From: Bacteroidota bacterium
GTDB taxonomy: Bacteria > Bacteroidota > Bacteroidia > UBA7662 > CANHCV01
Reading direction: 5' to 3'
NCBI GenBank assembly: GCA_947459245.1
Contig: CANHCV010000019.1
Coordinates: 1-39,532, forward strand
DNA length: 39,532 nt
A program made the translations under genes and the position numbers. The notes below the pieces were generated by a model. It saw nothing but the letters and a program-made list of their open reading frames with translations. It did not search any database and was not told the origin of the DNA. This document shows, piece by piece, positions 1 through 39,532 of this stretch; the stretch's first letter is position 1; each line of letters opens with the position of its first letter.

Positions 1-182
1 GAGGTTGTTTTCTCCTTGCGCTCGCCAGCAGCCAACTGAATGGCTTCATATCCGTCGTTCGACACTGTCTTTACAGCGGTAACAACGTTGGGCATGGCCT
101 CGATTACTGTAACAGCCACTTGGCGGCCATCTTCAGTAAAGATGCTGGTCATCCCAATTTTTTTAGCGATAATACCTGACAT
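1..182 (-). CDS. rplC: 50S ribosomal protein L3, N-terminal part (cut by window edge)
   Basis: This is the first 60 codons of ribosomal protein L3, which binds 23S rRNA early in large-subunit assembly. The reading frame opens with [15 protein letters not shown] followed by a TEDG segment, the standard L3 start. The ATG at 182-180 lies 21 nt after the rpsJ stop, so it is the next gene of the same ribosomal operon. The rest of the protein lies beyond base 1. The identification is firm from the N-terminal motif and from the S10-L3 gene order. Confidence 0.95.
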
Positions 183-203
183 GGTTATCTTAAATTAAAC
201 AAA

Positions 204-509
204 TCAAACCTTAATTTCTACGTCAACCCCACTGGGCAATTCCAACTTCATGAGCGCGTCAACGGTCTTAGCCGAGCTGCTGTGAATGTCGATCAAACGC
301 TTGTAGGAACACAATTGGAATTGCTCACGCGCTTTCTTGTTCACGTGTGGTGAACGTAGAACGGTGAAAATCTGTTTCCTAGTCGGCAGAGGAATCGGTC
401 CACTAACAACCGCACCGGTACCTTTTACCGTCTTCACAATTTTCTCAGCAGACTTATCAACCAAATTATGGTCGTAAGACTTGAGCTTAATGCGGATTTT
501 GTGATTCAT
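204..509 (-). CDS. rpsJ: 30S ribosomal protein S10
   Basis: S10 is a head protein of the small ribosomal subunit; in some bacteria it also pairs with NusB in antitermination. The 101-residue product has the usual S10 length and core: [14 protein letters not shown] near the N-terminus, [20 protein letters not shown] in the middle and [11 protein letters not shown] at the end. It sits 13 nt downstream of fusA and 21 nt upstream of rplC, joining the str cluster (rpsL-rpsG-fusA) directly to the S10 cluster. No tuf gene lies between fusA and rpsJ. Confidence 0.97.
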
Positions 510-522
510 AACCTTAATTAAT

Positions 523-2640
523 TTATTTTGCGGCTTTCGCCAATACTTCTTTTGCTACGTTAGTAGGAACCTCAGCATAGTGAGAGAATTCCATGGAAGA
601 TGTTGCACGGCCTGAAGTTAGGGTACGCAATACGGTTACGTATCCGAACATTTCTGCCAATGGCACCTTAACTTTGATCACCTGAGCACCACCTTTGGTG
701 TCCATTCCTTCAACCTGACCACGACGCTTGTTCAAGTCACCGATAACGTCACCCATGTATTCATCTGGAGTAATAACTTCCATTTTCATAACGGGCTCCA
801 ACAATACTGGACCGGCGCTGCGAGCAGCTTCACGGAATGCAGTACGTGCACAGATTTCGAAAGAAAGAGAATCGGAGTCAACTGCGTGGAAAGAACCGTC
901 GAACAAGCGAACACGCATGCTATCAACGTTAAATCCAGCTAACGGACCATTCACCATAGCGGCATCGAATCCTTTTTGAACTGCAGGGATATATTCACGA
1001 GGAATAGAACCACCTACGATTTCATTTACGAATTCAAGACCAGTACCTTCAGCTACACGTGGACCAATTTCAATCTGAATATCAGCGAATTTACCACGAC
1101 CACCGGTTTGTTTTTTGTACGTTTCACGGTGAGTGAAATTGCGGGTCAAAGCTTCTTTGTATGCTACTTGAGGAGCTCCTTGAGAACATTCCACTTTGAA
1201 TTCACGCTTCAAACGGTCCAAAATGATTTCCAAGTGCAACTCACCCATTCCAGAAATTACGGTTTGACCGGTTTCTTCGTCGGTGTGTACGCGGAAAGTA
1301 GGATCTTCTTCGGATAACTTTTGAAGAGCAACACCCAATTTATCAACGTCGGCTTGAGTTTTAGGCTCGATCGCCAATCCGATAACGGGCTCTGGGAAGC
1401 TCATGGATTCTAGAATGATGGGGTGTTTTTCGTCGCAAAGCGTATCGCCAGTGCGAACATCTTTGAAACCTACTCCAGCACCGATATCACCTGCTTCGAT
1501 GGAATCCATTGCGTTTTGCTTGTTCGCGTGCATTTGCATTACACGAGAGATACGCTCTTTTTTACCTGAACGAGTATTCAAAACGTAAGAACCTGAATCA
1601 ATCTTTCCGGAATAAACACGGAAGAAAGCCAAGCGACCTACGAAAGGATCGGTCATGATTTTGAATGCCAAAGCAGAAGTAAAATCAGCAACATCTGGGC
1701 GACGCTCTTCTTCAGCACCAGTATCTGGGTTAGTACCCACTACTGCTGGAACATCAGAAGGAGATGGCAAATACTGAACAACAGCATCCAACAAACGTTG
1801 AACACCTTTGTTTTTGAAAGCAGAACCGCACATCAATGGAACGATTTTCATCGCACATGTTGCTTCGCGGATTGCATTATTCAATTCTTCTTCGGAGATC
1901 GAATTTGGATCATCGAAGAATTTCATCATCAAATTATCGTCGAATTCAGCTACTGCTTCTACCAAGTTGCTTCTCCACTCATCTACTGTTTCTTCCAAAT
2001 CAGCAGGAACGGGAACTTCGGTGTAAGTCATCCCTTGGGTAGAATCTTCCCAAACGATTCCTTTGCGCGTGATCAAATCGATAACCCCTTTGAAATCAGA
2101 TTCAGCACCGATGGGTACTTGCAATGGAACTGGGTTACCGCCTAAGATTTCTTTAATTTCTTTTTGAACGTTGAAAAAGTCTGCACCAGCACGATCCATT
2201 TTGTTCACGAATCCAATGCGAGGAACGTTGTACTTGTTCATCTGGCGCCAAACGGTTTCAGATTGAGGTTCAACGCCACCAACTGCACAGAAAAGAGCAA
2301 CCGCACCGTCCAATACACGCAACGAACGCTCTACCTCAACGGTAAAGTCAACGTGTCCTGGGGTATCGATGATGTTTACTTTGTATTCTTCGGTATCTTT
2401 TGTTGGCTGTCCTTGTACGGTTGGGAACTTCCAGAACGTAGTGGTAGCAGCAGAGGTGATGGTAATTCCACGCTCTTGCTCCTGAACCATCCAATCCATG
2501 GTAGCGGCTCCATCGTGTACTTCACCGATCTTGTGAGTAAGACCTGTGTAATAAAGGATACGCTCGGTGGTAGTGGTTTTACCCGCATCGATGTGAGCGG
2601 AGATACCAATATTACGGGTTAATTTTAAATTTCTTGCCAT
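523..2640 (-). CDS. fusA: Translation elongation factor G
   Basis: EF-G is the cytosolic GTPase that moves tRNA and mRNA through the ribosome after peptide bond formation. The 705-residue product carries the GTPase motifs in order: AHIDAGKT (residues 15-22), an ERGITI switch region (56-61), DTPGH (92-96) and NKMD (146-149). Domains II-V follow, including the domain IV segment GGRGKFAD and the C-terminal [18 protein letters not shown] short insert between switch I and DTPGH (about residues 72-86) is as I recall it from other Bacteroidota EF-Gs. It lies 6 nt after rpsG in the str operon, and its codon use suits a highly expressed gene. Confidence 0.98.
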
Positions 2641-2646
2641 GACAAA

Positions 2647-3114
2647 TTAGAATCGGAAGTGTGAGAATGCTTTGTTCGCTTCAGCCATACGGTAGGTTTC
2701 TTCCTTCTTTTTCACTGCACCACCTTCACCTTTGGCGGCTGCAACGATTTCAGAAGCAAGTTTTTCAGCCATGGACTTATCTCCACGCTTACGAGCATAG
2801 TTAATCATCCAGCGGAAGCCCAACGCTTGCTTGCGGTTTGGATTCACTTCGGTTGGAACTTGGAAAGTAGCTCCACCAACGCGGCGGCTACGAACCTCTA
2901 CAGTAGGCATTACGTTGTTCAACGCACGCTTCCATGCTTCCAAACCATTCTCGCTAGAACGCTTTTCTACCAATTCCAAAGAATCGTAAAAAATGGTTGC
3001 AGCGGTAGATTTCTTTCCATCCCACATCAAACTGTTGATGAACTTGGTTACCAACACCTCACCAAATTTGGCATCAGGTGCGATATAACGCTTCTTGGGT
3101 TTACCTTTTCTCAT
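2647..3114 (-). CDS. rpsG: 30S ribosomal protein S7
   Basis: S7 nucleates folding of the 3' domain of 16S rRNA and contacts tRNA at the E site. The 155-residue product matches the family length and opens with MRKGKPKKRYIAPDAKFG. The conserved block VEVRSRRVGGATFQVP lies around residues 72-87, and the C-terminus ends EANKAFSHFRF. It sits between rpsL (12 nt gap) and fusA (6 nt gap), the universal str order. Nothing unusual is seen. Confidence 0.98.
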   Translation of the reverse strand: MRKGKPKKRYIAPDAKFGEVLVTKFINSLMWDGKKSTAATIFYDSLELVEKRSSENGLEAWKRALNNVMPTVEVRSRRVGGATFQVPTEVNPNRKQALGFRWMINYARKRGDKSMAEKLASEIVAAAKGEGGAVKKKEETYRMAEANKAFSHFRF

Positions 3115-3126
3115 AACGTTGTTCTA

Positions 3127-3546
3127 TTATTTCTTCTTACCACCTTTTGCAGCTCCTTTTGCAGCTTCTTGACCTGGCTTAGGACGCTTGGTTCCGTATT
3201 TGGAACGCGCTTGGTTACGGCCGTTAACACCGCTGGTATCCAATGCACCACGGATGATGTGGTAACGAACCCCTGGAAGATCCTTCACACGACCACCACG
3301 AATCAACACGATTGAGTGTTCCTGTAAATTGTGACCTTCTCCCGGGATGTAGGCGTTCACCTCTTTTCCGTTAGTCAATCGCACACGAGCAACTTTGCGC
3401 AAGGCAGAGTTTGGTTTCTTTGGGGTAGTTGTGTACACACGGGTACAAACTCCGCGTCGTTGAGGGCAAGAATCCAAGGCTGGAGACTTACTCTTCCACA
3501 TTTTGTCGGTTCTTCCTTTCCGAACAAGCTGTTGAATAGTTGGCAT
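3127..3546 (-). CDS. rpsL: 30S ribosomal protein S12
   Basis: S12 lies at the decoding centre of the small subunit and controls translation accuracy. The 139-residue product has the classic core [22 protein letters not shown] (written here as two overlapping motifs, [13 protein letters not shown] and [10 protein letters not shown]). The lysines of TPKKPNS, where streptomycin-resistance substitutions arise, are unchanged. The protein ends in a Lys/Ala/Gly-rich tail from about residue 123, longer than the E. coli protein. It is the first gene of the operon; a promoter lies 57-87 nt upstream. Confidence 0.98.
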
Positions 3547-3602
3547 TTTCGTATTCTAATTTGTCGTTTTTCTTACAATTAACCGCATTCTCTGCGGGAC
3601 TG

Positions 3603-3633
3603 CAAAGGTAAATGATGAATTTCAATAAAGCAA
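3603..3633 (-). promoter_or_regulatory. Bacteroidota-type promoter of the rpsL operon
   Basis: On the minus strand a TTG (-33 element, 3633-3631) is followed after 20 nt by TACCTTTG (3610-3603), a perfect match to the Bacteroidota -7 consensus TAnnTTTG. It would start transcription near 3599 and give a leader of about 50 nt before the rpsL ATG at 3546. Confidence 0.8.
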
Positions 3634-3719
3634 CCCTAAAACCAAAATTTTCTACAGTTCATTTTAAAGGTGGAAAACATTTCATCTAGAAAAGATTCGC
3701 AAAGGTGGAAATGATTGAT

Positions 3720-3727
3720 TTTCTTTG
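3720..3727 (+). promoter_or_regulatory. Possible -7 box for the aminopeptidase gene
   Basis: TTTCTTTG differs from the TAnnTTTG consensus by one base and lies 22 nt before the chosen ATG at 3750. No convincing -33 TTG is placed 19-21 nt upstream, so the call is weak. It does argue against translation starting at the earlier in-frame ATG at 3705, which would precede the transcript start. Confidence 0.4.
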
Positions 3728-3749
3728 CAGAAACAAACATTATCAACCC

Positions 3750-5048
3750 ATGCGTCAACAACCCCTTCCCGCTGAAACATTTGTGGATAACCGCAAAAGG
3801 TTCGTAAACCATCTCCCTAAAAATGCCATCGCCATCTTTTTTTCCAACGAAGTGGTCGTTCGAAATGGCGACCAAACATATTGGCCCTACCGTCAGAATT
3901 CCGAGTTCTACTGGCTTACCGGAATTCAACAAGAAAACGCTACCCTTATCCTCTACCCCGACGCTCCCCTTCCAGAAATGCGAGAAATGTTGTTCATTAC
4001 AGAAACCAACGAACACATCGTTACCTGGGAAGGATATAAATTAACCATGGAAGAAGCCCGAAGTCAATCTGGCATTTCTACCGTTCATTGGAGCGACAAA
4101 GCAGATGGAATGATGCGTCAGATGATGGGATTTGCTTCCACTTGCTTTTTGAACACCAACGAAAACGACCGCACTCCCTCCTTTCCCCAATCTCTCGAAC
4201 ACCGAATGTCGGCCAAAATCAGGTCCGAATTTCCCCTACACACCTTTGGCCGCGCTTCCGAAATCCTTCGGAAAGAACGCGCTGTTCACTCCCATCACGA
4301 AATCGATGCCATGCGCAAAGCCATCTCTCTTACCAAAGAAGGATTGTTGCTTGCCATGAAATCCATTCGCCCCGGAATGATGGAATACGAAATCGAAGGA
4401 TTGCTCCAAGGCTTCTACGTCTCCAAAGGCGCCAAAGGTTTTTCCTTCGAGCCCATCGTAGCCGGTGGCGCCAATGCTTGCGTCTTGCACTACGTTACCA
4501 ACGATCGACCCCTTTTGGATGGTGACCTCCTCCTCCTCGACCACGGAACCGAATACAACATGTACTGTTCCGATCTTACGCGCTGTTTCCCCGTGAATGG
4601 AACGTTTACTCCTCGACAAAAAGAAGTGTACAATGCGGTTCTTCGGGTGATGCGCCAAGCACGTGAATTGCTGCATACGGGTAATTCTTTGAACGACTAC
4701 AACACCCAAGCTGCACTCATCATGGAAGCTGAATTGTTGTCATTAGGACTTATTTCCTCCGATGATATCAAAAACCAGAATCCTGCGTGGCCGGCCTATA
4801 AAAAATACTTCCCACATGGAACGGGCCACTTCCTCGGCATCGACATTCACGACATCGGCGAACGGTATTCCAAGCTTCAACCGGGCATGGTGATCACCAA
4901 TGAACCTGGAATTTACATCAAAGAAGAAGGAATCGGAATTCGAATTGAAAATGATATTTTGATTACTGAAAACGGACCGGTTGACTTGATGTCTGATTTC
5001 CCCATTGAAGTGGATGAAATCGAGCAAATCATGCGCGAAGGAAAGTGA
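3750..5048 (+). CDS. pepP: Xaa-Pro aminopeptidase (M24B family)
   Basis: The enzyme removes an N-terminal residue preceding proline and is a cytosolic dinuclear metallopeptidase. The 432-residue product has the creatinase-like N-terminal domain (FFSNEVVVRNGDQTY, then FYWLTGI) and a pita-bread C-terminal domain. The five expected metal ligands are all present: D264 (LLLLDHGTEY), D275 (CSDLTRCF), H360 (PHGTGHFLG), E385 (VITNEPGIYI) and E400 (GIRIENDILI). I chose the ATG at 3750, which gives the usual MRQQPLPAETFVDNR start; the earlier ATG at 3705 adds 15 residues and overlaps the putative promoter. It stands alone between the ribosomal operon and the restriction gene. Confidence 0.93.
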   Translation: MRQQPLPAETFVDNRKRFVNHLPKNAIAIFFSNEVVVRNGDQTYWPYRQNSEFYWLTGIQQENATLILYPDAPLPEMREMLFITETNEHIVTWEGYKLTMEEARSQSGISTVHWSDKADGMMRQMMGFASTCFLNTNENDRTPSFPQSLEHRMSAKIRSEFPLHTFGRASEILRKERAVHSHHEIDAMRKAISLTKEGLLLAMKSIRPGMMEYEIEGLLQGFYVSKGAKGFSFEPIVAGGANACVLHYVTNDRPLLDGDLLLLDHGTEYNMYCSDLTRCFPVNGTFTPRQKEVYNAVLRVMRQARELLHTGNSLNDYNTQAALIMEAELLSLGLISSDDIKNQNPAWPAYKKYFPHGTGHFLGIDIHDIGERYSKLQPGMVITNEPGIYIKEEGIGIRIENDILITENGPVDLMSDFPIEVDEIEQIMREGK

Positions 5049-5112
5049 ACATTGCAAACGAAAAACTTTACGATAGCCAACAAGAAAACAACCAATAACA
5101 AACGGAAAAAGA

Positions 5113-8031
5113 ATGGCATTAAGTTGGAACGAAATAAAAGAAAGAGCACTAAAATTCTCCAAAGAATGGGCAGGTACTTCCAATGAAGAAGCTGATGCAA
5201 AACCATTTTTGGTTGAATTCTTTAACGTATTCGGCATTTCAAGCAAACGAGTTTCGACCTTTGAACACCGAGTTAAGAAACTAAACAATAAAGATGGTTA
5301 CATCGACCTGCTTTGGAAAGGAACCATTTTAATTGAAATGAAAAGTCGGGGCAAAAACCTTGACAAAGCCTATTCACAAGCCATTGAATACACGCACGGA
5401 CTTAAAGAACATGAACTGCCGAAATACATTCTCATTTCAGACTTTGAGAACTTCCGTCTTTACGACCTAGAAGAAAACAAATCGGTTGAGTTCAAACTCA
5501 GCAACCTAGTTAAAAACGTTCAACATTTTGGGTACATTTTGGGTTGTGAAAAAAAAGTTTTCAAAGAGCAAGACCCGGCCAACATCAAAGCCGCCGAGTT
5601 GATGGGCAAACTTCACGACCGATTGGAAGAAATTGGATATACCGGACACCCACTGGAAGTTTACCTGGTTCGTATTCTATTCTGCTTGTTTGCCGAAGAC
5701 ACGTCTATTTTCAACAAACAACAGTTTCAAGAATATATTGAACAACGCACCAATATTGACGGAAGCGACCTTGCCGCTAAATTGCAAGAGTTGTTTCAAG
5801 TTCTAAACACTCCTAAAGAAAACCGATTTAAAAACCTTGACGAACAATTAGCCGACTTTCCGTATGTAAACGGAAAATTGTTTGAAGAAATGTTGCCAAC
5901 GGCAAGTTTCGACAGCAGTATGCGCCAAGCATTATTGAATTGTTGTTACATCGATTGGAGTAAAATTTCGCCTGCCATTTTCGGTTCCATGTTTCAAAGC
6001 GTCATGAATCCGAAAGAACGCAGAAACTTAGGAGCCCATTACACCAGCGAAACCAATATTTTAAAACTGATCAAACCACTTTTCTTGGACGACCTTTGGA
6101 AAGAATTTGATTCGGTTAATCATGATCCTACGAAGCTTACTAGGTTCCACAATAAGCTCGCCAGCTTGAAATTCCTTGACCCGGCTTGTGGCTGTGGCAA
6201 TTTTTTGATTATTACTTATCGGGAATTAAGATTACTTGAATTTAAAGTAATTCTCGCTTTGCAAAAATTAAATCTTAGATTTCATGGAATGGAATTTTTA
6301 GACATTTCATTGTTTTTTAGAGTAAATGTTGATCAGTTTTATGGCATTGAATACGAAGAGTTTCCTTCCAGAATTGCTGAGGTTGCCATGTGGCTGATCG
6401 ACCACCAAATGAATATGTATTGCAGTATTGAAACAGGTGAAAAATTGTTTAGAATTCCACTTATTAAATCTGCAAAAATTATCAGTGGCGATGCGCTTGA
6501 CATGAAATGGGGTAATTTGCTTTCAGAGCACAATTCAATTAATATTGATGCTAACGAAGCTGAAATAATTATTAATTCAAAATTAGAAGAACCTAAAGTT
6601 AAATTCGGAACAATTAAATTAAGGGTTGAACGATTCAAAATAGTTGATGAATTCTCAGAAATAAAACCCGATACAAAATTTGATTACATTTTAGGAAATC
6701 CGCCATTTATTGGTTCTAAGATAATGAGCCAAAAACAAAGGGATTCCGTTGTAAAAGAATTTGACAATATTCAAGGCAGTGGAGTTTTAGACTATGTAAC
6801 AGCTTGGTATATGAAAGCTGCAAAATATATTCAAGGCACCAAAACTAAAGTAGCATTTGTTTCTACCAACTCCATTGTACAAGGCGAACAAACGAGCATT
6901 CTTTGGGGTCAAATGCTCAATAAATACAAAATCAAAATTCACTTTGCACACCGAACTTTTAAATGGAGCAACGAAGCCAAAGGAAATGCAGCCGTTTATT
7001 GTGTGATAGTTGGCTTCGCCAACTACGACACCGCAAACAAGAGCATTTTTGAGTATGAAGATATAAAAGGAGAAGCACACGAAATAAAAGCTAAAAATAT
7101 CAATCCGTATTTGGTTGATGCAAAAGATATTCTCATTGGCAAACGAAGAAAACCAATTTGTAATGTACCTGAAATATCTTTTGGAAGTATGCCAAATGAT
7201 GGCGGCAACTTCTTATTTACAGACGAAGAAAAAGATGAATTTGTGGCAAAAGAACCAAATTCAAAAAAGTTTTTTAAACCACTCATTTCTGCTCACGAAT
7301 TTCTAAATGGTCATAAACGTTGGTGTTTATGGCTAAAAAATGCAAATCCGACAGACCTAAAAGAAGCAAAACTCGTAACTGAACGAGTTGAAAATGTAAG
7401 AAAACTAAGAGCCGAAAGCACAAGACAAGCCACACAAAAACTTGCAGCATTTCCTACTTTATTTGGAGAAGACCGACAACCAAAGAGTGACTATATTTTA
7501 ATTCCAAGAGTGTCTTCTGAAAATAGAAAATATATTCCAATGGGTTTCTTTGATGATAATTTCATAGCAAGTGATACTTGTTTATTTATTGAAGGTGCTA
7601 AACTCTATCATTTTGGAATATTAATGTCTAGCATTCATATGGCTTGGGTTCGGACCGTTTGCGGTCGCTTAAAAAGTGATTATCGCTATTCAAATGAAAT
7701 AGTTTACAATAACTATCCTTGGCCAGAAAATCCCTCAGAAAAGCAAACCAAAGCCATAGAAACAGCAGCACAAAAAGTATTGGATGCAAGACAGCAATTT
7801 CCTAACAGTTCACTTGCCGACCTTTACGATCCGTTGACAATGCCACCTGCTTTAATCAAAGCACACTACGAACTTGACAAAGCCGTTGACTTGGCCTACA
7901 GACCGCAAGCATTTACCAGTGAAGCCAACAGAATGGTGTTTTTATTTGAACTTTACGAAAAATACACGGCAAATTTGTTTACCAAAGAGAAAACTAAAAG
8001 GATTAAAAAAACAACAGCGGTACAAGGTTAA
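5113..8031 (+). CDS. Type IIL (MmeI-like) restriction-modification enzyme, endonuclease and methyltransferase in one chain
   Basis: MmeI-family enzymes methylate adenine on one strand of an asymmetric site and cut about 20 bp away. The 972-residue product shows the full layout. An N-terminal PD-(D/E)XK nuclease has D65-x9-E75-x-K77 (the YIDLLW and IEMKS segments), the same spacing I recall for MmeI D70/E80/K82. A helical linker follows, with a LGAHYTSE motif at 307-313. The Rossmann methyltransferase has motif I DPACGCGNFL (355-364) and motif IV NPPF (529-532). A target-recognition region ends in VRTVCGRLKSDYRYS and NNYPWPE, followed by a C-terminal domain. A lysine/asparagine-rich stretch of about 50 residues precedes motif IV. 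The gene is AT-richer and uses codons differently from its neighbours, and no other restriction genes flank it, all consistent with transfer. The recognition sequence cannot be read from this. Confidence 0.9.
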   Translation: MALSWNEIKERALKFSKEWAGTSNEEADAKPFLVEFFNVFGISSKRVSTFEHRVKKLNNKDGYIDLLWKGTILIEMKSRGKNLDKAYSQAIEYTHGLKEHELPKYILISDFENFRLYDLEENKSVEFKLSNLVKNVQHFGYILGCEKKVFKEQDPANIKAAELMGKLHDRLEEIGYTGHPLEVYLVRILFCLFAEDTSIFNKQQFQEYIEQRTNIDGSDLAAKLQELFQVLNTPKENRFKNLDEQLADFPYVNGKLFEEMLPTASFDSSMRQALLNCCYIDWSKISPAIFGSMFQSVMNPKERRNLGAHYTSETNILKLIKPLFLDDLWKEFDSVNHDPTKLTRFHNKLASLKFLDPACGCGNFLIITYRELRLLEFKVILALQKLNLRFHGMEFLDISLFFRVNVDQFYGIEYEEFPSRIAEVAMWLIDHQMNMYCSIETGEKLFRIPLIKSAKIISGDALDMKWGNLLSEHNSINIDANEAEIIINSKLEEPKVKFGTIKLRVERFKIVDEFSEIKPDTKFDYILGNPPFIGSKIMSQKQRDSVVKEFDNIQGSGVLDYVTAWYMKAAKYIQGTKTKVAFVSTNSIVQGEQTSILWGQMLNKYKIKIHFAHRTFKWSNEAKGNAAVYCVIVGFANYDTANKSIFEYEDIKGEAHEIKAKNINPYLVDAKDILIGKRRKPICNVPEISFGSMPNDGGNFLFTDEEKDEFVAKEPNSKKFFKPLISAHEFLNGHKRWCLWLKNANPTDLKEAKLVTERVENVRKLRAESTRQATQKLAAFPTLFGEDRQPKSDYILIPRVSSENRKYIPMGFFDDNFIASDTCLFIEGAKLYHFGILMSSIHMAWVRTVCGRLKSDYRYSNEIVYNNYPWPENPSEKQTKAIETAAQKVLDARQQFPNSSLADLYDPLTMPPALIKAHYELDKAVDLAYRPQAFTSEANRMVFLFELYEKYTANLFTKEKTKRIKKTTAVQG

Positions 8032-8057
8032 AAACCTTCGAAAAACAAGAACGCCAG

Positions 8058-8141
8058 CACCTAACAGCGGCTTGGCTTAAGGGCGGGTTCAGTGTTTCTT
8101 AGGCCAGTTTTGTGGTAAAAATCTGCCACTACGCCAAGCGA
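8058..8141. repeat. Bulged-hairpin element with attC-like architecture
   Basis: Twenty-six nt after the restriction gene stop lies an imperfect inverted repeat. A 7-bp arm GCTTGGC (8070-8076) pairs with GCCAAGC (8133-8139). A 5x5 unpaired spacer follows (8077-8081 against 8128-8132), then a second short stem, GGCGG (8082-8086) with CTGCC (8123-8127, one G-T pair), and a terminal loop of about 36 nt. The left edge holds ACCTAAC (8059-8065), which fits the RYYYAAC integron core site; no matching GTTRRRY is seen on the right, so the element may be truncated or be another repeat type. It could also act as a terminator between the two converging genes. Confidence 0.5.
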
Positions 8142-8150
8142 CCAAAAGAT

Positions 8151-10166
8151 TCAATCCCAAGGAATTTTAGGTCCTTCGGGAATTAAAAACCAAACCTTTC
8201 CCCCACCTGCAGGTAATTTTACGTGTTCGGTGGGGGAATTTATTTTCTCTCCCGTTAATTGAAATTGATCCGGTTGATTTTGCCAATCTCCCAAATCGGT
8301 AAATACAAATGCCTTGACCGAATCCCATCCAAGGAAATCCCAATTCCACTCCACCTCCCTTGCTTGGGTGCCGTTTACTGCCGACACCATCCAAACTCCA
8401 TTGTAAAACTTTCTTGCCACCACCACCGTTTTCCCCACATCGGCCACCAAGACTTTCGACTCTGCGACTTCGGTGCTAAACAACCGAAAAAACTGCTGCC
8501 ATTCGGCGGATTTTTGATAATTTTCGAATCGATCGGCAGCCATTTGCATGGGCGAATACAACACCCCCATCAGGGCCATTTGGTGAACCACGGTCGAATG
8601 CACCCTGCATTGCATTCCGGGTTGTTCTTGTCCGTTCCATGGGGTGTAATTTCCTCTGTTTTTAAACAGCACATCGGCCATTCCTGCAGTGTAATCCATT
8701 GGACCCGCTAAGCCGCGGGTAAAAGGGAGTAATACGGTATGATCGGGCGAGTTTCCGGCGCTCCAAGCCTCCCATTCCATTCCACGAACGCTTTCGCCGG
8801 TCATCAAATTAGGCCATGTTCGTTCCAAGCCCGTTGGTTGGATGCATTCGTGAACATCCAACATCAATCCGTATTGGGCAGCTTTCTCCACCACCTTTTG
8901 ATAATGTTGAACCATCCCCTGCCCAAATAGATGTTCTCCGATGGGACGAGCAGCACCGGCATAACCGGTTTTCACGTAACGAATTCCAAACTTGCGATAA
9001 AGGGAGAAAGCGGCATCCAATCGAGCTTCGAAAAATGGAGCATCTCCACCCGTTTCGCAGTGCGCGATCAGCGCAACTCCCTTCATTTGAGCATACCGAG
9101 CAACCTCTTTTAGATCGTAATCTTTTGCAGATGTAGTTTGATCAAAAACCGAATCTTGCCCCCACCGATCCCATCCGGTGTTCCATCCTTCCACCAATAC
9201 CCCTCCAATGCGATTGTAGGCGGCGAAATTGATGATCTGTTTGGCCCTCTCGGTGGTTGCTGCGTGACGCGGGCCGTCGGTCCAGGTGTGAGTACCTTGA
9301 TGCATTTCCCACCAAATCCCCACGTAAGAAATGGGCTTGATCCAACGGGTATCTGGAATTTTACAAGGTTCGTTCAAGGTTTTGATGACCGATGATTCCA
9401 GCAATTCTCCAGCGTGATCTCCGAATAATACCACCCGCCAAGGCGTTGTTACTTTTCGATGGAACCGCACCAAATCACCGTTTTTCCAAGGAACCAAATC
9501 GGTGGCAAAAACACCATTTGCATCTCGTTTGAGGGTCATTCTCGAATAATTCACCAAGCTTGCTTCGTGAACCGCCACATGAACTCCACTTGGCAAGCGA
9601 GTCGTGAATGGGGTATTCACCCAAGTCGCATCTTTCAGTGGGGTTTCTTGGAACACTTGTTCTTGGGTATTGTAATCGGCCCAGGCCCACCAAGCTGTCC
9701 CTTCGTTTCCGATATTTATCTGAGATTTTTCATGCTGAATTACTCCATCCTTTAACAGTTCAGTTCCATTCAAAACCATTCGAAAGGCCATGGCTCGATT
9801 AAACAGAGCGAAATCCACCGAAAGGGTTCCTAATTTCTCATTCTTGAAGTGAAACGAACCTTTTTGACATGGATCTGAAACGTCAATTTTTTGCCCCCAA
9901 GCAGCCATCCATTTGTTCTCCTTGTATTGAACAGGAGAACTGGAATGGTATTTCCACTCTTCCTTTTCAAATGCTTTGAGTTGAAGTGCTATTTGGGAGG
10001 AATGAAGAATGGTTCTACCTCTATATTCTAACTCGTAAACAAGAAGTGGTGCTTTATTTTCAACCCGAAGTTTTGTAGCACGATCAGGGGAAACGAGGGT
10101 AAAAACCTCTCCAAAAGAAACGGAAGAAAGTAAAGAAAGAAGGAGTAACGGAAGAAAACGCATCAT
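8151..10166 (-). CDS. Glycoside hydrolase family 97, SusB-like (probable inverting alpha-glucosidase), secreted
   Basis: GH97 enzymes hydrolyse alpha-glucosides or alpha-galactosides in the Bacteroidota periplasm. The 671-residue product has a signal peptide (MMRFLPLLLLSLLSSVSFG), an N-terminal beta-sandwich, and a catalytic barrel with WWEMHQGTHTW, VLVEGWNTGWD, AHCETGG, DVHE, GMEW and LPFTRGLAGPMDY. Glutamates E371, E440, E458 and E464 keep the spacings 69, 18 and 6 that I recall for SusB E439, E508, E526 and E532. KTGYAG (399-404) stands where retaining members have an aspartate nucleophile, so an inverting glucosidase is inferred. The ATG at 10166 overlaps the preceding stop (ATGA). An upstream in-frame start would add 24 charged residues and hide the signal peptide. 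No susC/susD pair is nearby. Confidence 0.88.
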   Translation of the reverse strand: MMRFLPLLLLSLLSSVSFGEVFTLVSPDRATKLRVENKAPLLVYELEYRGRTILHSSQIALQLKAFEKEEWKYHSSSPVQYKENKWMAAWGQKIDVSDPCQKGSFHFKNEKLGTLSVDFALFNRAMAFRMVLNGTELLKDGVIQHEKSQINIGNEGTAWWAWADYNTQEQVFQETPLKDATWVNTPFTTRLPSGVHVAVHEASLVNYSRMTLKRDANGVFATDLVPWKNGDLVRFHRKVTTPWRVVLFGDHAGELLESSVIKTLNEPCKIPDTRWIKPISYVGIWWEMHQGTHTWTDGPRHAATTERAKQIINFAAYNRIGGVLVEGWNTGWDRWGQDSVFDQTTSAKDYDLKEVARYAQMKGVALIAHCETGGDAPFFEARLDAAFSLYRKFGIRYVKTGYAGAARPIGEHLFGQGMVQHYQKVVEKAAQYGLMLDVHECIQPTGLERTWPNLMTGESVRGMEWEAWSAGNSPDHTVLLPFTRGLAGPMDYTAGMADVLFKNRGNYTPWNGQEQPGMQCRVHSTVVHQMALMGVLYSPMQMAADRFENYQKSAEWQQFFRLFSTEVAESKVLVADVGKTVVVARKFYNGVWMVSAVNGTQAREVEWNWDFLGWDSVKAFVFTDLGDWQNQPDQFQLTGEKINSPTEHVKLPAGGGKVWFLIPEGPKIPWD

Positions 10167-10816
10167 TCCAAAGCTCCGCGTTTGGGACCTTCGTTTTTCG
10201 GAGTTGTTTGGTTTTTCACATCTCTTGCCTTTTGCCAAGGTGAGGACAAGTTGGAGCCAAAAACACCGTTGTTCAGCATTTTTGGATTTAACCCCTCTGG
10301 AAGTCCGGATGGATAACGGGCAAATTGGTGTAAATCTTCTTTGGGCAAGTCAAATTCGTTGTATTGGTAAGCCCTGCTTCCTGCGATGGCCACGGAACCT
10401 GTTACGATTAAATTGACGGGAAAAGAAATGACCGAAATCAATCCGTGTGCAAACGTAATCGGGGCTAAGAGCATCATTTTCGCGTAATTTTTTGACCGTG
10501 CGTACTTGATTCGGTAGGTTTCTAAATCTTTAAGATGCATGAAATAAAAGTTACTGGAGTCGATTTTCACCAGGTTTTCTTGGTGATCTCTAAAGCCCCA
10601 GGACACCACTTGCGACTTGTCGAAATTCTGAAGCACCCAAATTCCGGAATCGTTTGCCGCAATGAGTTCGCCTTTCAATGCATTTCCAAATTGGTCATTG
10701 GCTTTGATTTGAGCACCATAGTAATTGTAGTTCATGGAATCGTACCTTGGCAGCACCTTGGAACCTGCGCAACTGCTAAGAATCAGCAGCAATAAGAAAA
10801 TTTTAACGGCCTTCAT
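10163..10816 (-). CDS. Lipoprotein of unknown function with a central hydrophobic segment
   Basis: I do not recognise this 217-residue protein. It starts MKAVKIFLLLLILSSC, with the lipobox cysteine at residue 16, so it is probably a lipoprotein. After a polar region (GNALKGELIAANDSGIWVL and VKIDSSNFYFMHLKDL) comes a long apolar stretch, about residues 112-146, that could span or anchor in a membrane. The tail is polar and Lys/Asn-rich. The ATG at 10816 overlaps the end of the upstream lipoprotein gene by 14 nt, and its TGA overlaps the GH97 start (ATGA), so the three genes are likely co-translated. An earlier in-frame start would bury the lipobox and was rejected. Confidence 0.75.
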   Translation of the reverse strand: MKAVKIFLLLLILSSCAGSKVLPRYDSMNYNYYGAQIKANDQFGNALKGELIAANDSGIWVLQNFDKSQVVSWGFRDHQENLVKIDSSNFYFMHLKDLETYRIKYARSKNYAKMMLLAPITFAHGLISVISFPVNLIVTGSVAIAGSRAYQYNEFDLPKEDLHQFARYPSGLPEGLNPKMLNNGVFGSNLSSPWQKARDVKNQTTPKNEGPKRGALE

Positions 10817-12395
10817 ACACCACTTGTTTTTCACTGTAACGGGAATCCCAGAACTCGCGTTCCATGGTTTTTTCGTATTCTTTGTACGCTTTGGCATTCT
10901 TCCTGAAATAGGATTCGGGAGAAACGCCCATTTGGGTTAGGCGTGCGATGTTTTTATCCTTCACCCATTCGGAGCGGCTCCATTCCAAATAGTACCCTTC
11001 GGATTCGAGGAAGGCCACCCATTGATTCCCGGCCGATGGCAACGAAAATTTCCAAATCACCTGCCGGCCGGGATTCGTAACCAAGGGCTTTTCGGTACTC
11101 GGAAGTTGTTCCGATTTCCCGGAATACCGATCGCGAAGTTCGGTGGGCTGAAGTACCAAAGGTTCCACTTCTTTTTCAACCGTACACAACCGTGCGGCAT
11201 CCAATCTCCAAAGCCCTTGGTTCATGTTTAATCGCACTTTCACGCGCTGATGCGCCTTGAATTTGGGCAATCGCAGCAGCTGATTTTCGATGGCGATGGG
11301 CCCAAATTCTCCAAATGTTCCTGCAAAAACCCATTTCCCCATTTCCTCATCCCAAACCGAAACATCAATTCCTCCCAACTCTTTTTGAATGCGTTGAAAT
11401 CGTTTCAACAATGGACCCCCTTTGGATTCCATTTCAGCAAAAAAATCGGAGAACTGATCTCCCATATCGTCCATGGCGGAATAGAAAAGAAACGTTGACA
11501 TCAACGTCTGTCGGAAATGAAGCTGCAAGCCCAAGGGAGCACTGGCGTTCGACTCGAACTCTAAATCTACGGTTTCGCGGTGTTTCATGGAGTTGGGATG
11601 GGCCAAAGAAAATCGTTCAAAACGATCGGCAGCCAACAAAGCCGGTAAAAGATCGCCTTCATGACCTTCCGCTTTCACCGGTTTCAAACCATTCTTCACC
11701 GAATAAAATCGGTGATCATGGCTCTGAAGCACCGTTTTCCCATCTTCCTTAGGAAAAACTTTCAATCGAACACCTCGAACCACATGGGTTTCCATGGCTT
11801 CGTTTTTCATGGTAATTTCAAGATTAGACGTTGCTGGCAATTCGGGCAGCGCATCCGCATCGGAATAAGCTAACCTGGGCAAAATGGCCGAACTAAATCC
11901 TTCTGCATCGGAATGATGGTAATTGGAATTGGGATTCAAATAAAAAGTTGGGCAAGAACCGAAACAAGCTTTGGGATTGATGATGCAAAAAATTCCAACG
12001 GCAAGATCGGCCGCTCCAATCACGGTTAGTGCTCCAATTCTTCCCATTTCCGGATTTTTCAATCGTTCATTGGTTTCAAAAAGCGAGACCGTGGAGATCC
12101 TCACCTTTTGCGGGCCGTAGGTGGGTGTTTTTCGGTAAACATCGTAATGGGTTCCTTGCCCAGTGATGTACTGTTGGGAAGAATCCATTTCCCATTCATT
12201 TTCGAAAATCACTACCTCTCCATTCTTAAAATGGGCTTTAAGAAACGGTTTGATCTGATTTGTTTCTTTGGAACGATTGAGCATTTCATTGGCCGAATCG
12301 TACGTTGTTCGAAAAAAGTAATGTTGGCAAGAGGCCAAAACAAGGAGGGCAAAGACCAAAGGCAAATGCCACCTATTAAGGGCTTTATTTTTCAT
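10803..12395 (-). CDS. Large orphan lipoprotein with a CFGSC motif
   Basis: The 530-residue product has a lipoprotein signal (LVFALLVLASC, lipid cysteine C23) and no domain I can name. An N-terminal part contains a GEVVIFENEWEMDSS segment. A short apolar stretch (about 120-140) leads into KACFGSCPTFYLNP (C144 and C148), then an AEGFSSAILPRL / DADALPEL segment and a long C-terminal region rich in Trp, Glu and Lys. I recall similar proteins of unknown function in other Bacteroidota. The CFGxC motif also occurs in the next upstream gene. It heads a three-gene run with the smaller lipoprotein and the GH97 gene. Outer-membrane attachment is inferred only. Confidence 0.75.
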   Translation of the reverse strand: MKNKALNRWHLPLVFALLVLASCQHYFFRTTYDSANEMLNRSKETNQIKPFLKAHFKNGEVVIFENEWEMDSSQQYITGQGTHYDVYRKTPTYGPQKVRISTVSLFETNERLKNPEMGRIGALTVIGAADLAVGIFCIINPKACFGSCPTFYLNPNSNYHHSDAEGFSSAILPRLAYSDADALPELPATSNLEITMKNEAMETHVVRGVRLKVFPKEDGKTVLQSHDHRFYSVKNGLKPVKAEGHEGDLLPALLAADRFERFSLAHPNSMKHRETVDLEFESNASAPLGLQLHFRQTLMSTFLFYSAMDDMGDQFSDFFAEMESKGGPLLKRFQRIQKELGGIDVSVWDEEMGKWVFAGTFGEFGPIAIENQLLRLPKFKAHQRVKVRLNMNQGLWRLDAARLCTVEKEVEPLVLQPTELRDRYSGKSEQLPSTEKPLVTNPGRQVIWKFSLPSAGNQWVAFLESEGYYLEWSRSEWVKDKNIARLTQMGVSPESYFRKNAKAYKEYEKTMEREFWDSRYSEKQVVYEGR

Positions 12396-12415
12396 GGTTA
12401 TTGGGATACTTCTTG

Positions 12416-12423
12416 CAAATTAA
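12416..12423 (-). promoter_or_regulatory. Possible -7 box for the lipoprotein-GH97 operon
   Basis: On the minus strand TTAATTTG lies 20 nt before the lipoprotein ATG at 12395. It differs from TAnnTTTG at one position. A very similar box precedes the HdrDE-like operon. No clear -33 TTG is present at the expected distance. Confidence 0.35.
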
Positions 12424-12438
12424 ACAAGCAAAATCCAT

Positions 12439-13194
12439 TTATTCATCTCTGAAAAAAAATCTGCTCTTTTCTTTTTTTAAATTCTGAAAATAGGCGCACA
12501 ACCAATTGAACTCCGGAGAAAAGTTATCGGCATGTGCGCGCAATACTTTTCCAGAAGGCCCGTAAAACTCTACCGTTTGAGCGTACAAATCTTGGGGAAG
12601 ATCCCAAATGGCCGGTTGCAATTTAAATTTTGAAGATTGAAGCAGCTGATTGAATCTTTTGAGTTCATCGTGATTTAGTTCGAATTTAAAATACCCCAAG
12701 GGATTGGCCTTGTAAACTCCCCAATACTCCACCATTCCGTTGGGCCAAAACTTTAATCTGAAATTTTCGCAGTTGCCAAAACAAGGATGGCTGGTGTACA
12801 AAACAGAATCCCATTTGAGTAAAGATCGATCGATCGACGTGTTGCGGTAAACCATTTTCTCCGAACCCGATGGTTCGTAAGGATGTTGAACCACTTGAAT
12901 TTTCATGGAATCCCTATTCCATCGATCCAAGAGGAGCAACTTGATTTCTCCTTTCCAATTCGGAAGATCCGCTGCATTTGATTTTAATACCAAAGTATCC
13001 TTGCGAACCTCGAACGTTTGGTAGCTGTAACGGGTTTGGTAGTTCGCACTTCCATCCCAAAAAGACAAACTGAAACCATCGTTGGCTATCCATTCTCCGT
13101 TCAACCGCTTCTGCCATTTCCTGCTGGGTTGGGCAAAACTAAATGACAGGAAAACGAAGGAAAAAAACAAAAGAAGAAAAAGTCGGCGATTCAT
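12439..13194 (-). CDS. Secreted protein with a DUF6438-like domain
   Basis: The 251-residue product has a signal peptide (MNRRLFLLLFFSFVFLSFSFAQ, here split as MNRRLFLLLFF and FVFLSFSFAQ) and no lipobox. Residues 25-110 resemble the small beta-rich lipocalin-like folds of Bacteroidota secreted proteins (LNGEWIANDGFSLSFWDG), a loose comparison. Residues 128-250 resemble DUF6438: SHPCFGNCENFRLKFWPNG (C138, C142), VEYWGVYKANPLGYFKFEL, and a helical LKRFNQLLQSSKF region. The function is unknown. The ATG at 13194 was preferred over an earlier one at 13266 because it exposes the signal peptide and follows a TTCCTTTG box (13218-13211, minus). It is divergent from marC. Confidence 0.75.
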   Translation of the reverse strand: MNRRLFLLLFFSFVFLSFSFAQPSRKWQKRLNGEWIANDGFSLSFWDGSANYQTRYSYQTFEVRKDTLVLKSNAADLPNWKGEIKLLLLDRWNRDSMKIQVVQHPYEPSGSEKMVYRNTSIDRSLLKWDSVLYTSHPCFGNCENFRLKFWPNGMVEYWGVYKANPLGYFKFELNHDELKRFNQLLQSSKFKLQPAIWDLPQDLYAQTVEFYGPSGKVLRAHADNFSPEFNWLCAYFQNLKKEKSRFFFRDE

Positions 13195-13231
13195 GTTGGT
13201 AAGGTTTATACAAAGGAAACAAAATGGTTGG

Positions 13232-13239
13232 TAACTTTG
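13232..13239 (+). promoter_or_regulatory. TAnnTTTG -7 box directly before marC
   Basis: TAACTTTG is a perfect -7 match. Only 5 nt separate it from the marC ATG at 13245, so the transcript would be leaderless or have a 1-3 nt leader. A divergent TTCCTTTG box for the DUF6438-like gene lies 13 bp away at 13211-13218. Confidence 0.6.
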
Positions 13240-13244
13240 CACCA

Positions 13245-13871
13245 ATGGAAACATTTTTGTACGCAATTTCGGCCATTTTCTCGATGGTCAATCCCTTGGG
13301 TGCTGTGCCCGTATTCCTTGCCCTAACCGAAGGAGACCCTCCACAACACACCAAAAAGCAAATCCGCCGGGCATCGTTTTACATGCTTGGAATCATGCTG
13401 ATTTTCTTTTTTGCTGGAACCTTCATCTTGAAGTTTTTTGGCATCACCGTAGAAGGGATGCGCATTGCCGGCGGCCTAATCATCGCCCGTTCGGGTTTCG
13501 ATTTGATGTCGGCCAAATCCCGGGGCGAAAAAGCCATTTCAAAAAAAGCCCAAGAAGATGCCAAAACCCGGAACGACATTGCATTTTCACCTCTTGCCAT
13601 GCCCATTTTGGCCGGCCCTGGAGCGATCGCTCTCATGATTGGTTTGGCCAAGGAAAACAGCGGATTGGTTGATAATTCGGCCATCGTTTCGGCCATCGTT
13701 TCTGTTTCCGTTCTCACTTTCTTCATTTTAACCTATGCTCCCTTGCTCATGAAACTCCTTGGAGAATCGGGAGCTTCTGCCATGAGTAAAATGATGGGTT
13801 TCATTTCCCTTTGCATTGGTGTTCAATTCGTGATCAATGGCGTAAAACCCATCCTCAATCAAATCCTGTAA
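13245..13871 (+). CDS. marC: MarC family integral membrane protein
   Basis: MarC proteins are six-helix inner membrane proteins once linked to multiple antibiotic resistance; the transported substrate is unsettled. The 208-residue product has the family pattern: an opening helix with IFSMVNPLGAVPVFLALT, a second segment (MLGIMLIFFFAGTFILKFFG) with MRIAGGLIIARSGFDLM, then PLAMPILAGPGAIALMIGL in the second half-repeat and a final helix (FISLCIGVQFVINGV). The ATG at 13245 was chosen over one at 13224 because the earlier codon precedes the promoter box. It ends 1 nt before paaN, so the two are probably co-transcribed. Confidence 0.9.
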   Translation: METFLYAISAIFSMVNPLGAVPVFLALTEGDPPQHTKKQIRRASFYMLGIMLIFFFAGTFILKFFGITVEGMRIAGGLIIARSGFDLMSAKSRGEKAISKKAQEDAKTRNDIAFSPLAMPILAGPGAIALMIGLAKENSGLVDNSAIVSAIVSVSVLTFFILTYAPLLMKLLGESGASAMSKMMGFISLCIGVQFVINGVKPILNQIL

Positions 13872-13872
13872 C

Positions 13873-15546
13873 ATGATCGCATCTTCCTGGTTTAATCAAC
13901 ATTCCACTTTGCTTCAAGAGGCCATTAAGGCTGAAAAGAATCGCGGATTTTATACGCCTTTCCCCGAAAATCCGAAGGATTATCCTTCGGATGCCGACGA
14001 AAAAGGAAAACTGGCATTTTTGTCGAAAATGAATACCGATTTTGATGAATTGTTGCAAAGCCGACCCTCTCGGTTTGAAGGGGAAGAGATTTCTCCTTGG
14101 TTGGGAACCGGCATCGGAATCAAATACCCCATTTTCCCTGATAAATTATTGGTGCTACAAGCCAATCAAGCGGGCGCAACGTGGCGTCATTTTTCGGTGA
14201 ACGACCGCGCCGGAATCTTGCTCGAAGCTTTGCACCGGGCTCAAGAACGATTTTTCGAAATTGCTCACGCCACCATGCACACCACCGGCCAATCGCTCAT
14301 GATGGCTTTTCAAGCCTCGGGGCCCCATGCGGCCGATCGCGCATTGGAAGTTTTGGCCGTAGGATACGAGCAGTTGAATCGCTATCCTCAATCGGTAAGT
14401 TGGGAAAAACCTCAATCGAAATCCACGCTAACCGTTACCAAAAAATTCAAAGCCGTACCTCGTGGCGTGGGGTTGGTCATCGGATGCTCCACCTTCCCAA
14501 CTTGGAATAGTTTACCCGGAATTTTCGCCAACTTGATCTGCGGAAATCCTGTTTTGATGAAACCTCATCCCAAAGCGGTTTTACCCATCGCCATTTACGT
14601 GAGCATCCTTCAGAAAACGTTGCAAGAAGCTGGAGCAAATCCGCTCACCGTTCAATTGGCCTGCGACACCCAAACGTTTCCCATCACCCGAGATTTGGTG
14701 GAACACCCCGATGTTCGCCTGGTGGATTACACCGGGAATGCAGGATTCGGAAATTGGATTGAAGCCCAATCGATCCTCAGCAATCAAGTGGTTTTCACCG
14801 AGAAAACCGGAGTTAATTCGGTTCTCATTCACAGCACCAACGATTACCAAGGGATGATTCAAAACCTTGCTTTTGCTGTTACGTTGTACAGCGGACAAAT
14901 GTGCACTTCTCCCCAAAACTTTTTCATTCCACAACAAGGCATCGAAACCAATGAGGGAGTGAAAACGCTTCAGCAATTTGGAGATGATTTGCATGCGGCC
15001 ATTTCGGGGTTATTAACCCATCCCAAAATTGGAAGCAGTGCCAGTTGCGCCTTGGGCAACGACCAATTGCTACGAAAAAGAGCGGAGGCGCAAATTCAAC
15101 CGGGGGTTACCCGTTGGCCGGAAATTCCTGCCGCCCAAAACGAAGAATTCCCGGAGGCTGTTCTCACCTCCCCTACCCTTTTGGGTACGACCACCCAGCA
15201 TCTACCATTAATCTCCAAAGAGTGGTTTGGGCCCATCGTTTTTTTGGTAGAAACCAACGGTTTTGATGCGGCTTTGAAAACGGCGGCTGGATTGGCAAAA
15301 CAACACGGCATGATCAGCTGCGGATGTTATTCCACCGATGAAACCGTGATGCAAACCGTAGCCGAAACCATGGAAATGGTGGGGGCGCAGGTTTGTTTCA
15401 ACTACCATGGAGGCGTTTACGTGAATCAAAACGCCGCTTTCTCCGATTTTCACCTGACTGGAGGAAATCCAGCCGGCAACGGAGTTTTCACCAATTCCGA
15501 ATTCGTTAGCCGGCGCTTCTTCTGGGTAGGCCATCGATTTGGTTGA
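13873..15546 (+). CDS. paaN: PaaN-type aldehyde dehydrogenase (phenylacetate degradation family)
   Basis: PaaN proteins are annotated in aerobic phenylacetyl-CoA degradation, where the aldehyde dehydrogenase half of PaaZ oxidises the ring-opened semialdehyde. This 557-residue protein has only the dehydrogenase domain. It shows the nucleotide-binding segment GLVIGCSTFPTWNSLPGIFANLICGNPVLMKPHP (quoted as GLVIGCSTFPTWNSLPG and GNPVLMKPHP, K230), the general-base glutamate E310 (FTEKTG) and the catalytic cysteine C344 (SGQMCTSPQNFF). No C-terminal MaoC hydratase domain is present. It starts 1 nt after marC. A PaaE-like reductase follows, but the paaABCD oxygenase genes are absent from the window, so the pathway assignment rests on family membership. 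Confidence 0.85.
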   Translation: MIASSWFNQHSTLLQEAIKAEKNRGFYTPFPENPKDYPSDADEKGKLAFLSKMNTDFDELLQSRPSRFEGEEISPWLGTGIGIKYPIFPDKLLVLQANQAGATWRHFSVNDRAGILLEALHRAQERFFEIAHATMHTTGQSLMMAFQASGPHAADRALEVLAVGYEQLNRYPQSVSWEKPQSKSTLTVTKKFKAVPRGVGLVIGCSTFPTWNSLPGIFANLICGNPVLMKPHPKAVLPIAIYVSILQKTLQEAGANPLTVQLACDTQTFPITRDLVEHPDVRLVDYTGNAGFGNWIEAQSILSNQVVFTEKTGVNSVLIHSTNDYQGMIQNLAFAVTLYSGQMCTSPQNFFIPQQGIETNEGVKTLQQFGDDLHAAISGLLTHPKIGSSASCALGNDQLLRKRAEAQIQPGVTRWPEIPAAQNEEFPEAVLTSPTLLGTTTQHLPLISKEWFGPIVFLVETNGFDAALKTAAGLAKQHGMISCGCYSTDETVMQTVAETMEMVGAQVCFNYHGGVYVNQNAAFSDFHLTGGNPAGNGVFTNSEFVSRRFFWVGHRFG

Positions 15547-15547
15547 T

Positions 15548-15555
15548 TATCTTTG
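15548..15555 (+). promoter_or_regulatory. TAnnTTTG -7 box before the PaaE-like gene
   Basis: TATCTTTG matches the -7 consensus, begins 1 nt after the paaN stop and lies 33 nt before the next ATG at 15589. The -33 position lies inside paaN and has no clear TTG. It would allow the reductase to be transcribed separately. Confidence 0.5.
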
Positions 15556-15588
15556 CAAACATTTTTTGAATTTTCAGGTTAACCCCAT

Positions 15589-16665
15589 ATGTCAGATTCC
15601 TTGCATCTTCCGATTGTAGAAGTCGTGAAAACCACGGCCGACTCCATCGCCATTTATTTTGAACCCACTTCGGAACAAATCAACAGTTTCCAACCTGGGC
15701 AATTTCTCACCTTCAATATCCCCATCGACGGGAAATCGGTTCGCCGCAGCTATTCCATTTGCACCGCACCTTCCGAACTTCCTCGTTTGGGCGTTTGCGT
15801 AAAACGGGTAAATGGCGGTTCAATGTCGAACTTTTTGAACGACTACGCCGAGAAAGGCGCCGTTTTGGAGGTGATGAAGCCCTACGGTGGTTTTACCTTG
15901 AATTCCCACTTATCGAACTACCCACCCTTGGTTTTCATTGCGGCTGGAAGTGGAATTACCCCCGTTTTATCGATGATTAAAACGGCATTGTTGGGAACAG
16001 GTGGACCGATTACTTTGATTTATGGGAATACTAGCCAATCAACTATCATTTTTAAAAATGAGTTGGATGCTTTGGCGGCTCAACACGCTGATCGTTTAAC
16101 GGTTCTCCACGTTTTGAGCCGACCTCAAGAAGGTTGGGACGGTGTAGCTACTCGACTAACTCCGGAATTCCTTAGCAATGTTTTCGAATTCTTGGGAATA
16201 TCTGCTTCTTTGAGTGCCAATTATTATTTGTGCGGACCTCAAGCCATGATGGACGGTGGAATTCAAGCCATTCGAAACCTTGGTGTTCCTGCCGAAAACA
16301 TCCATAAGGAGAGTTTTTTCTCCGATCCCAAGGACATGGAGGTTGAGGTAGAAGCGACTGCAAGTTTTAATCCCGACGAACCAACAGATGTAAGCATCAT
16401 TTATGAAGGACAAACCCACCAAATTCGGGTAAGTCCAGGTCAGTTTATTTTGGATGCCTGCATCGATTCTGGATTGGATTTGCCTTATGCCTGTCAGATG
16501 GGCATTTGCGGAATGTGCCGAGCTACCAAAGAAAAAGGCAGCATGAAAATTTCTGATCAACAAGAATCCTTATCTCAATCGGAAATTGAAGCGGGTGCAT
16601 GCCTAACGTGTTGTGCTGTTCCGGCCAGCAGCGATTTGGTGATCAACTACGACGTTCGAGTGTAA
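15589..16665 (+). CDS. PaaE-like ferredoxin-NAD(P)H reductase (FAD plus C-terminal 2Fe-2S)
   Basis: This flavin and iron-sulfur reductase passes electrons from NAD(P)H to an oxygenase. The 358-residue product has an FAD-binding domain (RRSYSICTAP, residues 52-61), an NAD-binding domain (FIAAGSGITPVLSMIK, 116-131; YLCGPQAMM, 213-221) and a plant-type 2Fe-2S ferredoxin domain with C302, C307, C310 and C341 (YACQMGICGMC and CLTCCAVP). This is the architecture of PaaE of the phenylacetyl-CoA epoxidase and of similar reductases serving desaturases. Its position after paaN favours PaaE, but no epoxidase subunits are present here. Its TAA overlaps the next ATG (TAATG), suggesting translational coupling. 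Confidence 0.85.
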   Translation: MSDSLHLPIVEVVKTTADSIAIYFEPTSEQINSFQPGQFLTFNIPIDGKSVRRSYSICTAPSELPRLGVCVKRVNGGSMSNFLNDYAEKGAVLEVMKPYGGFTLNSHLSNYPPLVFIAAGSGITPVLSMIKTALLGTGGPITLIYGNTSQSTIIFKNELDALAAQHADRLTVLHVLSRPQEGWDGVATRLTPEFLSNVFEFLGISASLSANYYLCGPQAMMDGGIQAIRNLGVPAENIHKESFFSDPKDMEVEVEATASFNPDEPTDVSIIYEGQTHQIRVSPGQFILDACIDSGLDLPYACQMGICGMCRATKEKGSMKISDQQESLSQSEIEAGACLTCCAVPASSDLVINYDVRV

Positions 16666-17033
16666 TGGCTGCTCCCCTCTTGTTTTTGGATGGGGAGTGT
16701 GTTTTATGCAGTCGGTTAGGCCGGTGGTTAATGAAGAAAACCAACGGTCAGCTTCAAATCCTTGCCGTGCAAGGCAAATTAGCGCAAGACTTTTTTAGTC
16801 AGATTGAGCCTCAAAAACCGGACAACGACTCGGTTTTATTCTGGGATGGCAACCGGTTTTATGTTGAATCGGATGCGGCCTTGAAGGTGGTTCCCTTTTT
16901 GGGTTGGAAGTATGCTTGGCTGCGGATGGGTTGGTTTCTGCCCCGATTTTTAAGAAATGGTGTTTACCGATGGATCGCCCGCAACCGGAAAGATTGGTTT
17001 GGAACTCAGGAGTTTTGTGAGTTGGGGGGATAA
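16665..17033 (+). CDS. DCC-family thiol-disulfide oxidoreductase-like protein (DUF393)
   Basis: The 122-residue product opens with MAAPLLFLDGECVLCSR, the D-G-x-C-x-x-C signature (C12, C15) of the DCC family, whose members are annotated as thiol-disulfide oxidoreductases. The later pattern fits the family (a VLFWDGNRFYVESDAALKVVPFLG block, then RFLRNGVYRWIARNR). The ATG at 16665 overlaps the PaaE-like stop as TAATG, so the gene is probably expressed with the reductase. An earlier start at 16599 would run inside the upstream gene and has no support. Its substrate is not known. Confidence 0.85.
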   Translation: MAAPLLFLDGECVLCSRLGRWLMKKTNGQLQILAVQGKLAQDFFSQIEPQKPDNDSVLFWDGNRFYVESDAALKVVPFLGWKYAWLRMGWFLPRFLRNGVYRWIARNRKDWFGTQEFCELGG

Positions 17034-17088
17034 GTTAGGTTTACTTTTTTCTTTTACTACCGCTAAAATTTTCTTCCCCCTTTGTAGC

Positions 17089-17107
17089 TATACCAACTAT
17101 TGGTATA
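17089..17107. promoter_or_regulatory. Perfect palindromic operator before parD
   Basis: TATACCAA (17089-17096), a 3-nt centre CTA, and TTGGTATA (17100-17107) form a perfect inverted repeat ending 19 nt before the parD ATG at 17127. Ribbon-helix-helix antitoxins of the ParD type repress their own operon through such palindromes, so this is the likely autoregulatory site. No clean TAnnTTTG box is visible here. Confidence 0.7.
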
Positions 17108-17126
17108 TTCGGTAAAAATGACCGTG

Positions 17127-17375
17127 ATGGCAAAAAACACTTCCGTCCTTTTGGGCGATCACTTCGAGCGTTTTATTCAAGAAGAAATTTCTACAGGGCG
17201 GTACCAATCAGCTAGTGAGGTGATTCGGTCGGCCTTGAGATTGTTGGAATTGGAAGGACAAAAGATAAAGCTTCTAAAGGAAGCCATTGAAAAAGGGGAA
17301 CAAGGTGAAATGATTTCCAATTTCGATCCTGAAGCCCACTTGAAAAGCCTTCACAAAAAATTCCAATCCAAGTGA
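17127..17375 (+). CDS. ParD-like antitoxin (ribbon-helix-helix, CC2985 type)
   Basis: The 82-residue product begins MAKNTSVLLGDHFERFI, followed by TGRYQSASEVIRSALRLLE, the characteristic ribbon-helix-helix segment of chromosomal ParD antitoxins. The charged, probably disordered tail (ISNFDPEAHLKSLHKK) would wrap the toxin. An alternative ATG at 17118 adds three residues; 17127 gives the usual family start. The TGA overlaps a GTG (GTGA) that opens the parE frame, the normal arrangement, but that toxin frame is interrupted. The antitoxin itself looks intact, and a perfect palindrome lies upstream. Confidence 0.85.
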   Translation: MAKNTSVLLGDHFERFIQEEISTGRYQSASEVIRSALRLLELEGQKIKLLKEAIEKGEQGEMISNFDPEAHLKSLHKKFQSK

Positions 17376-17668
17376 ATGTTCGAATTAGTTCGGTTGCATT
17401 GAATGACCTCGAGAACATTTTCCAATACACCCTAGAGCACTAGTCTTTACAGCAAGCTAACCATTACTACCGATTAATTATTCAGGAAATTGAGCGCATG
17501 ACCCTAAATTTTGAAAGTGGAACCGAATTGAATCATATCAAATTGGGATACCGTTTGTTTAGAGTTAAATCGCATTTTATCATAGGAAGAAAAAGTAAGG
17601 ATGAATTCATTGAAATTATTCGTATTCTTCACCGAAGAATGGATTTAAGCCATCAATTAGAAATCTAA
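17372..17668 (+). pseudogene. ParE-like toxin interrupted by an in-frame amber codon
   Basis: Read from the GTG overlapping the parD stop, the frame codes for a 98-residue ParE/RelE-fold protein, with VRISSVALNDLENIFQYTLEH, a stop, then SLQQANHYYRLIIQEIE and a terminal VKSHFIIGRKSKDEFIEIIRILHRRMD block. The stop at 17441-17443 (TAG) falls at codon 24, where ParE proteins normally have tryptophan (YTLExW), so a single TGG to TAG change explains it. The rest of the frame is open to the TAA at 17666. ParE poisons DNA gyrase in characterised members. The break should abolish activity unless it is suppressed or a sequencing error. Confidence 0.85.
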
Positions 17669-17675
17669 AAAATTA

Positions 17676-17741
17676 AAAAACACTTCCGTCCTTTTAGGCA
17701 ATCATTTCGAAAGTTTTATGCTAGGAGAAATTTCCAATCGT
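17676..17741 (+). pseudogene. Fragment of a second parD antitoxin gene
   Basis: Eight nt after the parE frame ends, 22 codons read KNTSVLLGNHFESFMLGEIS and then NR, closely matching residues 3-22 of the intact ParD (KNTSVLLGDHFERFIQEEIS). The nucleotide match is also high. There is no ATG, and the similarity stops abruptly after codon 22; what follows up to 17873 is not parD. It is a truncated remnant of a duplicated or second parDE locus. Confidence 0.8.
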
Positions 17742-17873
17742 ACATTCTGCAGAGTTTCACCCTTTGCCCCGATTGAAAACAAAACCGAATTGGAATACCC
17801 AAAGTATATTTCTCCTTTGTTTTTACTTTGAAGGGTTTTTAAAACCTCATCGTTAAATATCTTTACCCTAGAG

Positions 17874-18437
17874 ATGAAAAAAATAGACCAGAAAAGCATT
17901 GAAAAAGCTTACCGTTTGTTTGAAACTGCCGATATTGATAAAATTGAAACAGGGACAACCAAAGGATTACAAGAAATACACAAGTACCTGTTTGATGGGC
18001 TTTACGAATTTGCTGGAAAGGTTCGAACACAAAACATCTCCAAAGGCAGTTTCAGATTTGCTACGGCTTTGTATTTGAAGGAGGTTTTGTTGAAAGTGGA
18101 ACAAATGCCAGAAACTACTTTCGAAGAAATCATCTCCAAGTACGTTGAAATGAATATTGCCCATCCTTTTTTGGAAGGTAACGGAAGGACCATGCGAATA
18201 TGGTTGGATATGATTCTAAAAAACAGGCTGAAGAAATTGGTCAACTGGCAATTGGTTGACAAAACACTTTATTTACAAGCCATGGAAAGAAGCCCGATTA
18301 ACGATCTTGAATTGCGTTTTCTTCTCATGGACAACTTAACCGATGACATCAACAATCGAGAAATCATTTTTAAGGGTATCGAGCAATCTTATTATTACGA
18401 GGGATATGAAAAAGGAAGTGACGATGATCAAACTTGA
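17874..18437 (+). CDS. Class III Fic protein (AMP-transferase with C-terminal inhibitory motif)
   Basis: Fic enzymes transfer AMP from ATP to hydroxyl groups of target proteins. The 187-residue product has a Fic core with [17 protein letters not shown] and the complete catalytic motif HPFLEGNGR (residues 97-105, catalytic H97). Near the C-terminus it carries SYYYEG (S172 to G177), which fits the [S/T]xxxE[G/N] inhibitory motif. A C-terminal inhibitory helix in a short, single-domain protein is the definition of class III (Neisseria meningitidis NmFic type), in which the following tyrosine (here Y173) is the known site of relieving self-AMPylation. No separate antitoxin gene is adjacent. It sits beside the ParDE remnants. 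The start follows TATCTTTA, one base off the -7 consensus. Confidence 0.9.
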
Positions 18438-18522
18438 CACTATTATCCGATTGAAATAAAAAAGAGCAACAGGCAACAGCGCATTATCTGAAACCCTCTA
18501 AAAAAACACTAGAACAGAAAAA

Positions 18523-19308
18523 TCACCCATTCTGCCTCACCACGATTTCGGCGAGATCCAGCACTTCAATTTTTGATTCTTGTTCCTTTTGTTTTACGCC
18601 GTCGCGAAGCATGGTCATGCAAAACGGACAAGCCACCGCAACCACGTCGGGTTGAATTTCCATCACATCTTCCATGCGTTCGTGGTTGATTTCGTGGGTG
18701 CCGTGCTCTGCTTCCTTGAACATTTGCGCGCCACCGGCCCCGCAACACAATCCGTTTTTCTTGGCGCGCTTCATCTCGAACAAATCGGCATCCAGCGCTT
18801 CCAAAACCGAGCGCGGTGCTTCATAAATTCCGTTGGCGCGTCCCAAATAACAACTGTCGTGGAAGGTAATTTTCTTCCCTTTGAACGCTCCACCATCTTT
18901 CAATTTGATGCGGCCTTCGTTGATCAATTGCTGCAGCAACGTGCTGTGGTGAATCACTTCGTAGTTCCCACCCAAATCGGGGTACTCGTTTTTTAGGGTA
19001 TTAAAGCAATGCGGACAAGCGGTAACAATCTTTTTAACCTCGTAAGCATCCAAAACTTGGATGTTCATCATGGCTTGCATTTGAAAAGTCATTTCGTCCC
19101 CAGCGCGTTTGGCGGGATCGCCCGTGCAGGCTTCTTCCGAACCCAAAATGGCGAAAGAAATTTCGCAATCGTTCAAAATTTGAGCGAAAGCCTTGCTCAC
19201 CCGTTGGGCTCGCTCATCGAAACTTCCGGCACATCCTACCCAAAATAAAATCTCAGGTTTTTCTCCTTTTGCGGCCATTTCGGCCATGGTTGTAATGCTT
19301 GATGTCAT
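18523..19308 (-). CDS. Iron-sulfur oxidoreductase with two CCG domains (HdrB/HdrD-like)
   Basis: The 261-residue product belongs to the cysteine-rich CCG-domain family of HdrB, GlpC and LutA, which bind unusual iron-sulfur clusters and handle electrons or disulfides. Both repeats are visible: the first with WVGCAGSFDERAQ, a CTGDPAKRAGDE segment and ACPHCFNTLKNEYP; the second with FHDSCYLGR, GLCCGAGGAQMF and ACPFCMTML. The ATG at 19308 starts 4 nt after the stop of the membrane partner, so the two form an operon. It is probably the cytoplasmic catalytic subunit of that complex; the substrate is unknown. An earlier start at 19371 would overlap the partner gene by 59 nt. Confidence 0.85.
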   Translation of the reverse strand: MTSSITTMAEMAAKGEKPEILFWVGCAGSFDERAQRVSKAFAQILNDCEISFAILGSEEACTGDPAKRAGDEMTFQMQAMMNIQVLDAYEVKKIVTACPHCFNTLKNEYPDLGGNYEVIHHSTLLQQLINEGRIKLKDGGAFKGKKITFHDSCYLGRANGIYEAPRSVLEALDADLFEMKRAKKNGLCCGAGGAQMFKEAEHGTHEINHERMEDVMEIQPDVVAVACPFCMTMLRDGVKQKEQESKIEVLDLAEIVVRQNG

Positions 19309-19312
19309 GCGA

Positions 19313-20602
19313 TTATCCGTTATTTTGAGCCCAATTCCCACGATCGGTGGCCGGAAACTTCCAAGGCGCACCGTTATTCTGAATGTTGGTATTCATCATT
19401 CCCCATTCTGCAGGAATGTTCGATTCTTCCAAAGTTAAATAGCGACGAAGATCTACAATGATGTTCACCGGATTGATGAGCACCGGACATGCCTCCACGC
19501 AGGCGTTGCAGGTGGTGCAAGCTCTGATTTCTTCGATGGAAATGTAATCCCCTAAAAGCGATTTTCCATCTTGAAACTCTAACCCATGTTGGTCGATGTT
19601 CTTTCCAACTTCCTCCAAACGGTCTCGGGTATCCATCATGATTTTCCGAGGACTGAGTTTCTTACCGGTTTGGTTTGCGGGACAAACGGAAGTACAGCGA
19701 CCGCACTCGGTGCAGGTGTAAGCGTCCATCAACGATTTCCAAGAAAGATCTTGCACATCTTTGGCACCCAAACGAGCAAGTGGAGCGTCGGTAGCGGCGT
19801 ATGGATTCGCGTTGGGATCCATCATCATTTTTACTTCGCTTTTTACCGATTCCATGTTGTTCAATTTTCCGGCTGGATCCAAGGAACCGTACCAGGTGTT
19901 GGGAAATGCCATGAAAATGTGGAAGTGTTTGGAGTAAGGAACGTAATTCAAAAATGCGAAAATACCTACAAGGTGGAACCACCACGCTGTGTGGGAAATG
20001 GTTTCCAATTGAGCTGGGGTAAACCATTCGGTCCAGAAACTGAACCAAGAACTAACCAAAAAGAAGTGCTCTCCATTGGAAAGTTTCATATCGGCCGCGT
20101 CCATGATGAACAAAGCCTTCATCAAAATAATTTCAACGATCAGAATAATGGCTGCATCTCGGGTAGGGAAACCTTGCATTTCCAAGCCTTTGAATCGCTT
20201 TAATCCCCCCCATCGGCGAGCCAAGAAAACAATGCAAGCGATGATCACACCGAGAGCCAACAATTCGAAGAAAGAAATAAGAACGTCGTAGAAAGCACCG
20301 AGAAAAGGCGCAAAAATGCGGTGTTGGTTGGTAAATCCGTCGATGAAAATTTCCAGAACCTCGGCGTTGATGAGCACAAATCCTACATAAATGAGAATGT
20401 GGAAGAATCCGGCTACAGGGCGCACCACCATTTTGGATTGGCCGAGGGCAACACGGGTCATTTGCGCCCAACGTTCTGAGCTGCGATCGTTGATGGTTTC
20501 TTCTCTTCCTAAAAAGATGTTTCGGCGAACGGATACTATTCTTTTGGCGAAGAAATAAATCGCTGCAGCTGAAACGAGTATAAATGCTAGGATGGACATC
20601 AT
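19313..20602 (-). CDS. Membrane-bound 4Fe-4S electron-transfer protein (HdrE/NarI-like plus ferredoxin domain)
   Basis: The 429-residue product fuses a membrane cytochrome-like part to a double-cluster ferredoxin. About five hydrophobic helices occupy residues 1-225, with histidines in and near them (FFHILIYVGFV; HTAWWFHLVGIF). The C-terminal half has two CxxCxxCxxxC motifs, CTECGRCTSVCPA and CTTCNACVEACPV. Together with the adjacent CCG-domain protein this gives an HdrDE-like complex that may exchange electrons between menaquinone and a soluble carrier. Downstream partners such as electron-transfer flavoprotein are not in the window. A TTAATTTG box lies upstream, near 20630. Confidence 0.85.
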   Translation of the reverse strand: MMSILAFILVSAAAIYFFAKRIVSVRRNIFLGREETINDRSSERWAQMTRVALGQSKMVVRPVAGFFHILIYVGFVLINAEVLEIFIDGFTNQHRIFAPFLGAFYDVLISFFELLALGVIIACIVFLARRWGGLKRFKGLEMQGFPTRDAAIILIVEIILMKALFIMDAADMKLSNGEHFFLVSSWFSFWTEWFTPAQLETISHTAWWFHLVGIFAFLNYVPYSKHFHIFMAFPNTWYGSLDPAGKLNNMESVKSEVKMMMDPNANPYAATDAPLARLGAKDVQDLSWKSLMDAYTCTECGRCTSVCPANQTGKKLSPRKIMMDTRDRLEEVGKNIDQHGLEFQDGKSLLGDYISIEEIRACTTCNACVEACPVLINPVNIIVDLRRYLTLEESNIPAEWGMMNTNIQNNGAPWKFPATDRGNWAQNNG

Positions 20603-20712
20603 GATTTTACAATTTCAAGTTGCAAATTAACGGACTAAACTCGAAATAGAACACCGAAAAGGGGGAATGTTTTTGGAAATGGAAAAAAACAAAGATTTTT
20701 TTCCGGCAAGAT

Positions 20713-20742
20713 TTGGAAATAAGAACGGATGTTCTATTTTTG
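20713..20742 (+). promoter_or_regulatory. Promoter of the tRNA-Phe gene
   Basis: TTG (20713-20715) and TATTTTTG (20735-20742) are separated by 19 nt and match the Bacteroidota -33/-7 pattern. The tRNA begins 14 nt after the -7 box. Confidence 0.75.
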
Positions 20743-20756
20743 CAGTCCCAAACGTT

Positions 20757-20829
20757 GGTGATGTAGCTCAGTCGGTAGAGCAAAGGACTGAAAATCCTTG
20801 TGTCGGCGGTTCGATTCCGTCCATCACCA
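20757..20829 (+). tRNA. tRNA-Phe (GAA)
   Basis: The acceptor stem pairs GGTGATG (20757-20763) with CATCACC (20822-20828), followed by discriminator A. The anticodon loop CTGAAAA carries GAA. D-arm (GCTCAGTCGGTAGAGC) and T-arm (GGCGGTTCGATTCCGTC) are standard. The 3' CCA is not encoded; CCT follows. Confidence 0.97.
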
Positions 20830-20835
20830 CCTCAA

Positions 20836-20861
20836 AAATCCCGCTTCGGCGGGATTTTTTG
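20836..20861. terminator. Strong bidirectional terminator
   Basis: A 9-bp stem AAATCCCGC / GCGGGATTT with a TTCG loop is flanked by T runs on both strands. It ends the tRNA-Phe transcript on the plus strand and the nitroreductase transcript on the minus strand, whose stop codon is at 20863. Confidence 0.9.
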
Positions 20862-20862
20862 T

Positions 20863-21585
20863 TTAACGCTGAAAAACAACTTCCTCCATAGGAATCCGGA
20901 AACGATCTCCGTAAATGCCTTCGGGCAAGCGTTTACCGCAGGAAATGATCATGTTCACTTCGGCTTTGCTGGGCAAATTCAAGATTTTTTTCATCCGCTT
21001 CGAATCGAATCCTTCCATGGGGCAGGTATCGTGTCCTTCGGCCACCATGGAAAGCATGAAGGTTTGGGCTGCGAGGGCGGCACTTTTATGAACTACTACG
21101 CGAATATCGGCACCGGTTACTTCTCGAACGATGGGTTTGGAAATTCCTTTGAGGGTAACGTAGATTTTTTTGAGGAGGCCACGTATCCCAAGCCAATCGT
21201 TGTTGTAGAGCAAAGGCATGAGTTTTTGGTAGTATTGAACCCTCGACAACCCGGTGAAGTTCTTTTTATTGGACTTCTCGTCTTTTTGCAAATGTTGAGC
21301 GTTGGCTTGGGCGCGGGATTTCCAAAGATCGGGGCGCACTACGATAACAACGAATTCTTGGGCGGTTTTTGCTGCGTTTTGGGAGAGGCAGGCCTCGGCC
21401 ACGTGGGATTTCATTTCGGCGGAGGAGATGCGGTAAAACTCCCACAATTGCATGTTGGAAGAGTTGGGGGCAAGGGTTGCAAGTTCCAAACTTTTGGTCA
21501 CGGCGGCGGGGTTGTAATCGGTTGAATGGTAAACGCGAACGCTGCGGCGGGTGTGCACGATTTCAGTGAAGGATAGATTTGTCAT
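20863..21585 (-). CDS. Nitroreductase family FMN-dependent oxidoreductase
   Basis: These flavoenzymes reduce nitro groups, quinones or related compounds with NAD(P)H. The 240-residue product opens with SFTEIVHTRRSVRVY, the FMN-binding arginine segment, followed by LELATLAPNSSNMQLWEFYRI. The C-terminal half has SAALAAQTFMLSMVAEGHDTCPMEGFD and MIISCGKRLPEG, as in other family members. It is a single-gene unit ending at the shared terminator. A physiological substrate cannot be inferred from the sequence. Confidence 0.88.
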   Translation of the reverse strand: MTNLSFTEIVHTRRSVRVYHSTDYNPAAVTKSLELATLAPNSSNMQLWEFYRISSAEMKSHVAEACLSQNAAKTAQEFVVIVVRPDLWKSRAQANAQHLQKDEKSNKKNFTGLSRVQYYQKLMPLLYNNDWLGIRGLLKKIYVTLKGISKPIVREVTGADIRVVVHKSAALAAQTFMLSMVAEGHDTCPMEGFDSKRMKKILNLPSKAEVNMIISCGKRLPEGIYGDRFRIPMEEVVFQR

Positions 21586-21699
21586 TTTTTGTCTCGTTTA
21601 GCATTTTAAAATGCGGCAAAATTTCAATTTTTTGGATGGTTTGTGAAAAACATGTGATTAAACTCCTTGTTCTTAACACAAATTTCACATTACTTTTTT

Positions 21700-21730
21700 T
21701 TGTAAAATGAACCTTTCGGAATTACCTTTG
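21700..21730 (+). promoter_or_regulatory. Promoter of the YDG-repeat surface protein gene
   Basis: TTG (21700-21702) and TACCTTTG (21723-21730) are separated by 20 nt, the same spacing as the rpsL promoter. Transcription would begin near 21734 and support translation from ATG 21758, not from the earlier ATG at 21707. Confidence 0.75.
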
Positions 21731-21757
21731 TTCCCAAATAAATTAAAACTGAATTTT

Positions 21758-24700
21758 ATGAAACAAAATTACTCCTTAACAAAGGTCGTTGTTGGATTTT
21801 TATTTCTGTTTTTTACGGGGATATTGAGCAGCTTCGGGCAAACCACCATTTTCAGTGAAAGTGTTGGATCTCCTTCGGGAACAACCAAAGTAGGTGTTTA
21901 CACCGGTTGGCAAAACCAAGGAACGTTGGTTTTCGATTCAGGACAAGTAGCTTCCTCGGATGTAAGAACAACGAATGCCTCTTCCACCTATGCAGGTGCT
22001 TCTGGAAGTGGAAACGTATTTTTCTCAGGAACCTCGGGGTCTTTTGGACTTTCAATCGAAGGAATCAATGCTGTAACATATTCAAATCTGCAACTTAATT
22101 TTGGATATCGAAAAGAATCTGGAACTGCTCTCCCTACTTTTTCTGTAGATTATTGGAATGGAACCTCTTGGGTAAACGTGGCAAATACTGCAACTGCCTT
22201 GTTCAATCAAACAGCTACGTCTGCTACTGGTTGGTACTTATCTAAAACGTTGACTTTACCTGCGGGAGCCCAAATCGACGGTTTGAAAATTCGTTTTGTA
22301 AAATCGGGTACCCAATCCATTCGTTTGGATGATATCAAATTAACCGGTACCTCTTCCGCTTCCATTTCCGTTTCTTCAGCTACGTTGGCATCAGCCTTGA
22401 CTTCTACGTACGGAACAGCTTCTTCGGCTCAAACCGTTACGGTAACCGGAAGCGGGTTAACGGCCAACATCGTTGCCACCTCTCCCAACGCTGGTGTTGA
22501 AGTATCTAACAACGGTACTTCTTATGGAAGCACTGCAACGTTTGCTCCTTCTTCGAATGCGGTAAATGGAACTTTGTATGTTCGTTTAGCTTCATCTGCT
22601 GTTGTTGGAAATTACAACAACGTGAGCATTTCTCTTACTTCTACCAACGCTACCTCCAAAACGGTTTCTACCACAAGTTCTGGAAATACGGTCTCTACTA
22701 AAAACTTGACCATTTCCGGCGTTTCCGCCGATAATAAAACTTACGACAATACCACTGCTGCTTCTTTAAGCGGCACCCCATCGTTGGTGGGCGTTGTTGG
22801 CAGCGATGTGGTTTCGGTAACAGGCACTCCAACCGCTACTTTTGCACAAAGCTTCATTGGAACCAATGTTGCGGTTTCGGTTACGGGTTATTCCTTAACC
22901 GGTACTTCCTCCAGCAATTACTCTTTAACTCAACCTTCTCTTTCTGCAGATATCAACTCAAAGAATTTAACGATCAGCGGAATTTCCATTGCAGATAAAA
23001 ATTTGGATGGCAATACGACTGCAACCATCGTTGGAACTCCATCTTTGGTGGGAGTAATTTCGGGTGATGCCGTTTCCGTTTCTGGAAGTCCGGTAGCTCA
23101 ATTCACTTCTTCTGCAGTGGGAACCAATATTCCGGTAAACGTTTCGGGTTATGTTCTTTCTGGTGGAGCATCGGGCAATTATTCTTTAACCCAACCAACC
23201 GGCTTAACGGCTAGCATCATTGATACTGCTAAAATCAATCAAACTATTACGTTTGGCGCACTTTCTGGGGTAACTTACGGAGATGCTGCATTTAATCTTT
23301 CAGCAACGGCCACCTCTGGTTTATCGGTTTCCTACAGCAGCAGCAACACTTCAGTTGCAACGATCTCTGGTAACACCGTAACCATTGTTGGACCTGGAAC
23401 CACCAGCATCACCGCCAATCAAGGTGGTAATAGCACTTACAACGCAGCGAATCCGGTGGGCCAAACCCTAACGGTAGCGGTTAAAAATCTTACCGTTTCT
23501 GGAGCAACTGCTCAAAACAAAATCTACAATGGAAACACCACTGCTTCTATTACTGGAGCAACCTTGAACGGCATCGTAGGTTCTGATAACGTAACGGTTA
23601 GCGGTGGAGGAACGTTTGCTTCCGCCAACGCAGGAACTGGAATCGCGGTAACGGCCAACTTATCCTTAGGTGGCGCCCATGCTTCTAACTATTCATTAAC
23701 GCAACCAACCGGCTTATCGGCCGATATTACCAAGGCATCTCAAACGATCAACTTCCCAGCATTGGCTGCGAAGAATTCTACGGATGCTCCGTTTTCGTTG
23801 TCGGCAACAGCCACTTCTGGTCTTTCGGTAAGTTTCGCATCGTTGGATACGAATATGTTGAAGATCAGCGGCACAACTGCTACGATTGCCAGTTATGGCA
23901 CCGTTACGATTGCCGCAACGCAAGTTGGTAATAGCAATTACGATTCTGCTACGACTGTTTATCAAACCTTAACCATTAACCGGGTGGCTTCTACCATCGC
24001 AGCTTGGGAAGTAAACGGATTAACCAACTACGGCCCTTCACCTTTCACTCCTGGTGTTTCAGATACCAACTTAACCTTAACTGGACTTACGAGAGGTTCT
24101 GGATTCGGAACTAATCCCACTGCTGCAGGTAATAATTGGGGAGGATCAGGCCCAGTGGTTTCAACCAAGGCGGCTGCAACTTCGGGCAATTCGTTCTGGA
24201 GTTTCACCGTTTCTCCAAAAGCAAATCGCAAGGTTTCTTTTTCTTTGATCGATACCCTTTGGGTTCGTCGTTCGAACTCCGGACACAATGCAGGACAATG
24301 GCAATACCAAATCAACAACAACGGTTTCGTAGATTTTGGTCCTCAATTGGCTTTTGTTAGAACGGGATCTGGAACAGTTCGCGATACCATTGCTCCGATC
24401 AACATGACTTCCATTGCTGCTTTGCAAAATATTGAAGAAGGAACAACGGTTACCTTGCGTTTGGTACTTTGGGGAGCAACGGCAACTTCTGGAACAACTT
24501 ATATTGCTACCAAAACGGGGAATGATTTGGTAATCAACGGTTTTGTTGAACCTAACTTCAAGCCTACTTTGGTGGTTCCAAACGTAACCTTTAGCGCTTT
24601 CAACCAATCATCTTCTACTCCTACTTCTACTCAATCTTTCACTGTAAATGGTCAATACTTAACTTCAGACGTTGGAATTAAAGCTCCTGCAGGATTTGAA

Positions 24701-27199
24701 GTTTCCGACAATGCGACTTCGAATTTCTCGGATTCTTTGACATTGGCTGTAAATAGCGGTTTGGTGACCAATGGTCCGGTTACGGTTTATGTTCGTTTGA
24801 ACGGAGCCAATCTTGGAAGTTATGCTGGGAACATCAACATTACTTCAACCGGTGCAACTTCCAAAACCGTTGCCGTTAACGGCGTTCGCTCAGGCATTTT
24901 CTATTCGAAAGCCAGTGGAAACTTGCAAGATCTTTCCACTTGGGGATTCAATACCGATGGAACAGGAACATCTCCTTTGAACTTTACAACCGGTGGAGCT
25001 ACGTATGTATTAACGAATCGCGCTTCGGTTGTTTTGGATACTTTTCTTATTATTTCAGGTACATCCAGCAAGATGATCATTGGTGATAGCATCAATGCCA
25101 TCGAATTGAGCATCAGCAGCAATGGAGGTTTAACTGGGAATGTTGATTTGAATGCCAATGCTACCTTGGTCATGGAATCAAGCGTTCAACCAACCATCGG
25201 AACTCAAGGAACCAATTCTACGTTGCAGTACAAAAATATTTCTACAACAGTAACAGCAGGTAATTATAAAAACTTAACCTTAACGGGAACTGGAACAAAA
25301 ACATTTGCTGGTGGAAACATCAACATTGCAGGCGATTTGGTTTTGGATAACGTGACCATCAATGGCGGTAATCCATCGTTTACCACTTTGAATGTTGCAG
25401 GAAACATAACGTATTTGGGCACGGTTACCCCACCAGCGACAGCCAATTCCATCACCTTGAATTTCACCGATACCTCCGGTGCTACCAAAATCATCAGTGC
25501 AGCAGGAAACGATGTTCGTTGGTTCCGCATTTCGGTACCAGCTAACGCTACGGTTGACGTTCAAAACGCAACCAAAGTTTGGGTTGGAAATACAAGCGGT
25601 GGCGGATTAAACGTTGCCAACAACGGAACCTTGAAATTGAACTCTGCCGATTTGGAATTATTCCCATCCACCTCAGGAACAAGTGCAGCGTTTGTATTCA
25701 ACACCACCGGAAAATTGGCTACGACCGATTCAACCGATGTTTATTTGGCGCGCGCTGCCAATGCCAATTTAGGAACCATTCGTTTTGATGCAACTTCTAA
25801 CCAAATTGGTAACCTTACTTTGGATTTATCGGGCGCTACCAATAAAACCGTAACATTAGGAAGTAATTTAAAAATTACCGGCTCTGTACAATTGAACAAC
25901 GGTACCTTAATCGTTGGAACCAATGAACTAACTCTTGCAGGTTCCAGCATTACCACTACCAATGGAAAAATCAGTGTAGATTCTGCTTCCATTGTTTTTG
26001 AAAATTCCAGCAATCTTTCTTTGAATCGCTCCATCTTCGCAGCCAACGTGAACCATGTGCGCATGAATTCCTCTGCCGATGTTGCTCTTACCTCTAACTT
26101 GAATATCCAAGGTAACTTAACCTTTGATTTAGGAATGATGACCACCGTTGATAGCCAATTAACCGTGATCGGAAATATTTCTGGTGGTTCTTCTTCATCT
26201 TACTTCAAATCTACCGGTTTAGGCAAATTGAATAAATCCATCGCCAATGGAGTTACTCAAAACTTCCCGATCGGAAACGGCGCTTACAATCCTGTTCAAA
26301 TCAAAAACAATTCTGGCAGCGCCGATGAGTTTTCTGTTCGTGTTTTGGATGAAGTATTCGCCAATGGCTCCTCGGGAACAGCTTCCATCAAAGATCGCGT
26401 GAAGCGCACCTGGGACATTTCTAAGGCTACCGCCAATGGAGGCTCAGGAGTAGATTTTACTTTTGTTTGGAATGGCTCATCAGAGGAATCGGGAACCGTT
26501 TCTAATCCAATCTTGAATCATTACAACAGTACAACTGGAAAATGGGAAATGCCTGCTGTTGCTGCGAGCAACTTCGTAAGTGGAACATCGGTAACGTTTA
26601 CCGGCTACACGGGTTCTTTCTCTCCATTCGGAATTGGAAACGGCACCGGACTTCCAGTAACTTGGATGTCGGTTAAAGGAGTTAACGCAGATCAGAATGC
26701 CATCATTACTTGGGCTACCGCTTCGGAAGAAGGCAACCAATACTTCGATGTTCAACGATCTTTGGATGGAAAATCTTTCGAATCCGTAGGTATCGTAGAA
26801 AGCAAAGGAAGTTTGGGTGGAAATTATTCCTACACCGATCAAAATGCTTCCATTTTAGGATCTACCATGTACTACCGCATCAAGCAAGTAGATTTCAACG
26901 GAGCATCAACGTATTCAGTTGTTGTGGCTGTAACCTTCAACAAAAACGGGGTAGTTATTGGATCTGTTTATCCGAATCCCGTTCAAGATGTTTTGAATGT
27001 AACAGTTTCAACTTCGAAATCTGAAATTGCCACCGTTTCTATTTTGGATGTAACGGGCAAATTGGTACAAAAAGAGACCAAATCTCTAGGAAAAGGAAGT
27101 TCAATCCTTCAGATTTCTACTAGCCAATTGCCTCAAGGTATTTACTTCTTGAATGTGGTTTCCAATGGAATTCAATCGTTGGAAAAATTCACCAAATAA
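21758..27199 (+). CDS. Giant secreted YDG-repeat protein with T9SS C-terminal sorting domain
   Basis: The 1813-residue product has a signal peptide (MKQNYSLTKVVVGFLFLFF, cut after FGQ). An N-terminal beta-sandwich follows (about 30-200). Ig-like repeats come next, then three YDG domains at about 314-397, 400-487 and 576-657, with NKTYDNTT, DKNLDGNTT and NKIYNGNTT signatures and SNYSLTQP ends. They alternate with Ig-like units beginning INQTITF and SQTINF. A long Asn/Thr/Gly-rich beta-helix-like region follows (about 1045-1530), then an FN3-like unit. A type A sorting domain closes the protein (VYPNPVQDVLNV, then LPQGIYFLNVVSNG). It should cross the outer membrane by type IX secretion and be anchored or released. 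No enzyme domain is visible; adhesion is a guess. Confidence 0.88.
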   Translation: MKQNYSLTKVVVGFLFLFFTGILSSFGQTTIFSESVGSPSGTTKVGVYTGWQNQGTLVFDSGQVASSDVRTTNASSTYAGASGSGNVFFSGTSGSFGLSIEGINAVTYSNLQLNFGYRKESGTALPTFSVDYWNGTSWVNVANTATALFNQTATSATGWYLSKTLTLPAGAQIDGLKIRFVKSGTQSIRLDDIKLTGTSSASISVSSATLASALTSTYGTASSAQTVTVTGSGLTANIVATSPNAGVEVSNNGTSYGSTATFAPSSNAVNGTLYVRLASSAVVGNYNNVSISLTSTNATSKTVSTTSSGNTVSTKNLTISGVSADNKTYDNTTAASLSGTPSLVGVVGSDVVSVTGTPTATFAQSFIGTNVAVSVTGYSLTGTSSSNYSLTQPSLSADINSKNLTISGISIADKNLDGNTTATIVGTPSLVGVISGDAVSVSGSPVAQFTSSAVGTNIPVNVSGYVLSGGASGNYSLTQPTGLTASIIDTAKINQTITFGALSGVTYGDAAFNLSATATSGLSVSYSSSNTSVATISGNTVTIVGPGTTSITANQGGNSTYNAANPVGQTLTVAVKNLTVSGATAQNKIYNGNTTASITGATLNGIVGSDNVTVSGGGTFASANAGTGIAVTANLSLGGAHASNYSLTQPTGLSADITKASQTINFPALAAKNSTDAPFSLSATATSGLSVSFASLDTNMLKISGTTATIASYGTVTIAATQVGNSNYDSATTVYQTLTINRVASTIAAWEVNGLTNYGPSPFTPGVSDTNLTLTGLTRGSGFGTNPTAAGNNWGGSGPVVSTKAAATSGNSFWSFTVSPKANRKVSFSLIDTLWVRRSNSGHNAGQWQYQINNNGFVDFGPQLAFVRTGSGTVRDTIAPINMTSIAALQNIEEGTTVTLRLVLWGATATSGTTYIATKTGNDLVINGFVEPNFKPTLVVPNVTFSAFNQSSSTPTSTQSFTVNGQYLTSDVGIKAPAGFEVSDNATSNFSDSLTLAVNSGLVTNGPVTVYVRLNGANLGSYAGNINITSTGATSKTVAVNGVRSGIFYSKASGNLQDLSTWGFNTDGTGTSPLNFTTGGATYVLTNRASVVLDTFLIISGTSSKMIIGDSINAIELSISSNGGLTGNVDLNANATLVMESSVQPTIGTQGTNSTLQYKNISTTVTAGNYKNLTLTGTGTKTFAGGNINIAGDLVLDNVTINGGNPSFTTLNVAGNITYLGTVTPPATANSITLNFTDTSGATKIISAAGNDVRWFRISVPANATVDVQNATKVWVGNTSGGGLNVANNGTLKLNSADLELFPSTSGTSAAFVFNTTGKLATTDSTDVYLARAANANLGTIRFDATSNQIGNLTLDLSGATNKTVTLGSNLKITGSVQLNNGTLIVGTNELTLAGSSITTTNGKISVDSASIVFENSSNLSLNRSIFAANVNHVRMNSSADVALTSNLNIQGNLTFDLGMMTTVDSQLTVIGNISGGSSSSYFKSTGLGKLNKSIANGVTQNFPIGNGAYNPVQIKNNSGSADEFSVRVLDEVFANGSSGTASIKDRVKRTWDISKATANGGSGVDFTFVWNGSSEESGTVSNPILNHYNSTTGKWEMPAVAASNFVSGTSVTFTGYTGSFSPFGIGNGTGLPVTWMSVKGVNADQNAIITWATASEEGNQYFDVQRSLDGKSFESVGIVESKGSLGGNYSYTDQNASILGSTMYYRIKQVDFNGASTYSVVVAVTFNKNGVVIGSVYPNPVQDVLNVTVSTSKSEIATVSILDVTGKLVQKETKSLGKGSSILQISTSQLPQGIYFLNVVSNGIQSLEKFTK

Positions 27200-27212
27200 T
27201 TGATACAACACC

Positions 27213-27246
27213 AAAAAAAGGGGCTGAGAAATCAGCCCCTTTTTTA
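27213..27246 (+). terminator. Rho-independent terminator
   Basis: A long stem AAAAAAGGGGCTGA / TCAGCCCCTTTTTT with a GAAA loop begins 14 nt after the YDG protein stop, continues into a T run and is a strong terminator. Confidence 0.92.
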
Positions 27247-27278
27247 TTGCATTTTCTCCGAAAAGTCCATTAAATTTG
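27247..27278 (+). promoter_or_regulatory. Promoter of kup
   Basis: TTG (27247-27249) and TAAATTTG (27271-27278) are 21 nt apart. The box lies 18 nt before the ATG at 27297, which excludes an upstream TTG at 27276 as the start. Confidence 0.7.
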
Positions 27279-27296
27279 CTCCACTATTTTAAGAAA

Positions 27297-29246
27297 ATGT
27301 CGCATCAAAATCACCATCGCCTTTCGGCTGCCGGTTTGTTGGTTACACTTGGAATTATTTATGGCGACATTGGCACTTCGCCATTGTACGTGATGAAGGC
27401 CATCATGGGAAGTGCCCCCATCCAAGAATCTACTGTTTATGGAGCAATCTCTTGTGTTTTTTGGACGCTAACGCTCCAAACAACCCTGAAGTACATCATT
27501 TTAACCCTGCGAGCCGACAACAATGGGGAGGGAGGAATCTTCTCTTTGTACTCTTTGGTGAAGCGAAATAAATCGTGGCTCATTTATTTGGCCATGGTTG
27601 GAGGAGCTACCTTATTGGCTGATGGAATCATTACTCCGCCCATTTCGGTTTCTTCGGCCATTGAAGGTTTACGCCAAGTTAATCCGGCCATTACCACAAC
27701 GGAAACAATTACCATTACCATTGCGATCATTTCGGGTATTTTCCTGTTTCAACGGTTTGGGACAGCCATTGTTGGAAAAAGTTTTGGGCCGGTGATGTTC
27801 CTCTGGTTTGTCATGTTGGGGGCTCTGGGAATTTACCAATTATCGTTCAATGCGCACATTCTGAATGCCATCAACCCTGTTTATGCTTACCGTTTGCTAA
27901 CCGAATCGCCCAACAGTTTCGTGATCTTGGGTGCGGTATTCTTGTGTACCACCGGGGCCGAAGCCTTGTATTCCGATTTAGGCCACTGCGGAAAGAAGAA
28001 CATTCAGATGAGTTGGGGATTTGTAAAATTAGCCTTGTTGCTGAATTACATGGGACAAGGCGCTTACCTGTTGAACCATACCGGTGAGGTTTTGGCCACC
28101 AATCCCTTCTACTCGGTGATGCCGCATTGGTTTTTGATTATTGGCGTAGGCATTGCCACGCTGGCGGCCATCATTGCTAGCCAGGCGTTGATTACCGGTT
28201 CTTACACCTTGGTTTCTGAAGCCATTCGACTTAATTTATTCCCCAAGGTGAAGGTAAAGTTCCCTTCCAATTTAAAGGGGCAGATTTACATACCCTTGGT
28301 GAACAGCGCTCTGTATTTGGGATGCGTCTTCATCATTCTATACTTCCAAGAATCATCGGCCATGGAAGGTGCATACGGATTGGCCATTACGGTAACCATG
28401 ATCATGACCACGCTTTTGCTGGCCATTTATTTGCGAATGGTGAAACGCTGGTCGTACGTTCTGGTTGGTTTATTCCTTGGGGTTTACGGGTTTGTAGAAG
28501 GCGGGTTTTTAATTGCCAACCTCTTCAAATTTATGGAAGGCGGTTACATCACTTTAATCATTTCGGCTTTCTTGTTTTTATTGATGTTCGTGGTTTACGC
28601 CGCCCATAAAATCAAAACCGATTATGCCGACTTGGTTTCTATTTCGAAATACCGGAACGATTTGGTGGCGTTGAGCAATGACTTAACCCTTCCCAAATTT
28701 GCGACCCACCTGGTGTTCATGAGCAAAGCTCTGGGAGATGATACGGTGGAGTCGAAAATTCTTCACTCCATTTTAGAGAAACGCCCAAAGCGGGCTGATT
28801 TTTATTGGTTCGTGAATATTGAGGTAACGGATGAACCCTACACGTTGGAGTACAAGGTGTTTACGCATTACCCGAACGACGTTTACCGTGTAAAAATGCG
28901 TCTTGGGTTTCGGGTTCAACAACGGGTAAACAGTTACCTCCGTCAAATCATTTCCGACATGGTTAAAAACGAGGAAATCAAACTCGACGAGAATTACCAC
29001 AGTTACACCAAAACCAAACCTTATCTGGGCGACTTCCGCTTTGTTATTGTTGAAGAAGAATTGAGCTACGAAAACGACTTGCCCATCGGCCAACAATTTG
29101 TGATGAATACCTACATGATCATCAAAGGATTAACGGCATCGCCTGAACGTTGGTTCGGTTTGGATGAAAGTTTGATTACTGTTGAAAAGATTCCATTGGT
29201 GATCCGGAAATCGAAACCTTCGAGGTTAACTCGAGTTGAGTCTTAA
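27297..29246 (+). CDS. kup: Kup family potassium uptake protein
   Basis: Kup transports K+ with protons across the inner membrane. The 649-residue product opens with LLVTLGIIYGDIGTSPLYV, the family signature, followed by about twelve hydrophobic helices in residues 10-430. Conserved loops include DNNGEGGIFSLYSL, LADGIITPPISV and TTGAEALYSDLGHCGKKNI. A hydrophilic C-terminal domain (about 440-649) is cytosolic in other Kup proteins. Its own promoter and a flanking terminator on each side make it a single-gene unit. Confidence 0.94.
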   Translation: MSHQNHHRLSAAGLLVTLGIIYGDIGTSPLYVMKAIMGSAPIQESTVYGAISCVFWTLTLQTTLKYIILTLRADNNGEGGIFSLYSLVKRNKSWLIYLAMVGGATLLADGIITPPISVSSAIEGLRQVNPAITTTETITITIAIISGIFLFQRFGTAIVGKSFGPVMFLWFVMLGALGIYQLSFNAHILNAINPVYAYRLLTESPNSFVILGAVFLCTTGAEALYSDLGHCGKKNIQMSWGFVKLALLLNYMGQGAYLLNHTGEVLATNPFYSVMPHWFLIIGVGIATLAAIIASQALITGSYTLVSEAIRLNLFPKVKVKFPSNLKGQIYIPLVNSALYLGCVFIILYFQESSAMEGAYGLAITVTMIMTTLLLAIYLRMVKRWSYVLVGLFLGVYGFVEGGFLIANLFKFMEGGYITLIISAFLFLLMFVVYAAHKIKTDYADLVSISKYRNDLVALSNDLTLPKFATHLVFMSKALGDDTVESKILHSILEKRPKRADFYWFVNIEVTDEPYTLEYKVFTHYPNDVYRVKMRLGFRVQQRVNSYLRQIISDMVKNEEIKLDENYHSYTKTKPYLGDFRFVIVEEELSYENDLPIGQQFVMNTYMIIKGLTASPERWFGLDESLITVEKIPLVIRKSKPSRLTRVES

Positions 29247-29331
29247 TCCTCTTATCCATCTAAAACTTTAGCTAAACTGCTTTCATTGGCAAATTGATGT
29301 TATGCCAACTCCATTTTGAATTTCTAACAAC

Positions 29332-29358
29332 AAAGGCTGTTCTTTCGAACAGCCTTTT
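29332..29358 (+). terminator. Terminator after kup (copy 1 of a duplicated hairpin)
   Basis: The stem AAAGGCTGTTC / GAACAGCCTTT with loop TTTC is followed by TTTTAAATT on the plus strand. It lies 85 nt after the kup stop. An identical 26-nt hairpin occurs 80 nt further on. Confidence 0.85.
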
Positions 29359-29411
29359 AAATTAAAACCATCATCTGAACAATCACCCTCAACTCAATTA
29401 CTGAGCATAAA

Positions 29412-29438
29412 AAAGGCTGTTCTTTCGAACAGCCTTTC
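29412..29438 (-). terminator. Terminator after the histone H1-like gene (copy 2)
   Basis: The same stem and the same TTTC loop as copy 1, in the same orientation. On the minus strand the stem runs into TTTTTTATG, 17 nt after the histone-like stop, so it would terminate that gene. Confidence 0.82.
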
Positions 29439-29455
29439 AACTTAATCGGTATTGA

Positions 29456-29635
29456 TTAATCTTTGTTCTTAATGTTTTGAACTTCAAGACGGATTTCTTG
29501 AGACATGTTTTTGATGTCTTGCAATCCTTTACGAATGCGGGTTCCTGCAGCAGCATTTCCTTTGTCGTAGAACTTTTCGAAGTCCTTCTCGAGACCCATA
29601 ACAGCGTCTTTCAGAGCGTTAAATTTGTTAGTCAT
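29456..29635 (-). CDS. Histone H1-like small DNA-binding protein (Bacteroidota type)
   Basis: A 59-codon gene encodes a small, fully helical, Lys-rich protein: MTNKFNALKDAVMGLEKDFE, then KFYDKGNAAAGTRIRKGLQDI and QEIRLEVQNIKNK. The KFYxKGNxAAGTRxRKGLQxIK core is the one I know from short Bacteroidota proteins annotated as histone H1, or Hc1-like, which probably bind and compact DNA. Codon use suggests high expression, and a dedicated terminator follows. TATTTTG lies about 30 nt upstream on the minus strand, one base shorter than the usual -7 box. Confidence 0.88.
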   Translation of the reverse strand: MTNKFNALKDAVMGLEKDFEKFYDKGNAAAGTRIRKGLQDIKNMSQEIRLEVQNIKNKD

Positions 29636-29709
29636 AGTTTATTGTTTAGTGTTTGTGATTGCAAAATAGGGAATCAGTTCCAAAAAAAAAATATTTTCTC
29701 AAAAAAAAT

Positions 29710-30960
29710 TTAATCAAATGCTGCGATGGTGTCGCTTTGGTATTCACCGGCCTCCAATTTTGTTTTAATGGCGGTGAATGCCTTCAAGGTTTCTTCCACA
29801 TCTGCAAGTGAGTGTGCGGCTGTTGGAATAATTCTCAGCATGATAACTCCTTTAGGAACTACTGGATAAATAACCATGGAACAGAAAATGCGGTAATTTT
29901 CACGCAAATCTAAAATCAAATTGGTTGCTTCTCCCAAAGATCCGCTTAGGAAAACAGGAGTAACGGGGCTCATGGTTTTGCCCAAATTGAATCCTCTTTC
30001 TCTCAAACCATTTTGAAGAGCGTGAACAACGGTCCACAAGTTTTCTCTCAATTCGGGTTGAGTTTTCAATAGTTCCATGCGCTTCAAAGCTCCGATCACC
30101 AATGGCATGGGAAGAGCTTTGGCAAAAATTTGGGAACGCATGGTGTAACGCAAGAAGGTAATGATGTCTTGATCGCCGGCAATGAAGGCTCCGATGGACG
30201 CCATGGATTTTGCGAAGGTAGAGAAATACAAATCGATCCCGTCTTGGCACCCTTGCTCCTCCCCTGTTCCAGCACCGGTAGCACCCATGGTACCAAAACC
30301 GTGCGCATCGTCAACCAACAAACGGAAGTCGAATTCTTTCTTCAATTCAACCACCGATTTCAAGTCGCCTTGAACTCCGCTCATTCCGAAAACGCCTTCG
30401 GTAATGACAAGAATCGAACCTTTGTGTCCGTTCTCGTTCACCAATTTGGTGGCGCGTTCCAATTGCTTGCGCAAACTGGCCATATCGTTGTGCAGGTAAA
30501 CAAAACGCTGACCTTGGTGCAAACGTAAACCATCAACAATGCAAGCGTGCGATTCGGCATCGTACACCACAACATCGTGTCGATCAACCAACGCATCGAT
30601 GGCCGATAAAATACCTTGGTATCCGAAGTTCAACAAAATGGAATCTTCCTTGTGCACGTGCTCGGCGAGAACACGCTCCAACTCTTCGTGATAGTCGGTA
30701 TTTCCCGACATCATTCGTGCGCCCATGGGATAGGCCATTCCCCAATCGGCCGCGGCTTGCGCATCGGCTTTTCGAACCTCGGGATGGTTGGCCAAACCCA
30801 AATAATTGTTCAAACTCCACGTCAGGTGTTCCTTGCCACGGAAAAACATCCGCGGAGCAATTTCACCTGTTAATTTAGGAAACATGTAATACCCCGCTGC
30901 TTCTTTGGCGTGTTGACCAAGAGGGGTTTTCTTTCCTTTCAATTTCTCAAATAAATCCAT
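29710..30960 (-). CDS. Alpha-oxoamine synthase family PLP enzyme (possible serine palmitoyltransferase)
   Basis: The family condenses an amino acid with an acyl-CoA: serine palmitoyltransferase, 8-amino-7-oxononanoate synthase and 2-amino-3-ketobutyrate ligase. The 416-residue product has NNYLGLANHPEV, RMMSGNTDYHEELE, DAESHACIVDG (H138), LLVDDAHGFGTMG (D217, H220) and the PLP lysine K251 in STFAKSMASIGAF. A Bacteroidota role in sphingolipid synthesis is plausible, since SPT is the common member there, but no bio or kbl/tdh genes or lipid genes flank it to decide. The start at 30960 follows a TACATTTG box; an earlier ATG at 31014 would precede that promoter. Confidence 0.82.
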   Translation of the reverse strand: MDLFEKLKGKKTPLGQHAKEAAGYYMFPKLTGEIAPRMFFRGKEHLTWSLNNYLGLANHPEVRKADAQAAADWGMAYPMGARMMSGNTDYHEELERVLAEHVHKEDSILLNFGYQGILSAIDALVDRHDVVVYDAESHACIVDGLRLHQGQRFVYLHNDMASLRKQLERATKLVNENGHKGSILVITEGVFGMSGVQGDLKSVVELKKEFDFRLLVDDAHGFGTMGATGAGTGEEQGCQDGIDLYFSTFAKSMASIGAFIAGDQDIITFLRYTMRSQIFAKALPMPLVIGALKRMELLKTQPELRENLWTVVHALQNGLRERGFNLGKTMSPVTPVFLSGSLGEATNLILDLRENYRIFCSMVIYPVVPKGVIMLRIIPTAAHSLADVEETLKAFTAIKTKLEAGEYQSDTIAAFD

Positions 30961-30977
30961 ATCCACTAGAATTTCCA

Positions 30978-30985
30978 CAAATGTA
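30978..30985 (-). promoter_or_regulatory. TAnnTTTG -7 box of the oxoamine synthase gene
   Basis: On the minus strand TACATTTG lies 17 nt before the ATG at 30960. No clear -33 TTG is found at 19-21 nt. Confidence 0.6.
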
Positions 30986-31061
30986 ACCCTTTTTTTCGGG
31001 CTTTTTTCCCCCATTTCTTCACAAATATGAAGTTAAACAACCATTTTTTTCAATCGAACGT

Positions 31062-31069
31062 TACCTTTG
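31062..31069 (+). promoter_or_regulatory. TAnnTTTG -7 box directly before bamD
   Basis: TACCTTTG is a perfect match and ends 7 nt before the bamD ATG at 31077. The predicted leader is only about 3-4 nt. Confidence 0.65.
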
Positions 31070-31076
31070 TAACCCC

Positions 31077-31880
31077 ATGAGAAATCTCCTTTTGCTTTTC
31101 TGCCTTCCCATCTTGCTCATGTCGTGCGATGGCTACAATAAACTCTTAAAATCAACCAGTTACGAAGAGAAAAAGGCGGCGGCCATTCGGTATTACGACG
31201 ATAAAAAGTTCGACAAGGCCGACGGTTTATTGGACCAATTGCTTACTTTGTCCAAAGGAACTCCCGATGCCGAAAACATCTATTACTACTATTGCCGCAC
31301 CCAAATTGCTTTGAAAAACTATTACGCTGCGGCCTACCATTGCAAAAATTTCGCCCAGAACTTCCCCCTCAACCCATTCGCCGAAGAAATCGATTTTCTT
31401 CACCTCCAAGCGATGTTTTACGATTGCCCCGAATTTGAATTGGACCAAACCAATACCTATAAAACGTTGGAATCCATCCAAATTTTCATCAATCAACACC
31501 CTGAAAGCTCCAAAATTGAAGCTTGCAATAGCATGATGGATGATCTGCGGAATCGCCTTCAAAAAAAGGCGTTGAACTATGCAGAACTGTTTTACAAAAT
31601 GGAAGATTTCCGTGCAGCTGCCATCGCCTACCGCAATTTATTGAACGATTACCCTGAAGTTGAAAACAAGGAAAATCTTCATTTCCGCGTTGTTGACTCC
31701 TATTACAAACTCGCTCAGAACAGCATTGAATCGAAAAAACGAGAACGATTGGAACAAACGCTTCAATCTCTTAAAGAATTCAAAGAAGAATATCCAAAAA
31801 CATCCTACCTTTCCGAAACCCAACGTATCTTTGCTTCTTGCAATCAAGCTTTGGAAAAGATGAATGCAGAAAAGAAATAA
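31077..31880 (+). CDS. bamD: Outer membrane protein assembly factor BamD (lipoprotein)
   Basis: BamD is a periplasm-facing lipoprotein of the BAM complex that inserts beta-barrels into the outer membrane. The 267-residue product has a lipoprotein signal (LLFCLPILLMSC, C17) followed by tetratricopeptide-like helices: YNKLLKSTSYEEKKAAAIRYY, FDKADGLLDQLLTLSKG, ENIYYYYCRTQIALKNYYAAAYH and FPLNPFAEEIDFLHLQAM. The same order of features is seen in Bacteroidota BamD. It is followed after 2 nt by rpoZ. Confidence 0.92.
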   Translation: MRNLLLLFCLPILLMSCDGYNKLLKSTSYEEKKAAAIRYYDDKKFDKADGLLDQLLTLSKGTPDAENIYYYYCRTQIALKNYYAAAYHCKNFAQNFPLNPFAEEIDFLHLQAMFYDCPEFELDQTNTYKTLESIQIFINQHPESSKIEACNSMMDDLRNRLQKKALNYAELFYKMEDFRAAAIAYRNLLNDYPEVENKENLHFRVVDSYYKLAQNSIESKKRERLEQTLQSLKEFKEEYPKTSYLSETQRIFASCNQALEKMNAEKK

Positions 31881-31882
31881 GC

Positions 31883-32188
31883 ATGAAGAACAACACCGAA
31901 ACCCGTAATTTAGCACAATTGGATGCTACCACTGGTAATATTTACCAATCCATCACCATTGTTTCTCAACGCGCTAACCAAATCCAGGCGTTGGAGAAAG
32001 AGGAATTACAGGAAAAATTGAAAGACTTTACGCAATATTCCGAAAACATCGAAGAGTTTTTCGAAAATCGCGAGCAAATTGAAATCTCCAAATACTACGA
32101 ACGCCTTCCAAAACCAGCTTTGCGCGCTTTGGATGAGTTCGAAGAAGATCGTATCGCATGGAGAATTCGCGAAGAAAACGAAGGTTAA
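31883..32188 (+). CDS. rpoZ: DNA-directed RNA polymerase omega subunit (Bacteroidota type)
   Basis: Omega assists assembly of the polymerase beta' subunit. The 101-residue product has the Bacteroidota form: LAQLDATTGNIYQSITIVSQRANQI (quoted as TTGNIYQSITIVSQRANQI), an acidic central helix with LKDFTQYSENIEEFFENREQIEISKYYE, and KLP-like RLPKPALRALDEFEEDRI. It starts 2 nt after bamD and ends 7 nt before coaBC; the bamD-rpoZ-coaBC-porD order is a common Bacteroidota arrangement as I recall it. Confidence 0.9.
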   Translation: MKNNTETRNLAQLDATTGNIYQSITIVSQRANQIQALEKEELQEKLKDFTQYSENIEEFFENREQIEISKYYERLPKPALRALDEFEEDRIAWRIREENEG

Positions 32189-32195
32189 TACATCC

Positions 32196-33383
32196 ATGAT
32201 CCGAGGAAAACGGATTTTATTGGGCATCTGCGGTAGTATTGCTGCGTACAAAGCCCCCCATTTTGTTCGACTATTGAAAAAAGAAGGGGCCGAAGTGCAG
32301 TGCATACTCACTCCAGATGCCCATCTTTTTGTTACCCCAACCGCTTTAGCTACCGTTTCACAGCTTCCCTGCCTTACCGAATTTACCCATTCGGAAGACG
32401 GAACGTGGAACAACCACGTAGCACTAGCCGAATGGGCCGACGTTTTCATCATCGCTCCTGCCTCGGCAAATACCTTGGCAAAAATGGCTACCGGTCGCTG
32501 CGATAACCTCCTCCTAGCCACCTACCTCTCGGCCAAATGTCCGGTATTTTTCGCTCCGGCCATGGACCTCGACATGTACCGTCACCCTACAACGCTAACC
32601 AACATTCAAACGCTTCAGTCGTTTGGAAACTCCCTGCTTGAACCGGGCACCGGTTTCTTGGCATCTGGATTGGAAGGAAAGGGCCGCATGATGGAGCCGG
32701 AAGAAATGGTGGAAGCATTGAAAAGTCATTTTGAATTGGCCCAATCTCTCAACGGAAAACATTGGCTGGTTACGGCCGGGCCAACCTACGAAAACATCGA
32801 TCCTGTTCGTTTCATTGGAAATTACTCTTCAGGAAAAATGGGGTTTGCCATCGCTGAAGCGCTAGCCCATGCCGGTGCAACGGTTACCCTCGTTTCAGGA
32901 CCAACGTCCCTGCAAACCCATCATCCCAACATTCAGGTCCTTCGTGTTACCTCTGCCCTTCAAATGTTGGATTCCTGTTTATCGGTATTCCCACACGTAA
33001 ACGGCGTAGTGAAAGCTGCAGCCGTAGCCGATTACCGACCAGAAACCATGGCAACCGAGAAAATCAAAAAGTCCTCCGAAGAACTCACCCTTAAATTGGT
33101 GAAAAATCCCGATATCCTCGCAACCTTGGGGCAGCAAAAAACGCATCAGAAAATCATCGGATTCGCTTTAGAAACCAACAACGAATTGGAACATGCACAA
33201 CAAAAGCGCATCAAGAAAAATGCCGATGCCATTGTTTTGAATTCCCTCAATGATGAAGGCGCTGGATTCCAAACCGACACCAACAGAGTTCATTGGGTAA
33301 CCGAAGAGGGTTGCGAAACGTGGCCGCTTCTCACCAAAGAAGAAGTTGCAAAATTAATCGTTCAAAAAATCGTTTCATTGTAA
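32196..33383 (+). CDS. coaBC: Bifunctional phosphopantothenoylcysteine decarboxylase / phosphopantothenate-cysteine ligase
   Basis: CoaBC carries out two steps of coenzyme A synthesis. The 395-residue product has an FMN-dependent CoaC half with the catalytic His (H74 in NNHVALAEWADVFIIAPASANT) and a CoaB half beginning WLVTAGPTYENIDPVRFIG, with NYSSGKMGFAIAEAL, KLVKNPDIL and IGFALETNNE. The E. coli motif PAMNxxMW appears here as PAMDLDMY (D124), and the decarboxylase cysteine motif ACGxxGxGRM appears as ASGLEGKGRM (S157). I believe these changes are shared by other Bacteroidota CoaBC proteins. The ATG at 32196 lies 7 nt after rpoZ. Confidence 0.93.
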   Translation: MIRGKRILLGICGSIAAYKAPHFVRLLKKEGAEVQCILTPDAHLFVTPTALATVSQLPCLTEFTHSEDGTWNNHVALAEWADVFIIAPASANTLAKMATGRCDNLLLATYLSAKCPVFFAPAMDLDMYRHPTTLTNIQTLQSFGNSLLEPGTGFLASGLEGKGRMMEPEEMVEALKSHFELAQSLNGKHWLVTAGPTYENIDPVRFIGNYSSGKMGFAIAEALAHAGATVTLVSGPTSLQTHHPNIQVLRVTSALQMLDSCLSVFPHVNGVVKAAAVADYRPETMATEKIKKSSEELTLKLVKNPDILATLGQQKTHQKIIGFALETNNELEHAQQKRIKKNADAIVLNSLNDEGAGFQTDTNRVHWVTEEGCETWPLLTKEEVAKLIVQKIVSL

Positions 33384-33392
33384 CTTAGCTCC

Positions 33393-34286
33393 ATGATGCG
33401 TTTCCTACTTCTGCTTTTTATTCCCATCTCCATCTTCCATTCGAAGGCACAAGAGTTGAACGCAAAGGTGATGGTGAACTCCACCCAAGTGAATAACAAC
33501 GACCGGCAGTTGTACAAAACCTTTGAAACGGCAGTTTCCGACTTTTTAAACACCCGGAAATGGAGCAACGATCAATTCATGAATCAGGAAAAGATCAATT
33601 GCCAATTCAACATCATGATTGAAGAGCGGTTGTCGCCCACCCAATTCAAAGCCAGCATTCAAATCCAAGCTTCGAGACCGGTGTACAATTCCAGCATGAA
33701 TTCAGCAATGTTTTTGCATTCCGACAAAGAATTCACCTTTGAATACGTAGAATTTCAGCCTTTGGATTTCAACGATCAAGTATTTACGTCCAACTTAACC
33801 TCGTTGTTGGGTTTTTATGTTTACGTTATTTTGGGGATGGATTACGATTCCTTCTCGAAATTGGGCGGAACAAAACACTTCGAAAAAGCACTCCAAATCG
33901 TTAATTCCGCCCAAAATGCACGAGATGCCGGTTGGAAATCGAACGAAAAAAACATGAATAACCGGTATTGGATCATCAACCAAATCATGAATGCTCAATT
34001 GGCATCCATTCGAAATGCAACCTACCTGTACCACCGCGATGGGCTTGATAACATGTACAAACAGCCCGATCAGGCTCGAAAAGCCATCATTGCTTCCCTC
34101 ACTGATATTCAAAAAGCCCACCGCATTCGTCCGGCAAACGTTTTCCAACAAATTTGGATGAATACCAAATCAGAAGAAATTATGAAGGCTTTTATGGGAG
34201 CAACTCCCGAAGACAAAACGATTATTCTTCCCATCCTTACGGAAATCGATCCGAACAACATCAATCAATACAACCGCATCAAATAA
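33393..34286 (+). CDS. porD: PorD-type T9SS protein (DUF4835)
   Basis: The 297-residue product has a signal peptide (MMRFLLLLFIPISIFHSKA) and then the DUF4835 pattern: LNAKVMVNSTQVNNNDRQLYKT, FMNQEKINCQFNIMI, SRPVYNSSMNSAMFLHSD and LLGFYVYVILGMDYDSFSKLGG. DUF4835 proteins are annotated as PorD, linked to type IX secretion, and lie next to coaBC in many Bacteroidota. That fits the presence here of a sorting-domain cargo. It is probably periplasmic. The exact mechanistic role is not settled. Confidence 0.85.
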   Translation: MMRFLLLLFIPISIFHSKAQELNAKVMVNSTQVNNNDRQLYKTFETAVSDFLNTRKWSNDQFMNQEKINCQFNIMIEERLSPTQFKASIQIQASRPVYNSSMNSAMFLHSDKEFTFEYVEFQPLDFNDQVFTSNLTSLLGFYVYVILGMDYDSFSKLGGTKHFEKALQIVNSAQNARDAGWKSNEKNMNNRYWIINQIMNAQLASIRNATYLYHRDGLDNMYKQPDQARKAIIASLTDIQKAHRIRPANVFQQIWMNTKSEEIMKAFMGATPEDKTIILPILTEIDPNNINQYNRIK

Positions 34287-35198
34287 ATGATCGGTGCTGG
34301 ACCGTTAAAAAATGCGGCCCAAAACTTGGGTTTCCTCCAATGTGGAGTGAGCAAAGCCACCTTCCTGGAAGAAGAAGCTCCACGCCTCGAACGGTGGCTT
34401 CAACAAGGAAACCAAGGCGAAATGCACTATTTGGAAAACCACTTCGACAAACGCCTCGATCCACGATTATTGGTTCCCGGTGCTCAAAGCGTTATTTCCC
34501 TTTCTTTCAACTACTTCCCACCTACCGAAAAATGGTCCAACGGAGCATTCAAAATTGCCCGTTATGCTTATGGAGAAGACTATCACCTCGTTCTTAAAGA
34601 AAAACTCACCCAATTGGTGAAAGAGCTAGAACCCACTTATGGAACCTTTGAGGGTCGAATATTTGTGGATTCTGCTCCGGTGATGGAATGGCAATGGGCC
34701 CAAAAATCGGGTTTGGGATGGCAAGGAAAAAATACGCTTTTGCTTTCAAAACAAGTCGGATCCTATTTTTTCCTCGCAGAAATCATTGGCAATTGGGCCA
34801 TCGAGCCCGACGGTCCAACCACCGATCATTGCGGAACATGTACCCGTTGTATCGATGCATGTCCAACCCAAGCGCTTTCGCCCTACCACCTCGATGCATC
34901 GAAATGCATCAGCTATTTAACCATTGAATTGAAGGATCGCATTCCCGACGAATTCAATGGAAAATCGGAAGGTTGGGTTTTCGGATGCGACATCTGCCAA
35001 GAGGTTTGCCCCTGGAACAGGTTTTCTCAACCCCATTCCGAGCCACTTTTCGCATCCAAAGAATCTTGGGAAGGGGTTCAATGGGAAGAAATAACCGAAG
35101 ATGTTTTTCAAAATTTGATGAAAAAATCTCCCATAAAAAGAACGAAATTTGAGGGATTCAAACGAAACGTTTTATGGGCGTCCAAAAAATCTACCTAA
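34287..35198 (+). CDS. queG: Epoxyqueuosine reductase
   Basis: QueG reduces epoxyqueuosine to queuosine in tRNA, using cobalamin and two 4Fe-4S clusters. The 303-residue product has the N-terminal cobalamin-related domain with catalytic aspartate D128 (FVDSAPVMEWQWA) and LGWQGKNTLL. The ferredoxin domain has C182, C185, C188 and C192 (DHCGTCTRCIDACPTQAL) and C234, C237 and C241 (CDICQEVCPWN). It starts directly after the porD stop and overlaps the following cytochrome gene. At 303 residues it is shorter than E. coli QueG, which has a C-terminal HEAT-like extension. Confidence 0.93.
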   Translation: MIGAGPLKNAAQNLGFLQCGVSKATFLEEEAPRLERWLQQGNQGEMHYLENHFDKRLDPRLLVPGAQSVISLSFNYFPPTEKWSNGAFKIARYAYGEDYHLVLKEKLTQLVKELEPTYGTFEGRIFVDSAPVMEWQWAQKSGLGWQGKNTLLLSKQVGSYFFLAEIIGNWAIEPDGPTTDHCGTCTRCIDACPTQALSPYHLDASKCISYLTIELKDRIPDEFNGKSEGWVFGCDICQEVCPWNRFSQPHSEPLFASKESWEGVQWEEITEDVFQNLMKKSPIKRTKFEGFKRNVLWASKKST

Positions 35199-35503
35199 TG
35201 GCTCTTTTAGGAGTTCTTACTGCTTGCGGCGGGAACGACTCTTCTACCTCTCAACAAACCACCGCCGCCCGATCTGGAAAAGAAATCTACACCAGCATTT
35301 GTACCGCTTGCCATGGAGCAGACGGAAAGGCAGGAACGAACGGCGCAGCCGATCTCAGCAAATCCAATTTAAATGCTGCAGGCATGGCTTACATCATTGA
35401 AAACGGATCACTTTCAGGGAAAATGGCGTCGTACAAAGGCATTTTGAATCAAAGTGAAATTCAAGCCGTAGCCGAATATGCCGCTGCGTTAAAAAACCAG
35501 TAA
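35174..35503 (+). CDS. Small c-type cytochrome lipoprotein
   Basis: The 109-residue product has a short lipoprotein signal (MGVQKIYLMALLGVLTAC, lipid C18) and a single haem-binding site CTACHGADGKAG, followed by a distal Met candidate within SLSGKMASYKGILNQ, as in class I cytochromes c. It is probably anchored in the periplasm as a small electron carrier. The ATG at 35174 lies inside queG (25-nt overlap); an alternative ATG at 35198 forms TAATG with the queG stop, but leaves only an eleven-residue apolar lead without a positive charge, so I favour 35174. The stop is 4 nt from the msrA stop. Confidence 0.85.
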   Translation: MGVQKIYLMALLGVLTACGGNDSSTSQQTTAARSGKEIYTSICTACHGADGKAGTNGAADLSKSNLNAAGMAYIIENGSLSGKMASYKGILNQSEIQAVAEYAAALKNQ

Positions 35504-35507
35504 ATCC

Positions 35508-36158
35508 TTATTTCAATAGAGATTCGAAGGTTTTCCTGAACTTCATCAACTTAGGATTGATTACCAAACTGCAATAAGGCTGATTGGAATTTTGACTAAA
35601 GTAATCCTGATGGTAATCTTCCGCTTCATAGAAGACTTCGAAAGGTTCCAGCGTTGTTACAATTCGATCGGAGTAAACCCCTGAAGTAGCCACCTCGGCA
35701 ATGGTTTCTTGGGCGATGCGTTTCTCTTCTTCGTTGCGGTAAAAAACCACCGAACGGTACTGGGTTCCAATATCGTTTCCTTGGCGGTTCAAGGTAGTAG
35801 GATCATGAGTTAAAAAGAAAACCTGCATCAATTGAGCAAAGGTGATGATCGTTGGATCGTAAACCACCTGAATAACTTCGGCATGACCGGTTGTTCCGGC
35901 ACAAACTTCTTTGTAGGATGGATTTTTTACTATTCCACCAGAATACCCAGAAACAGCGCTTTGAACGCCTTTAAGTTCAGCAAACATGGCTTCGGTGCAC
36001 CAAAAGCAACCGCCTCCAAATGTAGCGGTATCGAAATGAGATGGGGTTGTAGTGGTCATGGGTTTCTTTTTCAATTGAACTTTGGTAGTGGGATTTTGGT
36101 TTTGACATCCTCCCAAAAATGGCAGAAAGATGGCAAGAAAAATGAATAATCTTTTCAT
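35508..36158 (-). CDS. msrA: Peptide methionine sulfoxide reductase MsrA, lipoprotein form
   Basis: MsrA repairs S-methionine sulfoxide in proteins. The 216-residue product has a lipoprotein signal (FLAIFLPFLGGC, C18) and the catalytic site TFGGGCFWCTEAMF (C51 nucleophile, C54). Conserved segments GYSGG, YKEVCAGTTGHAEV, THDPTTLNRQGNDIGTQYRS and EDYHQDYF follow. It should act in the periplasm or at the outer membrane, not in the cytosol. It starts 7 nt after fbp and ends 4 nt from the converging cytochrome gene. The ATG at 36158 was chosen because it opens the signal peptide; the one at 36194 lies in the fbp coding region. Confidence 0.92.
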   Translation of the reverse strand: MKRLFIFLAIFLPFLGGCQNQNPTTKVQLKKKPMTTTTPSHFDTATFGGGCFWCTEAMFAELKGVQSAVSGYSGGIVKNPSYKEVCAGTTGHAEVIQVVYDPTIITFAQLMQVFFLTHDPTTLNRQGNDIGTQYRSVVFYRNEEEKRIAQETIAEVATSGVYSDRIVTTLEPFEVFYEAEDYHQDYFSQNSNQPYCSLVINPKLMKFRKTFESLLK

Positions 36159-36165
36159 GATGGAT

Positions 36166-37176
36166 TTATTCGGCTTCACGAATGAACTCTTCAATTTTAT
36201 CCACCATCATGGTTGAGCCAATGATGATGGGCGTACGTTGGTGAAGATCGGTAGGAACAATTTCCATGATGCGGCTCTTCCCGGTAGAAGCCTTCCCGCC
36301 GGCTTGTTCAATGATGAAAGCAAACGGATTGCATTCGTACAACAAACGCAGCTTTCCGTTGGGCGTTTTAGCCGTTTCGGGATACATGAAAACGCCTCCT
36401 CTGAGTAAATTTCGGTGCAAATCGGCCACCATCGAACCAATGTAGCGGGAGCTGAACGGACGATTGGTGGCGGGATCATTCTCTTGGCAGTACTTGATGT
36501 ACTTTTTTACACCTTCAGGAAACTTGATGTAATTCCCTTCGTTGATGGAATAAATGGCTCCATCTTGCGGCATTTTCATGTCGGGATGCGACAAACAGAA
36601 AGCACCGATGGCAGGATCGAGGGTAAATCCGTTCACACCTTTTCCGGTGGTATACACGAGCATGGTACTGGAACCGTAAATCACATAACCGGCCGCAACC
36701 TGTTCCGTTCCTTTTTGAAGGCAATCTTCCAAGCGGCCCGGACCACTTAAAGAAACCCGACGATAAATACTAAAAATGGTACCAATCGAAGCATTCACAT
36801 CAATGTTACCCGATCCGTCCAAAGGATCAATGCAAACCACATACTTGGCATTCTTACTTTGTTCGTTGATAACCGGAATGCATTCATCGTTTTCTTCGGA
36901 AGCGATCACACAAACATCGCCGCAAGCCGATAAGGCAGAAATGAACTGTTCGTTGGCATAAACATCTAACTTTTGTTGTTGTTCACCTTGAATGTTCTCG
37001 GTTCCAACGGCACCCAAAAGACCCGCCAATCCGGCTTTGCGCACTTCCCAATTCACCACTCGAGCAGCAACACCAATGTTGCGCAACAAACTGGAAAGCT
37101 CTCCTTTTGAGTAAGGAAAATCCTTTTCTTTCTCAATAATGAATTGGTCGAGGGTAATTAATTTTTGTAGTGCCAT
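36166..37176 (-). CDS. fbp: Fructose-1,6-bisphosphatase, class I
   Basis: This enzyme hydrolyses fructose-1,6-bisphosphate in gluconeogenesis. The 336-residue product has the class I metal site motifs: [34 protein letters not shown] (quoted as [10 protein letters not shown] and [12 protein letters not shown]), and substrate residues in [26 protein letters not shown] and [23 protein letters not shown]. The start at 37176 gives the family beginning [13 protein letters not shown] and follows a TAACTTTG box. Pairing with msrA in one transcript appears incidental. Confidence 0.95.
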
Positions 37177-37193
37177 GAAATTCCTTTTTTTTG

Positions 37194-37201
37194 CAAAGTT
37201 A
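37194..37201 (-). promoter_or_regulatory. TAnnTTTG -7 box of fbp, overlapping a divergent box
   Basis: On the minus strand TAACTTTG lies 17 nt before the fbp ATG. It shares the palindrome TTTGCAAA with a plus-strand TTTTTTTG box (37186-37193) that could serve the divergent aminotransferase gene, whose ATG is 21 nt further on. Confidence 0.55.
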
Positions 37202-37214
37202 AACGATTTCACGG

Positions 37215-37958
37215 ATGTACCTTCTTCATAACGGCCAAAGAAAAAAAATGGATGATGTTCAAATTCATCTAACCAATCGATCTTTCTTGTACGGCGACGG
37301 CTTTTTTGATACGTTAAGGGTAGAGAACCGACACATTCCATGGCTTCATCTGCACTTTGAACGATGGACCAAAAGTTGTGAAGCCATGGGAATTGACTCT
37401 CCTTTCCAAGAAAACGAATGGGGAACTTGGATTCAAAGCTTAATTACCACCGATTCGGCTCGGGTTAGAACGCATCTGTGGACGGGCGAAGGGGTGAATT
37501 ATGGCAATCGTGGAAAAGTGGAAACCCTGGTTCAAGTATTTCCATGGGAAAAGCAAAGGGATCAAACCTGGGTTGGGGGTTTGGTTTTGGACGAGCATCT
37601 TCCGAAAGGGAAATACCAATGGATGAAATTGAATTCCTCGTTTTTCTACGCTCAGGTAGAAAAGAAGGTTTTCGACCGGGGTTGGGACGAGGCCTTACTG
37701 ATGAATCAAGATGAAGAATTGGTGGAAGGATGCCATTCGGCTTTGTTTTGGAAACGCCAAGGGCAATGGTTTACGCATCCGAATGGAGCAGATGGAATTT
37801 GGAGCACCGCCAAAGCTGCGGCCCTTCGTTTCGGCACACCGGAAGGAGAATCGGTCACCGAAGGCCGGCTGCCTATTTCCGAAATCAAATCGGTAAGCGA
37901 ATGGGCGATGGGGAATGCCCTAAATCCATGGACTCCGTTTTCCTTATTGGAGGTGTGA
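37215..37958 (+). CDS. Class IV aminotransferase-like PLP enzyme
   Basis: The class IV fold includes branched-chain aminotransferase and aminodeoxychorismate lyase (PabC). The 247-residue product starts with an [13 protein letters not shown] segment (residues 26-38) and HLHFERW, and has the predicted PLP lysine K138 in [35 protein letters not shown], and [11 protein letters not shown] near the C-terminus. The length is at the short end, closer to PabC than to IlvE. The specific reaction is not determinable. It is divergent from fbp and its 3' end overlaps that of the glycosyltransferase gene by 15 nt. Confidence 0.82.
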
Positions 37959-39278
37959 AATTTTGGCTCCTTCTTTCAATTTCTGAGTGGCCAACCTCCA
38001 ACTTTTCACCAATTGAAAAATCAAAATTGGAGAAAGGACTACGGCGATTGGATAGGCAAAAAGCGCCATCACCTTATTGCTTTTGTATTGGTAAGGGATG
38101 ACCGAAAGCGGAATTTTTTGAAAGCACAAATACAATGCGGTTGATGTACCGAAGTATTTTCGGGTGAGGTAGAGCACGCTGGGAATGGGTCGGGGACTGC
38201 TCCAGCTTTTGGTTCGAAAGGCATCCCAACTCCCCATCTGCCTCAAACCGCCCTCGCCTACTTTGAGGTGAACCCTTTTTGCGAGCGGGTTAGAAACGTT
38301 GGAATATCCATGCAGGTAAGCTCGCAATCCAAACTCCCCGTCGCCCATTCGCTGTTTTTCAAATTGCCGATCGAACAGCCCAATTTCTCGGAAGATTTTT
38401 TTCGGCAATAAAACGTTTCCGGTATCAACCTGATCCGACCATTTGAAGTAGGCGTACGATGCCGGCACCTTTCCACCAACGGTTGAAATGGAAACACCGG
38501 AAGAAATATCGCATTGGAAAACATCCAAACACTTCAAATGATTCTCAATCCAATCGGGATCAACCAATGAATCGTCGTCGTACAGCAGAATCCAATCGCC
38601 TTTGCTTTGTTGAATGGCGGTATTACGAGCGAGCCAAAGCGCTTTTTCTTCTTGATAAATTACTTTCAAATCGAGATTCCATCCTTCGAAAACCGATGGA
38701 TCGGAAGGAGACGTTTGATCCACTACGATAACCTCGAAATGCGTATGGGTTTGTTTCTCCAAATCGCGGAAAACATCCTTCAAATAGGTGTATCGATTCA
38801 AGGTGGGAATGATCACCGTAACCAAGGGATTGGACTGAAACAAAGGAAAATTTCCTTCTTTGAGGGAAGGCAGGGGCACACTCTTTTGATACAAATTCAA
38901 GCGCTTTACCCCCAAAGATTGGAGCATCCCCAGCAATTGACCGATGGGATTTCGAAGGGTAAGGAATTGGATGAAAAATATGTACCAAGCAAAGAAGGGA
39001 TTGAAATATTTCTTAACGAAACGGTACTCGTCAGCCAAGGGAATAGACCCGGTAATTTTCAATTCGTATTGGGGTTCATTCAGCATCACACCCCGATTCC
39101 ATGCTTGGAATGCGGCATCCATGTACTTCCCTGCCTCGCTTTTGTAATTGGAATCCAAATCGATGAAGGATTGGATTTCTGCTGGAAGCTTGCGGTAATC
39201 GAGGAAATAAACGAACGATTTTTTTGGGGGAAGTCGATGGTACCAGGTGGGTGCAATGAACTTGTAGAATTGAAACAT
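37944..39278 (-). CDS. Family 2 glycosyltransferase with extended N-terminus and C-terminal membrane segment
   Basis: The 444-residue product has an unrecognised N-terminal region (1-150) and a GT-A domain beginning VTVIIPTLNRYTYLKDVFRDLEKQ (quoted as VTVIIPTLNRYTYL), with FEVIVVDQTS, LARNTAIQQSKGDWILLYDDDS (D234-D236 metal/sugar-nucleotide site) and an acceptor-region FEKQRMGDGEFGLRAYLHG. A hydrophobic stretch near 405-425 (MALFAYPIAVVLSPILIF) may anchor it in the membrane. It starts 4 nt after an OmpR-type regulator. The role is probably surface polysaccharide or glycoprotein synthesis; the sugar is unknown. Confidence 0.85.
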   Translation of the reverse strand: MFQFYKFIAPTWYHRLPPKKSFVYFLDYRKLPAEIQSFIDLDSNYKSEAGKYMDAAFQAWNRGVMLNEPQYELKITGSIPLADEYRFVKKYFNPFFAWYIFFIQFLTLRNPIGQLLGMLQSLGVKRLNLYQKSVPLPSLKEGNFPLFQSNPLVTVIIPTLNRYTYLKDVFRDLEKQTHTHFEVIVVDQTSPSDPSVFEGWNLDLKVIYQEEKALWLARNTAIQQSKGDWILLYDDDSLVDPDWIENHLKCLDVFQCDISSGVSISTVGGKVPASYAYFKWSDQVDTGNVLLPKKIFREIGLFDRQFEKQRMGDGEFGLRAYLHGYSNVSNPLAKRVHLKVGEGGLRQMGSWDAFRTKSWSSPRPIPSVLYLTRKYFGTSTALYLCFQKIPLSVIPYQYKSNKVMALFAYPIAVVLSPILIFQLVKSWRLATQKLKEGAKISHLQ

Positions 39279-39282
39279 AGAA

Positions 39283-39532
39283 TTACGCTAAAACCACCAA
39301 TTTAAACCCTTTTCCGTGAACGTTCATGATTTCGATGCGGGCGTCGTCTTTCATCAATTTTCGCAGTTTGGAGATGAAAACGTCCATGGAACGCCCATTG
39401 AAGTAGGTATCATCTCCCCAAATTTTTCGAAGGGCAACATCTCTGGGAACTACTTCATTCATGTTGTTGCAAAGAATTTTGAGCAATTCCGATTCTTTGG
39501 AAGTGAGTTTGTAGGTTTGATCGCGAACCTGA
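39283..39532 (-). CDS. OmpR/PhoB-type response regulator, C-terminal DNA-binding domain (cut by window edge)
   Basis: The visible 82 residues form the winged-helix effector domain of an OmpR-family regulator: LTSKESELLKILCNNMNEVVPRDVALRKIWG, then YFNGRSMDVFISKLRKLMKDD and the terminal wing IEIMNVHGKGFKLVV. The receiver domain and the start lie beyond base 39532. The gene ends 4 nt before the glycosyltransferase start, so the two may share a transcript. The target genes and partner sensor are not visible. Confidence 0.92.
   Translation of the reverse strand, partial: QVRDQTYKLTSKESELLKILCNNMNEVVPRDVALRKIWGDDTYFNGRSMDVFISKLRKLMKDDARIEIMNVHGKGFKLVVLA

Follow-up and report, generated by a model that had tools for sequence, protein, structure and literature searches.

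The closest described systems to the one considered here are integrons (IntI/attI/attC), which one definition restricts to tyrosine recombinases carrying an IntI-specific additional domain near patch III (PMC9668308). The IntegronFinder 2.0 survey found almost no complete integrons in Bacteroidetes, with one in Salinibacter ruber (PMC9024848). Insertion of integron cassettes at genomic attG sites has also been described (Loot et al. 2024, as cited in PMC12901181). In Riemerella anatipestifer, aph(3')-IVb enters the chromosome without homology, always bringing along untranslated regions of 27 bp (5') and 140 bp (3'); the authors noted an attC-like fold in the 3' part, found no mobile element near the integration site and gave the mechanism as unknown (PMC13148043, 2026). 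That study and the IntegronFinder 2.0 survey are the nearest published accounts. Our searches of the open-access literature found no account of the system itself.

We analysed a 39,532-nucleotide stretch of DNA from a Bacteroidota bacterium (the window), in which a bulged hairpin follows a restriction-modification gene. Positions 5048-8148 are, very probably, a single cassette sitting between two chromosomal genes at a non-array G/ATT site and belonging to a Bacteroidota integron-like gene-capture system with an Xer-like recombinase. The features concerned are listed below, with a slash at cuts and borders.

3705..5048, forward strand: left neighbour, an M24 peptidase gene (aminopeptidase P-like, Pfam), with its stop at the insertion point
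5048..8148, forward strand: inserted gene cassette of 3101 bp, with borders G5047/A5048 and G8148/A8149, without counterpart in the same-genus genome G001
5048..5060, forward strand: left cassette end, a degenerate start box AACAT and then TGCAAACG, in the register of MmeI cassettes elsewhere
5113..8031, forward strand: cargo, an MmeI-like type IIL restriction-modification protein of 972 aa (Pfam MmeI_N, MmeI_hel, MmeI_Mtase, MmeI_TRD and MmeI_C)
8056..8157, forward strand: attC-like recombination site, full match to covariance model R1 (29.2 bits, E 4.8e-5)
8057..8065, forward strand: R'' box GCACCTAAC of the attC-like site of the MmeI-like cassette
8070..8076, forward strand: L'' arm GCTTGGC, 7-bp pairing with 8133-8139; helix 2 of the family, covarying
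8077-8081 and 8128-8132: TTAAG and ACTAC, the 5x5 unpaired region
8082..8086, forward strand: 5' arm GGCGG of the inner stem, pairing with 8123-8127 with one G.T; helix 3, covarying in the family
8123..8127, forward strand: 3' arm CTGCC of the inner stem, pairing with 8082-8086
8133..8139, forward strand: L' arm GCCAAGC, pairing with 8070-8076
8148..8148, forward strand: predicted cut G/ATTC, after the G, 8 nt past L' and coinciding with the border between insert and flank relative to G001
8151..10238, reverse strand: right neighbour, a glycoside hydrolase family 97 (GH97) gene (Pfam)

In G001 the peptidase and GH97 genes are adjacent, reading GAAGGAAAATAACTCAATCCCAAGG, where the window reads GAAGGAAAGTG, the 3101 bp of insert and then ATTCAATCCCAAGG; the peptidase proteins of the two genomes are 92% identical. 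A second, more diverged genome of the same genus (G002) likewise lacks the insert. The clean empty site comes from G001 only, which counts against the cassette reading, and the left border has a one-base ambiguity (the A of the TGA stop). The right border is the G 8 nt past the L' arm, that is, the predicted cut, and lies outside any attC or attI sequence, as expected of a solitary cassette. An empty site together with a border at the predicted cut indicates that the MmeI-like gene and the hairpin came as one unit. By this comparison the hairpin is the right end of the inserted MmeI-like unit, a part of the insert rather than of the GH97 gene. The insertion resembles attG insertions, as PMC12901181 relates them from Loot et al. 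2024, in being a solitary cassette at a G/-type genomic position outside an array; relative to that account, it differs in recombinase family and is known from comparative genomics only.

The preliminary description of this locus had allowed for a terminator conserved with the GH97 gene, and the hairpin is missing from a same-genus genome that keeps that gene. More broadly, an ordinary intrinsic terminator, or an RNA hairpin conserved with its neighbour genes, would suit a position between convergent genes, where terminators are common, but the hairpin is absent where both neighbours are kept, no T-run follows it, and relatives of the same size with covarying arms lie at hundreds of places in many genomes. 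Its folding energy is also no better than that of shuffled sequence (z -0.18 as DNA and -0.62 as RNA). We regard this explanation as extremely improbable and as already disproved by the empty site, together with the matching of cassette boxes presented below. Since its energy is ordinary, energy alone gives the hairpin no support, and its significance comes from its relatives.

The 7-bp outer stem, 5x5 spacer, inner stem and long terminal loop first described are all present in the sequence, and ACCTAAC, which had been read as a core site, fits the 5' core (R''). The R' partner GTTAGGT is missing at the window hairpin, and in its place stands G/ATTCAAT, which is flanking target DNA. In most related sites the G at the cut position starts GTT, and the spacing of 8 nt between cut and L' is the same at C81, C66, L009, L011 and L016.

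Similar sites occur in the same genome (C81 and C66), on Bacteroidota plasmids and in viral contigs. The covariance model R1 was trained on 16 sites from plasmids and viral contigs, none of them from the host genome, in an alignment of about 138 nt. Bases pair in 91.5% of the cells of its 17 named pairs, and 49 cells have changed on both sides, involving 12 of the 17 pairs, compared with 15.0 in shuffles; sliding the alignment abolished this covariation signal. A covariance search with R1, the kind of test that the preliminary description had proposed, recovered the window hairpin as the sole match in the window, an out-of-sample match that supports its reading as an attC-like site. Over the whole genome the window site is weak (E 0.003), which counts against it. 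Eight matches in the host genome reach E <= 0.003, so the element is repeated, the condition that the preliminary description had set for its reading as a mobile family, and is not unique.

Taken from covariation and model together, the family has the R''/R' core AAC...GTT, paired L boxes, unpaired spacers and terminal structure of attC sites. It appears not to fit the REP/TnpA-REP class (short extragenic palindromes with a Y1 transposase and no cassette structure), against which stand its size of ~139 nt, its cassette-specific boxes and its linkage to a tyrosine recombinase. Searching plasmids with the window sequence alone gave one useful match (Empedobacter) and two weak ones (Klebsiella), and a consensus query led to resistance-plasmid arrays; the phage collection gave zero matches. 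L008 and L010, two of the first five viral-contig matches, look like coding sequence with a chance fit to a 17-base pattern, and L012 has no hairpin; these were set aside.

The borders of the units were examined through their start boxes. In 43 of 45 predicted cassettes the start box agrees with the cassette's own R'' in at least 5 of the 6 variable positions; the mean match is 5.67 of 6, compared with a permuted mean of 2.76 (sd 0.17, maximum 3.49, 10,000 permutations). This match appears to be the mark of units that were once circular, with the box carried by the unit. A discrete mobile unit is indicated by these matches, by the empty site and by the transfer of a single cassette in Riemerella (PMC13148043), and the earlier suggestion that such hairpins follow accessory genes in Bacteroidota and mark mobile cassettes is borne out.

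For the MmeI-like cassette, the predicted start box is GTTAGGTGC, the reverse complement of GCACCTAAC, and it precedes 8 of 80 MmeI homologues in other Bacteroidota. The left flanks before it are unrelated, in two cases (L076 and L112) it stands directly after an attC-like site, and in most of the 8 it is followed by GCAAGCG or a near variant. MmeI cassettes elsewhere begin G/TTAGGTGCAAGCG, and the window cassette, starting G/AACAT/TGCAAACG, is in register with the expected G/TTAGG/TGCAAGCG. Its left box shows 5 changes in 5 bases (AACAT versus TTAGG), which counts against the assignment and leaves this copy with ends that have ceased to match each other. A strict search for hairpins after the 80 homologues found almost nothing, and the few box matches indicate that most of them are not recognisably cassettes and that some are.

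Further solitary cassettes are found in the host genome on C69 and C66. The one at G000:C69:6561-7210 (L220:3062-3711) has a start box GTTATATGC that fits its R'' GCATATAAC, with no long ORF noted, and its empty-site comparison is blurred by another rearrangement at the locus. The one at G000:C66:250-3110 (L219) has two ORFs (410 and 435 aa) and lies inside a dispersed repeat, uninterrupted copies of which are empty sites within the same genome; GCACAAAG is present at both of its ends. We also observed a dispersed repeat of ~50-90 bp (L220:2797-2885) at many places in G000, G001 and G002; the host genome has over 20 copies, and the two same-genus relatives have about a dozen or more apiece.

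The preliminary description had also suggested looking for tyrosine recombinases, and the host genome encodes XerC, XerD and, on another contig (C84), an intact third one that is a candidate integrase. After it on C84 come an attI-like site, a Sel1-repeat-like gene, a short attC-like site and the contig end, and close relatives of it stand at the 5' end of 6 of 9 fetched arrays. In a profile search of 60 genomes the two groups separated, Int-like proteins scoring 189 bits or more and XerD no higher than 184. Among the matches listed, 14 Int-like genes lie within 4 kb of a site, always on the 5' side of an array of cassettes in the same orientation; as about half of these 14 had gone into the profile itself, the count free of this bias is about seven of seven. 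At least 14 of 52 Int-like copies have a site within 4 kb among the matches listed, many copies lying at contig ends, and none of 37 XerD control genes has a listed site within that distance. Genomes with the recombinase have a median of 7 sites and those without it 1 (Mann-Whitney p 3e-5, on counts that ignore phylogeny). Counting against this association, along with the Int-like copies that have no listed site within 4 kb, are 14 genomes that carry sites with no Int-like recombinase detected, possibly owing to incomplete assembly or to transfer from elsewhere.

An attI-like site lies next to the integrase, where the first cassette starts: in 7 loci this cassette begins 49-105 bp past the integrase stop, the box match is 9/9, and several attI-like sites have the upstream motif GGCG(G)GTATA..TA/GTT in common. 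The Int-like gene could instead be a passenger on units moved by host XerC/XerD or by an IS91-associated pair of tyrosine recombinase and transposase, as might be thought from Myroides plasmids, where IS91 and tyrosine-recombinase elements directly adjoin attC-like sites, and from the Riemerella chromosome, which took up a cassette with no mobile element found nearby by the authors (PMC13148043). The constant 5' position of the Int-like gene with its positioned attI, the absence of listed sites near the 37 XerD genes and the placement of the IS91-type recombinase on a separate deep branch (in a recombinase tree that IntI2 did not enter) make this very unlikely. In the Myroides elements (L023:7760-8130 and L024:2470-2733 and 5820-6075), the IS91 transposase and tyrosine recombinase meet the R'' box with a common end sequence, GGTTTAGTTCAAC, as if targeting or using the sites.

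We also considered that this is a true canonical integron whose IntI was missed by the tools. The layout of integrase, attI, attC array and G/TT cut is the same, and the integron-integrase model TIGR02249 gives the host integrase 209 bits; this score is below the curated cut-off of 265, and the interval from the lysine/arginine to the HxxR motif has ~40 residues fewer than that of IntI4 and IntI2, so that the IntI-specific domain is missing. That insert, present in IntI2, is absent in all aligned Int-like copies, and in alignment to IntI4 (2A3V) the Int-like protein has 21 residues where IntI4 has 63. A canonical integron is therefore unlikely, and the absent domain and the score below the cut-off explain why a system working like an integron is not filed as one. 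The system appears to be integron-like, with an Xer-like, non-IntI integrase.

Several features of the recombinase genes were recorded alongside. Array integrases L167, L169, L170, L172 and L215 have an N-terminal extension of ~75-95 aa, most such extensions carrying an RWSxxxKAWHxP-like motif; neither XerC/XerD nor IntI2 has the extension, nor do the divergently oriented integrases L174 and L168. The host integrase on C84 also lacks it. In both same-genus relatives the extension has stops, and it is only this region that is broken, the 302-aa core being open. Just upstream of the C84 integrase (L018:2040-2700) is a pair read by eye as HicB-like antitoxin and HicA-like, flanked by two ~130-bp near-copies of the integrase 5' region.

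The family is widespread. R1 has matches in 45 of 60 relatives, with up to 42 per genome, and in 78 of 148 genomes of the phylum at E <= 1e-5; in a control class outside Bacteroidota (that of a Hydromonas MAG), 0 of 94 genomes had a match. Of the Bacteroidota genomes sampled, about half or more thus have the cassette family, and in Bacteroidota the sites make long cassette arrays.

Compared with integrons, the Bacteroidota system has the same tyrosine recombinase gene, attI-like site and same-orientation cassettes ending in a folded imperfect palindrome, with an AAC...G/TT core and a cassette start complementary to its own R''. It differs in that the recombinase lacks the IntI-specific domain and often has the N-terminal extension, its gene is usually oriented with the cassettes and followed, after its stop codon, by attI, each cassette has its own matched box, of about 9 nt, and most sites measure ~139 nt and have, past the L stem, an internal loop of 4-5 nt.

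On this reading the working parts are the gene for an Xer-like tyrosine recombinase, an attI-like site shortly after it and head-to-tail cassettes, each ending in a folded attC-like site of ~139 nt. A free circular cassette would expose its folded attC-like site, the R box being formed by the start box joined to R''; the recombinase would cut after the G of G/TT, and the cassette would be joined to attI or to another attC; now and then it would enter a genomic G/ site and remain there as a solitary cassette, as in the window. The cassette borders, the match between start box and R'', the 5' recombinase, the attI position and the empty site can be read directly from the DNA; by analogy with integrons we infer cutting by the Int-like recombinase, a folded single-strand substrate and the existence of the circle.

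Resistance genes on plasmids are packaged in the same way. On the Riemerella plasmid pRCAD0416RA-1 the cassettes carry lnu(I), a toxin-antitoxin pair, an OXA gene, tet(X), estT, a phosphotransferase gene and aph(3')-IVb, and a similar tet(X)/estT site is found on a Proteus plasmid. We place the borders of the aph(3')-IVb cassette at 28 and 139 bp, with the same total as the published 27 and 140, and the published unit matches one cassette of the Bacteroidota attC-like family; unlike the present analysis, its authors proposed no integrase, family or arrays (PMC13148043). Plasmid pHH1107 (FJ012881) has TnpF, an Int-like recombinase 47.6% identical to that of the host, then a tet(X3) cassette that starts with the same bases as the Riemerella tet(X) cassette, and then an attC-like site; plasmid records annotate this protein only as TnpF or tyrosine recombinase.

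Bacteroidota probably have an integron system of their own, in which a separate Xer-like lineage lacking the IntI-specific domain recombines folded attC-like sites, with arrays across the phylum, and on which tet(X), estT, lnu, aph and related resistance genes originally travelled as cassettes before reaching Acinetobacter and Enterobacterales. A family present in half or more of the sampled genomes contrasts with the near absence of Bacteroidetes integrons from the IntegronFinder 2.0 survey (PMC9024848). It offers a candidate enzyme and site that could account for the so far puzzling uptake of resistance genes without homology by Riemerella, and explains the packaging of tet(X) and its neighbours. 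The comparisons indicate that restriction-modification genes move as cassettes too, and the system raises the question of how a recombinase lacking the IntI-specific domain could handle folded single-strand sites.
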